Part shown: in pieces, positions 1-64,000 of the stretch
How the letters are laid out: each line of letters starts with the position of its first letter
Numbering within the stretch: position 1 is the stretch's first letter
Source: Yersinia bercovieri ATCC 43970
Lineage (GTDB): Bacteria; Pseudomonadota; Gammaproteobacteria; Enterobacterales; Enterobacteriaceae
Assembly: GCF_013282745.1 (NCBI RefSeq)
Contig: NZ_CP054044.1
Location: 2,108,001 to 2,172,000 of the forward strand
Direction of reading: 5' to 3'
Length of the DNA: 64,000 bases
Made by a program: the position numbers and the translations under genes
The notes under the pieces: generated by a model
Seen by the model: only the letters and a program-made list of their open reading frames with translations
What the model was told of the DNA's origin: nothing
Databases searched by the model: none

Positions 1-1065
1 CCTTATCGTCAGGTGCTGACTCACGGCTTCACCGTTGATGGTCAGGGCCGTAAAATGTCCAAATCCATCGGCAACACCATCAGCCCGCAAGATGTGATGA
101 ACAAACTGGGTGGCGACATTCTGCGCTTGTGGGTGGCATCGACTGACTATACCGGCGAAATCGCTGTTTCTGACGAAATTCTGAAACGTTCCGCTGACTC
201 CTATCGCCGTATCCGTAACACCGCGCGCTTCTTGCTGGCTAACCTGAATGGTTTTGATCCAGCGCAGCATCAGGTGAAACCCGAAGAGATGGTGGTGGTA
301 GATCGCTGGGCCGTGGGCCGTGCTCAAGCCGCTCAAGCCGAGATCATGGCAGCGTATGAAAATTATGATTTCCACTTGGTGGTACAGCGATTGATGCAGT
401 TCTGTTCGGTTGAGATGGGCTCCTTCTATCTGGATATCATCAAAGACCGCCAGTACACCGCGAAAGGCGACAGCGTTGCCCGCCGTAGCTGCCAGACTGC
501 GCTATTCCATATCGCCGAAGCATTGGTTCGCTGGATGGCACCAATCATGTCCTTCACTGCAGACGAGATCTGGAATCAACTGCCAGGGGAACGTCCGCAA
601 TACGTCTTCACTGAAGAGTGGTATGACGGGCTGTTCGGATTGGCGGGCGACGAGAGCATGAACGATACTTTCTGGGCCGAGCTGTTGAAAGTCCGTGGCG
701 AAGTGAACAAAGTCTTAGAGCAAGCCCGTAGCGATAAACGTATCGGCGGTTCTCTGGAAGCCGCAGTGACCCTATACGCAGAGTCTGAATTGGCTGCACG
801 TTTGAACAGTTTGCAGGACGAATTGCGCTTTGTGTTACTGACCTCTGCTGCGAAAGTCGCAGATTATGCCGAAGCAGGTGATGATGCGCTGCAAAGTGAA
901 CTGATTGCAGGGCTGAAAATTACCTTTAATAAAGCTGACGGTGAGAAGTGCCCACGTTGCTGGCACTACACTCAAGACGTCGGTTTGGTAGCGGAACATG
1001 CTGAGCTGTGCGGCCGCTGTGTCACTAACGTTGCCGGTGACGGTGAAGAGCGTAAATTTGCCTAA
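1..1065 (+). CDS. ileS: Isoleucine--tRNA ligase, C-terminal part (5' end outside window)
   Basis: This is the last 354 residues of a class I aminoacyl-tRNA synthetase that charges tRNA-Ile in the cytoplasm; the frame is already open at base 1. The KMSKS ATP-binding loop is visible near the start ([10 protein letters not shown], about base 46-75). It is followed by the helical anticodon-binding domain. The C-terminal zinc-binding module has two CxxC pairs (CPRC and CGRC) just before the end GEERKFA. E. coli IleS is about 938 residues, so roughly the first 580 are missing only because of the window edge. The stop codon TAA shares its last A with the ATG of lspA, as in the enteric ileS-lspA operon, which implies co-translation. 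Confidence 0.97.
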
Positions 1066-1574
1066 TGAGTAAGCCAATTTGTTCGACCGGATTGCGCTGG
1101 CTATGGCTGGCGGTGCTGGTGGTGATTTTGGATCTTGGCAGCAAACAGTGGGTCATGACCCACTTTGCGCTGTATGAATCTATGCCACTGATTCCTTTTT
1201 TCAATATGACTTACGCACAGAATTATGGCGCGGCATTTAGCTTCCTGGCGGACAAAAGTGGCTGGCAGCGCTGGTTCTTTGCTGGGATAGCCATCGGCAT
1301 CTCAGTTATATTGATGGTGATGATGTATCGCTCAACAGCAAAACAACGCCTGATAAACTGTGCATACGCATTAATTATCGGTGGTGCACTCGGCAACTTA
1401 TTTGACCGCTTAGTGCATGGCGCAGTGAACGACTTCATCGATTTTTACGTCAATAACTGGCATTTCCCGACGTTCAATCTAGCTGATGTCGCGATCTGCA
1501 TTGGTGCTGCGTTGGTGATATTTGAAGGCTTCTTGAGTCCGGCTGATAAAACGGCGATTGATAAAGGTGAGTGA
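1065..1574 (+). CDS. lspA: Lipoprotein signal peptidase (signal peptidase II)
   Basis: Inner-membrane aspartyl protease that removes signal peptides from prolipoproteins after Lgt acts on them. The protein has 169 residues with four hydrophobic segments (about 13-30, 69-90, 98-112, 140-158). The family catalytic aspartates are visible as D123 in the HGAVNDF motif and D141 in FNLAD, together with the conserved GNLFDR and NYGAAFS motifs. The start overlaps the ileS stop by one base. The next gene, fkpB, follows after 1 bp, so this is an ileS-lspA-fkpB-ispH operon. Length and motifs are normal. Confidence 0.97.
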
Positions 1575-1575
1575 T

Positions 1576-2061
1576 ATGTCCGAAGTTGTACAAGGCTATC
1601 AGGTACAAGACAGCAGTGCTGTACTGGTGCACTTTACTCTGAAGCTGGAAGATGGCTCCACGGCTGAATCAACCCATATTCACGGGAAGCCTGCGCTGTT
1701 TCGTTTAGGTGATGATAGTCTTTCTGACGCGCTAGAGCAGCAGCTGATTGGTTTGAAAGTGGGTGCTAAGCACACTTTCACTTTACAACCTGAAGATGCG
1801 TTTGGCTTAGAAAGTCCTGATCTGGTTCAGTATTTTACTCAGCGTGACTTTGCGCTAACCGGGGTGCCAGATGCTGGTACCATCATGCTGTTTACCGCTC
1901 GCGATGGCAGTGAAATGCCAGGTGTGGTGCGAGAGGTGGCAGAAGAGTCCATTACTGTTGATTTTAATCACCCGTTGGCAGGGCATGTCGTCAGCTTTGA
2001 AATTGAAGTGCTGGAGATTGACCCCCAACAGGAGGCTATCCATGCAGATATTGCTGGCTAA
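1576..2061 (+). CDS. fkpB: FKBP-type peptidyl-prolyl cis-trans isomerase FkpB (SlpA)
   Basis: SlyD-like FKBP that speeds proline isomerisation during cytoplasmic protein folding; 161 residues. The chosen start gives [11 protein letters not shown] and is preceded by an AAAGGTGAG Shine-Dalgarno about 5 bases upstream. A GTG 18 bases earlier would add only MIKVSD. The chain shows the FKBP half ([13 protein letters not shown] near the start) and an inserted flap region ([19 protein letters not shown]), as in SlyD-type proteins. Its 3' end overlaps the ispH start by 20 bases. Confidence 0.93.
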
Positions 2062-2995
2062 TCCACGCGGCTTTTGCGCAGGCGTTGATCGGGCTATCAG
2101 TATTGTTGAGCGTGCTATCGAGATGTATGGCGCGCCAATTTATGTGCGGCATGAAGTGGTCCATAACCGCTATGTGGTTGATAGCCTGCGTGAGCGCGGG
2201 GCTATCTTTATCGAAGAGATCTCTGAGGTGCCCGATGGCTCCATTCTGATTTTCTCGGCCCATGGCGTTTCGCAGGCCGTTCGCGCAGAAGCCCGTGAGC
2301 GTAAGTTGACGATGCTGTTTGATGCGACCTGCCCGTTGGTGACTAAGGTGCACATGGAGGTTGCGCGCGCCAGTCGTAAAGGTAAAGAAGCTATCCTGAT
2401 AGGCCACGCAGGTCATCCAGAAGTCGAAGGGACGATGGGGCAATACAGTAACCCGAAAGGGGGGATGTATCTGGTTGAGTCACCGGATGATGTCTGGGGG
2501 CTGAATGTAAAAGACGAGAATAATCTGTGCTTTATGACACAGACGACCTTGTCTGTCGACGACACCTCTGCGGTTATCGATGCCTTACATAAACGTTTTC
2601 CGAAGATTGTTGGCCCGCGTAAAGATGATATCTGCTACGCCACTACCAACCGGCAAGAAGCGGTGCGGAATTTGGCGAATGATGCCGATCTGGTGCTGGT
2701 GGTTGGCTCGAAAAACTCATCTAACTCCAACCGTTTAGCCGAACTGGCACAGCGCATGGGGAAACCGGCCTACCTGATTGACTCTGCGGTTGATATCCAA
2801 GAGTCATGGTTGCTGGGAGCGGCGCGGATTGGTGTCACGGCAGGTGCCTCGGCCCCGGATATACTGGTACAGCAAGTGATTGCTCGCCTGCAAGCACTCG
2901 GCGCCGGCGGCTCCATTGAACTTAGTGGCCGCGAAGAGAGTATTGTCTTCGAAGTTCCCAAAGAATTACGTGTTGATATTAAACAGATCGATTAA
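2042..2995 (+). CDS. ispH: 4-hydroxy-3-methylbut-2-enyl diphosphate reductase
   Basis: Last enzyme of the MEP (non-mevalonate) isoprenoid pathway: an iron-sulfur reductase converting HMBPP to IPP and DMAPP. It has 317 residues from the ATG at 2042 ([18 protein letters not shown]). The frame is open further upstream, but that part is the shadow of fkpB, and a strong SD (CAGGAGG, 2030-2036) precedes the chosen ATG. Expected cluster cysteines are visible: GFCAGV (C12), ATCPLV (C96) and [10 protein letters not shown] (about C197). The substrate-binding [13 protein letters not shown] motif is also present. It overlaps fkpB by 20 bases and is the last gene of the operon. Confidence 0.96.
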
Positions 2996-3037
2996 CCTCA
3001 CTTTTAATTTCTCAGCATGTATTCGTTAAGTGATATC

Positions 3038-3063
3038 AGCAGCCCTCAGTGGCTGCTTTTTTT
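3038..3063 (+). terminator. Rho-independent terminator after ispH
   Basis: A 7-bp stem AGCAGCC / GGCTGCT encloses the loop CTCAGT and is followed by a run of seven Ts. It lies 42 bases past the ispH stop and closes the ileS-ispH operon. Confidence 0.88.
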
Positions 3064-4213
<1,150 letters not shown>

Positions 4214-4445
4214 AGGTGTAAAGCACAGCCAGTGATGTGGTTGTTTTTATCATAATCATTTGATAATAGGGCAATATTTTATTGTCCTTTTTTATTTTCT
4301 AATTAAATAGAGTGTTTTGTCAGTTATTCATTATGTAATATCTGTTTTTTCATGTTTTCATCTGATTTCCTATCTTTTTATCCTCTCATTAGGCACTGGT
4401 ACTGATTTTTATCTCCCCAGAAGGATATTTTCCAGTCACTTACCC

Positions 4446-4461
4446 TCGCAACCGTTTACTA
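4446..4461 (+). promoter_or_regulatory. PurR-like operator upstream of carA
   Basis: TCGCAACCGTTTACTA matches the palindromic PurR consensus ACGCAAACGTTTGCGT at 11 of 16 positions, including 11 of 13 in the core. It lies about 225 bases before the carA start, a reasonable place for the known purine repression of carAB P1. This is a match by eye; binding is inferred. Confidence 0.45.
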
Positions 4462-4636
4462 TGTTAAGTTAGCATCTGTTTTTGTCGCTATAACCCACTA
4501 TTTTTGATGAGAACGGCAAAAAATAGAGAAGAAGTGGCATTTTGGCTAGACAAGAGCATCACTCATCATTAAAATGCGCCCAATTTGCCAAAAATTAGCT
4601 TTGAGGGCGGTTTTTGCATTGATTTAGATCGCTAGA

Positions 4637-4675
4637 TGTGAATTAATATGCAAATAATGTGACTGTTTATTCCTT
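4637..4675 (+). promoter_or_regulatory. Tandem ARG boxes (ArgR operator) at carAB P2
   Basis: Two 18-bp ARG boxes lie at 4637-4654 (TGTGAATTAATATGCAAA) and 4658-4675 (TGTGACTGTTTATTCCTT), separated by 3 bp. They fit the consensus WNTGAATWWWWATTCANW well and have the canonical spacing for an ArgR hexamer. They end 10 bases before the carA start codon, so ArgR with arginine would block the proximal promoter, as in E. coli. Confidence 0.85.
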
Positions 4676-4685
4676 GGAGGGTGTT

Positions 4686-5861
4686 TTGATTAAGTCAGCG
4701 CTATTGGTTCTCGAAGACGGAACCCAATTTCACGGTCGGGCCATCGGGGCAGAGGGTACGGCAGAGGGTACGGCAGTGGGGGAAGTGGTCTTCAATACGT
4801 CGATGACCGGTTATCAAGAAATCCTCACTGATCCTTCCTACTCCCGCCAGATCGTTACTCTTACTTATCCTCATATCGGCAATGTCGGCACTAATGCCTC
4901 CGATGAAGAATCCTCCGCAGTACACGCCCAAGGTCTTGTTATTCGTGACCTGCCATTGATCGCCAGCAACTACCGCAGTGAAGAAGGCTTAGCTGAGTAT
5001 CTCAAACGTCACAACATTGTGGCGATTGCTGATATCGATACCCGCAAGCTGACCCGGTTGCTGCGTGAGAAAGGTGCGCAAAACGGCTGCATTATTGTGG
5101 GTGACTTATCTGATGCCGCTTTGGCGTTGGAAAAAGCGAAAGCCTTCCCCGGTTTGAAAGGGATGGATTTGGCGAAAGAAGTGACCACCAAGGATAGCTA
5201 TAAGTGGCTGCAAGGCAGTTGGACACTGGAAGATGATCTGCCTGCAGCGCAGCAGCCAGAAGATTTGCCCTTCCACGTCGTGGCTTACGATTACGGTGTG
5301 AAACGCAATATCCTGCGTATGCTGGTCGATCGCGGTTGCCGCCTGACGGTGGTTCCGGCGCAAACCCCGGCTTCAGAGGTTCTGAAGCTGAATCCAGATG
5401 GCATTTTCTTGTCCAACGGCCCAGGGGACCCAGAGCCATGCGACTATGCGATCGCGGCGATTAAGCGCTTCCTGGAAACCGATATCCCGGTGTTTGGTAT
5501 CTGCTTAGGTCACCAATTATTGGCACTGGCCAGTGGCGCAAAAACGGTAAAAATGAAGTTTGGTCACCACGGTGGCAACCATCCAGTGAAAGATTTGGAT
5601 GCAGATTGCGTGATGATTACTGCACAGAACCATGGTTTCGCAGTAGATGAAAGCACATTGCCATCCAACCTGCGTAAGACGCACGTTTCGCTATTTGATG
5701 GTTCTCTGCAAGGGATTCACCGCACCGATAAAGCAGCCTTCAGCTTCCAGGGTCACCCAGAAGCCAGCCCAGGGCCACATGATGCCGCCCCGTTGTTTGA
5801 TCACTTTATTGAGCTGATTGAAGCTTATCGCGCCACCGCCGCTAGCCATACCCATAATTAA
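4686..5861 (+). CDS. carA: Carbamoyl-phosphate synthase small (glutaminase) subunit
   Basis: Hydrolyses glutamine and passes ammonia to CarB for carbamoyl phosphate, the precursor of arginine and pyrimidines. The start is the unusual TTG at 4686 (read as [14 protein letters not shown]), the same start codon as E. coli carA, with SD GGAGG at 4676-4680. A GTG 27 bases upstream would overlap the operator and SD. The product is 391 residues: N-terminal CPSase domain, then a class I glutamine amidotransferase domain with the nucleophile in GICLGHQ and the His/Glu of [11 protein letters not shown]. Two differences from E. coli (382 residues) are a 4-residue EGTA duplication near residue 25 and a longer tail ending ASHTHN. 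Confidence 0.96.
4749..4772 (+). repeat. 12-bp in-frame tandem duplication in carA
   Basis: The 12-mer GCAGAGGGTACG occurs twice in direct succession (4749-4760, 4761-4772). It adds one copy of Glu-Gly-Thr-Ala to the N-terminal surface of CarA relative to the E. coli protein. Confidence 0.9.
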
Positions 5862-5876
5862 TCAGGAGCGATTACC

Positions 5877-8800
5877 ATGCCAAAACGTACAGATATAAAA
5901 AGCATCCTGATTCTGGGCGCAGGCCCTATCGTTATCGGCCAGGCTTGTGAGTTTGACTACTCCGGCGCTCAGGCTTGTAAAGCGCTGCGTGAAGAGGGTT
6001 ACCGCGTCATTCTGGTGAACTCAAACCCCGCGACCATCATGACCGACCCTGAGATGGCCGATGCAACCTATATCGAGCCGATCCACTGGGAAGTGGTGCG
6101 TAAGATCATCGAAAAAGAGCGCCCAGACGCTGTTTTGCCAACCATGGGGGGGCAAACCGCACTGAACTGTGCGCTGGAACTGGAGCGCCAAGGTGTGCTG
6201 GCTGAATTTGGCGTCACCATGATTGGTGCCACCGCCGATGCCATTGATAAAGCAGAAGACCGCCGTCGCTTTGATATCGCGATGAAGAAAATTGGTCTGG
6301 ATACCGCCCGCTCAGGTATTGCCCATAATATGGAAGAAGCGCTGGCCGTCGCGGCAGATGTGGGCTTCCCTTGCATCATCCGCCCCTCTTTTACCATGGG
6401 TGGCACGGGTGGCGGTATTGCTTATAACCGCGAAGAGTTTGAAGAAATTTGTGAGCGCGGCCTGGATTTGTCGCCAACTAAAGAGTTGCTGATCGATGAG
6501 TCACTGATTGGCTGGAAAGAGTATGAGATGGAAGTTGTTCGCGATAAAAACGACAACTGTATCATCGTCTGCGCCATCGAAAACTTCGATGCCATGGGTA
6601 TCCATACCGGTGACTCCATCACTGTCGCCCCTGCCCAAACACTGACCGATAAAGAGTATCAAATCATGCGTAATGCCTCGATGGCAGTACTGCGTGAAAT
6701 CGGCGTAGAAACCGGTGGTTCTAACGTGCAGTTCTCGGTTAACCCGAAAAATGGCCGTTTGATTGTGATTGAAATGAATCCACGTGTCTCCCGCTCCTCC
6801 GCGCTGGCCTCTAAAGCAACGGGCTTCCCGATTGCCAAGATTGCCGCCAAACTGGCGGTGGGTTATACGCTGGATGAGTTGATGAATGACATCACTGGCG
6901 GTCGTACCCCTGCCTCCTTCGAGCCATCCATTGACTACGTTGTGACCAAGATCCCTCGCTTTAACTTCGAAAAGTTTGCCGGTGCTAATGATCGTCTGAC
7001 TACGCAGATGAAATCTGTCGGTGAAGTCATGGCTATTGGCCGCACGTTGCAGGAGTCACTGCAAAAAGCGCTGCGCGGTTTGGAGGTGGGTGCAACAGGT
7101 TTTGATCCGAAAGTGAGTCTGGATGACCCCGAAGCGCTGACCAAAATTCGTCGTGAATTGAAAGAGGCGGGTTCTGATCGTATTTGGTACATCGCCGATG
7201 CCTTCCGTGCTGGGATGTCGGTTGATGGCGTTTTCAATCTGACCAACGTTGATCGCTGGTTCCTGGTGCAGATTGAAGAGCTGGTTCGCCTGGAAGAGAA
7301 TGTGGCGGAGTGCGGCATTAATGGCCTGAATGCCGAGTTTATGCGCCAGTTGAAACGCAAAGGTTTTGCCGATGCTCGTCTGGCGAAATTGGTCGGCGCG
7401 GCGGAGAGCGAAGTGCGTAAACTGCGCTACAAGCATGGTCTGCATCCGGTCTACAAGCGAGTAGACACCTGTGCGGCGGAGTTCTCTACCGATACTGCCT
7501 ACATGTACTCTACCTACGAGGAAGAGTGCGAATCCAACCCAACCAGTGATCGTCCGAAAGTGATGGTGCTGGGGGGCGGGCCGAACCGTATCGGCCAAGG
7601 GATTGAGTTCGACTATTGCTGCGTGCACGCCTCATTGGCGCTGCGTGAAGATGGTTACGAAACCATCATGGTGAACTGTAACCCAGAAACAGTATCAACC
7701 GACTACGACACCTCTGATCGCCTCTACTTCGAGTCAGTTACGCTGGAAGATGTGCTGGAAATCGTGCGTATCGAGAAGCCGCAGGGCGTTATCGTGCAGT
7801 ATGGTGGCCAGACGCCATTGAAATTGGCCCGTGAATTGGAAGCGGCTGGTGTGCCAGTGATTGGGACTAGCCCGGATGCTATCGACCGCGCTGAAGACCG
7901 TGAACGTTTCCAACAGGCGGTTAATCGTCTGGGCCTGAAACAGCCAGCGAACGCCACGGTTGCCACGATTGAACAGGCCGTAGAGAAAGCGACCGGTCTG
8001 GGTTATCCGCTGGTGGTTCGCCCATCCTATGTCTTGGGTGGGCGCGCAATGGAGATCGTGTATGACGAAGTCGACCTGCGCCGTTACTTCCAAAATGCGG
8101 TGAGTGTCTCGAACGATGCGCCGGTGCTGTTGGACCGCTTCCTTGATGATGCGGTTGAGGTGGATGTAGATGCCATTTGCGACGGCGAGCGCGTGCTCAT
8201 CGGCGGCATTATGGAACATATCGAGCAAGCTGGGGTTCACTCCGGTGACTCAGCCTGCTCATTGCCTGCCTACACCCTGAGCAAAGAGATTCAGGATGTG
8301 ATGCGCCAGCAAGTAGAAAAACTGGCCTTCGAGTTGTGTGTTCGTGGCCTGATGAACGTGCAGTTTGCGGTCAAGAACAATGAAGTTTACCTGATTGAAG
8401 TTAACCCACGAGCGGCCCGTACCGTACCATTCGTCTCTAAAGCGACCGGTATGCCACTGGCAAAAATTGCCGCGCGCGTGATGGTGGGGCAGTCACTGGC
8501 TGAGCAAGGTATTACCGAAGAGATTATTCCGCCTTATTACTCGGTAAAAGAGGTGGTATTGCCGTTTAATAAATTCCCTGGTGTTGACCCGATTTTAGGG
8601 CCAGAAATGCGCTCTACCGGTGAAGTCATGGGGGTTGGCCGTACCTTCGCAGAAGCTTTCTCTAAAGCGATGCTGGGCAGTCAATCAGGCATGAAAAAGA
8701 GTGGTCGGGCGCTGTTATCGGTTCGTGAGGGTGATAAGCATCGGGTGGTTGATCTGGCGGCGAAACTGCTGAAACAGGGCTTTGAACTGGATGCGACTCA

Positions 8801-9110
8801 CGGTACTGCGGTGGTGCTGGGCGAAGCAGGGATCAATCCGCGCTTGGTCAACAAGGTGCATGAAGGCCGTCCACACATTCAGGACCGTATTAAGAATGGC
8901 GAGTACACCTATATCGTGAATACAACGGCAGGGCGTCAGGCGATTGAAGATTCCAAACTGATCCGCCGCAGCGCTTTGCAATATAAGGTGCACTACGACA
9001 CCACCTTGAATGGTGGCTTTGCAACGGCAATGGCCTTAAATGCAGACCCAACCGAACAAGTGATTTCAGTGCAAGAGATGCACGCCAAGATTAAGAATAT
9101 GAAAGGCTAA
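5877..9110 (+). CDS. carB: Carbamoyl-phosphate synthase large subunit
   Basis: Synthetase subunit of CPSase, 1077 residues (E. coli 1073). It has two homologous ATP-grasp halves. The first begins [21 protein letters not shown] and the second begins [19 protein letters not shown] near residue 560. Each half carries a PSY/PSF-type grasp loop ([14 protein letters not shown] and [13 protein letters not shown]) and a metal-binding ENxR-like signature ([10 protein letters not shown] and [10 protein letters not shown]). The last about 140 residues form the MGS-like allosteric domain that binds UMP/IMP and ornithine. It follows carA after 15 bases with an AGGAGCG SD. The subunits act together in the cytoplasm with an ammonia tunnel. 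Confidence 0.97.
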
Positions 9111-9126
9111 TTTTGGTTGTCAGAAA

Positions 9127-9154
9127 GGGGGCGATGGAAACATCGCCCTTTTTT
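9127..9154 (+). terminator. Rho-independent terminator after carB
   Basis: An 8-bp GC-rich stem GGGCGATG / CATCGCCC (9129-9148) has the tetraloop GAAA and is followed by six Ts. It begins 16 bases past the carB stop. Confidence 0.92.
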
Positions 9155-9215
9155 ATGCTTATTATTTATAAGATCGCGCTTTTTACTTGCAGATACAGTG
9201 TTTCTTATGCGCAAA

Positions 9216-9250
9216 AGTATTATTCATAAACGATAGTATTGTTCATAAAC
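9216..9250. repeat. Direct repeat, 16 bp twice, between convergent genes
   Basis: AGTATTATTCATAAAC (9216-9231) and AGTATTGTTCATAAAC (9235-9250) are separated by GAT and differ by one base. They lie between the ends of carB and the LysE-type gene. Function unknown. Confidence 0.7.
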
Positions 9251-9324
9251 AACATTGGTGAAGATCAATATTCATGCGGGTTATGGGGAGTAGCTTATAG
9301 CCCGGTGGCTCACAGCCGGTTTAA

Positions 9325-9939
9325 CTAGCTTAAAGCGACTTTGATACCCAAACCGATTAATAGCCCACCCAGTAGCTTATCGACCACTTTTTGTGCTTTT
9401 GCCAAACCACGGCGCACTGGCGCACTTTGAATCAGAATCACCAGCAGAGGCCACCAGATCACGGCCAGTACCCAGATGATTGAGGCGTACCATAGTTTTT
9501 CACCCACGCCGGAGTCTATCTGCAATATTTGAGTGAAAACGGCGAGGAAGAACAGTGTTGCTTTGGGATTCAATAAGTTGCAAAGGTATCCCTGCAAGAA
9601 TGCGGCTTTCAGCGTGATGGGAGAGTATGCTGCGTTATCAATACTGAGCTTGCTCTCTCCCCGCGACAGCAGGGCTTGGATACCAATCCAAATCAAATAG
9701 CAGGCACCGGCATATTTCAGCAGATTGAATAGCCAGGGGGTGGTGGTGATAACCACGGCCAGACCCGCCACGCAGTAAGACATATGTGTGGCTACACCCA
9801 AAATGACGCCGAGTGCGGTCATCATGGCTGCAGGGCGGCGATAGCGGGCGGCGTTTTTAATGACCAGAAAAAAATCGGGGCCGGGGGAGAGCATCCCTAA
9901 GGTAGCAATAGTTGCGACGAATAATGAAGTTTCAAGCAT
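9325..9939 (-). CDS. LysE/RhtB-family amino-acid exporter
   Basis: Membrane protein of 204 residues from the start MLETSLFVATIATLGMLSPG. The frame extends 21 residues further upstream, but that part is hydrophilic and not typical of the family. Characteristic are the N-terminal SPGPDFFLVIKNA motif of the LysE/RhtB superfamily, about six hydrophobic segments, and the NLLNPKATLFF motif in the middle. Family members export amino acids such as lysine, threonine or homoserine lactone. The substrate here cannot be told from sequence. It is divergent from yjjP and shares an upstream region with it. Confidence 0.88.
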   Translation of the reverse strand: MLETSLFVATIATLGMLSPGPDFFLVIKNAARYRRPAAMMTALGVILGVATHMSYCVAGLAVVITTTPWLFNLLKYAGACYLIWIGIQALLSRGESKLSIDNAAYSPITLKAAFLQGYLCNLLNPKATLFFLAVFTQILQIDSGVGEKLWYASIIWVLAVIWWPLLVILIQSAPVRRGLAKAQKVVDKLLGGLLIGLGIKVALS

Positions 9940-10068
9940 AAGGATTACCCAGTCAGAGTGGTGCGTTCTGGCGATAATAGCGCCACTGGACTCTCCTTGC
10001 ATTATCCTTATTAGTTATCTGTGATGGTTTGATTGTCGGTAGTGATGATATTGAGCACTCATCTTTTG

Positions 10069-10099
10069 CTCTTTTGACGGGTTTTTACTCTTTTGACGG
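10069..10099. repeat. Direct repeat CTCTTTTGACGG x2 in divergent promoter region
   Basis: The identical 12-mer occurs at 10069-10080 and 10088-10099, that is 19 bp or roughly two helical turns apart. It lies 16 bases before yjjP and within the region shared with the divergent LysE-type gene. The geometry suits an operator for a dimeric or tandem-binding regulator, but no known regulator is recognised. Confidence 0.6.
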
Positions 10100-10115
10100 A
10101 TAGTGATGCACAAAT

Positions 10116-10916
10116 ATGAGCCTGGAGAATGTAATAAGCAGTGAAGTGCCGCATCAGCAGCAGCGGGAGATTACACGATTGTGCATCAAATGCGCTCTGC
10201 TACTGTTGCAACATGGCGCAGAAAGTATGCTGGTTGAGCAGCTATCTGCCCGTTTGGGTATCGCACTGGGAATGGACAGTGTCGAAAGCTCCATCTCAGC
10301 CAATGCGGTTGTTTTGACCACCATCAGTCAGGGTAATTGCCTGACCTCTACCCGTAAAAATGCTGACCGCGGTATCAATATGCAGGTGGTCACTGAGGTT
10401 CAGCATATTGTCATTTTGGTGGAGCATCATCTGCTGGATGCGAAGGGGGTAGATAAGCGTTTTGAGAATATCAAACCGCTGCGTTATCCGCGCTGGCTGG
10501 TGGTTGTGATGGTCGCACTGTCTTGTGGCTGCTTTAGTAAACTCAATGGCGGCGGTTGGGATGCATTTTCCATCGCCTTTATTGCCAGTGGGTTGGCGAT
10601 GTTTGTGCGTCAAAGCCTGACGGCTCGCCATATGAATCCGCTGATCAATTTCTGCATCACAGCATTTGTCGCGACATCGGCATCTGGCTTATTGATGCGG
10701 CTACCCTTTTTCCATGAGGCATCCAGTGTGGCGATGGCCGCCAGTGTATTGCTCTTGGTACCCGGTTTCCCGCTGATTAATGCTGTCGCGGATATGTTCA
10801 AAGGGCATGTTAATACTGGGTTAGCACGTTGGGCGATGGCCAGTTTGCTTACTCTATCCACCTGTATTGGGGTGATATTTGCTATGGCGCTTTGGGGATT
10901 GCGGGGGTGGTCGTGA
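10116..10916 (+). CDS. yjjP: YjjP, threonine/serine-exporter-fold subunit (succinate exporter component)
   Basis: Inner-membrane protein of 266 residues, long half of the split ThrE-type transporter YjjPB. The first about 115 residues are soluble (conserved [29 protein letters not shown] and [17 protein letters not shown]). About five membrane segments follow, with the conserved [20 protein letters not shown] near residue 215. In E. coli YjjP and YjjB together export succinate, a function I infer here by homology. The stop TGA overlaps the GTG start of yjjB by four bases (GTGA), so the two are translationally coupled. Confidence 0.93.
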
Positions 10917-11377
10917 GTTTACTCTGGGCGTTACTGCAAGATATGGTGTTGGCCGCCATTCCGGCATTGGGTTTTGCGATGGTGTTTAATGTGCCGGTGC
11001 GTGCATTGCGCTATTGCGCACTACTGGGGGCAATAGGTCACGGTTCGCGCATGTTGATGGTTCATTTTGGCATGAATATCGAACTGGCTTCGTTATTGGC
11101 CTCGATTATGATTGGGGTGATCGGGATTAATTGGTCGCGCTGGCTACTGGCGCACCCCAAAGTTTTCACTGTTGCTGCTGTGATCCCAATGTTCCCCGGA
11201 ATCTCTGCTTATACCGCGATGATATCAGTGGTGGAGATTTCGCATATGGGTTACACCGAGGCATTGATGTCCACTATGGTGACTAATTTCTTGAAAGCAT
11301 CATTTATTGTTGGTGCGTTGTCGATTGGTTTATCTTTGCCGGGATTATGGCTATATCGCAAACGTCCTGGTGTATAA
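10913..11377 (+). CDS. yjjB: YjjB, small subunit of the YjjPB exporter
   Basis: Hydrophobic protein of 154 residues. The GTG start at 10913 gives [20 protein letters not shown], matching the E. coli YjjB start; the longer open frame upstream only mirrors yjjP. Conserved segments include [41 protein letters not shown] and the end GLWLYRKRP. About five membrane spans complete the ThrE-like fold together with YjjP. It overlaps yjjP by four bases, which argues for equimolar synthesis of the complex. Confidence 0.93.
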
Positions 11378-11530
11378 GGCTTTTTTTGTTCTCTGTTTTG
11401 GTATCGGGCTAAGAGCTGTCTTATATGTGTGATTAGCCTGCTTATCGCTATCGACGCTGGTTTCGGCTTTACGTATAGTGTGAGCAATTTTTCGGTACTG
11501 GCTCTTGTAGCCTACATACAGGGTTTAACA

Positions 11531-12013
11531 ATGATTATCAGCCTGATCGCTGCACTGGCAGCGGATCGCGTTATCGGTATGGAAAACGCCATGCCATGGC
11601 ACTTACCTGCGGATTTAGCGTGGTTCAAACGTAACACGCTAAATAAGCCGGTTATTATGGGCCGTAAAACTTTCGAATCCATTGGTCGCCCTCTACCGGG
11701 GCGCTTGAATATTGTTATCAGTAGTCAACCGGGCACTGATGACCGTGTGACCTGGGCAACCTCTATTGATGAGGCGCTCTCTTTCGCTGGTGATGCGCAA
11801 GAGGTGATGGTCATGGGGGGGGGGCGAGTCTATAACCAATTTTTAGACCGTGCCAATCGCATGTATCTAACCCATATTGATGCTGAAGTTGGTGGTGATA
11901 CCCATTTCCCTGACTATGAACCAGATGAGTGGGAAAGCACATTCAGCGAGTTTCATGATGCGGACGAAGCCAACTCTCACAGCTATTGCTTCGAGATTCT
12001 GGAACGTCGCTAA
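11531..12013 (+). CDS. folA: Dihydrofolate reductase
   Basis: NADPH-dependent reduction of dihydrofolate to tetrahydrofolate for thymidylate, purine and methionine synthesis; the trimethoprim target. It has 160 residues from the ATG at 11531 ([29 protein letters not shown]), with an AGGG SD about 8 bases upstream. The frame opens 102 bases earlier but the extra residues are not part of the family. The active-site acidic residue lies in [15 protein letters not shown] and the NADPH site in [19 protein letters not shown]. The glycine stretch [12 protein letters not shown] and [24 protein letters not shown] complete the fold. It faces the convergent apaH, with repeat A between them. Confidence 0.97.
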
Positions 12014-12061
12014 AGGCTATTGCCCCTATTTAGATTTTGCAGAAAAGCTAAAATGGGCTTT

Positions 12062-12182
12062 GAGGTTATTGACAAAGCGCCGCTTGCGGAGAGAACAGGT
12101 AGATTGTAAAGATGCCGTCTGCCCTTTGAAAAAATATCCCCAGAGGCTTGACCCGCGCCATTCCTGGCGCGGACGCTTTACT
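12062..12182. repeat. Dispersed repeat family A, copy 1 (between folA and apaH)
   Basis: About 121 bp, closely similar to 38709-38818 on the same strand. Both start GAGGTTATTGACAAAG, continue GCGGAGAGAACAG and end GGCGCGGACGCTTTACT. Both contain the short hairpin CGCGCCA / TGGCGCG (loop TTCC or TCCC). The left AAAGCG and right CGCTTT ends give an imperfect palindrome. No coding potential is evident. The position between two convergent genes means it would lie in their 3' untranslated RNA. Confidence 0.85.
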
Positions 12183-12193
12183 CCCTCACCACT

Positions 12194-13072
12194 TTATAAG
12201 TAGTTTGGTGGATCTTCTGATGCAGCGGCAGAGTCATCAACGCCACTGGTTTCGGCTGCAACTTTAAATGCATGTTGAGTGAAATAACGTTTATCCTCCC
12301 AACGGAGCATGGTTAAGTCGCCACCCCAGCAGCAGCCCGTATCCAGCCCATAAATACCTTCCGGAACACCTTTACCTTCCAGTGATGCCCAGTGACCAAA
12401 AATAATCGAATATTCAGGATCGACAAGCCTTGGTAGTTCGAACCAAGGTTTAAGTGGGGCTGGGGCATTATCTGGCGTATCTTTGCAAATCATATCCAAC
12501 TGCCCATTAGGGAAGCAGAAACGCATACGGGTCAGTGCATTGGTGCTAAAGCGCAAGCGCCCCAGCCCGGTCAATTCGGGTGACCAGTTGTTCGGCATAT
12601 CACCATACATTGCATCAAGGAATAGCGGATAGCTGTCACTGCTTAATACTGATTCGACTTCACGGGCGCACATCTTGGCGGTTTCTATATCCCATTGTGG
12701 GGTGATCCCCGCGTGGGCCATGATTAATTTTAACTCGTCATCAACCTGCAAAACCGGTTGGCGACGTAGCCAATTAATCAATTCGTCAGCATCAGGTGCT
12801 TCTAGCAGCGGTGTGATACGATCTTTAGGTTTATTGCGGCTGATGCCTGCAAAGACGGCCAGTAAATGCAGATCATGGTTACCCAGAACCATACGAACCG
12901 CCGGGCCTAATGAGCGAACATAGCGTAAAACATCAAGTGAAGCTGGGCCACGGGCGACTAAATCACCGGTTAGCCACAATCTATCCTGCTGCGGATCGAA
13001 GTTTACCTGCGCCAATAGCGCAAGCAACTCATCAAGACAGCCATGCACATCGCCAATAAGATAAGTAGACAT
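12194..13072 (-). CDS. apaH: Bis(5'-nucleosyl)-tetraphosphatase (symmetrical), ApaH
   Basis: Calcineurin-like metallophosphoesterase that splits Ap4A to two ADP and can remove Np4 caps from RNA. It has 292 residues; E. coli ApaH is about 280. The metal ligands appear in order as GDVHG (residues 7-11), GDLVARGP (36-43) and GNHDLHLL (63-70), with later histidines in IMAHAG and FGHWASL. The C-terminal tail ([14 protein letters not shown]) is extended and low in complexity. It is last in the minus-strand run surA-pdxA-rsmA-apaG-apaH and lies 14 bases after apaG. Confidence 0.95.
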
Positions 13073-13086
13073 AGTTGAGGTCAGAA

Positions 13087-13464
13087 TTAATGGATCAGGG
13101 TAGGGATCGCTAAGCGGAACACCGGAATCGCAGTACGGAAAGCCTGACCTAGGTGGTCAACCATCTCATAGTGCCCTTCCATGGTACCCAGCGGGGTCTC
13201 TAAAACAGCGCCGCTGGTATATTGAAACTCATTACCTGGCAGGATCAGCGGCTGTTCGCCGATAACCCCTTCACCCTGAACTTCAGTCTGCCGGCCATTA
13301 CTATTGGTGATTAACCAATAGCGGCCCATCAGTTGCACATTTGAACGGCCTAAATTACGAATTGTCACGGTATAGGCAAAGACGAAACGTTCTTCATCAG
13401 GTATCGATTGGGTTTCCACATAGATACTTTGCACCTGTACACAAACGCGAGGCTGTTCAATCAT
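13087..13464 (-). CDS. apaG: ApaG protein
   Basis: Cytoplasmic protein of 125 residues, a single ApaG domain (immunoglobulin/FN3-like beta sandwich). It begins [20 protein letters not shown] and includes the family signatures [24 protein letters not shown] and [12 protein letters not shown], plus GTMEGHYEM. The biochemical role is not settled; it is always linked to apaH and rsmA in enterics. It lies 13 bases downstream of rsmA, in the same operon. Confidence 0.94.
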
Positions 13465-13477
13465 GATCTGCTCCTGC

Positions 13478-14296
13478 TTATTCTTGCGGTGTCGATTGGG
13501 CTGAAAGCCAGTTCGCCAGCTTGCAGTACTGCGCTACCGAAATGTTCTCTGCCCGCAATATTGGGTCAATACCTAATTCGATTAACTGCTCTGCAGTGAA
13601 TAGATCACCTAAGCTGTTACGCACTGTTTTTCTGCGTTGGTTGAATGCTTGCGTGGTAATGCGGGTAAGCATACGCACATCACCCACCGGGTTTGGCATG
13701 TTCACATGTGGAATCAAGCGCACCACAGCCGAATCAACTTTCGGGGCCGGGGTAAATGCAGTTGGCGGTACTTCCAACACGGGGATAACGTTGCAATAGT
13801 ATTGCGCCATTACGGTCAAACGGCCATAAGCTTTACTGTTAGGCCCGGCAACCAAGCGGTTAACGACCTCTTTTTGTAACATGAAATGCATGTCACGAAT
13901 AGCATTAGTATAGCTGAAAAGATGGAACATCAGCGGGGTGGAGATGTTGTATGGCAAGTTACCAAACACCCGCAATGGCTGCCCTGCAAGCTCCGCCAAT
14001 TCAGCGAAATTGACCTTCATCGCGTCTTGTTGATGGATGGTGAGTTTGTCTTTTAACTGAGGATGGCTAGCCAGTCGAGCGGCTAAGTCACGATCCAGCT
14101 CAATAACCGTCATGCGATCCATTCGTGCTGCGACTGGCTCGGTTAATGCACCTAAACCGGGGCCGATCTCAACTACCGCTTCACCGGGAACGGGGTGGAT
14201 AGCAGAGACAATACTGTCGATGACAAACTGATCGTTTAAAAAGTTTTGTCCAAAGCGTTTGCGGGCAAAATGCCCTTGGTGGACTCTATTATTCAT
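13478..14296 (-). CDS. rsmA: 16S rRNA (adenine1518-N6/adenine1519-N6)-dimethyltransferase
   Basis: KsgA methylates the two adjacent adenines in helix 45 of 16S rRNA late in 30S assembly; loss gives kasugamycin resistance. It has 272 residues. Visible are the SAM-binding site [14 protein letters not shown] (about 40-53), the acidic [11 protein letters not shown] (about 62-72), the catalytic motif [10 protein letters not shown] (about 110-119) and the C-terminal [15 protein letters not shown] recognition region. It overlaps the 3' end of pdxA by 8 bases. Confidence 0.97.
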
Positions 14297-15284
14297 TGCT
14301 GTTATTTATCATTTTAATGGCTAAGTTTAATGCCGTAATGAAGCTGCCGACATCGGCAGATCCGCTTGCGGCGAGTTCTAAAGCGGTACCGTGATCCACT
14401 GAGGTGCGGATAAAAGGCAAACCGAGAGTGATATTGACTGCGCGGCCAAATCCTTGATATTTCAGCACCGGTAGCCCCTGATCATGATACATCGCGAGTA
14501 CTGCATCGGCGTGTTGCAGATATTTGGGCTGGAATAGGGTATCTGCGGGAAGAGGGCCGATAAGGTTTATCCCCTGCTGACGTAATGCATTCAGCGCAGG
14601 AATAATGGTATCGATCTCTTCATGGCCCATATGGCCACCTTCACCCGCATGAGGATTAAGCCCACAGACATAAATCTGTGGCTGCTGAATGCCAAATTTG
14701 GTTTTCAGGTCACCATCAAGAATGGTGATCACTTCATGCAAGCTGGCCTGAGTGATGGCCCCCGGCACTGCCAACAACGGCAGATGGGTGGTTGCCAGAG
14801 CAACTCGTAGCTCTTCTGTTGCTAGCATCATCACCACCCGTGGACAGTGGCTACGATCAGCAAAGAACTCGGTATGCCCGATAAAAGGGATACCGGCATC
14901 ATTGATAATGCTTTTTTGTACTGGGCCTGTCACCAATGCGGCAAATTCGCCGCTTATCGCGCCATCACAAGCTTTCGCCAAGGTCTCCACAACATAGTGG
15001 CTATTATTGACATCAAGCTGGCCTGGTGTCACCTCAGCCGCTGTTTTCACGGGGAAAATAGTGAGGGAGCCAGCTTGCTGTGCTGATGCAGGCTGATCTG
15101 GCTGATACTCACGTAGCTGCAAAGGCAGATTTAGCTGGCCAGCACGTGTCAGTAGCAAGGCCGGATCAGCGCATACCACTAGCTCAACAGGCCAATCCTG
15201 TTGAGCTAGGGCGACGACTAAATCCGGCCCAACCCCGGCAGGCTCGCCGGGGGTAATGACAATACGTTTATTGTGGTTGTGCAT
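14289..15284 (-). CDS. pdxA: 4-hydroxythreonine-4-phosphate dehydrogenase
   Basis: NAD-dependent oxidation and decarboxylation in pyridoxal 5'-phosphate synthesis. The chosen start gives [20 protein letters not shown] and 331 residues, the length I recall for Yersinia; MMVV could be added from 15296. Seen are the N-terminal [13 protein letters not shown], the metal-ligand histidines in [15 protein letters not shown] and MYHDQGLP, and the terminal [11 protein letters not shown] motif. The start lies within the end of surA (overlap 17 bases), so translation is probably coupled. Confidence 0.95.
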
Positions 15285-16572
15285 TACTACCATCAAGAAT
15301 TTTTACGTAAGCAGCAGCACGCTGCTCTTGCATCCAGGTTTGTGCTTCTTCAGCGAATTTACGGCTAAAGAGCATACGGTAGGCACGATCTTTCTGTGCA
15401 GCATCAGTTTTGTCGACCTGGCGGGTATCAACAACCTGAATTAAGTGCCAGCCGAAAGAGGAGTGAACTGGTGCGCTGATTTCGCCTTTTTGCAGCTTCA
15501 TCAAAGCATCACGGAACGCAGGGTCATAAATGTCTGGTGATGCCCAACCGAGATCACCCCCTTGCACCGCAGAACCTGGGTCCTGAGAGATCTCTTTGGC
15601 AATATTGGCGAAGGTCGTTTTCCCGCTTTTAATGTCAGCCGCCGCCGCCGCTAACTTAGCGCGCGCCTGATCGTCAGTCATTACCGGTGACGGTTTGAGC
15701 AAGATGTGGCGTGCGTGAACTTCAGTCACCGAAACCGTTTTATCTGCACCACGGATATCATTCACCTTCAGGATATGGAACCCAACACCGGAACGGATAG
15801 GGCCAACCACATCACCTTTATTTGCAGATTGCAGTTTTTCAGCAAACAGTGAAGGCAGCTCCTGCAATTTCCCCCAACCCATCTGGCCGCCTTTCAGCGC
15901 TTGAGAGTCAGCGGAGTTGGCGATAGCCAATTTACCAAAATCAGCGCCGCCTTTAATATCGGACACCAGTTTGTTCGCTAACTCTTCTGCCTGATCAACT
16001 TGCTGCTGAGAGGGATTCTCTGGCAGCGGGATCAGAATATGGCTGAGGTTGAGCTCGGCATCACCACTGGTCTGGTTACCAATCTGTTTGGCCAATGATT
16101 CAACTTCCTGCGGCAGGATAGTTATCCGGCGGCGCACTTCGTTGTTACGCACTTCTGAAGTCAACATCTCTTTACGGATCTGTTCACGGTAAGTGTCGTA
16201 ATTCAAGCCATCGGCCGCTAAGCGGCTGCGCATCTGGGCAGGTGTCATGCGGTTTTGTGCTGCAATATCCGCGATAGCTTTATCCAGTGCTTCGTCACTG
16301 ACGGTAATGCCCATTTTCTTGGCCATCTGCAACTGGATACTATCCATAATCAGGCGCTCAAGAATCTGATGGCGCAAGGTTGCATCATCCGGAACCTGCT
16401 GCCCGGCCTGCTGTGCATTCAGTTTTACTGATTGCAACAGACCATCGACATCACTTTGCAGAACAACGCCGTTATCGACCACTGCGGCAACTTTATCAAC
16501 TTCTTGTGGTGCTGCGAACGCGGTATTGGCACAGACAACCAATCCGAGAATAAGCGTTCTCCAGTTCTTCAT
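15268..16572 (-). CDS. surA: Periplasmic chaperone/peptidyl-prolyl isomerase SurA
   Basis: Escorts outer-membrane beta-barrel proteins, including LptD encoded just upstream, through the periplasm to the BAM complex. It has 434 residues with a signal peptide ([20 protein letters not shown], cut before APQEV). An N-terminal chaperone domain (about 21-170) follows. Next come two parvulin PPIC domains (about 175-275 and 287-387; [15 protein letters not shown]...GQMGWG and GGDLGWASP...FGWHLIQV). A C-terminal helix closes the chain. It lies 67 bases after lptD, and the pair is a conserved outer-membrane biogenesis module. Confidence 0.97.
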
Positions 16573-16639
16573 ACCTTTTCCATTTATGTAATCCGCTTTA
16601 GCGGGTTAAAATTCACTGTATTCAGTGTGTTACACAGTA

Positions 16640-19003
16640 TCAGAATGCACTTTGATAAGGCAGAATACCTGAGCGCAGCATTTGTGCAGTCCCCAGGTTA
16701 TGGTCGCTACTCAGACCACGTAATTCGATGTTAAAACTGACTCTGTTATCATATTTACTGGCTTCAGTTTGTGAGTTCCAGCCGGTGATTTTACGCTCAT
16801 AACCCAAGTTTACCGCCCAACAGCAGGTGTTGTATTGTACGCCAACAAGCTGGCTGGCGGGCTGATTAGCTTTAGTATCGTAGTAATACGATCCTACCAA
16901 CGCCCAGCGGTCGGCAATTGGCCAACTGGCGGTGGCACCAACCTGAGATATACCCTGTTGGTAACCTGGGCTGGTCACGTTAGAGACAGCGGCCTGAATA
17001 TATTCTGGGCTAGCATAGCGATAATTCAATTGAATCATACGCTCCGAGTCTTTCCTATACTCCATTACCGCGTTACCCAGGGTCAAATTCCCTAAACGGG
17101 TATCATACTGCGCACCACCTTTCAGGCCAAACTGATCACTGATTCGCCAGAATGTATCGCCAGCCCAAACAAGGCTACCGGTATCATCACTGTTATCAAT
17201 AGTTTCGCTATTACCTGTACGCGAACGGCTGAAGTAATAGATTTGACCCACAGAAGCATTAAATCGTTCAACCAGTGCATCATCATATATGCGGGTGGTT
17301 AAACCGGTAGATACCTGATTCGCCGACGCAATGCGGTCGAGGCCACTATAGGTACGGTCACGGAACAGGCCAGAGTAGTCCGACTGCATCAACGTGGTGT
17401 CGTAAATATAGATATCATCCTGATCCCGGTAGGGAACATAGAGATATTGTACGCGCGGTTCTAGCGTTTGGGTGAATCCTTCGCTCAAATCCATTGGCCG
17501 ATCAAATACCACTTTGCCATCAACTTTAAATTGCGGCATCACCCGGTTAACTGAGTCTTTTAGATCTGGGGCTGTTTCACCCTTATTCACGCTGGAATAG
17601 TAGTTGGCAAAACCAGTCGGGGTATCCTGCTGGTAATGAGTCGCCAGTAATTTGGCTTCGGTATTCAAACTCCCCCAACTGTTGGACAGTGGCAGGTTAA
17701 CCGATGGCTCAATGTGGAAACGACTGGCTTCCGGATTATTCAGATTAACGCTAGTGAATTTGGCGGCCTGCCCGTAGACATGCAAGTCAAATGGACCAAT
17801 GTCATTTTTGTAGTAATTCATATCCAGCTGCGGCTGGGCACGGTAAGCATTGCTATTACCGGCATCACTAAACACCTGGAACTGTTTTGAGGCCAGGGTG
17901 GCATTCCAGTTCTGGTCGGCATAGCCTGCGCTGAATATTTGCGTGGCATAGCCATCAGTGGTCGAGCCATATTGCGACGTTAAATCGGTGAAGTAATTGG
18001 GATCACTCACACGCGTGTAGTTGACGTTGAAACGCCAGACTTTATCCATTACACCGGAATGGCCCCAGTAGTATAACCAGCGGGTAGGGTCTTGCTCTTT
18101 GCCATCTTGCCCGTGGTATAAACGATCACTTGGCAGCCAGTCTAACGCCATGGTGCCTGAACCAGGTGCCAGCAGGTAGCGGAACTCATTCTGCCACTGC
18201 AACCCACGGCGCTCCATATAGTGCGGGGTAATGGTTGCATCAAAGTTTGGCGCAATATTCCAGTAGTACGGCAGCATAAACTCGATGCCGTTGTTACTGG
18301 TGTATTTAGCATTAGGGATCAGGAAACCTGAGCGACGCTTATCACCGATCGGCAATTGCATATACGGGCTGTAGAACACCGGCACCTTGCCAATTTTAAA
18401 GCGGGCATTCCAGATTTCCGCTACTTCTTCCTCACGGTCGTGTATGACTTCGGAACCCACGACGCTCCAGCTATTATCACCCGGCAGACAGGAGGTAAAA
18501 GTACCATTTTCCAGAATGGTGTAGCGATTCTGACCCCGTAATTTCATCAAATCTGCATCACCACGCCCCTGTCGACCGACCATCTGATATTTACCTTTAT
18601 CCATATCAGTGTCTTTGGTATTCAGGTTTGACCAGCCTTTGGGGCCTTTTAGCTTGATTTGCGGATCGTCATAATTCACGTCGCCAGTGGCGGTGACCGT
18701 ACGCACCGGGATAGCTTCACCGGTTTTTTGTACTTGCGTCAGCTCAACCTGATTAGCGGTTAACGTGCGATTACCTTGCTGGACAATAACATTGCCAGTG
18801 AACAGTGCGTTATCCGGGTAGTTGGCTTCGGTTTTAGCCGCATTAATGCGGACCGGTAGCTGATTCGGATCGCCTGTGACCAATGGTTGGTCATAGGTAG
18901 GTACACCGAGCATACATTGCTCAGCGAGGTCAGCCAGCGATTGCTGGCTATATAGTGCCGTCCATATCAATGTGGCCAGCAGTGTTGGGAATCTTTTTTT
19001 CAT
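16640..19003 (-). CDS. lptD: LPS-assembly protein LptD
   Basis: Outer-membrane beta-barrel that, with LptE, inserts lipopolysaccharide into the outer leaflet. The start at 19003 gives [20 protein letters not shown], a normal signal peptide ending near SLA; upstream in-frame residues ([12 protein letters not shown]) do not fit a signal sequence. It has 787 residues (E. coli 784). The N-terminal OstA jelly-roll (about 40-190) is followed by a barrel of 26 predicted strands. The four cysteines needed for the disulfide switch are present: one in AEQCMLG, one in FTSCLPG and the pair in YNTCCWA. The C-terminus GILPYQSAF ends in Phe as usual. Confidence 0.97.
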
Positions 19004-19187
19004 ACGCGGTTTTGGTGTTCCGTCATCGGGGGGCATCATGCCGGCAAACGGTCTGAGACTATATTACTCATCACAGTTGCGCTAGTGTTAAATCCGGCCG
19101 CTTACACGTCTCGCTGTTAGGCGCTGAGCTGAATGCCGAGTATGATAATGCAAATTTTGACTGACGGCATGATGAATTGAGGAGTAT

Positions 19188-20021
19188 ATGCAGTATTGGG
19201 GAAAACTGCTCGGTCTGGTATTGGGCTTAATGTCAGGTACTGGTTTCTGGGGTGTGGTACTGGGGTTGCTTGTCGGCCATATGGTAGACAGGGTGCGAAG
19301 CACGAAGCGCCGCGGCTATTTTGCCGATCAACAAACACGACAATTAATTTTTTTCCGCGCCACTTTTCAGGTGATGGGGCACTTAACCAAGGCCAAAGGG
19401 CGGGTGACGGAGGTTGATATTCAGCTTGCCAGCCAATTGATGGATAGAATGCAATTGCATGGCGAGGCCCGGGCAGCGGCACAGCAAGCATTTCGTGAGG
19501 GGAAAGAGAGTGGATTCCCGCTGCGTGAAAGATTGCAGGAGTTGCGCGGTGTCTGCTTTGGGCGCTTTGATTTAATTCGGATGTTTCTGGAAATTCAGTT
19601 GCAGGCCGCATTTGCCGATGGTTCGTTGCATCCCAATGAGCGGCAGGTGCTGTATGTCATCGCTGAAGAGCTGGGGATCTCCCGTGGTCAGTTTGATCAA
19701 TTCCTGAGCATGATTGAAGGTGGTCGACAGTTTGGTGGTCACGGCGGATGGCAGGGCCAGCAGGGAGGATACTCTCAAGGTGGTTACCAGCAAGCGTCGA
19801 ATGGGCCAACACTGGAGGATGCCTGCAAGGTGTTGGGGGTGAGTAGCAGTGACGACAGCGTGGTTATCAAACGTGCTTACCGCAAGTTGATGGGGGAGCA
19901 TCATCCGGATAAGTTGGTGGCGAAAGGTTTGCCGCCAGAAATGATGGAGATGGCGAAGCAAAAAGCCCAAGAAATTCAAGCCGCCTATGACTTAATTAAG
20001 CGCGAGAAGGGATTTAAATAA
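19188..20021 (+). CDS. djlA: Co-chaperone DjlA
   Basis: Inner-membrane J-protein of 277 residues that stimulates DnaK and influences the Rcs envelope stress system and capsule. An N-terminal transmembrane segment with repeated glycines (about 6-31, [13 protein letters not shown]) is followed by a TerB-like domain (about 55-185). A Gly/Gln-rich linker (about 185-203) leads to the C-terminal J domain with the HPD motif ([11 protein letters not shown]). It is divergent from lptD, with an SD GGAG about 4 bases before ATG. Length and domain order are typical. Confidence 0.96.
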
Positions 20022-20038
20022 GATTGGCTGGTTTTATA

Positions 20039-20063
20039 AGATGCCTGTTATCAGGCATCTTTC
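20039..20063 (+). terminator. Terminator after djlA
   Basis: A 9-bp perfect stem AGATGCCTG / CAGGCATCT (20039-20060) has the loop TTAT and ends in a short T stretch. It lies just before the end of the convergent orphan gene and may serve both strands. Confidence 0.8.
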
Positions 20064-20083
20064 GCTTCTTATTTTGAGCTGCA

Positions 20084-21100
20084 TTAAAAAATAAGAAAAG
20101 GTGTTATTACGGCGATGCCGAGAGTTAGCATATGTTTGCCAATATTGGGTAGATCTACATTTGTCATATTATGTGAAACGGTATCGAAGGTTGTTATCGC
20201 ATCGGGTAATGAGCTTATGTTTTTTGACGCTGAAGGTAAGGAGGGAGTTATTTTTTTCTCCGTAATACCAGGGGGGGTATATAGGTAATGTGCTTCTTTG
20301 ATATTGTCAAAACTGACCTTTGAGTCACTTATTCCTGCTTCATTTTCCTGCTGTGGAACATAAGCGCCAAGTTTACTATAAAACGTTTTTGAATCTGCCG
20401 CCCCAAAAGGTGTGTCACGTTGATATATTTTCTCATCGCCAATAGATATTTTAATTGAGGGGGTATCTCGATGCATGACCATCTCGATAGTGAGATGATG
20501 ATATTTGGCTAATTCAATTTGCTTCAACCATATATTTTCATTCTGATAAGTTTTGGCATCAGGCCCGATGGAGTCTGAATTTTGATTAACAGTGGCTATT
20601 GCCGCGACTAATGTGCCATCTTGTTTGATATGTAAAGAGAATGGAGGACGGTCGCCTCCCAATTTTTTCATGCTCCCCCCCAACTCTCTTACCTGAAAGA
20701 GAATAAGATCGTTTGGGAGATGTGTTGCTTTGAAATCAAATGAGTATATTGATTTTGCTGCGACATTAATGGGACTGAAGTTTGAGATCTCTGCACGGTA
20801 ATTGCCTTGTTCTTTGGGTAAATAAAAAGTAATGGCGTTATCTTTTTTATCTATTCCATTTTTCGACTGGATCGTTATGTACTGAGACTCAAGAGCTTTG
20901 GTATTTTCTTTTTTTATTTTAGCCGAAGTGGTGTTTCTTTTTGGATGCCAGTTTTGTGTGGGGGTACTCATGCTGACCGAATATCCTGATAATGCCGCTA
21001 CACTATTTTGATCAAATCTATGCATATGACTTCTGATCTTCTTCCCTTGAGGAATGATTGGTTTATCAGAAGTTTCGGTGCGGGGTGTTACGACAGCCAT
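20084..21100 (-). CDS. Hypothetical AT-rich orphan protein, possible lyase-like jelly roll
   Basis: 338-residue protein that I do not recognise. Residues 1-90 are Ser/Thr/Lys/Asn-rich, probably disordered, without a signal peptide. Residues about 95-275 alternate strands in a pattern that recalls the concanavalin-like jelly roll of heparinase-I-type polysaccharide lyases (SIYSFDFKATHLPNDLILFQ, then KYHHLTIEMVMHRDTPSIKI, then TFYSKLGAYVP). That link is tentative. The chain ends in a hydrophobic stretch (about 323-338, MLTLGIAVITPFLIF). Codons and flanks are much more AT-rich than the neighbours djlA and rluA, and E. coli has no gene here, which suggests acquisition. The ATG lies directly behind a hairpin covering the SD. 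A delivered or surface-acting protein is one reading; nothing proves it. Confidence 0.7.
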   Translation of the reverse strand: MAVVTPRTETSDKPIIPQGKKIRSHMHRFDQNSVAALSGYSVSMSTPTQNWHPKRNTTSAKIKKENTKALESQYITIQSKNGIDKKDNAITFYLPKEQGNYRAEISNFSPINVAAKSIYSFDFKATHLPNDLILFQVRELGGSMKKLGGDRPPFSLHIKQDGTLVAAIATVNQNSDSIGPDAKTYQNENIWLKQIELAKYHHLTIEMVMHRDTPSIKISIGDEKIYQRDTPFGAADSKTFYSKLGAYVPQQENEAGISDSKVSFDNIKEAHYLYTPPGITEKKITPSLPSASKNISSLPDAITTFDTVSHNMTNVDLPNIGKHMLTLGIAVITPFLIF

Positions 21101-21143
21101 AATAATATTCCTTCATTTCATTTGTGATTGATGGAATATTATT
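21101..21143 (-). promoter_or_regulatory. A/U-rich hairpin hiding the SD of the orphan gene (thermometer-like)
   Basis: On the minus-strand RNA a perfect 11-bp inverted repeat AAUAAUAUUCC / GGAAUAUUAUU flanks a 21-nt loop and ends exactly at the AUG (next base 21100). The UUCC of the 5' arm pairs with the GGAA that forms the Shine-Dalgarno (AAGGA, 8 nt before AUG). The stem can extend by one more A-U pair into the start codon. Only two G-C pairs stabilise it, so it would melt easily. Regulation by temperature is inferred from this design. Confidence 0.55.
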
Positions 21144-21261
21144 ACTTAGCTTACTATTTCATTGTTGTTTTATATTCTTAAATATATTTTTTTCTAATAC
21201 TTAACATCATATTTAAAAGATGCCAGCACAATTCAAAAACTATCATGCAAACTAATTACTA

Positions 21262-21915
21262 TCAAAATCCTGCTTCACACTTAAAATGCATCAGGGTGCT
21301 AAACTCTGGATGAGTAATACATAATTCCTGCGCATGTAACTGCAACCGGGGTGCCATCGCTTTGGCTTCAGGATGGGCGTAGAAGCCATCGCCGAGGATC
21401 GGATGACCCATTGCCAGCATATGAACCCGTAACTGATGTGAGCGACCAGTGATTGGTGACAATTTCACCCGGGTACTGCCATCCGCATCCCGTGAAAGCA
21501 CCTGATACTCAGTTTGGGCGGATTTACCGGTCTCATAGCAGACTTTCTGTTTTGGCCGATTGGGCCAGTCGCAGATTAAAGGTAGGTCAATCAGGCCCTC
21601 ATCTTGTGCCAGATGGCCCCATACCCGCGCGATATACGTTTTTTTCGGTTCGCGCTCACGAAACTGGCGCTTAAGCTCGCGCTCAGCAGCTTTGGTCAAC
21701 GCCACAATAATCACACCACTGGTTGCCATATCCAGCCGATGAACAGATTCCGCAGTCGGATAATCGGCCTGAATACGGGTCATGACACTGTCTTTGTGCT
21801 CTGGCGCGCGGCCGGGTACAGAGAGCAACCCGCTCGGTTTATTGACCACCATAATATGCTGATCTTGATACAGAATATGCAGCCAGGGGTCGCGTGGAGG
21901 ATTATAGGGTTCCAT
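21262..21915 (-). CDS. rluA: Dual-specificity rRNA/tRNA pseudouridine synthase RluA
   Basis: Makes pseudouridine 746 in 23S rRNA and 32 in several tRNAs. It has 217 residues, the expected length. The catalytic aspartate lies in the HRLDMATSGVIIVAL motif (about residues 60-74). Other family blocks are VVNKPSGLLSVPGR near residue 23, TGRSHQLRVHM near 155 and LHAQELCITHP near the end. It is the gene between rapA and djlA in the enteric order. Downstream (toward 21101) is AT-rich sequence belonging to the orphan locus. Confidence 0.95.
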   Translation of the reverse strand: MEPYNPPRDPWLHILYQDQHIMVVNKPSGLLSVPGRAPEHKDSVMTRIQADYPTAESVHRLDMATSGVIIVALTKAAERELKRQFREREPKKTYIARVWGHLAQDEGLIDLPLICDWPNRPKQKVCYETGKSAQTEYQVLSRDADGSTRVKLSPITGRSHQLRVHMLAMGHPILGDGFYAHPEAKAMAPRLQLHAQELCITHPEFSTLMHFKCEAGF

Positions 21916-22018
21916 TTTTATTCCAAAAATATGAGCTGAAAGTCATGAGCGTGGCTCCGCTGCGCAAAGCCCCGCAGAAGGAAAACCGAGCATCCAGTCT
22001 CAGTTTTCCTCTTTGAGA

Positions 22019-24925
22019 TTACTGGTGAGTGACCACCACCAGGCGGATAGCATCTAAACGCCAGCCCGCTTGATTTAGACTTTCCAGTACCAATTTACGG
22101 TTATGTTCCAATGCTTCCAGCTCATCATCACGAATATTTGGGTTAACCGCTTTTAGGGCTTCCAAACGCGCCAGTTCCGCACTCAACTTATCATCAGCTT
22201 CGTGCTTAGCGGCATCAATCAACAGCTGCGCTTGCTCTGCAACTAGCGCCTCTGCCTGCTGCAACATGGTGTGAACCTCTTGCTGCACCGCATTGACCAA
22301 CTTGCTGGAGGTATGACGATTAACCGCATTCAACTGGCGGTTAAAGGTTTCAAATTCAACCTGTGCCGCCAGATTGGTGCCGTTACGATCCATCAGCATC
22401 CGCACCGGAGTCGGTGGCAAGAAACGGGTCAATTGCAGATGTTTTGGCGCTTGCGCTTCGACCACATAGACCAATTCAGCGAGCAAGGTGCCAACAGGCA
22501 ATGCTTTGTTTTTCAACAAAGAAACTGCGCAACTGCCCGTGTCGCCAGACAGGATCAGATCCAAACCATTGCGGATGATCGGATGTTCCCAACTGACAAA
22601 TTGGGCATCTTCCCGCGACAGTGCCTGTTCGCGATCAAAGGTGACAGTGCAGCCATCTTGCGGCAAACCAGGGAAGTCCGGCACCAACATGTGGTCAGAT
22701 GGTGTCAGTACGATCAGGTTATCGCTACGATCTTCTTGGTTGATCCCAACAATATCGAACAAGTTAAGGGCGAAACTGACTAAATTCACGTCATTATCTT
22801 GATCCGCAATAATCTGCGCCAGCTCCTGCCCATGTTCGCCGCCATTGGAGTGCATCTCCAATAGACGGTCACGGCCTTGTTCCAACTGAAGTTTCAGCTC
22901 TTCATGCTGCTGGCGGCAGGTGTGGATAAACTCATCCAGCCCTTCCTGCTCATTGGGGGTCGCCAGATAACCAATCAGTGTTTGATAGCCGGTATCATAG
23001 ATGGTGCGGCCGGTTGGGCAGGTGTGCTCGAAAGCATCCAAACCTTCGTGATACCAGCGTACCAGCACCGCTTGGGCGGTATTTTCCAAATAGGGCACCA
23101 TGATTTGGATTTCGCGGTTCTGGCCGATACGGTCCAGACGGCCAATACGCTGTTCCAGCAAATCTGGGTTGAACGGCAGGTCAAACATCACCAACTGGCA
23201 GGCGAACTGGAAGTTACGCCCTTCCGAACCGATTTCAGAGCAGAGTAATACCTGTGCGCCATCCTCTTCAGAGGCAAAGTAGGCGGCGGCACGGTCGCGT
23301 TCAATCAGCGATAAACCTTCATGGAACACGGCGGCGCGGATAGCTTCGCGCTCACGCAGCACTTGTTCGAGCTGCAATGCTGTGGCGGCTTGCGCGCAGA
23401 TAACCAGCACTTTTTCGCCACGATTAGCAATCAGATAGTTGAGCAGCCACTCAACCCGAGGATCGAAGTTCCACCAGGTGGCATTTTCGCCTTCAAACTC
23501 CTGATAGATTTGCTCCGGATAAAGCATATCTTTGGCGCGCGCTTCCAATGTTTTTTTGGCGCCCATGATGCCCGACACTTTAATCGCCGTTTGGTACTGA
23601 GTCGGTAACGGCAGCTTAATTTGATGCAAGACGCGATGCGGGAAGCCCTTCACCCCATTACGGGTGTTACGGAACAAGATCCGGCTGGTGCCATGTCTGT
23701 CCATCAGCATGGTCACCAACTCTTTACGGGCGGCTTCGCTATCTTCACTTTGGCTATTAGCGGCTTTCAGCAGTGGTTCAATATCTTGCTCAGCAATGAG
23801 TTCACCCAACAAATTCAGCTTATCGTCGGCTAAGCGCTCGCCACCTAGCAGCAGTGTCACGGCATCGGCAATCGGGCGATATTTCTGCTGCTCATTGATG
23901 AACTCTTCGTAGTCATGGAAGCGATCAGGATCGAGCAAACGCAAGCGAGCAAAGTGGCTCTGCTGGCCCAATTGCTCTGGTGTTGCGGTCAACAGTAAGA
24001 CGCCGGGGATATTTTCAGCCAACTGTTCAATAACCTGATATTCGCGGCTCGGCGCCTCTTCGCTCCACGCCAGATGGTGCGCTTCATCCACCACCAGTAG
24101 ATCCCAAGCGGCGTCTGCCAACTGCTCCAAACGCTGCTTATTACGGCGCACAAAATCCAGGGAGCAGATCACCATTTGTTCGGTTTCAAACGGATTGGTG
24201 CTGTCTTGCAAGGCTTCGGAGTAGCGGCTGTCATCAAATAGCGAGAAGCGCAGATTAAAGCGGCGCAGCATCTCAACTAACCACTGATGTTGCAGGCTTT
24301 CTGGTACTACAATCAGTATACGCTCAGCACGGCCTGCCAGCAGTTGCTGGTTGATAATCATCCCCGCTTCGATGGTTTTACCCAAGCCGACTTCATCGGC
24401 CAGCAATACGCGCGGTGCATGGCGCTGCCCCACTTCATAAGCGATATGTAGTTGGTGTGGGATCAGGCTGGCACGGACGCCACGCAGGCCGCTCCATGGC
24501 AAGCGGAACTGCTCACTTTGATACTTACGGGCGCGAAAACGCAGGGCAAAACGATCCATGCGGTCGATTTGACCGGCAAACAACCGATCTTGTGGTTTGC
24601 TAAAAGTTAGTTTGCTATCGAGCAGCACTTCACGCATCGAGACGCCGTTCTCGTCTGTATCCAGACGGGTGCCGATATAGGTAATCAGCCCGTTTTCGTG
24701 CGTCACCTCTTCCACTTTCAGCTGCCAGCCTTCGTGGTGAGTGATGGTGTCGCCTGGATTGAACATGACACGAGTGATAGGCGAGTCATTTCTGGCGTAA
24801 AGGCGGTTTTCACCGGTTGCGGGGAACAGTAAGGTGATCATGCGTACGTCGATGGCAACGACGGTACCCAATCCAAGTTCGCTTTCTGTATCGCTGATCC
24901 AGCGTTGACCAAGTGTAAAAGGCAT
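22019..24925 (-). CDS. rapA: RNA polymerase-associated SWI2/SNF2 ATPase RapA
   Basis: DNA translocase that binds core RNA polymerase and recycles it from stalled post-termination complexes. It has 968 residues, the standard size. An N-terminal Tudor-like region (about 1-107) precedes the SNF2 ATPase with Walker [15 protein letters not shown] (about 175-188), DEAH box [10 protein letters not shown] and [10 protein letters not shown]. Helicase lobe 2 carries [14 protein letters not shown] and the arginine-finger motif [12 protein letters not shown]. The C-terminal about 300 residues are the RapA-specific domains. It stands between polB and rluA on the minus strand, as in E. coli. Confidence 0.97.
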
Positions 24926-25062
24926 AAATTATCGGCTCGATTTTTTTGTTGGACAGTTATGAGTAGAAAAGTGTTTGTCAGTGCGTTGATGCGAATTTTG
25001 GCAAGGGCGCTATGGTAATGGAAGGCGAGCGCTGCGTCACCTGTAAAACAGCTGAATTACGA

Positions 25063-27435
25063 TTAAAATAGCCCCATTTGTCCGGTTATCAGTGTGGTGA
25101 AGTCATCATGCATGAACGGAAGTATAGCGTCAGCTACCGGTTGTAGCTGGCGGGTCAGGTAGTGATCGTAATCGATGGGGGATTGGCGGGTCTCCAGTGG
25201 CTCGGGGCCAGCAGTGGTCATGACGTAGCTTATCCAGCCACCATTTTGATATTGCAGTGGGCGGCCCTGCTTGCGGTTAAACTCATCCGCCAGACGGGCA
25301 GCTCTGGCATGTGGTGGCACATTGCGCTGATAGTCGTCGAGCCGCCGACGCAGGCGTTTGCGGTAGATCAACTGCTCATCCAGCTCACCATTGAGGGTGC
25401 GCGCCACATAATCGCGCACATAGTCCTGATAGGGCTGCTGCTGGAAAATTAGCAAGTACAACTCGCGCTGGAATTGCTGTGCCAGCGGGGTCCAATCGGT
25501 GCGAACTGTCTCCAGCCCCTTGTACACCATCTGATCGCCGGTGGGTGTTGATATCAGCCCGGCATAGCGTTTTTTGCTCCCTTGCTCCGCGCCACGGATG
25601 GTGGGCATCAAAAAGCGCCGATAGTGGGTTTCAAACTCCAGTTCCAGTGCGCAGGGCAAATTAAAGGTTTGCCGGATATGGTTTTGCCACCATTGATTGA
25701 CGTGCTGAACCAGCTCTTTGCCGATGCGCGCTGCCTGCGCTTCGCTATGGGCATTTTTCAGCCAGACAAATGTTGAGTCGGTATCGCCATAAATCACCTG
25801 ATAGCCCTGTGCTTCAATCAATTCGCGGGTTTGGCGCATGATCTCATGGCCGCGCAGGGTGATCGAGGAGGCCAATCTTGGATCGAAGAAGCGGCAACCG
25901 CTGGAGCCAAGTACGCCATAAAAAGCGTTCATAATGATCTTTAATGCTTGCGATAACGGCTTGTTTTGCTGACGTTTTGCCGCCTCTCTCCCCTGCCAGA
26001 TCTGGTTGACAATCGCCGGTAGGCAGTGTTTCTCGCGGGAGAACCAGGCCCCGCGAAAACCCGGCACCGAGTGCTCATCATCCGGCTGCTGCATACCCGC
26101 GACTAACCCGACCGGATCAATGAGAAAGGTGCGGATAATCGAGGGATAGAGGCTTTTATAGTCGAGCACCAGCACCGAGTCATACAAACCGGGCCGAGAG
26201 TCCATCACAAAGCCGCCGGGGCTGTGCTCTTCTGGTAGCTCACCTAAATTGGGGGCCACATAGCCGATACGGTGCATCCGTGGCAGATAGAGGTGGGTAA
26301 AGGCCGCCACTGAACCGCCGCTGCGATCCGCCGCCAACCCAGTGACAGTTGCGCGCTCAAGCAAGAAGCTCAGCAGCTCGGTTTTGGCAAAAATCCGCGT
26401 CACCAGCTCACAATCTTTCAGATTATAGCGGGCCAGTGCTGGCTTATCATTGGCGAAGCGATGATTGATCTCATCCATGCGTTGATAGGGGTTATCACTG
26501 GCTTTCCCCTCGCCCAGCAAGGTTTGCGAGACAGACTCCAGACTGAAGGAGGGGAAGTTCCAGGTCGCCGATTTCAGCGCCTCAATGCCATCGATAATCA
26601 GTCGCCCGGCCGCCGAGGCAAAAAAATGCCCCTGCTTAAAGCCGTGCTCGCGCCACTCCAGCAGGCTACCGCCACGGCCAAAGCGCAGCGGGATCTGATA
26701 GCGATCTGCGTGTTTTTGTAGCACGCGCAGATCAAACTGCACCAGATTCCAACCAATTATGGCATCGGGATCATACCGCTCCAGCCACTGGTTCAGCTTC
26801 TCCAGCAATAGCGGGCGGCTGGCGACATATTCCAGATTGAAATCCAGTGCGGCACTCTCGGCATCGTCGCCATTGGGCGGCCCCAGCATGTAAACCTGCC
26901 GCTGACCGCAACCTTCTAAACCAATGCAATAAAGCTCGCCGTGTTCGCTGGTTTCGATATCCAGTGACAGCAGTTTTAGCGCGGGTCGATAGTTATCCGC
27001 CGGTTTCATCTGGGTATTGAGTAGTGGGCCGTTGCCGTTCTCATCCCCGCTGAACCAGACTGGCGCGGTAATAAAGCGCTCCATCAGAAAACGTTCGGGC
27101 GGGCGAATGTCACCTTCATAAACATTCACGCCACTCTCCCTGAGCAGTTTTTCCAGGCGGATTAACTGGCGATGCTGGGTGCAATACAGCCCCAGAACTG
27201 GGCGGTGATGGAAGTCGGTTAGCTCAAGGGGGCGCAGTTGCCAACGGCGTTCATCACGCAGCAGGGTTTCAACCCGTTGCCGTTGTTCGGCCGGGATAAA
27301 GGCGACCGATGGCTGAGGCGGCAGTCTAACGTGCTGCGGCCCTTCATCGGTGGCGAGCCAGAATTCAACTTCGGTGCCTGCCTGCGTGTCACGCCAGTGG
27401 CGTGTGAGCAGGAAGCCCTGACGGGTGTGCCCCAC
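25063..27435 (-). CDS. polB: DNA polymerase II
   Basis: Family B polymerase with proofreading, used in replication restart and translesion synthesis; SOS-induced in E. coli. It has 790 residues (E. coli 783). The 3'-5' exonuclease motifs are [14 protein letters not shown] (about 153-166), WNLVQFDLR and YNLKDCELV. Polymerase motifs are [13 protein letters not shown] (about 417-429), [12 protein letters not shown] and YGDTDSTF (about 548-555). The C-terminus ITGQMGLF is the beta-clamp binding tail (Q-x-x-L-F type). Unlike E. coli, no araBADC genes lie next to it; yabI follows directly. Confidence 0.97.
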
Positions 27436-27501
27436 ACTGCTACCTTTAGTAAGAGAAACTATTTAAATTATGTACAGGCTATTTTATTTGCCATTTTGAA
27501 T

Positions 27502-27563
27502 TTGGGCAGTGCTCGAAATCCTCACGTACTCTGTGTACGCTCCGGTTTCTGCGCGCTGTCCGC
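27502..27563. repeat. Dispersed repeat family B, copy 1 (upstream of polB)
   Basis: 62 bp from TTGGGCAGTGCTCG to GCGCTGTCCGC, matching 31917-31978 at 57 of 62 positions in the same orientation. The shared core is CGAAATCCTCACGTACT followed by GTGTACGCTCCGGTTTCT. It lies 67 bases upstream of the polB start, so it would separate polB from its promoter elements or lie in its leader. Confidence 0.85.
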
Positions 27564-27611
27564 ATCCAAACTGGCTGCAACAATAACGCCTGGGGCTTAA
27601 GCTCCCTTAGT

Positions 27612-27627
27612 ATGGGTATTTATACAG
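27612..27627 (-). promoter_or_regulatory. Weak LexA-like box between polB and yabI
   Basis: ATGGGTATTTATACAG agrees with the LexA consensus CTGTATATATATACAG at 12 of 16 positions, with one perfect half-site (ACAG) and one poor one. polB is SOS-regulated in E. coli. Here the site is about 180 bp from the polB start, with repeat B in between, so it is only a candidate. Confidence 0.3.
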
Positions 27628-27727
27628 TGATTGTCTATTTCAATGATGATTCCCCATTGACTCATTTGACGGGGAGCCGGACAATCCCCCGCGCCTGAAA
27701 CAGGGTTGTTAACCAACGGACAAATTT

Positions 27728-28495
27728 ATGGAAGCCTACATATTACATTTGCTGACACAATCACTGGCTTTCGCGCTATTTGTCGTCATGTTCGTGACTT
27801 TTCTCGAATCTTTAGCGCTGGTGGGGATGCTACTGCCCGGCACTATCATGATGACCACTGTGGGGGCGCTGATTGGCAGCGGGGAGATGGATTTTTATTG
27901 GGCCTGGGCCGCAGCTACAGTCGGTTGTCTGACGGGGGATTGGCTTTCGTACTTTATTGGTCGCCGTTTCAAAGCGCCGCTGCACCGCTGGTCTTTCCTG
28001 AAAAAACATAAATCGATGCTGGCGAAAACCGAACATGCACTGCACAACCACAGCATGGCCACGGTTCTGCTGGGGCGCTTTATCGGCCCGGCACGCCCTA
28101 TCGTGCCAATGGTGGCGGGGATGCTGAATTTGCCGCCGGCAAAATTCGCGCTACCCAATGTGATTGGTTGCCTCACCTGGCCGCCGGTCTACTTCTTCCC
28201 TGGCATCCTGGCCGGTGTTGCCATTGATATCCCACCGAGCGCCAATAGCTTTATGTTTAAGTGTCTGTTAGTGGCGGTGGTGCTGCTGATTTGGTTGGCG
28301 TGCGGGTTATTATGGCGCTGGTGGCGTTTTGATAAACGTAGTCCAGATCGCCTCAGCAAGTGGCTGCCCCTTGCCCGACTGCGCTGGATGACGCTGCTGG
28401 CGATTGCACTCGCGATCGCCAGTTTTGTCTGGCTGCATATGCAGCCGATGATGCCGATTTATCGCCATCTGTTATGGAAAGTCTTGGGCGGATAA
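27728..28495 (+). CDS. yabI: DedA-family membrane protein YabI
   Basis: Inner-membrane protein of 255 residues (E. coli YabI 254). DedA proteins take part in membrane homeostasis and in recycling undecaprenyl phosphate or other phospholipids. The signature residues are an acidic E in [14 protein letters not shown] near residue 23 and the [17 protein letters not shown] motif (about 117-133). About five to six hydrophobic segments are predictable. Its end overlaps the convergent thiQ end by 24 bases, so the two 3' regions are antisense to each other. Confidence 0.93.
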
Positions 28496-29188
28496 CGGGA
28501 TGCCTAGCACGCTAGCTTCTGGCGCACTGCCGCTGACCAGTGCTTGAGTCTGGCCGTCATAGTAAATGCGGCCATCAACCACGAGTAAGGTGCGGTCGGC
28601 GATACGCGCGGCATCATCAAGATTGTGTGACACCATCAGTAGCGTCAGTTGGCGCTGGCGGCACACCTGATCGACCAATTGCAGCATTTCATTACGTAAT
28701 GCGGGGTCCAGCGCAGAAAATGGCTCATCCAACAGTAGGATTGGCTGACTGCGCACCAGACAGCGCGCGAGTGCTGCCCGCTGGCGTTGACCACCGGAGA
28801 GCTGCGCGGGCAGGCGGTCGAGGCACGACTCCAATCCCACTTGCTGGGCAATCTGGCTGAGTAACTGTTTTTGCTGTTGATTGAGTTTCAGCCCCGGATG
28901 CAGCCCCAGCCCGATGTTCTGCTCCACATTGAGGTGTGAGAACAGATTATTCTCCTGAAAGAGCATCGATACCGGCCTTTGGGCGGGTACTGTGGTGGTG
29001 TGATCCTGATTATTCAGCAACATACGGCCACTGGCCGGCGCTAAGAAACCGGCAATCAGACTCAGCAGGGTGCTTTTACCCGCGCCACTCGGGCCAAGGA
29101 TCGCCACCCGCTCACCGGGCTGAATGCGCAAATCAAAGCGCATCGGTAAGTGGTCGTACAGATAGGTTATTTTCTCAAGTTTTAGCAT
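28472..29188 (-). CDS. thiQ: Thiamine ABC transporter ATP-binding protein
   Basis: ATPase of the thiamine/TPP importer ThiBPQ, 238 residues from the start [18 protein letters not shown]; a longer frame adds MNDCRAA and is less likely. Walker A is [13 protein letters not shown] (about 33-45). The signature [15 protein letters not shown] lies near residue 130 and Walker B is [14 protein letters not shown]. The H-loop lies in [10 protein letters not shown]. It overlaps thiP by 14 bases, as is usual in this operon. Confidence 0.95.
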
Positions 29189-30782
29189 GGCGGCTCGGCA
29201 GTCGTTCAATCAGAGTAAATAGCAGGAAACAGAGCAGCAGCAGCAGCAGGGCAGTCACTGCGCCATCGTTACTGCGGTAAGAGCCTATCTGCTGATAGAG
29301 ATAAAATGGCAAGGTGCGGAAGTGCTCATTACCAAATAGCGCCACCACGCCAAAATCGCCGATGGAGAGCACACTGGCAAAGGCCAGCGCTTGCGCCAAT
29401 GGGCGCTTTAGGGCGCTTAGCTCAATATGGCGCAACCGGTGCCAGCCGCGAATATCCAGCGATAAGCAGAGCGGCGTATAGCGCTCGGCCAGATCGCGCA
29501 TCGGGTTATCCAGCACTTTCAAGGCATAGGGCACCGCCATCAGCGCATTGGTCAGGATCACCAGCGCGTAAGGGGATTGTGGCAAGCCCAAGGTGTCGTT
29601 TAGCAGTAAAAAGAAGCCGGTCGCCAGCACGATACCCGGCATCGCCAGAATCACCATGCCGCTCACTTCCAGCGCTTGCCCGTAGGCCATCTGCTGACGC
29701 AGTTTCAGCTCACGGCTGCTCCACAGCAGCATCATAGTCAGGGTGACACAGAGTAATCCGGCCCCAATGGCGATGGTCAATGAGGTAAAGAAGGCTTGCC
29801 AGAGCGGGGGTTGCTGCAACACGGTGAGTATCGTTTGATTGCTGCCATCAATGACGACCGCGAGCAAAGGAGGAACCATCAATAGCAAAGCCGCACCAAT
29901 CAGCAGAGTGTCGCTGATGCACGACCAATAGCTATCTTGCGGGTTGCGCCATATCTGTCCGTGAGTGTTTCCCACCGCCAGTACCGAGTTCAGCCGCTGG
30001 CTTAGCACCACCAACCCCAAGCAGCAGCCCAGTTGGATTAGCGCCAATAGTGCGGCGCGCCCGAGATCATAATCGTAACTAAGCGCCTGATAAATCGCTA
30101 ACTCGATGGTGGTAGCTTGTGGCCCGCCGCCCAGTGACAGCACGGTGGCGAAGCTGGCAAAACAGAGCATAAAAATCAGCGCGGCAGTGGGCAGAATTTG
30201 GCGGCGCAGATAGGGCCACTCGACCCAGCGGAAATGCTGCCAGCCATTCATACCCAACTGCGCGGCCAGCTGGCGCTGCTCTACGGCGATGCTCTCCAGT
30301 GATTGCAGCAATAAGCGGGTCGCCAGCGGCATATTAAAGAAGATATGCGCCAGCAAAATGCCTTGTAAACCATAGGGCGAGAAGCGGTAATCCATCCCCA
30401 GCCAGCTAAACAGCCCCGCCAGCCAGCCCTGGCGGCCATAGACCGTCAGGATACCGAACAGGGCCACCAACACCGGCAGCACCAGTGTCATGGCGCATAA
30501 ACGTAGCATCAGTTGACGGCCTGGAAAGCGGCGGCGATAGAGGGCGCGGGCTAGAAAAATGGCGGGTGTCACCGACAGCAGCGCGGAGAGAAACGCCTGC
30601 CAGAAGGTAAAGCGGATCACATGCCACAGATAGCTGTCATGCCAGAGATTTTGCCACTCTGCCGCGGGTGCATGTCGCCAAATAGCGGTGAACGCCAATA
30701 AGGCGACACCGACTATCAGCGCGGCGGCAAGCAGCCCCGGCCACAACCATGGCGGGATTAGCGGCTGACGGCGGATTGCCAT
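29175..30782 (-). CDS. thiP: Thiamine ABC transporter permease
   Basis: Fused double-length permease of 535 residues with about twelve membrane segments in two homologous halves. Each half has an EAA-like coupling loop to ThiQ: one around [20 protein letters not shown] and one around [18 protein letters not shown]. The start at 30782 gives [16 protein letters not shown], matching E. coli; a start 12 bases upstream is possible. It begins 25 bases inside thiB. Confidence 0.95.
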
Positions 30783-31747
30783 GCCTGAATCCATTTACCA
30801 CGGTTATCGGCTACCTCTTTGGCATCAAACTGCAATGCTTTTTGCGGCACAGTTAGCGTTTCAAACCCTGCCGGAAGATCCATTTTGATCACCGGATACA
30901 TCCAGTTGCCGGTGGGAATATGGTTTTGGAAGGCGGGGGTGACGATAAATTTCATAAAGCGCTGTGCCAGCTCCGGCTGTTTGCTGGACGCCACTTGACC
31001 CGCGACTTCCACCTGCAGGTAGTGGCCTTCGCTGAAATCGGCGGCGGCGTAGTTGCTTTTCTGCTCTTCAATCAGATGGTAAGCCGGCGAAGTGGTGTAG
31101 CTCAGCACCAGATCCCCTTCCCCTTTCAGGAACAGACCGTAAGCTTCGCTCCAGCCTTTGGTGACCGTGACGGTTTTTTTCGCCAGCTCTTGCCACGCCT
31201 GCGGGGCTTTATCGCCATACACTTTTTGCATCCACAGCATTAAGCCAAGGCCCGGTGTACTGGTGCGGGGATCTTGGTAGATAACCTTCCACGGCGCTTT
31301 GCTGCTGACCAACTCTTGCAGGCTCTTCGGTGGGTTTTTCAGTTTGTTTTTGTCATACACAAAGGCAAAGTAGCCGTAGTCGTAAGGGACAAAGATTCTG
31401 TTTTGCCACGGCTCAGGCAGTGTCAGTGTGCTGGTATCCACCTGACTTGGCGCGAATAAGCCGGTTTGCTCCGCCGCCTGTACCAGATTGTTATCTAAGC
31501 CTAAAATAACATCGGCCTGGCTGTTTTTACCCTCCATCCGCAGACGATTCAGCAGTGAAACACCATCTTCCAGCGCCACAAATTTAAGCTGACAATCACA
31601 TTCGGCTTCAAAGGCTTTTTTAATCGCCGGCCCTGGCCCCCAGTCGGCAGCAAAGGAGTCATAGGTGTAAACCGTCAGGGTGGGTTTATCGGCAGCAACA
31701 GCGGCAGCAGACAGCAAAAACAAGCAGGGAATTATACGTTTAAACAC
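30758..31747 (-). CDS. thiB: Thiamine-binding periplasmic protein
   Basis: Solute-binding protein of the ThiBPQ importer for thiamine, TMP and TPP; 329 residues. The start is a GTG at 31747 (read MFKRIIPCLFLLSAAAVAAD) with the SD AAGGAG 7 bases upstream. The upstream ATG at 31810 would spoil the signal peptide. Cleavage is likely after AVA. Conserved blocks are LTVYTYDSFAADWGPGP at the mature N-terminus, SLLNRLRMEGKN, YQDPRTSTPGLGLMLWMQ and VLSYTTSPAYHLIE. A TPP riboswitch lies 90 bases upstream, so the operon is repressed when TPP is plentiful. Confidence 0.96.
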   Translation of the reverse strand: MFKRIIPCLFLLSAAAVAADKPTLTVYTYDSFAADWGPGPAIKKAFEAECDCQLKFVALEDGVSLLNRLRMEGKNSQADVILGLDNNLVQAAEQTGLFAPSQVDTSTLTLPEPWQNRIFVPYDYGYFAFVYDKNKLKNPPKSLQELVSSKAPWKVIYQDPRTSTPGLGLMLWMQKVYGDKAPQAWQELAKKTVTVTKGWSEAYGLFLKGEGDLVLSYTTSPAYHLIEEQKSNYAAADFSEGHYLQVEVAGQVASSKQPELAQRFMKFIVTPAFQNHIPTGNWMYPVIKMDLPAGFETLTVPQKALQFDAKEVADNRGKWIQAWQSAVSR

Positions 31748-31836
31748 TTTGCACTCCTTAAGAATAAAGGTGGCAAAGGTATCTGAGGCGGTCAATAACG
31801 TCGCTATCATGATGATAAAACGTTATTTTTCTCAAA

Positions 31837-32068
31837 TCCCTCCGCCGGTATTAACCGGATCAGGTTCGACGGGTTTGCTCTCAGCAAAAACGTGCTGCGC
31901 CATGGTTGATACAGCGTTGGGCAGTACTCGAAATCCTCACGTACTACGTGTACGCTCCGGTTTCTCCGTGCTGTCCGCCACTGTCTGAACCCGGCTCGCT
32001 GTGTTTTTAACATTTGCGGCACCGGATTGAACTTGGCTAGCGATGTTCTTGCACCCCGTTGAGACGGC
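31837..32068 (-). ncRNA. TPP riboswitch of thiBPQ with a long insertion in P3
   Basis: On the minus strand all conserved thi-box elements appear in order. GGGGTGC is at 32057-32051. The P3 outer stem GCAAGAAC / GTTTTTGC pairs 32052-32045 with 31891-31884. CTGAGA is at 31884-31879, then ACCC. ACCTGAT-CCGGTTAATACCGG with GCGGAGGGA ends near 31837. Normal switches are about 100 nt; this one spans about 232 because 153 nt (31892-32044), including repeat B copy 2, occupy the P3 tip. The P3 end is naturally variable and away from the ligand pockets, so binding is probably kept. It controls thiB 90 bases downstream. Confidence 0.88.
31917..31978. repeat. Dispersed repeat family B, copy 2 (inside the TPP riboswitch P3 arm)
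   Basis: 62 bp, 57 identical to 27502-27563 and in the same orientation. It contains the near-palindrome CGTACTACGTGTACG. It sits in the middle of the 153-nt P3 insertion of the riboswitch. Confidence 0.85.
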
Positions 32069-32106
32069 GCTATTGTAGTGATTAATTCGGGCGGGTGAAA
32101 GGGCGT

Positions 32107-33768
32107 TTATACCTCAGGTGGGGTAAACCAGGCTGATTTGAAGTCAAACCAGCCGAGGGTGTTCATGCGCACGCCGCGCATACTGTGCTGCCCATATAAT
32201 TCTAGCCAGTGATGGAACAGCGGGTGGAATTGATTTTGGCTGACTAATCGTTGGCTCCAGTCCGCCATCGGCAGGCTATTATTGCGCCATGATCCCACGT
32301 CGTGATGCAGCTCATCGTCGAGGCAGTGTTGCAGCAGCGGTAGCTCATACAGGGTGGCAAATAGAGAGAACTCCAGCGGCAGGTAGAAGTTGGCGCTGCC
32401 GAGCCAGATATCGCTCTGCGCGTCGCCTTGATACCAACTGACATAATCCACCGCCTGAATCACCAGCTTGACGCCATGGGCGGCCAGCAGGGTGGTCAGT
32501 GTCTGGCTGATGGCATCAAACTCGGAGTGCTCGCTGTAAAAGGTGAGCGTCAGTTCGCTCAACCCCTCCGGCTTGGGTTCCAGTGTGGTTAGCCGGTTGT
32601 GGTGCCAGCGCGGCAACATGCCGTAAGCCGGTGACCAGTAGCGCTGATAAAAGGGGTCTGCATGGCTGAGTAGGGCGACAGGGGTGAGAAGCCTACAGAG
32701 CCAGCGGCGGATCTCGGGATGACTGGTTTGGCGGGAGCGCTGATCAAACAGTAAAAAGTAGCAGCCCTCCTCCAACCGACTCTCCAGCTCATTTTTACTG
32801 GTGTCATCCGCTTGTAGTTGCACACCGGAGTAGACCAGCTCCTCGGACAGCTCCGGTAGTACCCAGATATTCACCTCATCAATCAATGCGCGGAACCCAA
32901 AATAGTTATCAAACGCCTGAATTTTCAATTGGCTACGATGATTGCGGATCACTGAATAGGGGCCAGTGCCGATAGGGTGGCGCGGGAAGTCGGGCTGACT
33001 TTCCCACTCCTGCGGCAAAATCATGGCGTGTACACTGCCCAACAGCCAGGGTAACCAGTGATCCGGGCTGTTGAGATGCACATCAATGACATAGGGGGTC
33101 GGCGAGCGCACCGCCGTGATATGCGAGAACAGCGGTTGTGGGATCAGACGGGTCAGGCTGGTGATGACATCCTCCATTGCCAGTTCACGGCCATGATGGA
33201 AATGGATGGCGGGGCGTAAATAAAAGCGCCAATGCAGTGGGCTGATGGCTTGCCAGTGGTGAGACAAATCTGGCTCGAGTTCCCCATTTTCCTCATTTAT
33301 TCGCGTCAGGCCATTAAAAATCTGCCGAACCATGTGGGTTTCTGAGCGGCGCAGGGCGGTGCCCGGGAGTAGATTGGGGAGCGGGCGATAATAGAGTACG
33401 CGCAAAATATGTTTTCCCTGACGGAAACTGCGCCCCAACTGGGATAGCAGCATTTGGCGTACCGCTTTTTTATCCCCCACCAACTGTACCAGCTGATCAA
33501 TATTGTCCTGCTCCAGCAACTCGTCGGCCCGCTGCTGTTGCAGTGCCAGCCCGGAGTAGAGGAAGGTCAATTGTGAGCGCTTACCACGCCCCGCTTCCGC
33601 TTGCCAACTCAGCCAGCCCTCATGCTGCATACTGCCCAGCAAGGATCGGACATGGCGACGTGAGCAGCAGAGCACCTCGGCCAGCTCCTGTAAGGTGGTT
33701 TCCGTTGGCTGACCATTAAACCGTTGCCAGAGGCGAATAAATTGCTGTTGCAAACGTGAGGCGGACAT
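32107..33768 (-). CDS. sgrR: Transcriptional regulator SgrR
   Basis: Regulator of the sugar-phosphate (glucose-phosphate) stress response; activates the small RNA SgrS. It has 553 residues from [19 protein letters not shown]; a further upstream ATG adds seven residues. The N-terminal winged helix-turn-helix is about residues 5-75 ([20 protein letters not shown]). It is followed by a solute-binding-protein-like (SBP_bac_5) sensor domain that starts near [22 protein letters not shown]. The end [15 protein letters not shown] is conserved. In E. coli sgrR is next to sgrS; here two genes, ybiY and ybiW, lie between them. It is divergent from ybiY, so SgrR may bind the 124-bp gap. Confidence 0.95.
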
Positions 33769-33892
33769 AAAAGAGGAACTCCACGGCAAATTTCATCAAT
33801 TTTTCTTTCCCTATATTACCCAGATACTGGTTGCCATGGAAAGCGGGTTATCACCGCGATGCTGATGCAGTCACTGCTAATGGGGGAATAAG

Positions 33893-34792
33893 ATGATTTT
33901 TAATGTGCAGCGCTATTCCACTCATGACGGCCCCGGCATTCGTAGTGTGGTATTCCTCAAAGGTTGCTCGCTGAGCTGCCGCTGGTGCCAAAACCCGGAG
34001 AGTCGTTCACCTAAACCTGAAGTGTTATTTGACCCGCGCCTGTGCCTATCTGGCTGTGATTTGTGCCAGCAGAGCTGCCCGCAGGCGATCCAACGTATTG
34101 ATGATCAACTGGTTATTCAGCGTCAATTATTGGCGGTAGAGGATATTCAGGCGCTGACCATTCGTTGCCCCAGTGGTGCGCTGACGGTGTGTGGCCGCCC
34201 GATTGATCTTGAGGCGACGATGGAAACCTTGCTGCGTGACATGCCGTTTTATCGGCGCAGCGGCGGCGGGGTGACCCTATCAGGCGGCGAGCCTTTTATG
34301 CAGCCGGAGGTTGCTGCTGAACTATTGCAGCGCTGCTATCAACTGGGCATTCATACCGCGGTTGAATCTTGCTTACACACCCCGTGGCGCTATATCGCCC
34401 CGGCTTTGCCATGGCTTGATTTGATGCTGGCGGATCTCAAGCATACCGATGAGCGCCGTTTTCAGCAGTGGACTGGCGGTTCGGCCAGGCGGGTGATGGA
34501 TAATTTTTGCAAGTTAGCCGCGGCAGGCACCGCTATTACGGTGCGGGTGCCGCTGATCCCCGACTTCAATGCAGATTGTGACTCGGTGAAAGGAATTGTC
34601 GATTTTGCCGCTGATGAGATTGGGGTGAAAGAGATCCATTTTTTGCCTTACCACACGCTGGGCATCAATAAATATTCGTTGCTAGGTGAAGCCTATCTGG
34701 CCGCCAATAGCCCTTTGGATGCTCCTGACCTGCTGGCCTTCGCGGAAAGTTATGCCCGTGACAAGGGCCTGACCGCAATTTTAAGAGGATGA
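33893..34792 (+). CDS. ybiY: Glycyl-radical enzyme activating enzyme YbiY (PflE)
   Basis: Radical SAM enzyme of 299 residues that installs the glycyl radical on its partner. The radical-SAM cluster motif CSLSCRWC (CxxxCxxC) follows [10 protein letters not shown] near residue 25. A ferredoxin-like insert ([13 protein letters not shown], then a further Cys in IRCPSGAL) gives the extra iron-sulfur clusters common in non-PFL activases. The SAM-binding GGE motif is in [14 protein letters not shown] (about 124-137). The ATG at 33893 follows GGGGGAATAAG. Only 4 bases separate it from ybiW. E. coli carries the same pair elsewhere, next to fsaA, so placement beside sgrR is notable. Confidence 0.9.
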
Positions 34793-34796
34793 CGCA

Positions 34797-37229
34797 ATGA
34801 CCACACTCGATTTGGTAACCTTAAGCGAACGGACAAAACAGCATAAAAACGCACTGATCCACATTGTTAAACCACCGGTATGTACCGAGCGGGCGCTGCA
34901 TTATACCGAGGCTTATCAGCAGCATCAGGATAAACCCTTGCCAGTTCGCCGTGCGCTGGCGCTGGCTCACCATCTACAGCAGCGCACTGTTTGGATCAAA
35001 AACGATGAGCTGATTATCGGTAATCAGGCCAGCCAACTGCGAGCGGCACCGATTTTCCCTGAATACACCGTCGGTTGGATTGAAAGTGAAATTGACCAGC
35101 TGGCTGATCGCCCTGGGGCGGGCTTTTCGGTCAGTGAAGCAGACAAAGCGGTATTGCATCAGTTGTGCCCATGGTGGCGCGGTCAAACCGTGCAGGATCG
35201 CTGCTACGGTATGTTTACCGACGAACAAAAAGCGCTACTGGCGACCGGTATCATCAAGGCGGAAGGCAATATGACCTCCGGTGATGCCCATCTGGCGGTT
35301 AACTTCCCGCTGTTGCTGGAGAAGGGCTTGGATGGTCTACGCACCAAAGTCGCCAGTCGCCGCGCGCGTCTGCAACTGACCGACTGGAGTGATTTGCACA
35401 AAGAGCAATTTCTGAAAGCGATTGATATCTCGCTGGTGGCGCTGAGTGAACATATTGAGCGCTATGGGGCTGTGGCGCAGCAAATGGCGGAGATCGAGAC
35501 GCGCGATTGGCGGCGTGCTGAGCTGCTGGCTATTGCCGAAAACTGCGCGCTGATTGCTCATCAACCGCCGCAGAGCTTCTGGCAAGCTTTGCAGCTGTGC
35601 TACTTCATTCAGCTAATTTTGCAAATTGAATCCAATGGTCACTCGGTCTCCTTTGGTCGCCTCGACCAGTATCTCTACCCATGGTATCGCCGCGATGTGG
35701 AGCTGGAAAATAGCCTGAGTCGCGAGCACGCGATTGAGATGCTGCATAGCTGCTGGCTGAAATTACTGGAAGTGAATAAAATCCGTTCCGGTTCGCACTC
35801 TAAGGCGTCGGCGGGTAGCCCGCTCTATCAAAACGTCACTATTGGTGGACAAAAACTGGTGCAGGGTAGGGCCATTGATGCCGTTAACCCGCTCTCTTAT
35901 GCGGTGCTGGAGTCGTGCGGGCGCTTAAAATCAACCCAGCCAAACCTCAGTGTCCGCTACCATGCGGGGATCAGTGACGATTTCCTCGACGCCTGTGTGC
36001 AGGTCATTCGCTGCGGTTTTGGGATGCCGGCCTTTAATAATGACGAAATCGTTATTCCTGAGTTTATCAAGCTGGGCGTGGAGCCGCAGGATGCCTACGA
36101 CTATGCAGCGATTGGCTGTATTGAGACTGCAGTCGGCGGCAAGTGGGGCTATCGCTGTACTGGCATGAGTTTTATCAACTTTGCTCGCGTGATGTTGGCG
36201 GCGCTGGAACAGGGGCGCGATGCCACATCAGGCCAGGTGTTCTTGCCGCAAGAGCAGGGGCTGTCGCAAGGCAACTTTACTGATTTCGCCCAAGTGATGG
36301 CGCAGTGGGATCAGCAGATCCGCTACTACACCCGTAAATCCATCGAAATCGAGTGTGTGGTAGATACCGTGCTGGAAGAGAACGCCCACGATATTGTCTG
36401 CTCGGCGCTGGTGGATGACTGTATTGAGCGCGGTAAAAGCATCAAGCAGGGGGGCGCCCGTTACGACTGGGTTTCTGGTCTGCAAGTGGGTATCGCCAAT
36501 CTGGGCAACAGTCTGGCCGCGGTACGTAAACTGGTGTTCGAACAACAACTTATCGGCCAGCAACAGCTGGCAACGGCGCTCACCAATGACTTCGCCGGTC
36601 TGAACGGCGAGCAACTGCGCCAGCATCTGATTAATTCAGCCCCGAAATATGGCAATGACGTTGATGATGTTGACCAACTGCTGGTGCGGGCTTATCAGAC
36701 CTACATTGATGAGCTGAAGCAGTATCACAATACCCGTTTTGGTCGCGGGCCTATTGGTGGCACCTATTACGCTGGCACATCATCCATCTCTGCCAATGTG
36801 CCATTTGGTGCGGCGACCATGGCAACACCGGATGGACGCAAGGCGCACAGCCCACTGGCGGAAGGAGCAAGTCCGGCCTCTGGCACTGACCATCTGGGGC
36901 CAACGGCGGTGTTTAACTCACTGTCAAAACTCCCCACCGCCTCGATTCTGGGCGGGGTGTTGCTGAATCAAAAGCTGAATCCGTCCACGTTGGATAACCC
37001 TCGCGATCGTGAAAAATTAATGATGATGTTGCGTACTTTCTTTGAGGAGTATCTGGGCTGGCACGTGCAGTACAACATTGTCTCCCGCGAGACATTAGTG
37101 GATGCCAAGCAGCATCCAGATCGTTACCGCGATTTGGTGGTTAGGGTGGCGGGCTACTCAGCTTTTTTCACCGCACTGTCGCCAGATGCGCAGGACGATA
37201 TTATCGCCCGCACCGAGCATACCCTGTGA
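34797..37229 (+). CDS. ybiW: Glycyl-radical enzyme YbiW (PflF), dehydratase-type
   Basis: 810 residues, the same length as E. coli YbiW and nearly the same sequence in long blocks. The thiyl cysteine is C441 in AAIGCIETAVGGKWGYRC. The glycyl radical site is G786 in VVRVAGYSAFF. The active cysteine is followed by x-Glu, the pattern of GRE dehydratases/lyases rather than of PFL (which has Cys-Cys). It requires YbiY for activation and works only without oxygen. I recall recent work tying YbiW to dehydration of 1,5-anhydroglucitol 6-phosphate, a glucose 6-phosphate analogue; I cannot verify this. That role would fit its place between sgrR and sgrS-setA. AGGATGACGCA before the ATG gives the SD. 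Confidence 0.9.
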   Translation: MTTLDLVTLSERTKQHKNALIHIVKPPVCTERALHYTEAYQQHQDKPLPVRRALALAHHLQQRTVWIKNDELIIGNQASQLRAAPIFPEYTVGWIESEIDQLADRPGAGFSVSEADKAVLHQLCPWWRGQTVQDRCYGMFTDEQKALLATGIIKAEGNMTSGDAHLAVNFPLLLEKGLDGLRTKVASRRARLQLTDWSDLHKEQFLKAIDISLVALSEHIERYGAVAQQMAEIETRDWRRAELLAIAENCALIAHQPPQSFWQALQLCYFIQLILQIESNGHSVSFGRLDQYLYPWYRRDVELENSLSREHAIEMLHSCWLKLLEVNKIRSGSHSKASAGSPLYQNVTIGGQKLVQGRAIDAVNPLSYAVLESCGRLKSTQPNLSVRYHAGISDDFLDACVQVIRCGFGMPAFNNDEIVIPEFIKLGVEPQDAYDYAAIGCIETAVGGKWGYRCTGMSFINFARVMLAALEQGRDATSGQVFLPQEQGLSQGNFTDFAQVMAQWDQQIRYYTRKSIEIECVVDTVLEENAHDIVCSALVDDCIERGKSIKQGGARYDWVSGLQVGIANLGNSLAAVRKLVFEQQLIGQQQLATALTNDFAGLNGEQLRQHLINSAPKYGNDVDDVDQLLVRAYQTYIDELKQYHNTRFGRGPIGGTYYAGTSSISANVPFGAATMATPDGRKAHSPLAEGASPASGTDHLGPTAVFNSLSKLPTASILGGVLLNQKLNPSTLDNPRDREKLMMMLRTFFEEYLGWHVQYNIVSRETLVDAKQHPDRYRDLVVRVAGYSAFFTALSPDAQDDIIARTEHTL

Positions 37230-37275
37230 TTGATTGTGCTAGATGATGTCAGTTGAGTGAAGTGAGTCCTGCTGC

Positions 37276-37307
37276 TGTATTGAGTAGCAAATGTATTGAG
37301 TATCAAA
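37276..37307 (+). repeat. 16-bp tandem repeat within sgrS duplicating the seed core
   Basis: TGTATTGAGTAGCAAA (37276-37291) is followed directly by TGTATTGAGTATCAAA (37292-37307), one mismatch. Each contains TGAGTA, the core of the SgrS-ptsG pairing, and a third TGAGTA belongs to the main seed at 37314-37319, so the spacing is 16 and 17 nt. Confidence 0.9.
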
Positions 37308-37335
37308 AATTTCTGAGTAATGGTGTGTTTCACCA

Positions 37336-37364
37336 GCCAGCAGGATTTTCTGCTGGCTTTTTTT
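37336..37364 (+). terminator. Terminator of SgrS
   Basis: An 8-bp stem GCCAGCAG / CTGCTGGC has a six-base loop and is followed by a seven-base T tract. As in E. coli, partial readthrough could feed setA. Confidence 0.92.
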
Positions 37365-37509
37365 ATTACCCTTGGCACTTGAAGCTGTGGCGTTGTTAGC
37401 TGCAAATTAGTTATCAGAAAAATGATTTTTACCATTAAAATTATGCTGCTTTATATAAGAGCTTCTGTAGCATAGAGATAAATCGCTATTTCTGGCGCTG
37501 GAGCCTGGA

Positions 37510-38691
37510 ATGAAATCTGCACTCACCTTTTCCCGTCGTATCAACCCGGTTTTTCTCGCTTTCTTTGTGGTGGCCTTTCTTTCTGGTATCGCTGGCGCGT
37601 TACAGGCTCCGACATTAAGCCTGTTTTTAAGCACCGAAGTGAAAGTTCGCCCACTCTGGGTTGGTCTGTTTTATACCGTGAATGCCATTGCCGGGATTAC
37701 TGTCAGCTTTATTCTGGCAAAACGCTCCGATTCACGTGGTGATCGCCGCAAACTCATCATGGTCTGTTATCTGATGGCGGTGGGCAACTGCCTGCTATTC
37801 GCCTTTAACCGTGATTATCTGACATTAATTACCGCGGGTGTGTTGCTGGCGTCGGTCGCCAACACCGCCATGCCGCAGATATTTGCCCTCGCGCGTGAAT
37901 ATGCCGACAGTTCTGCGCGTGAAGTGGTGATGTTCAGCTCTATTATGCGTGCGCAGCTCTCATTGGCGTGGGTTATTGGGCCACCGCTGTCGTTTATGCT
38001 GGCACTGAATTATGGTTTTACCCTGATGTTCAGTATTGCCGCTGGTATCTTTGTGCTGAGTGCGTTAGTGGTGTGGTTTATTCTGCCGTCAGTGCCGCGC
38101 GCAGAGCCGGTGGTGGATGCGCCAGTGGTGGTGCAGGGCAGCTTGTTTGCCGATAAAAACGTGTTGCTGCTGTTTATTGCCTCAATGCTGATGTGGACTT
38201 GCAACACCATGTATATCATTGATATGCCACTGTATATCACCGCAAGCCTGGGTCTGCCTGAGCGCTTAGCGGGTTTGTTGATGGGCACTGCCGCCGGGCT
38301 TGAGATCCCCATCATGCTGCTGGCGGGCTATTCGGTTCGGTACTTTGGCAAGCGCAAAATCATGCTATTTGCCGTGCTGGCTGGCGTGCTGTTCTATACC
38401 GGATTGGTGCTGTTTAAATTCAAAACCGCGTTGATGTTGCTACAGATTTTCAATGCCATTTTTATCGGGATCGTCGCGGGTATCGGTATGCTCTATTTCC
38501 AGGATTTAATGCCGGGCAGGGCGGGGGCCGCTACCACGCTGTTTACTAACAGTATTTCAACCGGGGTGATTTTAGCGGGGGTGCTGCAAGGGGGATTGAC
38601 CGAAACCTGGGGACATGATTCGGTATATGTGATGGCGATGGTGCTCTCCATTCTGGCGCTGATTATTTGCGCACGGGTGCGGGAAGCTTAG
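37510..38691 (+). CDS. setA: Sugar efflux transporter, SetA family
   Basis: MFS exporter of 393 residues with about twelve membrane helices. SetA expels glucosides/lactose analogues and is co-regulated with SgrS during sugar-phosphate stress. Family blocks seen are GIAGALQAPTLSLFLS near residue 25, LFYTVNAIAGITVSF, the MFS loop KRSDSRGDRRKLI, and RAGAATTLFTNSISTG near residue 340. The SD GGAG lies 6 bases before the ATG. Its position after sgrS supports assignment as setA rather than setB or setC, which are close paralogues. Confidence 0.9.
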   Translation: MKSALTFSRRINPVFLAFFVVAFLSGIAGALQAPTLSLFLSTEVKVRPLWVGLFYTVNAIAGITVSFILAKRSDSRGDRRKLIMVCYLMAVGNCLLFAFNRDYLTLITAGVLLASVANTAMPQIFALAREYADSSAREVVMFSSIMRAQLSLAWVIGPPLSFMLALNYGFTLMFSIAAGIFVLSALVVWFILPSVPRAEPVVDAPVVVQGSLFADKNVLLLFIASMLMWTCNTMYIIDMPLYITASLGLPERLAGLLMGTAAGLEIPIMLLAGYSVRYFGKRKIMLFAVLAGVLFYTGLVLFKFKTALMLLQIFNAIFIGIVAGIGMLYFQDLMPGRAGAATTLFTNSISTGVILAGVLQGGLTETWGHDSVYVMAMVLSILALIICARVREA

Positions 38692-38707
38692 CGCCCCGTA
38701 GGGCGCT
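38690..38707. repeat. Hairpin AGCGCCC-CGTA-GGGCGCT, left copy (setA stop)
   Basis: A perfect 7-bp stem overlaps the setA stop codon. The surrounding 21 bases are repeated exactly at 38874-38894. It has no T tract on either strand, so its value as a terminator is doubtful. Confidence 0.8.
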
Positions 38708-38708
38708 G

Positions 38709-38818
38709 GAGGTTATTGACAAAGTGCCGGTTGCGGAGAGAACAGCTAGATCGTAAAGACGCCATAAATCCTTCCCTGGAGGCTCGAGCCGCGCCATCCC
38801 TGGCGCGGACGCTTTACT
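38709..38818. repeat. Dispersed repeat family A, copy 2 (between setA and leuD)
   Basis: 110 bp with the same ends and core as 12062-12182, shortened by about 11 bases in the middle. It carries the same CGCGCCA / TGGCGCG hairpin and GTAAAG / CTTTAC palindromic arms. It again lies between convergent genes. Confidence 0.85.
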
Positions 38819-38874
38819 CTTCTACCCGTCCTCTCCGTTCCAGATCGCGTCATCGGGTTTTTTCAGCAGCCTGT

Positions 38875-38892
38875 AGCGCCCCGTAGGGCGCT
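38875..38892. repeat. Hairpin AGCGCCC-CGTA-GGGCGCT, right copy
   Basis: Identical in 21 of 21 bases to 38689-38709, on the other side of repeat A copy 2. It lies 25 bases beyond the end of leuD, where it could also end leu operon transcription. Confidence 0.8.
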
Positions 38893-38916
38893 GGTATTGC
38901 TCACTTATAAAAATAA

Positions 38917-39519
38917 TTACCGCAGAAATTCTGGCTGTTGTTTTTCGTATGCGGAAATATTACTTTCGTGCTGCAAGGTCAGGCCAATACTGTCCAAGCC
39001 GTTAATCATGCAGTGGCGACGGAAGCTATCGATTTCGAAAGCATAACTTTTGCCACCTGCATTTACGGTTTGCGCTTCCAGATCGACAACAAATTGAATG
39101 CCTTCATTGCTCTTAACTAACTGGAATAACGTATCAATATCGGCTTCGCTTAATGTGACCGGTAACAGTTGGTTGTTAAATGAGTTGCCGTAAAAGATAT
39201 CGGCAAAGCTCGGAGCAATCACCACGTGGAAACCGAAGTCTGTCAGTGCCCAGGGCGCATGTTCGCGCGATGAACCGCAACCGAAGTTCTCGCGGGCCAA
39301 CAAAATGGTCGCGCCTTGATAGCGGGGCTGGTTCAGTACAAATTCAGGGTTCGGCACTTTGCCCGCATCGTCGAGAAAACGCCAGTCGTTAAACAGGTGT
39401 TGACCAAAACCAGTGCGAGTGACTTTCTGCAAAAACTGTTTTGGGATAATCGCGTCGGTATCGACGTTCGCCGCATCCAAGGGTACAACCAAACCAATGT
39501 GTTGAGTAAATTTAGCCAT
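38917..39519 (-). CDS. leuD: 3-isopropylmalate dehydratase small subunit
   Basis: Swivelling domain subunit of isopropylmalate isomerase, 200 residues, works with LeuC in leucine synthesis. Seen are the N-terminal [16 protein letters not shown] (about 16-31) and the catalytic serine block [20 protein letters not shown] (about 75-94). It also has [18 protein letters not shown]. It is last gene of leuABCD, 14 bases after leuC, with a GGAG SD. Confidence 0.96.
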
Positions 39520-39533
39520 GGTGGAGTCTCCGG

Positions 39534-43604
<4,071 letters not shown>

Positions 43605-43646
43605 GGTGGGTATTCCTTGTCGTGTTTACATTTGCGCTTTGCGGGT

Positions 43647-43673
43647 AAAAAAAAACCCGCGCATTTGCGCGGG
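43647..43673 (-). terminator. leu operon attenuator (intrinsic terminator in leader)
   Basis: On the minus strand CCCGCGCA / TGCGCGGG (8 bp, loop of two bases) is followed by nine Ts. It lies 23 bases past the leuL stop and 43 bases before leuA. Formation would depend on ribosome progress through the leucine codons of leuL. Confidence 0.93.
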
Positions 43674-43695
43674 CTTGTTAATCTTGATGACTGAA

Positions 43696-43779
43696 TCAGT
43701 TCTGATTTCCGTCCACCAACATACCGCGCAAGTGAGATGCGTTTAGTAGTAGGCTTAGTAGGCGGGTTGAGTAGAACAT
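43696..43779 (-). CDS. leuL: leu operon leader peptide
   Basis: 27 codons plus stop: M-F-Y-S-T-R then L-L-S-L-L-L-N-A-S-H-L-R-G, ending DGNQN. Five of the six codons 7-12 are leucine CTA, a rare codon, so the ribosome would stall when charged tRNA-Leu is scarce. The LNAS-LRG block matches E. coli LeuL (LLLLNASSLRG). It is followed directly by the attenuator. The ATG sits behind an A-rich stretch and no strong SD is evident. Confidence 0.93.
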   Translation of the reverse strand: MFYSTRLLSLLLNASHLRGMLVDGNQN

Positions 43780-44715
43780 TATTTTTTCAGTTTCTCATTG
43801 GTTAATGATATTGCGTTACCTAAATTGATACGTTAATTCTATGGTTATGTCAATATTTGTTTTAAGTAGTCTCTTCAACTGGTTCCGATGGCTTTGAATT
43901 CCTTATTTTGGAACAAAAAACCTTATAAGTCATTTTTTAGGATGATTAAGCTGATATTTTCTATTGTGTCTTTTTGTTTGTTTGGCATAACTATAACAAT
44001 ATAGGTTATTGTGCTTTTCAGATTTCTAAAGACATTGCCGCTTGTTTATCAGGGGTTAATCCTTGTTCTGAAGGTTATATTTAGAGTTTATAAGAGTAGC
44101 GTAAAATAGTGAGAGTAATTTATTGCTCACTAATAGAGTAAATTCACAGCAAACCTTATTATCTTTCACTTATATGTTTTGTGAATATAAATATTGATTG
44201 ATTTAATGAATGGGATTATTTATTTGTTTAAAGTGTTATGACTATGGAGTAAAGTCATAATTAAGTTTTATGAAATTCAATCCATGATTAAACATATTCG
44301 CGACTATAATTAATAACTAATAAGTTTTCATTGATGAATTTATTATTTGTTAATGGCATAGTTGTCAACCATCCCATTTTGTGATGTGATCATGCTATTG
44401 CTTTTATTATTGATGCATATGATAGAGTAGGTTTGTATTTCTAAGATGAATTAGTCTTAAATACTATATGGGATACTTTATGTGGATGGCTTATTCACGT
44501 ATTTATCTATGGGCATTATCAGCGGAAAATACATGGAGGCAATTCATATCGTTTCATTTATACAAGGATGAGACTCATTTTATCTTATAACGGTAATGAT
44601 GAGAATATTGGCGTCATTAATAGTAAGAAATCAAAGATATTTTGAGATAGTGATAAATATCAGCGGAGCTCTTTTATTAATCATGCCATCTGCATAAAGC
44701 TTAGTGGAGTTAAGC
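43780..44715. other. AT-rich leuL-leuO intergenic region (about 940 bp)
   Basis: A long AT-rich stretch without a convincing gene holds the divergent promoters of the leu operon and leuO. Such regions bind H-NS and LeuO in E. coli and Salmonella; the base composition here fits that but proves nothing. An imperfect inverted repeat (GTATTTCTAAGA at 44435-44446 against TCTTAAATAC at 44455-44464) could be a LysR-type site. Short ORFs here lack SD sequences. Confidence 0.5.
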
Positions 44716-45675
44716 ATGTCTGAATACAATTTAATCACCGATAGTCAAGCAACTAAAAAAGAGTGTAGCGAAGTTCACTTAAGAAGTGTCGATCTCAATT
44801 TATTAACTGTTTTTGATGCAGTAATGCAAATGCATAATGTAACACGGGCAGCCCAAGCGCTGGGTATGTCCCAGCCCGCAGTGAGTAACGCGGTAGCCCG
44901 TTTAAAAGTGATGTTTAATGACGAATTGTTTGTTCGTTATGGCCGTGGTATTCAGCCTACCGCCAGAGCACGCCAGCTTTTTGGGCCAGTAAGGCAGGCG
45001 CTGCAACTCGTACAAAATGAGTTGCCGGGTGCCGGTTTTGAAGCGAAAAATAGTGGGCGAGTATTTAATTTATCTATTTGTAGCCCTTTAGATATTAGGC
45101 TGACGGCTCAAATAATAGAGCGCGTTAAGCAATTGGCACCCAATGTTCAACTCATTATCAGATCTAATCTTAATGAGAATATTGAGCACCAATTACGTTA
45201 TCAAGAAACAGAATTTGTTATCGGTTATACTAAGTTTGAACGCCCTGACTTTCACGATATATCATTATTTAATGATGAATCGGTACTGGCTGTGTCTAAA
45301 AGTCATCCACGTATTGATAATTCAATTAGCCAAGAGCAACTCATTTCCGAACCACACGCCGTAGTGTCATTAGATAAAGTGGGTTCTTTTAGTGATTTTT
45401 ATTATGAATCAATAGTCAGTGCCCAGAGCATTGCTTATGAAAGCACGGATATGAATAGCGTGCTTAATATTGTGTCTCAAACTTCCTTTGTAGCCATTGC
45501 TCCTCGATGGCTTGTTCAGAAATACAGTGAATCCCTTAATTTAAAACTGCTCTCTTTACCCTGGAGAGAGAATGTCAGTCGGCCATGTTATCTTACATGG
45601 CATGAATCTACTGATAGAGATAAAGGCCATCAATGGATGAAGGAATTACTCGGCCAACTTAGTACCCCATTGTAA
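44716..45675 (+). CDS. leuO: LysR-type global regulator LeuO
   Basis: H-NS antagonist and regulator of stress, virulence and leu genes. It has 319 residues from [16 protein letters not shown]; the ATG at 44716 has the SD TGGAG 6 bases upstream. A hydrophilic N-terminal tail of about 20 residues, typical of LeuO, precedes the HTH (about 25-84: [31 protein letters not shown]). The effector domain (about 110-310) follows. Codons are AT-rich like the flanks. It is divergent from leuL, as in other enterics. Confidence 0.95.
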
Positions 45676-46003
45676 TCATTTCCGTTAAGCCCTGCTGCTG
45701 AAATTATATTAAGCTCAGTAGCAGGCAGGGGTAAGATTGAATCGAATATTGCTTTCTTCCCTCTTTTGTCACCCCCTTCAGTAACAGACAACTGTTCTGC
45801 TAAATCCCCAGTCGCCAGCCCTAACCGCTCTATTTTTCATCAAAGTCCATTTTAGCTCACATTTCTGCGCTGAATTTTATTTGCCATAACCTCTAGAGCG
45901 GGTAGACTGCGCGAAAAAAAAGTGAACACATGTAAGCTGAATGCCAACAGGCGAAAAGTTGCGGTACACTTTAATGAATGATTGATCAGCGAGCGGCGAT
46001 GTT
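45676..46003. other. leuO to acyl-CoA synthetase gap with a hairpin
   Basis: 328 bases. An imperfect stem CCTGCTGCTGA / TCAGTAGCAGG (45691-45725, one mismatch) follows leuO but has no T tract. Near the next gene the sequence GCGAGCGGCGATGTT precedes the ATG; no strong SD is visible. Confidence 0.45.
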
Positions 46004-47803
46004 ATGAACCATACACTAGAGCAATACCACCTTGTGCGCCGTTTGCGCCAGCAAATCAGCGGTCGTGCTGATCAGATAGCCTTTCGTGAATGGTCGCCAG
46101 AAGGCGAAAAACAGCTAACCTGGCGTCAGGTTGACCAACACGTCACTCAGATCTCTACTGCACTGCTCTCTTTGGATGCAGCAATTCAAGAGCGCATTGG
46201 GATTTTTGCTAATAATAGTATGGCTTGGTCGTTAGCGGATTTGGCTATTTTACAATTGCGCGGCGTGAGTGTTCCCTTGTATGCCACCAATACGACGAAT
46301 CAGGCCGCTTACGTGCTCAATGATGCCGATGTGCGTATTTTATTTGTCGGTGGGCAACCGCAATTTGATGTGGCTATCACGCTAAAGCCAATGTGCCCTC
46401 AGTTGACTCAGATTATCGTATTAGATCCTGCTGTCGATTTACGTGGTTGTGAATACGCCCAGCATTTGACTGATTTTGAGCAGCAGCCCGATGCCGTACA
46501 GCAGCATCTATTGACTACACGTATAGATAGTTGCGACCTGGATGACTTGTTCACGCTGATCTATACCTCTGGTACTACGGGTGAACCTAAAGGTGTGATG
46601 CTGGACTACCGTAATATGGCGGCTCAACTCTACCTACACGATCAGCGCTTAACTCTGACAGTTGATGATGTTTCCCTTAGTTTCCTGCCGTTATCTCACG
46701 TGTTTGAGCGGGCCTGGAGCTTCTATGTGATGCATACCGGCGCGCAAAACGTCTATATCAGTGATACGGATTGGGTGCGCCCGGCAATGCAGGCGGTAAA
46801 ACCTACTGTCATGTGCGCAGTTCCCCGCTTCTACGAAAAAGTGTTCAGTGCCATCAATGATAAAGTCGCGTTGGCAAAATGGCACCGCCGGATGCTGTTT
46901 CGTTGGGCTGTCGGCTGTGGCGAACGCAAATTCCAAAATCTGCAATCTGGGCAAACAGCATCACTGCTATCCGGGCTGATGTATAAGCTGGCAGATCGCT
47001 TGGTATTGAGTAAGTTACGGGGCTTATTGGGCGGAAAAGTGCGCTTTTTACCGGCGGCGGGTGCGCGGTTGGATGACAATATTATTCTGTTTTTCCAAGC
47101 TATCGGCATCAATATTAAGTACGGTTACGGCATGACCGAGACCTGCGCTACAGTCTCTTGCTGGGAAGAGAGAAATTTCTGCTTCGGCTCTATCGGCAAG
47201 CCACTGCCGGGGATTGATGTCCGTTTAGGGGTTGAAAATGAGATTCAAGTCCGTGGCCCGATTGTCATGCGCGGCTATTTTAATAAGCCGCAGGAGACCG
47301 CAGAATCTTTCACCGAAGATGGCTGGCTCAAAACCGGTGACGCCGGTGCATTGGATGCTAAAGGTAATCTATTCATCACCGAGCGCCTCAAAGATCTGAT
47401 GAAAACCTCGGGTGGGAAGTACATTGCGCCACAAATGATTGAGGGCACCCTCGGTCAGGACCGTTTTATCGAGCAGATAGCGATTATTGCGGATACGCGT
47501 AAGTTTGTGTCGGCGCTGATTGTTCCCTGTTTTGAATCACTGGAAGAGTATGCGCGTTCGATAAATCTGAAGTATCACGATAGGTTAGAGCTATTACGCC
47601 ATAGCCATATTGTCAGTTTGTTTGAACAACGGCTGAAAGATATGCAAAAAGAGCTGGCGCTGTTCGAGCAGGTTAAGCGCTTTACGCTATTACCGCAGGC
47701 ATTCACCATGGAAACCGGTGAGCTGACACCTACCATGAAATTGCGGCGTAAAATCATTCTCCAGCGTTATCAGAATGAGATTGACTCCATGTACCGTGAT
47801 TGA
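46004..47803 (+). CDS. AMP-dependent long-chain acyl-CoA synthetase (FAA1 type)
   Basis: 599-residue adenylate-forming enzyme expected to activate a fatty or other carboxylic acid to its CoA thioester. P-loop A3 motif is LIYTSGTTGEPKGVM (about 186-200). Others are LSFLPLSHVFERAW, A5 YGYGMTETCA, A7 GWLKTGDAG and A8 LFITERLKDLMKTSGGKYIAPQ. The presence of SHVFER and GKYIAPQ blocks places it with the eukaryote-like FAA1/long-chain group rather than with FadD. It stands alone between leuO and ilvI, where E. coli has no gene. Its chain-length preference cannot be told. Confidence 0.88.
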   Translation: MNHTLEQYHLVRRLRQQISGRADQIAFREWSPEGEKQLTWRQVDQHVTQISTALLSLDAAIQERIGIFANNSMAWSLADLAILQLRGVSVPLYATNTTNQAAYVLNDADVRILFVGGQPQFDVAITLKPMCPQLTQIIVLDPAVDLRGCEYAQHLTDFEQQPDAVQQHLLTTRIDSCDLDDLFTLIYTSGTTGEPKGVMLDYRNMAAQLYLHDQRLTLTVDDVSLSFLPLSHVFERAWSFYVMHTGAQNVYISDTDWVRPAMQAVKPTVMCAVPRFYEKVFSAINDKVALAKWHRRMLFRWAVGCGERKFQNLQSGQTASLLSGLMYKLADRLVLSKLRGLLGGKVRFLPAAGARLDDNIILFFQAIGINIKYGYGMTETCATVSCWEERNFCFGSIGKPLPGIDVRLGVENEIQVRGPIVMRGYFNKPQETAESFTEDGWLKTGDAGALDAKGNLFITERLKDLMKTSGGKYIAPQMIEGTLGQDRFIEQIAIIADTRKFVSALIVPCFESLEEYARSINLKYHDRLELLRHSHIVSLFEQRLKDMQKELALFEQVKRFTLLPQAFTMETGELTPTMKLRRKIILQRYQNEIDSMYRD

Positions 47804-47820
47804 TAATCCATCTTCTCACG

Positions 47821-47866
47821 GCGATAGTGGGCATCTTTAATATTGATGCTGGCTATCGCTGTTTTT
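47821..47866 (+). terminator. Terminator after the acyl-CoA synthetase gene
   Basis: A two-part stem GCGATAG / CTATCGC with inner GCATC / GATGC (47821-47859) has a small internal loop. It is followed by TGTTTTT. It begins 18 bases past the stop. Confidence 0.82.
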
Positions 47867-48242
47867 ACCTGCAACCCCCCTCTTTCTCTACCCATTTCTG
47901 TGTAGTGCCTATCATTTTGCTGCATCCAGCATGTAAAAATCATTAGCCTGATTAAGTTCTATAATTACCTGCTAATGCGATGTAAAAACCAAGGTTGCGG
48001 CTACTCTGGTAGTGTTTTGTTTTTGTAACTGGAGTAAATCCAGTATGTGACTAACGGAATTGTCTTTAGGGCAGATAATTGCTGTTTGCCTGCCAGAAAT
48101 TCTGACGTTATGTTAATAAGTTAGTTACCCTAACTATAACAAACTAAGAATAGGAATAAGGGGCGTTGTGCCTTTCCTACAGGAACCCGTGGAAATGACT
48201 TCCCGTTATCCGATGAGCAAACTAAGCCTGGAGGCAAAACCC
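47867..48242 (+). promoter_or_regulatory. ilvIH upstream control region
   Basis: About 375 bases of AT-rich sequence. In E. coli this region holds several Lrp sites that activate ilvIH; I cannot assign them by eye. A perfect palindrome TAGTTA-CCC-TAACTA lies at 48122-48136, about 107 bases before ilvI. The last 75 bases are open in frame with ilvI from a GTG at 48168 but contain the ilvI SD. Confidence 0.5.
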
Positions 48243-49970
48243 ATGGAGATGTTGTCAGGAGCCGAGATGGTTGTCCGATCGTTAATCGATCAGGGCGTTA
48301 AGCATGTGTTCGGTTATCCCGGCGGGGCCGTACTTGATATCTACGATGCCCTGCACACGGTCGGAGGCATCGATCACGTGCTGGTGCGCCACGAACAAGG
48401 TGCGGTACACATGGCCGATGGTTATGCGCGGGCAACCGGCGAAGTCGGCGTAGTGCTGGTCACTTCCGGCCCCGGCGCGACCAATGCAATTACCGGTATT
48501 GCCACGGCCTATATGGATTCCGTGCCAATGGTGGTGCTTTCTGGTCAGGTGCCTAGCTCGTTGATTGGCTACGACGCTTTCCAGGAGTGCGACATGGTGG
48601 GGATCTCCCGCCCAGTGGTTAAACATAGCTTCCTGGTTAAACGCACGGAAGATATTCCCACTGTACTGAAAAAGGCATTTTATCTGGCTTCGACAGGCCG
48701 CCCAGGTCCAGTAGTTATTGATCTGCCAAAAGATATTGTAGGGCCAGCGGTCAAAATGCCTTACGCCTACCCAGAACAAGTTAGCTTGCGCTCATATAAT
48801 CCGACAGTGCAGGGCCATCGTGGTCAGATTAAGCGTGCGCTGCAAACCATTCTCGCGGCCAAAAGACCTATTATGTATGTCGGTGGTGGGGCGATAAATT
48901 CAGCCTGCCACGAAGAGCTATTGGCGTTTGCTGAGAAGTTGAATCTTCCGGTCACCAGCTCGCTAATGGGGCTGGGTAGCTTCCCTGGCACGCATCGCCA
49001 AAGTGTTGGCATGTTGGGGATGCACGGGACGTTTGAGGCCAATATGGCCATGCACAATACAGACCTGATTTTTGCCATTGGCGTGCGCTTTGATGACCGC
49101 ACCACCAATAATCTGGCTAAATACTGCCCAGATGCCAGTGTGGTACACATTGATATCGATCCGACGTCAATCTCGAAAACTGTCAATGCAGATATTCCGA
49201 TTGTCGGTGATGCCAAACAAGTTTTGGTACAAATGCTGGAGCTACTGCCTCAGATTGATAGTGCACAAGATTTTGATAGTTTGCGTGACTGGTGGCAATC
49301 CATTGAACAGTGGCGCGCGCGCAACTGTCTGGGCTACAACAAAGAGAGCGGCAAGATCAAGCCACAAGCCGTTATTGAAACACTGCACCGTTTGACTAAA
49401 GGTGATGCTTACGTCACCTCAGATGTGGGCCAACATCAGATGTTCGCCGCACTTTACTATCCATTTGATAAACCACGCCATTGGATCAATTCAGGTGGCT
49501 TAGGCACCATGGGCTTCGGGTTACCGGCGGCCCTTGGGGTTAAACTGGCGCTACCGGATGAAACCGTGGTGTGTGTCACCGGTGATGGCAGTATCCAAAT
49601 GAATATTCAGGAGTTATCTACTGCACTGCAATATAACCTGCCAGTGCTGGTACTGAACCTGAATAACCGCTATCTCGGCATGGTGAAGCAGTGGCAGGAT
49701 ATGATCTATTCAGGCCGTCATTCACAGTCTTATATGGATTCACTGCCTGATTTCGTCAAATTGGCTGAAGCTTATGGGCACATCGGTATTGCAATCCGCA
49801 CGCCGGATGAGTTGGAAAGTAAGCTGGCCGATGCCTTGTCACAATTATCCGAGACGAATCGCCTGGTGTTTGTGGATGTGACTGTTGATGAAACGGAACA
49901 TGTTTACCCGATGCAGATTCGCGGTGGTGGCATGGACGAAATGTGGCTTAGCAAAACGGAGAGGACATAA
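48243..49970 (+). CDS. ilvI: Acetolactate synthase III large (catalytic) subunit
   Basis: Thiamine-diphosphate enzyme making acetolactate and acetohydroxybutyrate for valine, leucine and isoleucine; 575 residues (E. coli 574). The ATG at 48243 gives [20 protein letters not shown] with the SD GGAGG 9 bases before it. The 25 in-frame residues upstream are not conserved in the family. The catalytic Glu is in [19 protein letters not shown] (about 45-63). The ThDP/Mg motif is [22 protein letters not shown] (about 440-461), ending with [12 protein letters not shown]. Its partner ilvH follows after 2 bases. ThDP supply links it loosely to thiBPQ in this window. Confidence 0.96.
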
Positions 49971-49972
49971 TT

Positions 49973-50467
49973 ATGCGCCGCCGGATTTTATCAGTTCTGC
50001 TGGAAAACGAATCAGGTGCTTTATCACGGGTTGTGGGCCTGTTTTCTCAGCGCGGTTATAACATTGAGAGTTTGACTGTTGCGCCGACCGACGATCCAAC
50101 GCTGTCTCGAATGACCATCCAAACCGTGGGCGATGCCAAGGTTCTGGAGCAGATCGAAAAACAGCTGCATAAGCTGGTGGACGTCTTGCGAGTCAGTGAG
50201 TTGGTTTCCGGCTCACATGTTGAGCGCGAAATCATGTTGGTGAAGTTGCAGGCCAGCGGTTACGGGCGTGAAGAAGTGAAGCGTTGCGCTGAAATTTTCC
50301 GTGGGCAGATTGTTGATGTGACTGCCACGCTCTATACCGTCCAGCTTGCCGGGACGAGCGATAAACTGGATGCATTCTTAAATGCTGTGCGGGAAGTGGC
50401 CGAAATTGTTGAAGTTGCCCGCTCCGGTATTGTCGGTGTCTCCCGTGGCGATAAGATAATGCGTTAA
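49973..50467 (+). CDS. ilvH: Acetolactate synthase III small (regulatory) subunit
   Basis: 164 residues (E. coli 163). The N-terminal ACT domain (about 3-77, [33 protein letters not shown]) binds valine and confers feedback inhibition. The C-terminal domain (about 80-160) activates IlvI. The residues [10 protein letters not shown] and [11 protein letters not shown] form the valine pocket in the family. The SD AGAGGAC overlaps the end of ilvI. Confidence 0.96.
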
Positions 50468-50493
50468 CCAAAGTGATTAATACTCATTATCAG

Positions 50494-50522
50494 GCTCAGC
50501 AGAGATGCTGGGCTTTTTTTTT
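50494..50522 (+). terminator. Terminator after ilvH
   Basis: An 8-bp stem GCTCAGCA / TGCTGGGC (with one G-T pair) has the loop GAGA and is followed by nine Ts. It lies 26 bases past the ilvH stop. Confidence 0.9.
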
Positions 50523-50747
50523 CTTATTATTTAACCAAGGTAGTGTTATATGGCGGTTAAAGCGGTTGCTCAATAGTGAGTTCTGCGGTTAGATCTATAT
50601 AGCGAAATATCCGTAGTTAAATTATGTCTATATCTCATGGTTTAGCTGTAATGCTACTGTAGATCGACGGATTGAGAAATTCTGAGATACTCCGCTCTGG
50701 CAGACATCATGCCTTTCATTACTTTATTGGGTTTATAAGGGGTCAAT

Positions 50748-51752
50748 GTGAAACTGGATGAAATCGCGCGTCTTGCGGGCGTTTCGCGCACAACCGCCAG
50801 TTATGTCATTAATGGCAAAGCGAAACAGTACCGGGTCAGCGATAAAACAGTAGATAAAGTTATGGCTGTGGTCAGGGAACATAACTATCACCCAAATGCC
50901 GTTGCGGCAGGATTGCGCGCGGGCAGAACCCGTTCGATTGGTCTGGTGATCCCGGATCTGGAGAATACCAGCTACACCCGTATCGCAAACTATTTGGAGC
51001 GTCAGGCTCGCCAGCGTGGCTACCAATTGTTGATCGCCTGTTCTGAGGATCAGCCCGATAATGAAATGCGTTGCATTGAGCATCTGTTGCAGCGTCAGGT
51101 TGACGCCATTATCGTTTCAACGGCTTTGCCGCCAGAGCACCCTTTCTATCAGCGCTGGGCCAATGACCCGTTGCCGATCATCGCCCTTGATCGAGCCTTG
51201 GACCGCGAACATTTCATCAGTGTGGTGGGTGCGGATCAAGAAGATGCATTGATGTTGGCGCAAGAGCTACGGACTTTCCCAGCGGAATCGGTACTGTATC
51301 TCGGCGCGTTACCTGAGCTGTCGGTCAGCTTTCTGCGAGAGATGGGTTTTCGTGAAGCGTGGAAGGATGATCCCCGTAAGGTCGATTACCTCTACGCCAA
51401 CAGCTATGAACGCGAAGCCGCCGGAGTGCTGTTTGCCGAGTGGCTAAAGACCCACCCGATGCCACAGGCGCTGTTTACCACCTCATTCCAGCTGCTACAG
51501 GGCGTTATGGATGTCACCTTAAAGCAGAGTGGGCGCTTACCCAGCAATCTGGCGATCGCTACTTTTGGTGATAACGAACTGCTCGATTTCCTAGAATGTC
51601 CGGTATTGGCGGTCGCACAGCGCCACCGAGATGTGGCCGAACGTGTATTGGAATTGGTATTAGCCAGCTTAGATGAGCCGCATAAGCCGAAGCCGGGTTT
51701 AACGCGCATCCGTCGTAACTTGTTCCGCCGCGGCAGTTTGAGCCGTAAATAG
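50748..51752 (+). CDS. cra: Catabolite repressor/activator Cra (FruR)
   Basis: LacI-family regulator of carbon flux (glycolysis versus gluconeogenesis), relieved by fructose 1-phosphate or fructose 1,6-bisphosphate. It has 334 residues and starts at GTG ([21 protein letters not shown]), the same start codon as E. coli. The HTH is residues 1-20, followed by the hinge ([21 protein letters not shown]). The periplasmic-binding-like effector domain covers about 62-320. The first 110 residues are almost identical to E. coli. The SD AAGGGG lies 6 bases upstream. Its end is followed by the hairpin AATCAGGG / CCCTGATT (51765-51791) without a T tract. Confidence 0.97.
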
Positions 51753-51814
51753 CCTTTTATTATGAATCAGGGTGCCGAATGCGCCCTGATTGTGCTTGCG
51801 TAATCCATCCCATT

Positions 51815-51980
51815 TATACCCAATAGATTTCAAGATGCAGGAAAGCGGCAAGCAAGAGACAAATTTGTCGGGAGCAGATTTGAACGCCGCTTGCCCGCGG
51901 CCTCGCAGAGGCGAGGTCCATGGATGGACCGAGTAACGAGCGTAACCAACACACCTGCAACTTGAAAGATGACGGGTATA
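51815..51980. mobile_element. 166-bp palindromic miniature element (YPAL-like)
   Basis: Terminal inverted repeats of 26 bp begin TATACCC (51815) and end GGGTATA (51980); 25-bp arms CAAGATGCAG-type and CTGCAACTTG-type pair with few mismatches. Internal palindromes such as GGTCCATGGATGGACC and GACAAATTTGTC make nearly the whole unit fold. No ORF with coding character. Length and structure resemble the YPAL class of about 167-bp elements described in Yersinia; that name is from memory. Its right end touches the alaE stop codon (51981-51983). Confidence 0.8.
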
Positions 51981-52421
51981 TTAGACGTAGCCTGCAACAC
52001 GGAACAACCTCCGGCAATACTCCAAAAAGTAGCCATACGCCACACCCATCGCCATAGAAACCAAGGCATTACTGGTGACTGCTGTGGTGATTTGCTCTAA
52101 ATCAGCCCCTACCGACCACAAAATCAGCGCATAGACCGGTGACTGGAAACTGACGTATGCCAGTAGGTCTGCCAGATTTCTTGCCCAAACATGCTCCCCC
52201 ACATGACGATATGCGAAGCGGATAAAAGCATCGCGATACACACCATAAGGCCAGGCGATAAGGATATTGACCGGTATTGAGACCAGACGGGAAGAGAGCG
52301 ACTGTTGGAAGGTCATTCCCGAGATCACTATTTCAATTATCATGCCGATGACAAAACAATACACCACGAGTGCGAAAGTATCGGCTGCGGCACTACGCAG
52401 ACGGGACCCAGTTGAAAACAT
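51981..52421 (-). CDS. alaE: L-alanine exporter AlaE
   Basis: Inner-membrane protein of 146 residues (E. coli AlaE 149) that exports L-alanine. The start at 52421 gives [20 protein letters not shown] with an SD (GGGAG) 9 bases upstream; the ATG six bases earlier is too close to it. Four hydrophobic segments are seen. Family blocks are [42 protein letters not shown] and [16 protein letters not shown]. The last residues (RVAGYV) are shorter than in E. coli and the stop codon abuts the palindromic element, so the insertion may have trimmed the 3' end. In E. coli alaE lies elsewhere. Confidence 0.9.
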
Positions 52422-53252
52422 TGTCATTAACTCCCTACTTGGGGTAAAAATCTGCTAAAACGCTAATCAATGAGATTAATAGCAGGATTTATGTATTGCT
52501 CATCATTTAAATATTAGCTGATTGTGTTGCTATTATGCTTTTGTTGCAGTTTACAGTGCTATTGGTTGTAATATAACCAGCTTAAAATTTTTATTTTTAA
52601 CATTTGCCTGATTTTTATACTTTCTACTGTGAGGAATAGGGCTTTCGGTGGTTTTTAAAATGGCGGCTATCTATTTTTTGTTTAAAAACAAAATGTTATG
52701 ATTTCGCTTTGGTGGCGAGGAAAACGAATGCAATCTAAGTCAAATTTAAAAGAATCGATGAGAAAAAAACTATTTTGCGGTATTTCCCTAATTTAAGATT
52801 TATCTGTCTGAAGACATTCATATTTCAGCGCTGCCCCAAAATATGTACCAATAATTTATTTCAAAATAGATTAATCCTTGCGGCTTAATTGAAGTAAAAT
52901 GCAGCGCCGATAACACTTGTTGTTTTCAAGGGTATTATTGTTTTGTCGTGGATTTTGTCACCGATTTCCGCTGTTTTTCCTTAGTGAAGCCAGCAGACGC
53001 GGGTTTTCTACTCAGACAGTTGAATTTTAGACCGTACGTTTTTCATACTGAAAATGAGACATTCCTTGCAGAAGGAAATAATGAAACAATTAATCGACAA
53101 TTAATTATTTATTTAAGTTGCAGGAATTACTGGCGGAAAAATAGCCCGTTAATCATGACGTTAATTTCTATTTCAAGCACTAAAATAGCCCCTTCTACGA
53201 GATATATCTCAAAAACGGCCCATAAATATTGTCAAAGCGCCTCGGCTCTGGC

Positions 53253-53281
53253 TTGACAAGGTTTTCATACCATCCGTAAAC
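53253..53281 (+). promoter_or_regulatory. Pmra promoter of the dcw cluster
   Basis: A perfect -35 TTGACA (53253-53258) is followed after 17 bp by GTAAAC (53276-53281) as a weak -10. It lies just before the MraZ boxes, as expected for the major promoter of mraZ-ftsW. Confidence 0.7.
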
Positions 53282-53290
53282 TCTTTAATG

Positions 53291-53315
53291 TGGGGATTTG
53301 TGGGGTAAAGTGGCG
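53291..53315 (+). promoter_or_regulatory. MraZ operator, three 10-bp-spaced boxes
   Basis: TGGGG at 53291, TGGGG at 53301 and TGGCG at 53311 repeat with exact 10-bp spacing. MraZ is known to bind direct TGGGN repeats separated by five bases in front of its own gene, giving autorepression of the operon. Confidence 0.8.
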
Positions 53316-53343
53316 AATTGGGTCATGAAGGGGTAACTCAGTC

Positions 53344-53802
53344 ATGTTTCGTGGGGCAACGATGGTTAACCTCGACAGCAAAGGGCGGCTCGCCGTACCT
53401 ACCCGTTATCGGGATTTGCTGAATGAGGAGTCGCAGGGCCAGATGGTCTGTACCATAGACCTTCACCAACCATGCCTGTTGCTTTATCCACTCCCTGAAT
53501 GGGAAATCATTGAACAAAAATTATCTCGTCTGTCGAGCATGAACCCGGCTGAGCGTCGGGTTCAACGTTTGCTGTTAGGACATGCCAGTGAATGTCAGAT
53601 GGACGGTGCTGGGCGTTTACTGATTGCAGGAACATTGCGTCAGCACGCCGGGCTGAATAAAGAAGTGATGCTGGTTGGGCAGTTCAACAAGTTTGAGCTG
53701 TGGGATGAACAGACCTGGTATCAACAAGTCAAGGATGACATCGACGCAGAACAGTCGACTCAGGAACCACTGTCTGAGCGGCTACAGGACTTATCGCTAT
53801 AA
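53344..53802 (+). CDS. mraZ: Transcriptional regulator MraZ
   Basis: DNA-binding autorepressor at the head of the dcw cluster, 152 residues forming a ring of SpoVT-AbrB-like units. The two repeats are marked by [16 protein letters not shown] (about 10-25) and [16 protein letters not shown] (about 84-99), each with the DxxxR signature. rsmH follows after 2 bases. Confidence 0.96.
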
Positions 53803-53804
53803 GC

Positions 53805-54767
53805 ATGGTAGATAACAAAAAAATTGTAGATAACAACTACAAGCACACCAGCGTATTGCTGGATGAAGCCGTAAATGGCCTGAACATCCGCGATAACGGC
53901 ATCTATATTGACGGAACTTTTGGCCGTGGTGGTCATTCGCGTCTGATTTTGTCCCAACTTGGGCCAGAAGGGCGCTTGATAGCGATCGATCGTGATCCAC
54001 AAGCAATTGAAGCAGCAAAATCTATTACTGATCCGCGTTTCTCTATCGTACACGGTCCTTTTTCTGAATTGGCGCATTATGTGCGGGAATTGGATTTAGT
54101 TGGCCGCATTGACGGTATTTTGCTGGATCTCGGTGTGTCATCCCCGCAATTGGATGATCCTGAACGCGGTTTCTCGTTCATGCGTGACGGGCCGCTGGAT
54201 ATGCGGATGGATCCTACCCGTGGGTTATCTGCCGCCGAATGGTTGATGAAAGCCAGCGCCGATGATATCGCTTGGGTGCTAAAAACCTTTGGTGAAGAGC
54301 GCTTCGCCAAGCGTCTGGCCAAGGCCATTGTTGAGCGTAATCTTACGCAGCCGATGACACGCACCAAAGAGCTGGCTGATTTGATTGCTAACGCCAGCCC
54401 ATTCCGCGAGAAGCATAAACACCCGGCGACCCGCAGTTTCCAGGCTATCCGCATCTATATCAACAGTGAGTTAGAAGAAATTGAGCGCGCACTGGATGGC
54501 GCTCATGAAGTGCTGGCAGACGAAGGCCGTTTGTCAGTGATTAGCTTCCACTCCCTTGAAGACCGCATTGTGAAGAACTTTATCCGTCAACGCAGCCGTG
54601 GGCCACAGGTTCCGGCGGGATTGCCATTGACGGAAGCGCAGTTACGCAGCATGGGTGGGCGCACGATGAAATCCATTGGCAAGATGATGCCAGCGGATGC
54701 TGAAGTGGCTGAAAACCCACGAGCACGTAGCTCAGTATTACGCTTTGCTGAGAGGATTAAAGAGTGA
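53805..54767 (+). CDS. rsmH: 16S rRNA (cytosine1402-N4)-methyltransferase RsmH (MraW)
   Basis: Methylates N4 of C1402 in the ribosomal P site. It has 320 residues from [22 protein letters not shown]-binding motif: [16 protein letters not shown] (about 36-51), and IAIDRDPQA. Others are [23 protein letters not shown], the inserted helical domain, and [12 protein letters not shown] (about 245-256). The stop overlaps the GTG start of ftsL by four bases. Confidence 0.96.
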
Positions 54768-55084
54768 TAGGCAACGAACGCCACGGTTTAGTTGGGGTCA
54801 TCGGCGGGGACTTACTCCGCAATGCGAAAATCCCGTTGATTTTACTGGTCGCGGTGTTGGTGTCTGCCATTTTTGTTGTGACCACCGCCCACCGCACGCG
54901 CTTGTTAACCGCTGAGCGTGAGCAGTTGGTGCTGGAGCGGGATGCGCTGGATATCGAGTGGCGCAACCTGATTCTGGAAGAGAACGCATTGGGTGACCAC
55001 AGCCGTGTTGAAAGTATCGCAACTGACAAGCTGAAGATGCAACATGTTGATCCATCACAAGAAAATATTGTGGTTCAGCAATAG
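54764..55084 (+). CDS. ftsL: Cell division protein FtsL
   Basis: Bitopic inner-membrane divisome protein, 106 residues. A short cytoplasmic tail (1-22) precedes one membrane segment (about 23-40, [18 protein letters not shown]). The periplasmic leucine-zipper-like coiled coil covers about 45-90 and ends [11 protein letters not shown]. It forms the FtsQLB complex that activates FtsWI. The GTG start overlaps the rsmH TGA. E. coli FtsL is 121 residues with a longer cytoplasmic tail; the conserved part matches closely. Confidence 0.93.
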
Positions 55085-55117
55085 GTTTTTCTAATAATAA
55101 AGGAATTAGTCGCCACC

Positions 55118-55147
55118 ATGACTCTACGTTGCCAAGGTAACGCATGA
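55118..55147 (+). other. Nine-codon ORF overlapping the ftsI start (ATGA)
   Basis: ATG-ACT-CTA-CGT-TGC-CAA-GGT-AAC-GCA-TGA; its stop overlaps the ftsI ATG by four bases (55144-55147). AAGGAATTA lies 10-18 bases upstream. The AAGG within it also serves as SD for ftsI. It may couple translation, or may be chance. Confidence 0.35.
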
Positions 55148-56907
55148 AAGCAGCGCGCCCCGGGAAGTTAAAGCGCCAAGAAGAACAAGCCAGCTTTATT
55201 AGCTGGCGTTTTGCGTTGCTGTGCGGCTGTATTTTATTGGCATTGATCGGATTGCTGCTGCGCACTGCCTATCTGCAAGTGATCAACCCTGACAAACTGG
55301 TGCGCGAGGGCGATATGCGCTCGCTGCGGGTACAAGCAGTGCCAACAGCTCGTGGCATGATCAGCGACCGTTCAGGCCGTCCATTGGCAGTTAGCGTGCC
55401 AGTTAATGCAGTTTGGGCCGACCCGAAAGAGCTTACCGAGCGCGGCGGCATTACGCTGGATACGCGCTGGAAAGCGCTGTCTGATGCACTGGAAATCCCG
55501 CTAGATCAATTGGCAACGCGAATAAATGCCAATCCAAAAGGGCGCTTTGTCTATTTGGCCCGTCAGGTTAACCCCGCCATTGGCGACTATATCCACAAGC
55601 TGAAATTACCCGGCATCTATTTGCGCCAAGAGTCCCGCCGCTACTATCCAGCAGGCCAGGTGATGGCTCACATTATTGGCGTAACCAATATTGATAGCCA
55701 AGGCATTGAAGGCGTAGAGAAAAGTTTTGACCGCTGGCTCACTGGGCAGCCCGGCGAGCGTACGGTGCGCAAAGACCGCTATGGGCGCGTCATTGAGGAT
55801 ATCTCCTCTGTTGATAGTCAGGCGGCACATAATCTGGTGTTGAGTGTTGATGAGCGCTTGCAGGCACTGGTGTATCGTGAACTGAACAATGCGGTGGCAT
55901 TCAACAAAGCAGAATCAGGTACGGCGGTGTTGGTGGATGTGAATACCGGCGAAGTGCTGGCGATGGCGAACAGCCCGTCCTACAACCCGAATAACCTGAC
56001 CGGTACGCCGAAAGATGCCATGCGTAACCGGGCAATAACCGATATTTTTGAACCCGGCTCGACAGTTAAGCCAATGGTAGTCATGACGGCATTGCAGCAC
56101 GGCGTAGTGAAAGAGAACAGCGTGCTGAACACCTTGCCGTACTTTGTTAACGGTCACCAGATTAAAGACGTGGCCCGTTACGCAGAGCTATCCGTGACCG
56201 GGATCTTGCAGAAGTCGAGTAACGTCGGTGTTTCTAAACTGGCGTTAGCGATGCCATCCTCAGCGTTAGTAGATACTTACTCACGGTTTGGGTTTGGGAA
56301 AGCGACCAATTTGGGGTTGGTCGGAGAGAGCAGTGGCTTATATCCTAAAAAACAACGGTGGTCTGACATAGAGAGGGCCACCTTCTCTTTCGGCTACGGG
56401 CTAATGGTAACACCGTTACAACTAGCGCGAGTCTATGCAACCATCGGCAGCATGGGGATCTATCGCCCGCTGTCGATCACCAAAGTTGACCCGCCAGTAG
56501 CTGGTGAGCGCATTTTCCCTGAACCGCTGGTACGCACCGTGGTTCATATGATGGAGAGTGTGGCACTGCCCGGCGGCGGGGGCACCAAAGCGGCCATCAA
56601 AGGCTACCGTATTGCCATTAAAACCGGTACCGCCAAGAAAGTTGGCCCGGATGGCAAATATATGGACCGATACCTCGCTTACACCGCAGGCGTTGCGCCC
56701 GCGAGTAACCCTCGATTTGCTCTGGTTGTGGTCATCAATGACCCGCAGGCAGGGAAATATTACGGTGGTGCGGTTTCTGCACCGGTGTTTGGTGCCATCA
56801 TGGGGGGCGTATTGCGCACCATGAACATTGAACCCGATGCGTTACCCACTGGTGATAAAAGCGAATTAGTGATTAATACAAAAGAGGGTTCAGGTGGCAG
56901 ATCGTAA
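55144..56907 (+). CDS. ftsI: Peptidoglycan D,D-transpeptidase FtsI (PBP3)
   Basis: Septal transpeptidase that works with FtsW; target of several beta-lactams. It has 587 residues. An N-terminal anchor (about 19-46, [20 protein letters not shown]) is followed by a pedestal domain (about 60-230). The transpeptidase domain has the active serine S306 in [10 protein letters not shown] (SxxK), S358-S-N (SSN) and KTGTAKK (about residue 493). The start has AAGG 6 bases upstream. The last 14 bases overlap murE. The maturation tail is similar to that of E. coli. Confidence 0.97.
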
Positions 56908-58381
56908 CTTGCGCGATTTACTCGCTCCTTGGGGGCTAGACCTCCCGGAGCGTGCGCTACGGGAAATGACATTAGACAGCCGTGTTGCCGCTGCCGGGGA
57001 TCTGTTTGTTGCCATTGTTGGCCACCAGACGGACGGGCGTCGCTATATCCCACAAGCCATCGCACAAGGTGTGGCGGCAATTGTGGCCGAAGCCGATGGT
57101 GTGGCACCGGATGCCAGTGTTGCAGAGATACATGGCGTTCCTGTTATTTATTTGCGTAATTTGAATCAGCACTTATCCACGCTGGCGGGGCAGTTTTACC
57201 ATCAACCGGGCGCGGCACTCCGTTTGGTCGGCGTGACCGGGACTAACGGCAAAACCACCACTAGCCAATTATTGGCGCAGTGGAGCCAGGCGCTGGGCGA
57301 AACCAGTGCGGTGATGGGGACTGTCGGCAATGGTTTATTAGGGCAGGTGATTCCGACGGAAAACACCACCGGTTCAGCGGTTGATATCCAACATTTACTG
57401 CGCAATCTGGTCGATCAAGGGGCCACTTTTGCGGCGATGGAGGTCTCTTCCCACGGTTTGATTCAAAATCGCGTCGCCGCATTGCCGTTTGCCGCCGCAG
57501 TGTTCACTAACTTGAGCCGCGATCACCTGGATTACCACGGCAATATGGCGAGTTACGAGGCGGCAAAATGGTTGCTGTTCTCCACCCATCAATCCGAACA
57601 CAAAATTATCAATGCTGATGACGAAGTCGGCCGCCGCTGGCTAAGCCAGTTGCCACAAGCTGTCGCCGTCAGCATGGAAGGTCATCTCCCTGCGGGCTGG
57701 AAAGGCCCGTGGTTATCCGCCAGTCAGGTGGAGTATCACGATAATGGCGCGAATATCACCTTTGGCTCCAGTTGGGGTGAAGGCCAGATAGAGAGCCGCC
57801 TGATGGGGGCATTTAACGTCAGTAACTTGCTGGTAGCACTGTCAACGCTGCTCTCGTTGGGCTACCCATTAGCACAGCTTTTAGCCGCTGCCCCTCATCT
57901 GCAACCGGTTTGCGGGCGGATGGAAGTATTTAACGCGCCGGGTAAACCTACGGTCGTGGTGGATTATGCCCATACGCCGGATGCGCTGGAAAAAGCGCTG
58001 GCAGCAGCCCGTTTACATTGTAAAGGGCAGTTGTGGTGTGTGTTTGGTTGCGGTGGTGATCGTGACAAAGGTAAGCGCCCACTTATGGGCGGCATCGCGG
58101 AACAGCTAGCTGACCGTGTCGTCGTTACGGACGATAACCCACGTAGCGAAGAGCCGCAGGCAATTGTAGCCGATATCCTCAGCGGCTTACTGGATGCCGG
58201 ACATGCGCTGGCGATCCATGGTCGTGCTGAAGCGGTAACCAGTGCCATTATGCAAGCCAAAGAGGACGACGTTGTTCTGATCGCGGGCAAAGGACACGAA
58301 GATTATCAATTGGTTGGCAATCGCCGACTGGATTACTCCGACCGCGTCACTGTCGCGCGTCTGTTGGGGGTGGTGGCATGA
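56894..58381 (+). CDS. murE: UDP-MurNAc-L-Ala-D-Glu:meso-diaminopimelate ligase
   Basis: Adds the third stem residue, 495 residues. The start is GTG ([15 protein letters not shown]). P-loop [15 protein letters not shown] (about 114-128). The DNPRSEEP motif near residue 416 is the specificity signature for meso-diaminopimelate, consistent with Gram-negative murein and with dapB upstream. It also has [12 protein letters not shown] and GKGHEDYQ. Overlaps: 14 bases with ftsI and ATGA with murF. Confidence 0.97.
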
Positions 58382-59754
58382 TTAAAGTCTCGCTGCATTT
58401 CTTGTCCGAGCTGCTTAACGCCGAGCTTATTGCCACTGATAAAGGTGGCAATCACCTCGAGATCACCGAAGTGACCATTGATACCCGTAAGGTCACGGCT
58501 GGCTGTCTGTTTGTGGCGCTGAAAGGCGAGCGTTTTGATGGGCATGATTTCGCAGAAGATGCTGTTACCGCTGGTGCTGGCGCTTTGCTGGTAAGTAAAC
58601 GCTTACTGGTGGGGGCACCACAATTAGTGGTTAAAGACACTCGTCTGGCGCTGGGGCAGTTTGCGGCCTGGGTTCGCCAGCAGGTGCCTGCTCGCGTGGT
58701 GGCCTTAACCGGCTCATCAGGTAAAACCTCAGTCAAAGAGATGACGGCTGCGATTTTGCGCCAATGCGGCAAGGTGCTGTATACCGCCGGCAACTTTAAT
58801 AATGATATCGGAGTGCCGCTGACTCTGCTGCGTTTGACGCCAGAATATGATTTTGCGGTTATTGAATTGGGTGCTAACCATGTGGGTGAAATTGCCTACA
58901 CCACGGATTTAAGCCGCCCGGAAAGCGCCTTGGTTAACAATTTAGCCGCCGCGCATCTGGAAGGTTTTGGCTCTCTGGCCGGCGTGGCGCAAGCCAAAGG
59001 CGAGATTTTTGCTGGATTGCCAGCTAACGGCACCGCAATTATTAATGCTGACAGCAACGACTGGCCTCACTGGCAGGAAACTCTGCATAACAAGCGGGTC
59101 TGGCGTTTTGCTCCTCAGGCAGCAGAAGATATCGATTTTTATGCCACTGACGTGCAAATCACCCCGCAGGCGACGCATTTCACTCTGCACTCGCCATTTG
59201 GCACTGTCGCCATTGAGCTGCCACTGCCGGGGCGACATAACATCGCCAATGGGCTAGCCGCTGCGGCACTAGCTATGTCGGTTGGCGCTGATTTAGCGGC
59301 GGTTCGTCAGGGGCTGATGCAGTTACAGGCCGTACCGGGGCGGCTATTCCCCATTCAACTCGCCGCTGGCAAGTTGCTGCTGGATGACACTTACAACGCC
59401 AATGTGGGTTCCATGACCGCAGCGGCGCAGGTGCTGGCTGAAATGCCGGGCTACCGTGTCATGGTGGTTGGCGATATGGGTGAGTTGGGCGATACCGCGA
59501 TTGATTGCCATCGTCAGGTCGGTGAAGCCGCGAAACAGGCGGGTATCGATAAAGTGCTGAGTGTTGGCACGTTAAGTCAGACACTCAGCGACGCTAGCGG
59601 TAACGGCGAACATTTTCAGGATAAGAGCGCATTGGCAGCCCGCGTTAGCGAACTGCTGAGCGAACATCCGGTTATCACAGTTTTAATTAAAGGTTCACGT
59701 AGCGCCGCCATGGAAAATGTCGTGCGTGCGTTACAGGAGAAGGCATCATGTTAG
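58378..59754 (+). CDS. murF: UDP-MurNAc-tripeptide:D-alanyl-D-alanine ligase
   Basis: Completes the UDP-MurNAc-pentapeptide, 458 residues. P-loop [16 protein letters not shown] (about 105-120). Central-domain motifs are [13 protein letters not shown] and [16 protein letters not shown]-terminal motifs are [20 protein letters not shown] and [12 protein letters not shown]. It overlaps murE by four bases and mraY by seven. Confidence 0.97.
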
Positions 59755-60830
59755 TTTGGTTGGCTGAATATTTAGTGAAATTTTACTCGGGTTTTAACGT
59801 CTTTTCCTATTTGACGTTCCGAGCCATCGTCAGTCTGTTGACTGCATTAGTGATCTCATTGTGGATGGGGCCGCACCTGATTGCTTATTTGCAGAAGTTG
59901 CAGATTGGTCAGGTGGTGCGTAACGATGGGCCAGAGTCACATTTCAGTAAACGCGGCACGCCGACCATGGGCGGCCTGATGATTCTGTTCTCCATTACTA
60001 TTTCGGTTCTGATGTGGGCTTACCCATCCAACCCCTATGTCTGGTGTGTGCTATTCATTTTGGTGGGTTATGGCATCGTCGGTTTCATTGATGATTATCG
60101 TAAAGTGGTACGTAAAGACACCAAGGGCTTGATTGCCCGCTGGAAGTACTTCTGGCAGTCGATAATTGCACTGGCAGCGGCATTTGCGATGTATAGCATC
60201 GGCAAAGATACCCCAGCTACCGAGTTGGTGGTGCCCTTCTTCAAAGACATCATGCCGCAACTGGGCCTGCTCTATATCTTGCTGGCGTACTTCGTGATTG
60301 TCGGCACCAGCAACGCGGTCAACCTGACTGATGGACTGGATGGCCTGGCAATTATGCCGACCGTTTTCGTGGCGGGCGGCTTTGCACTGGTTGCCTGGGC
60401 GACCGGTAACGTGAATTTTGCGGCCTACCTGCATATTCCTTATCTGCGCCACGCGGGTGAACTAGTGATTGTTTGTACCGCCATTGTCGGCGCAGGGCTG
60501 GGTTTCCTCTGGTTTAACACCTATCCGGCTCAGGTCTTTATGGGGGACGTCGGCTCGTTGGCACTGGGCGGCGCACTCGGCACTATCGCCGTATTACTGC
60601 GCCAAGAGTTCTTATTAGTGATTATGGGCGGCGTGTTTGTGGTTGAAACACTGTCGGTCATCTTGCAGGTAGGGTCCTTTAAGTTACGTGGACAGCGCAT
60701 TTTCCGCATGGCGCCGATTCATCACCATTACGAACTTAAAGGCTGGCCGGAACCACGGGTGATCGTGCGCTTCTGGATTATTTCGCTGATGCTGGTGCTG
60801 ATTGGCCTGGCGACGCTGAAGGTACGGTAA
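59748..60830 (+). CDS. mraY: Phospho-MurNAc-pentapeptide translocase MraY
   Basis: Integral membrane enzyme that transfers phospho-MurNAc-pentapeptide to undecaprenyl phosphate, forming lipid I. It has 360 residues and ten membrane helices. Active-site loops are GTPTMGG (about 65-71), [17 protein letters not shown] (about 111-127), [13 protein letters not shown] (about 187-199) and the C-terminal [12 protein letters not shown] with three histidines. It starts inside murF. Confidence 0.97.
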
Positions 60831-60832
60831 TT

Positions 60833-62149
60833 ATGGTTGATTATCAGGGTAAAAAAGTGGTCATTATCGGGCTGGGGCTAACCGGCCTCTCCTGCGTTGA
60901 TTTCTTTATGGCGCGCGGTGTGACGCCACGTGTGATGGATACCCGAATCAACCCTGCTGGGCTGGATAAATTACCCGAAAATATCGAACGCCATGTGGGT
61001 GATTTGAATGCGCAGTGGCTGCTAGAGGCCGATTTGATTGTCGCCAGCCCCGGTATTGCACTGGCGCATCCGGCGTTAAGTGATGCCGCTGATGCGGGCG
61101 TTGAAATTGTCGGTGATATCGAACTGTTCTGCCGTGAGAATCAAGTACCGGTGGTAGCGATTACTGGCTCTAATGGCAAAAGCACTGTGACCACGTTGGT
61201 AGGCGAGATGGCAAAAGCGGCGGGTTGGCAGGTTGGCGTCGGTGGCAACATCGGCGTTCCGGCCCTCACGCTGTTGAAACAAGAGAACCAATTGGTGGTG
61301 CTAGAGCTGTCCAGCTTCCAGTTGGAAACCACCTCGAGCTTGCGGGCCAGTGCGGCCACCATACTGAACGTGACGGAGGATCACACTGATCGTTATCCGT
61401 TCGGTTTGCAGCAATATCGCGCAGCTAAACTGCGGGTGTATGAAAACGCTAAAGTTTGTGTCGTGAATGCCGATGACGCGCTGACGATGCCCGTGCGTGG
61501 TGCTGATAGCCGCTGTATCAGCTTTGGGGTCGATGTAGGTGATTACCACCTCAACAAGCAGCAGGGCGAAATTTGGCTGCGAGTACGGGGTGAGAAAGTG
61601 TTGAATACCCGTGAGATGAAACTCACCGGGCGTCATAACTACACCAATGCGCTGGCGGCGTTGGCGCTGGCTGATGCTGTGGGTATCCCGCGCTCATCTA
61701 GCTTGACAGCATTGACGACATTTACCGGTCTGCCGCACCGCTTCCAACTGGTGTTTGAGCACAATGGCGTGCGCTGGATTAATGATTCGAAAGCCACCAA
61801 TGTGGGCAGCACTGAAGCGGCGTTAGATGGCTTACAGGTGGATGGCACCTTGCATTTATTGCTGGGCGGCGATGGTAAATCCGCTGATTTCTCTGGCTTG
61901 ACGCGCTTTTTGCAGGGCGACCACATCAAGATTTACTGCTTTGGCCGTGATGGTGACGAACTGGCTGAACTGCGCCCTGAGGTCTCCCAACTGACCGAGA
62001 CAATGGAGCAGGCAATGGTACTGCTGTCGAAGAGCCTGGCACCGGGTGACATGGTGTTGTTGTCACCCGCTTGCGCCAGTCTGGACCAATTCCGCAGCTT
62101 CGAGCAACGTGGTGATGAGTTTGCTCGTTTGGCAGAGGAGTTGGGCTGA
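60833..62149 (+). CDS. murD: UDP-MurNAc-L-alanine:D-glutamate ligase
   Basis: Adds D-Glu to UDP-MurNAc-L-Ala, 438 residues. An N-terminal Rossmann-like domain ([17 protein letters not shown]) is followed by the P-loop [18 protein letters not shown] (about 109-126). The central motif [13 protein letters not shown] and the C-terminal [17 protein letters not shown] and [13 protein letters not shown] follow. It begins 2 bases past the mraY stop and shares one base with ftsW. Confidence 0.97.
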
Positions 62150-63351
62150 TGCGCATGCCGGGGCTAGGGCTGTTTAATACCCTAAAGCATTTTGTGATGG
62201 GATCGCGGGAGAGCGACACCACCAGTATGGTGCTTTACGACAGAACCTTGCTGTGGCTGACATTCGGTTTGGCGATTATCGGTTTTGTGATGGTGACATC
62301 GGCTTCAATGCCGATTGGTCAGCGTCTGGCCAGTGACCCATTCCTGTTCGCTAAACGTGACGCGCTCTATTTGGCGCTAGCGTTCGGTCTGTCACTGGTG
62401 ACGTTGCGCATCCCGATGGCGGTCTGGCAGCGCTACAGCAATGTTATGTTATTGATTTCGCTGGTAATGCTGCTGGTGGTATTGGTTGTGGGTAGCTCGG
62501 TCAACGGGGCATCACGCTGGATTGCTTTGGGGCCGCTACGTATTCAGCCGGCAGAGTTATCCAAGCTGTCGCTCTTTTGTTATCTGGCGAGCTATTTGGT
62601 ACGTAAGGTTGAGGAGGTACGCAGCAACTTTTGGGGCTTCTGTAAACCGATGGGTGTGATGGTCATTCTGGCGGTGTTACTGCTGGCGCAGCCCGATTTA
62701 GGCACCGTGGTGGTGCTGTTTGTTACCACACTGGCGATGCTATTTTTGGCTGGAGCCAAAATGTGGCAGTTTCTGGCGATTATCGGTTCCGGTGTCTTTG
62801 CGGTTTGTCTGCTGATTGTTGCCGAACCCTACCGTATGCGCCGTGTTACCTCGTTCTGGAATCCGTGGGCTGATCCGTTCGGCAGCGGGTATCAGTTAAC
62901 CCAGTCGCTGATGGCTTTTGGGCGCGGTGAGTTCTGGGGGCAGGGCCTGGGGAATTCAGTGCAGAAACTGGAGTATTTACCGGAAGCGCATACCGACTTC
63001 ATTTTCTCGATTTTAGGTGAAGAACTCGGGTATTTCGGTGTGGTTCTTGCATTGTTAATGGTATTCTTCGTCGCTTTTCGTGCTATGTCCATTGGGCGTC
63101 GCGCATTAGAGATAGATCAGCGATTTTCTGGCTTTTTGGCCTGTTCGATTGGCGTCTGGTTTAGTTTTCAGGCACTGGTTAACGTTGGGGCTGCGGCTGG
63201 GATGTTGCCGACCAAAGGTTTGACATTGCCACTGATCAGTTACGGTGGTTCGAGCCTGATTATTATGTCAACCGCGATAGTGCTGTTGTTACGTATTGAT
63301 TTTGAAACACGTTTGGCAAAAGCCCAGGCGTTTGTAAGGAGTGCCCGATGA
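62149..63351 (+). CDS. ftsW: Peptidoglycan glycosyltransferase FtsW
   Basis: SEDS-family septal glycan polymerase, partner of FtsI; 400 residues with ten membrane helices. Family marks: [21 protein letters not shown] (about 121-141), the loop [15 protein letters not shown] with the catalytic acidic residue, and the C-terminal [20 protein letters not shown]. Its N-terminus ([19 protein letters not shown]) is cytoplasmic. It overlaps murD by one base and murG by four. Confidence 0.97.
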
Positions 63352-64000
63352 GTGGCAAGACCAAGCGTTTAATGGTGATGGCCGGTGGTACTGGGGGGCA
63401 TGTCTTCCCCGGTTTGGCCGTGGCACATCATCTGATGGCGCAAGGCTGGCAGGTGCGTTGGTTAGGCACCGCAGACCGAATGGAAGCGTCATTGGTACCC
63501 CAACATGGCATTGAGATCGATTTTATCCAGATTTCTGGTTTGCGCGGCAAGGGGCTGATGGCTCAATTGACGGCACCGGTGCGAATTTATCGTGCGGTGC
63601 GTCAGGCGAAGAAAATCATGCGTGATTATCAGCCTGATGTAGTGCTGGGTATGGGGGGGTATGTTTCCGGCCCCGGTGGTTTGGCCGCCTGGCTGTGTGG
63701 TATCCCGGTGGTACTACATGAGCAAAACGGTATTGCGGGTTTGACCAACCGCTGGCTGGCGCGAATTGCGAAGCGAGTTTTGCAGGCATTTCCGGGCGCA
63801 TTCCCCGATGCAGATGTGGTAGGTAATCCGGTTCGCACCGATGTGTTGGCATTACCATTGCCAGCAGAGCGCTTGGCGGGCCGCGAGGGGCCGATTCGCG
63901 TATTGGTTATCGGTGGCAGTCAGGGCGCACGGGTACTGAATCAAACCATGCCGCAGGTTGCCGCGACACTGGGTGAGCAGGTCACTGTTTGGCATCAGGT
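63348..64000 (+). CDS. murG: Lipid II synthase MurG, N-terminal part (cut by window end)
   Basis: UDP-GlcNAc transferase making lipid II at the inner face of the membrane. The first 217 codons are present, with no stop before base 64000. The start ATGA overlaps the ftsW stop and has the SD AAGGAG. Motifs: the N-terminal G-loop [20 protein letters not shown] (about 10-29), [12 protein letters not shown] (about 99-110), [15 protein letters not shown] (about 124-138) and the second G-loop [12 protein letters not shown] (about 188-199). Enteric MurG is about 355 residues, so about 140 are outside. Confidence 0.97.

Follow-up and report, generated by a model that had tools for sequence, protein, structure and literature searches.

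As a rule, artificial sugars are used to provoke the sgrS response, and SgrT, which in E. coli is encoded between the sgrS promoter and the pairing domain of the RNA, is an inhibitor of uptake. The sections on SgrS in three reviews (PMC4021124, PMC4585118, PMC4202721) describe the sgrR-sgrS intergenic region as highly conserved, and Yersinia SgrS as 5'-truncated and devoid of sgrT. In two of them (PMC4585118, PMC4202721) the Yersinia RNA appears as a small RNA detected by deep sequencing, and PMC4585118 lists it as Ysr150 or sR005 that pairs with ptsG. A second system of relevance is the fsaA-ybiYW operon of E. coli and Serratia, which belongs to the 1,5-anhydroglucitol-6-phosphate pathway; the oxygen-sensitive glycyl radical enzyme YbiW converts this compound, a non-metabolisable sugar phosphate, according to the account of E. 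coli work in a review (PMC12441222). A third is the class of 3'-end-derived small RNAs such as SdhX, presented in the relevant part of PMC6393394 as an Hfq-type RNA with seed and terminator directly downstream of the final gene of a metabolic operon, the terminator being shared. The locus described here has points in common with the first two and, if ybiYW and sgrS share a transcript, with the third.

Results

Gene order and gene identities

In the window, i.e. the whole 64,000-nt stretch of Yersinia bercovieri ATCC 43970 DNA that was analysed, sgrR is encoded on the minus strand and diverges from ybiY-ybiW-sgrS-setA on the plus strand, exactly as the original prediction had read it:

32107..33768, minus strand: sgrR, activator of transcription in the response to sugar-phosphate stress (NF010149, 1045 bits, cut-off 476; Pfam SgrR_N and SBP_bac_5)
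33794..33828, plus strand: ancestral sgrS promoter and presumed site of SgrR binding (columns 26-60, counted from the sgrR ATG)
33836..33892, plus strand: predicted 5' leader of a ybiY-ybiW-sgrS transcript (in register with the E. coli-type region L178)
33893..34792, plus strand: ybiY, radical SAM activase of YbiW (TIGR02494, 334 bits, cut-off 174; CxxxCxxC at residues 25-32)
34797..37229, plus strand: ybiW, 810 aa, predicted glycyl radical dehydratase by orthology (motifs, tree, PDB matches)
37245..37364, plus strand: SgrS (RF00534, 51.4 bits; Rfam extent), proposed 3' end of the ybiYW unit
37313..37325, plus strand: SgrS pairing seed CTGAGTAATGGTG, unchanged in 21 of 21 carriers of this arrangement
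37335..37358, plus strand: SgrS terminator hairpin (10 pairs, 6 of them G-C), then a T run
37510..38691, plus strand: setA, sugar efflux transporter family (TIGR00899, 527.3 bits, cut-off 522.3)

The locus shares with E. coli sgrR-sgrST-setA the SgrR protein, the divergent promoter block, the SgrS seed and terminator, the downstream setA and the thi and leu genes as flanks, but it has ybiY and ybiW where E. coli has SgrT. The SgrR_N domain matches at E 6e-45 (PF12793), and sgrR probably starts with the ATG at 33766-33768 rather than with the TTG further upstream at which the mechanically called reading frame begins. YbiW is identical to E. coli YbiW at 683 of 810 residues, its strongest hits in the PDB carry the name YbiW (chains of 8id7 and 8yjn, E=0), and it carries Cys441-Ile-Glu443 (GCIE) and Gly786 (RVAGY), two catalytic motifs that are retained in all 95 YbiW rows compared. 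An identity as pyruvate formate-lyase was rejected because the pyr_form_ly_1 equivalog is missed (147 against 994 bits). By orthology, the enzyme is predicted to convert 1,5-anhydroglucitol-6-phosphate to 1-deoxyfructose-6-phosphate; the original prediction had linked YbiW to the former, and the review PMC12441222, in its part on this pathway, states it. The likeness to the fsaA-ybiYW operon extends to an FsaA-type aldolase encoded elsewhere in the same genome (NF009296, 361 bits).

Distribution

The order sgrR, ybiY-ybiW, sgrS, setA is shared by 21 of 25 Yersinia genomes (the carriers), whereas none of 65 sampled ybiW genomes from other genera has ybiYW in the sgrS locus. The position is thus not sporadic and, given its recurrence, the arrangement is more than chance; the pairing of sgrR with ybiYW and sgrS is real, clade-wide and of apparently single origin. 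As far as sequence comparison can tell, neither of the results that would have spoken against the original prediction turned up. YbiW identity among the carriers amounts to 95-100%. The four Yersinia genomes outside this group comprise one (G217) with ybiYW off-site and three with no ybiW. One of the genome comparisons took in 68 of 85 matched genomes, the other 17 having nothing but paralogues or a degraded copy; the named loci (L numbers) and the genomes (G numbers) overlap in part and hence are not independent samples.

The promoter upstream of ybiY

ybiYW sits inside the sgrS unit, with the conserved sgrR-sgrS promoter block ahead of ybiY. Among the 21 carriers 32 of the 35 columns of this block are invariant, as against only 5 of the next 35, and it contains a -10-like GATACT at 33823-33828. 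Each of the 40 sgrR regions compared has a core block (≤2 mismatches of 15) at a distance of 37-38 nt from the sgrR ATG; ybiY follows it in 21 of them and sgrS in 19. Outside Yersinia, columns 26-60 are less conserved (7 of 35 invariant among 15 genera, ungapped and partly with a 1-nt shift). The region also serves as promoter and leader of sgrR, so that its conservation is owed in part to sgrR. Judged by sequence, the sgrR-ybiY gap holds the ancestral sgrS promoter region, and SgrR presumably binds at the 33794..33828 block. Transcription would start at about 33836, 67 nt from the sgrR ATG, which matches the 5' end of E. coli-type SgrS. No second copy of the block was found before sgrS or elsewhere in the genome at ≤3 mismatches. 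A sigma-70 consensus scan gave no promoter at either site (1 found, 3.5 expected) and cannot discriminate, as it misses even the ancestral one.

SgrS, the loss of sgrT and pairing with ptsG

The RF00534 match exceeds its curated cut-off (51.4 against 37 bits) and is the sole one in the genome; across the genus all 25 genomes match at E≤0.001, of which only 7 exceed the cut-off. The pairing domain and the terminator, whose stems vary in the alignment yet keep pairing, stand behind ybiW at a stop-to-seed distance of 32-104 nt, and the promoter block lies not directly upstream of SgrS but about 3.5 kb ahead of the seed. An sgrT-like reading frame follows the promoter in 3 of the 4 Yersinia genomes without the insertion and in 14 of 15 other genera; behind the promoter block of the carriers there is none (0 of 21). 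The original prediction that ybiYW is placed in the sgrR-sgrS-setA locus is thus correct, although the two genes are not adjacent to the sgrS unit but lie within it, in place of sgrT. Loss of the sgrT part also explains why Yersinia SgrS has been described as truncated at the 5' end; the part of PMC4585118 that deals with this RNA makes no mention of ybiYW as its cause.

The ptsG gene of the same genome (NF008301) carries the SgrS target CACTATTACTCAG 26 nt before its ATG, so that the seed is complementary, with one G-U pair, to the ribosome-binding region. The duplex is computed at -23.5 kcal/mol, and one of at least 300 shuffled ptsG controls was as strong (minimum -24.8). The seed-complement pattern is modestly enriched (18 against 10 for the reversed control). 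Pairing of SgrS with the starts of ybiY, ybiW and setA was considered and rejected: at -13.8, -14.3 and -11.0 kcal/mol, these duplexes are close to what shuffled ptsG leaders give on average (-12.3).

Donor site and native promoter

All 8 named Serratia loci read rnb-cstA-fsaA-ybiY-ybiW-deoR-pyrF, and all 20 carriers examined read rnb-cstA-fsaA-deoR-ulaF-like-pyrF, without ybiYW; the donor site was covered in 20 of 21 carriers, G199 having no FsaA-family match over the cut-off. Relocation of ybiYW and the anatomy of the locus are evident from this comparison of sequences. In the YbiW tree the carriers are nested beside Serratia (98% SH-aLRT for the joint group). A recent import into Yersinia from afar was discarded on account of this grouping; a foreign-looking YbiW copy is found in G217 alone among Yersinia.

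In other loci, ybiY is preceded by an FNR-like box (73 of 73) and a palindrome (71 of 73, both at ≤2 mismatches), and upstream of ybiY both are absent from 21 of 21 carriers. By this comparison the two native elements did not move along with ybiYW. The ybiYW genes of the window are uncoupled from fsaA and its DeoR-type regulator, unlike those of E. coli and Serratia, and their native promoter was left at the fsaA-deoR site. The original prediction took the unit to be anaerobic; anaerobic (FNR) control at the promoter upstream of ybiY is not supported by these sequences, and the link to anaerobiosis would run via the chemistry of the enzyme only.

G217 could represent the state before insertion, with sgrT already lost and sgrS shortened and ybiYW inserted later, rather than a genome from which ybiYW was deleted. 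Its SgrR does fall outside the 21 carriers, weakly supported (82/35) in a tree that took in 13 of 15 outgroup rows. We nevertheless hold a pre-insertion state to be rather doubtful: the G217 leader retains the ybiY-leader sequence of the carriers and then resembles the sequence that follows the stop codon of ybiW (one of the tails aligns over 33 nt at 91%, E 3e-5; for most, the match is confined to the 15-nt seed), its native fsaA site lacks deoR and shows a decayed palindrome, and it holds a foreign fsaA-ybiYW-deoR cassette. The question bears on the history of the locus, not on its mechanism.

Discussion

We propose, with a probability of roughly 0.7, that SgrR drives a single ybiY-ybiW-sgrS(-setA) transcript, in which the enzyme has replaced SgrT and SgrS forms the 3' end of the mRNA. 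In an ancestor of most Yersinia, ybiY-ybiW left the rnb-cstA-fsaA-ybiYW-deoR operon and ended up behind the sgrS promoter and ahead of the SgrS pairing domain, displacing sgrT. A non-metabolised sugar phosphate would activate SgrR and thereby the common transcript. Its coding part would yield a glycyl radical enzyme that removes the glucose-6-phosphate analogue 1,5-anhydroglucitol-6-phosphate, and its 3' end, SgrS, would pair with ptsG mRNA and halt uptake. The protein arm of the response would thus have switched from an uptake inhibitor to an enzyme that destroys the cause. Since the ybiY promoter is the ancestral sgrS promoter region, one SgrR-driven unit is likelier than the original prediction could know. 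Of the single stress-and-salvage unit that it envisaged, the pairing of the genes, the promoter region as presumed target of SgrR and the link to the substrate find support; oxygen control and export by SetA do not. The toxic-sugar-phosphate alarm in most sampled Yersinia, these comparisons suggest, now also switches on the cure.

A bolder version, to which we give slightly less than even odds, is that Yersinia SgrS lacks an own promoter and arises by cleavage at the 3' end of the ybiY-ybiW-sgrS mRNA, which the captured sgrS promoter would drive, and that 1,5-anhydroglucitol-6-phosphate is a natural signal of SgrR. A dual-function RNA (SgrT plus pairing) would then have turned into an operon mRNA whose genes supply the cure and which also bears the uptake brake, and with both on the same RNA the circuit would be closed on one transcript.

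Alternatively, there may be two units, the old promoter and SgrR driving ybiYW and sgrS having gained a promoter in the end of ybiW or in the gap behind it. The separate small SgrS seen by deep sequencing, as reported in the sections on Yersinia of PMC4585118 and PMC4202721, is compatible with cleavage or an own promoter alike, and in 16 of 21 genomes the gap from the ybiW stop to the seed is 60-104 nt. In the other 5 it is only 32 nt, which leaves no room there for a promoter outside ybiW. The final 15-30 codons of ybiW vary at synonymous sites to an ordinary degree (37-58% of windows are no more variable, judged on the rows of exactly 810 residues, 20 of 21 from carriers and 64 of 73 from others), so that no conserved promoter is apparent inside the ybiW end either. 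The gap alignment has no conserved -35/-10-like block, and the old promoter is not duplicated. Weak promoters can go unconserved; on balance we regard a separate sgrS promoter as improbable. That ybiYW arrived by coincidence and is expressed weakly or on another signal, unrelated to sugar-phosphate stress, is very improbable: the leaders in L154 and L156 tolerate insertions, but ybiYW is intact in 21 genomes with closely similar YbiW, both catalytic motifs persist in every row, the promoter block is nearly invariant, and what YbiW converts is in turn a phosphorylated analogue of glucose, as the YbiW part of PMC12441222 has it.

If one transcript is made, SgrS would lie behind its last gene and share its terminator, as SdhX does, and may be released by cleavage. 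Unlike SdhX-type RNAs, as characterised in the part of PMC6393394 concerned, Yersinia SgrS predates the operon; the genes entered the unit of the small RNA, and the promoter is the RNA's own. None of the papers listed in the literature searches describes ybiYW inside the sgrS locus, although the study of SgrS homologues by Horler and Vanderpool (2009) may mention the order; PMC4072538, the one paper among them with both sgrS and ybiW, concerns E. coli evolution in the part at hand. The insertion supplies a cause for the known truncation of Yersinia SgrS. Since the enzyme placed in the sgrS unit breaks down a glucose-6-phosphate analogue that occurs in nature, it also points to a candidate natural stressor, which is directly testable. 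Donor and acceptor sites can both still be read, so that the locus offers a datable example of an operon that swaps regulators and of a once independent small RNA that would have turned into an mRNA end.

SetA had been taken for the sugar exporter of this locus. The hypothesis that it exports alpha-methylglucoside was tested and found unsupported, as the SetA section of PMC4021124 relates. The setA product of the window also stays below the SetB equivalog (448 bits against a cut-off of 693).

Gene order and distribution

All five features, sgrR on the minus strand and ybiY, ybiW, sgrS and setA on the plus strand, were recovered where the original prediction had placed them, each supported either by a curated model or by a homologue of solved structure. 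Ahead of sgrR in the window come thiBPQ-like genes with a TPP riboswitch, and behind setA come leu genes, the flanking genes presumably being what their sequences suggest. Some elements of the window lie as follows:

31820-31914, TPP riboswitch
33794-33828, conserved promoter block, presumed to bind SgrR, now before ybiY
37313-37325, pairing seed of SgrS

Beside the riboswitch lies a match to the Xanthomonas sRNA family sX9 (31939-32012, 48.7 bits against a cut-off of 44) that may be spurious, and 18 nt past the setA stop begins the Yersinia sRNA Ysr224 (RF02770, 38709-38815, 102 bits).

A comparison across Yersinia and relatives, proposed with the original prediction, placed ybiYW between sgrR and sgrS in constant orientation in 21 of 25 Yersinia genomes (the carriers). 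sgrR and SgrS occur in all 25 (SgrS above the Rfam cut-off in 7); for YbiW, 22 genomes give a match at E 1e-100. Three genomes forming one clade (G204, G211, G216) have sgrR-sgrS-setA and no YbiW match; a fourth, G217, has ybiYW at another site. Of 198 genomes sampled evenly across the GTDB family, 68 encode YbiW at a threshold of at least 80% identity; sgrR lies within 5 kb in three, all Yersinia, and is at least 226 kb distant or on a different contig in the other 65. Among 80 named ybiW loci, seven, all Yersinia, show sgrR-ybiYW-setA, 62 show fsaA-ybiYW and 11 show neither within the stretch, some being cut by contig ends. Of the 25 Yersinia, 17 also encode another SgrR-like protein (49-52% across some 310 residues, in open frames of around 600 aa); at the same threshold none was found in the window genome.

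Insertion of ybiYW inside the sgrS unit

Sequence comparison places the ybiYW insertion within the sgrS unit. The core block TTTCCCYATATTANG was found 37-38 nt from the sgrR ATG with at most two mismatches in all 40 sgrR regions compared (exact in 34, one mismatch in the window) and in none of 73 ybiW loci outside Yersinia. It is followed by sgrS in the 19 regions without the insertion and by ybiY in the 21 carriers, in which 32 of 35 columns of the promoter block are invariant as against 5 of 35 immediately downstream, while the leader between the two ATGs varies from 103 to 261 nt. Conservation of the block also serves sgrR, which counts against this reading; the sgrR-sgrS intergenic region is described as highly conserved in a review (PMC4021124). 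In L178, a region of the E. coli type, 67 nt separate the sgrR ATG from the beginning of the SgrS model; applied to the window, this distance leads to 33836 and a predicted ybiY leader of 57 nt. In the locus regions L154 and L156, the ybiY leader contains an additional 80-nt stretch in one and near-identical short repeats in a row in the other, both downstream of the promoter block.

Of 15 other genera, 14 have an sgrT-like ORF after the core block, as do three of the four other Yersinia; none of the 21 carriers has one. Yersinia SgrS is 5'-truncated and lacks sgrT according to three reviews (PMC4021124, PMC4585118, PMC4202721). The presence of ybiYW in the sgrS unit accounts for this. SgrR, SgrS, SetA, YbiW and this truncation are already known; the insertion as its cause was not found in the accessible sections of the literature surveyed, and a 2009 paper on SgrS homologues, outside the survey, may report the gene order.

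G217 (regions L163, L162 and L217) lacks the insertion at sgrR-sgrS, which counts against the reading. Its site carries a scar-like junction, a ybiY-type leader fused to sequence resembling the tail after ybiW (33 nt at 91% with the locus region L150; most rows match in the 15-nt seed only), so that deletion of ybiYW from this site is likely but not certain. G217 also has a decayed native fsaA site that lacks deoR, and it carries an fsaA-ybiYW-deoR cassette of foreign appearance at another place.

Origin of ybiYW

The order rnb-cstA-fsaA-ybiY-ybiW-deoR-pyrF, with fsaA divergent, is present in all eight named Serratia loci, and rnb-cstA-fsaA-deoR-ulaF-like-pyrF, without ybiYW, in all 20 carriers examined, including the window genome (L207). 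Both DeoR domains are present in the DeoR-type protein of either genus. In a YbiW tree built by a quick method the 21 carriers grouped together (100% SH-aLRT) and joined 12 Serratia rows (98%). Gene orders and tree together show a single relocation of the native ybiYW pair, and nothing in the SgrR tree speaks against one origin.

Upstream of ybiY, 73 named loci outside Yersinia carry a box TTGATnnnnATCAA, which we take as a candidate FNR site, with zero, one or two mismatches of 10 positions in 21, 37 and 15 loci (shuffle control: at most one in 1.6%, at most two in 16%), and a palindrome CTTTCATTCGAAAG, perfect in 53, with at most two mismatches in 71 and in none of 730 shuffles. Upstream of ybiY in the 21 carriers both are absent, the best matches having 2-4 mismatches (chance level) and 5-6 mismatches, respectively. 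The palindrome is retained with at most one mismatch at the fsaA-deoR site of all 20 carriers examined (upstream of fsaA, 3363-3666, in L207). TTGA half-sites are FNR-like and GTGA half-sites CRP-like; the half-site adjoining the palindrome is GTGA in these 20 carriers and TTGA (61), CTGA (12) or GTGA (0) in the 73 other loci. The change from TTGA to GTGA coincides with loss of the oxygen-sensitive enzyme genes from the donor site.

Transcription and proposed mechanism

The ybiW stop lies 32-104 nt from the seed in the 21 carriers (32 nt in five), the ybiW end shows ordinary synonymous variation in 20 carriers (windows as low make up 46% at 15 codons, 37% at 20 and 58% at 30), and the promoter block is single-copy in the genome. 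Taken together, these findings speak for, and do not prove, co-transcription of ybiYW and sgrS. At the sequence level the locus reads as one unit with identifiable promoter, seed and terminator and without a strong internal terminator; a weak terminator-like site lies within the ybiW end (37144-37159), the scan yielding seven in total versus 5.0 expected, not above chance. Very low synonymous variation marks the first 15-20 codons of ybiW (34797-34856; 0.1-0.3% of windows as low, 20 carriers), in Yersinia carriers and not in 64 other genomes; duplex prediction rejected SgrS pairing as its cause.

We propose that SgrR, as in E. coli, would bind and activate the promoter before ybiY, 1,5-anhydroglucitol-6-phosphate being possibly one of the activating compounds. 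A single transcript would bear ybiY, ybiW and SgrS, from which SgrS may be freed, perhaps by RNase E, and setA could be expressed through read-through or its own promoter. No description of SgrR control of ybiYW was found in the accessible sections of the literature surveyed.

YbiW chemistry and SgrS targets

An FsaA-family aldolase, which we take as a candidate for the step after YbiW, is encoded in 24 of 25 Yersinia (window genome, G000:C1:3453166). The link of YbiW to 1,5-anhydroglucitol-6-phosphate, raised with the original prediction, is stated in a review (PMC12441222, section 5.1), by which the E. coli enzyme converts this compound to 1-deoxyfructose-6-phosphate. The anaerobic character claimed for the unit holds for the enzyme, active only without oxygen according to PMC12441222, but oxygen control of its transcription is not visible at the locus.

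The seed complement with at most one mismatch occurs 17 times besides itself, versus 10 for the reversed control. One site overlaps the ribosome-binding region of ptsG (PtsG by NF008301, 988 bits), with a predicted SgrS-ptsG duplex of -23.5 kcal/mol (shuffles: mean -12.3, minimum -24.8). A review describes repression of ptsG by the SgrS of Y. pestis in E. coli. The rpiA start (L190 around 1509, minus strand; NF001924, 316 bits) reads CACCATGACTCAG, complementary to the seed in 12 of 13 positions with a predicted duplex of -21.9 kcal/mol, which may be chance.
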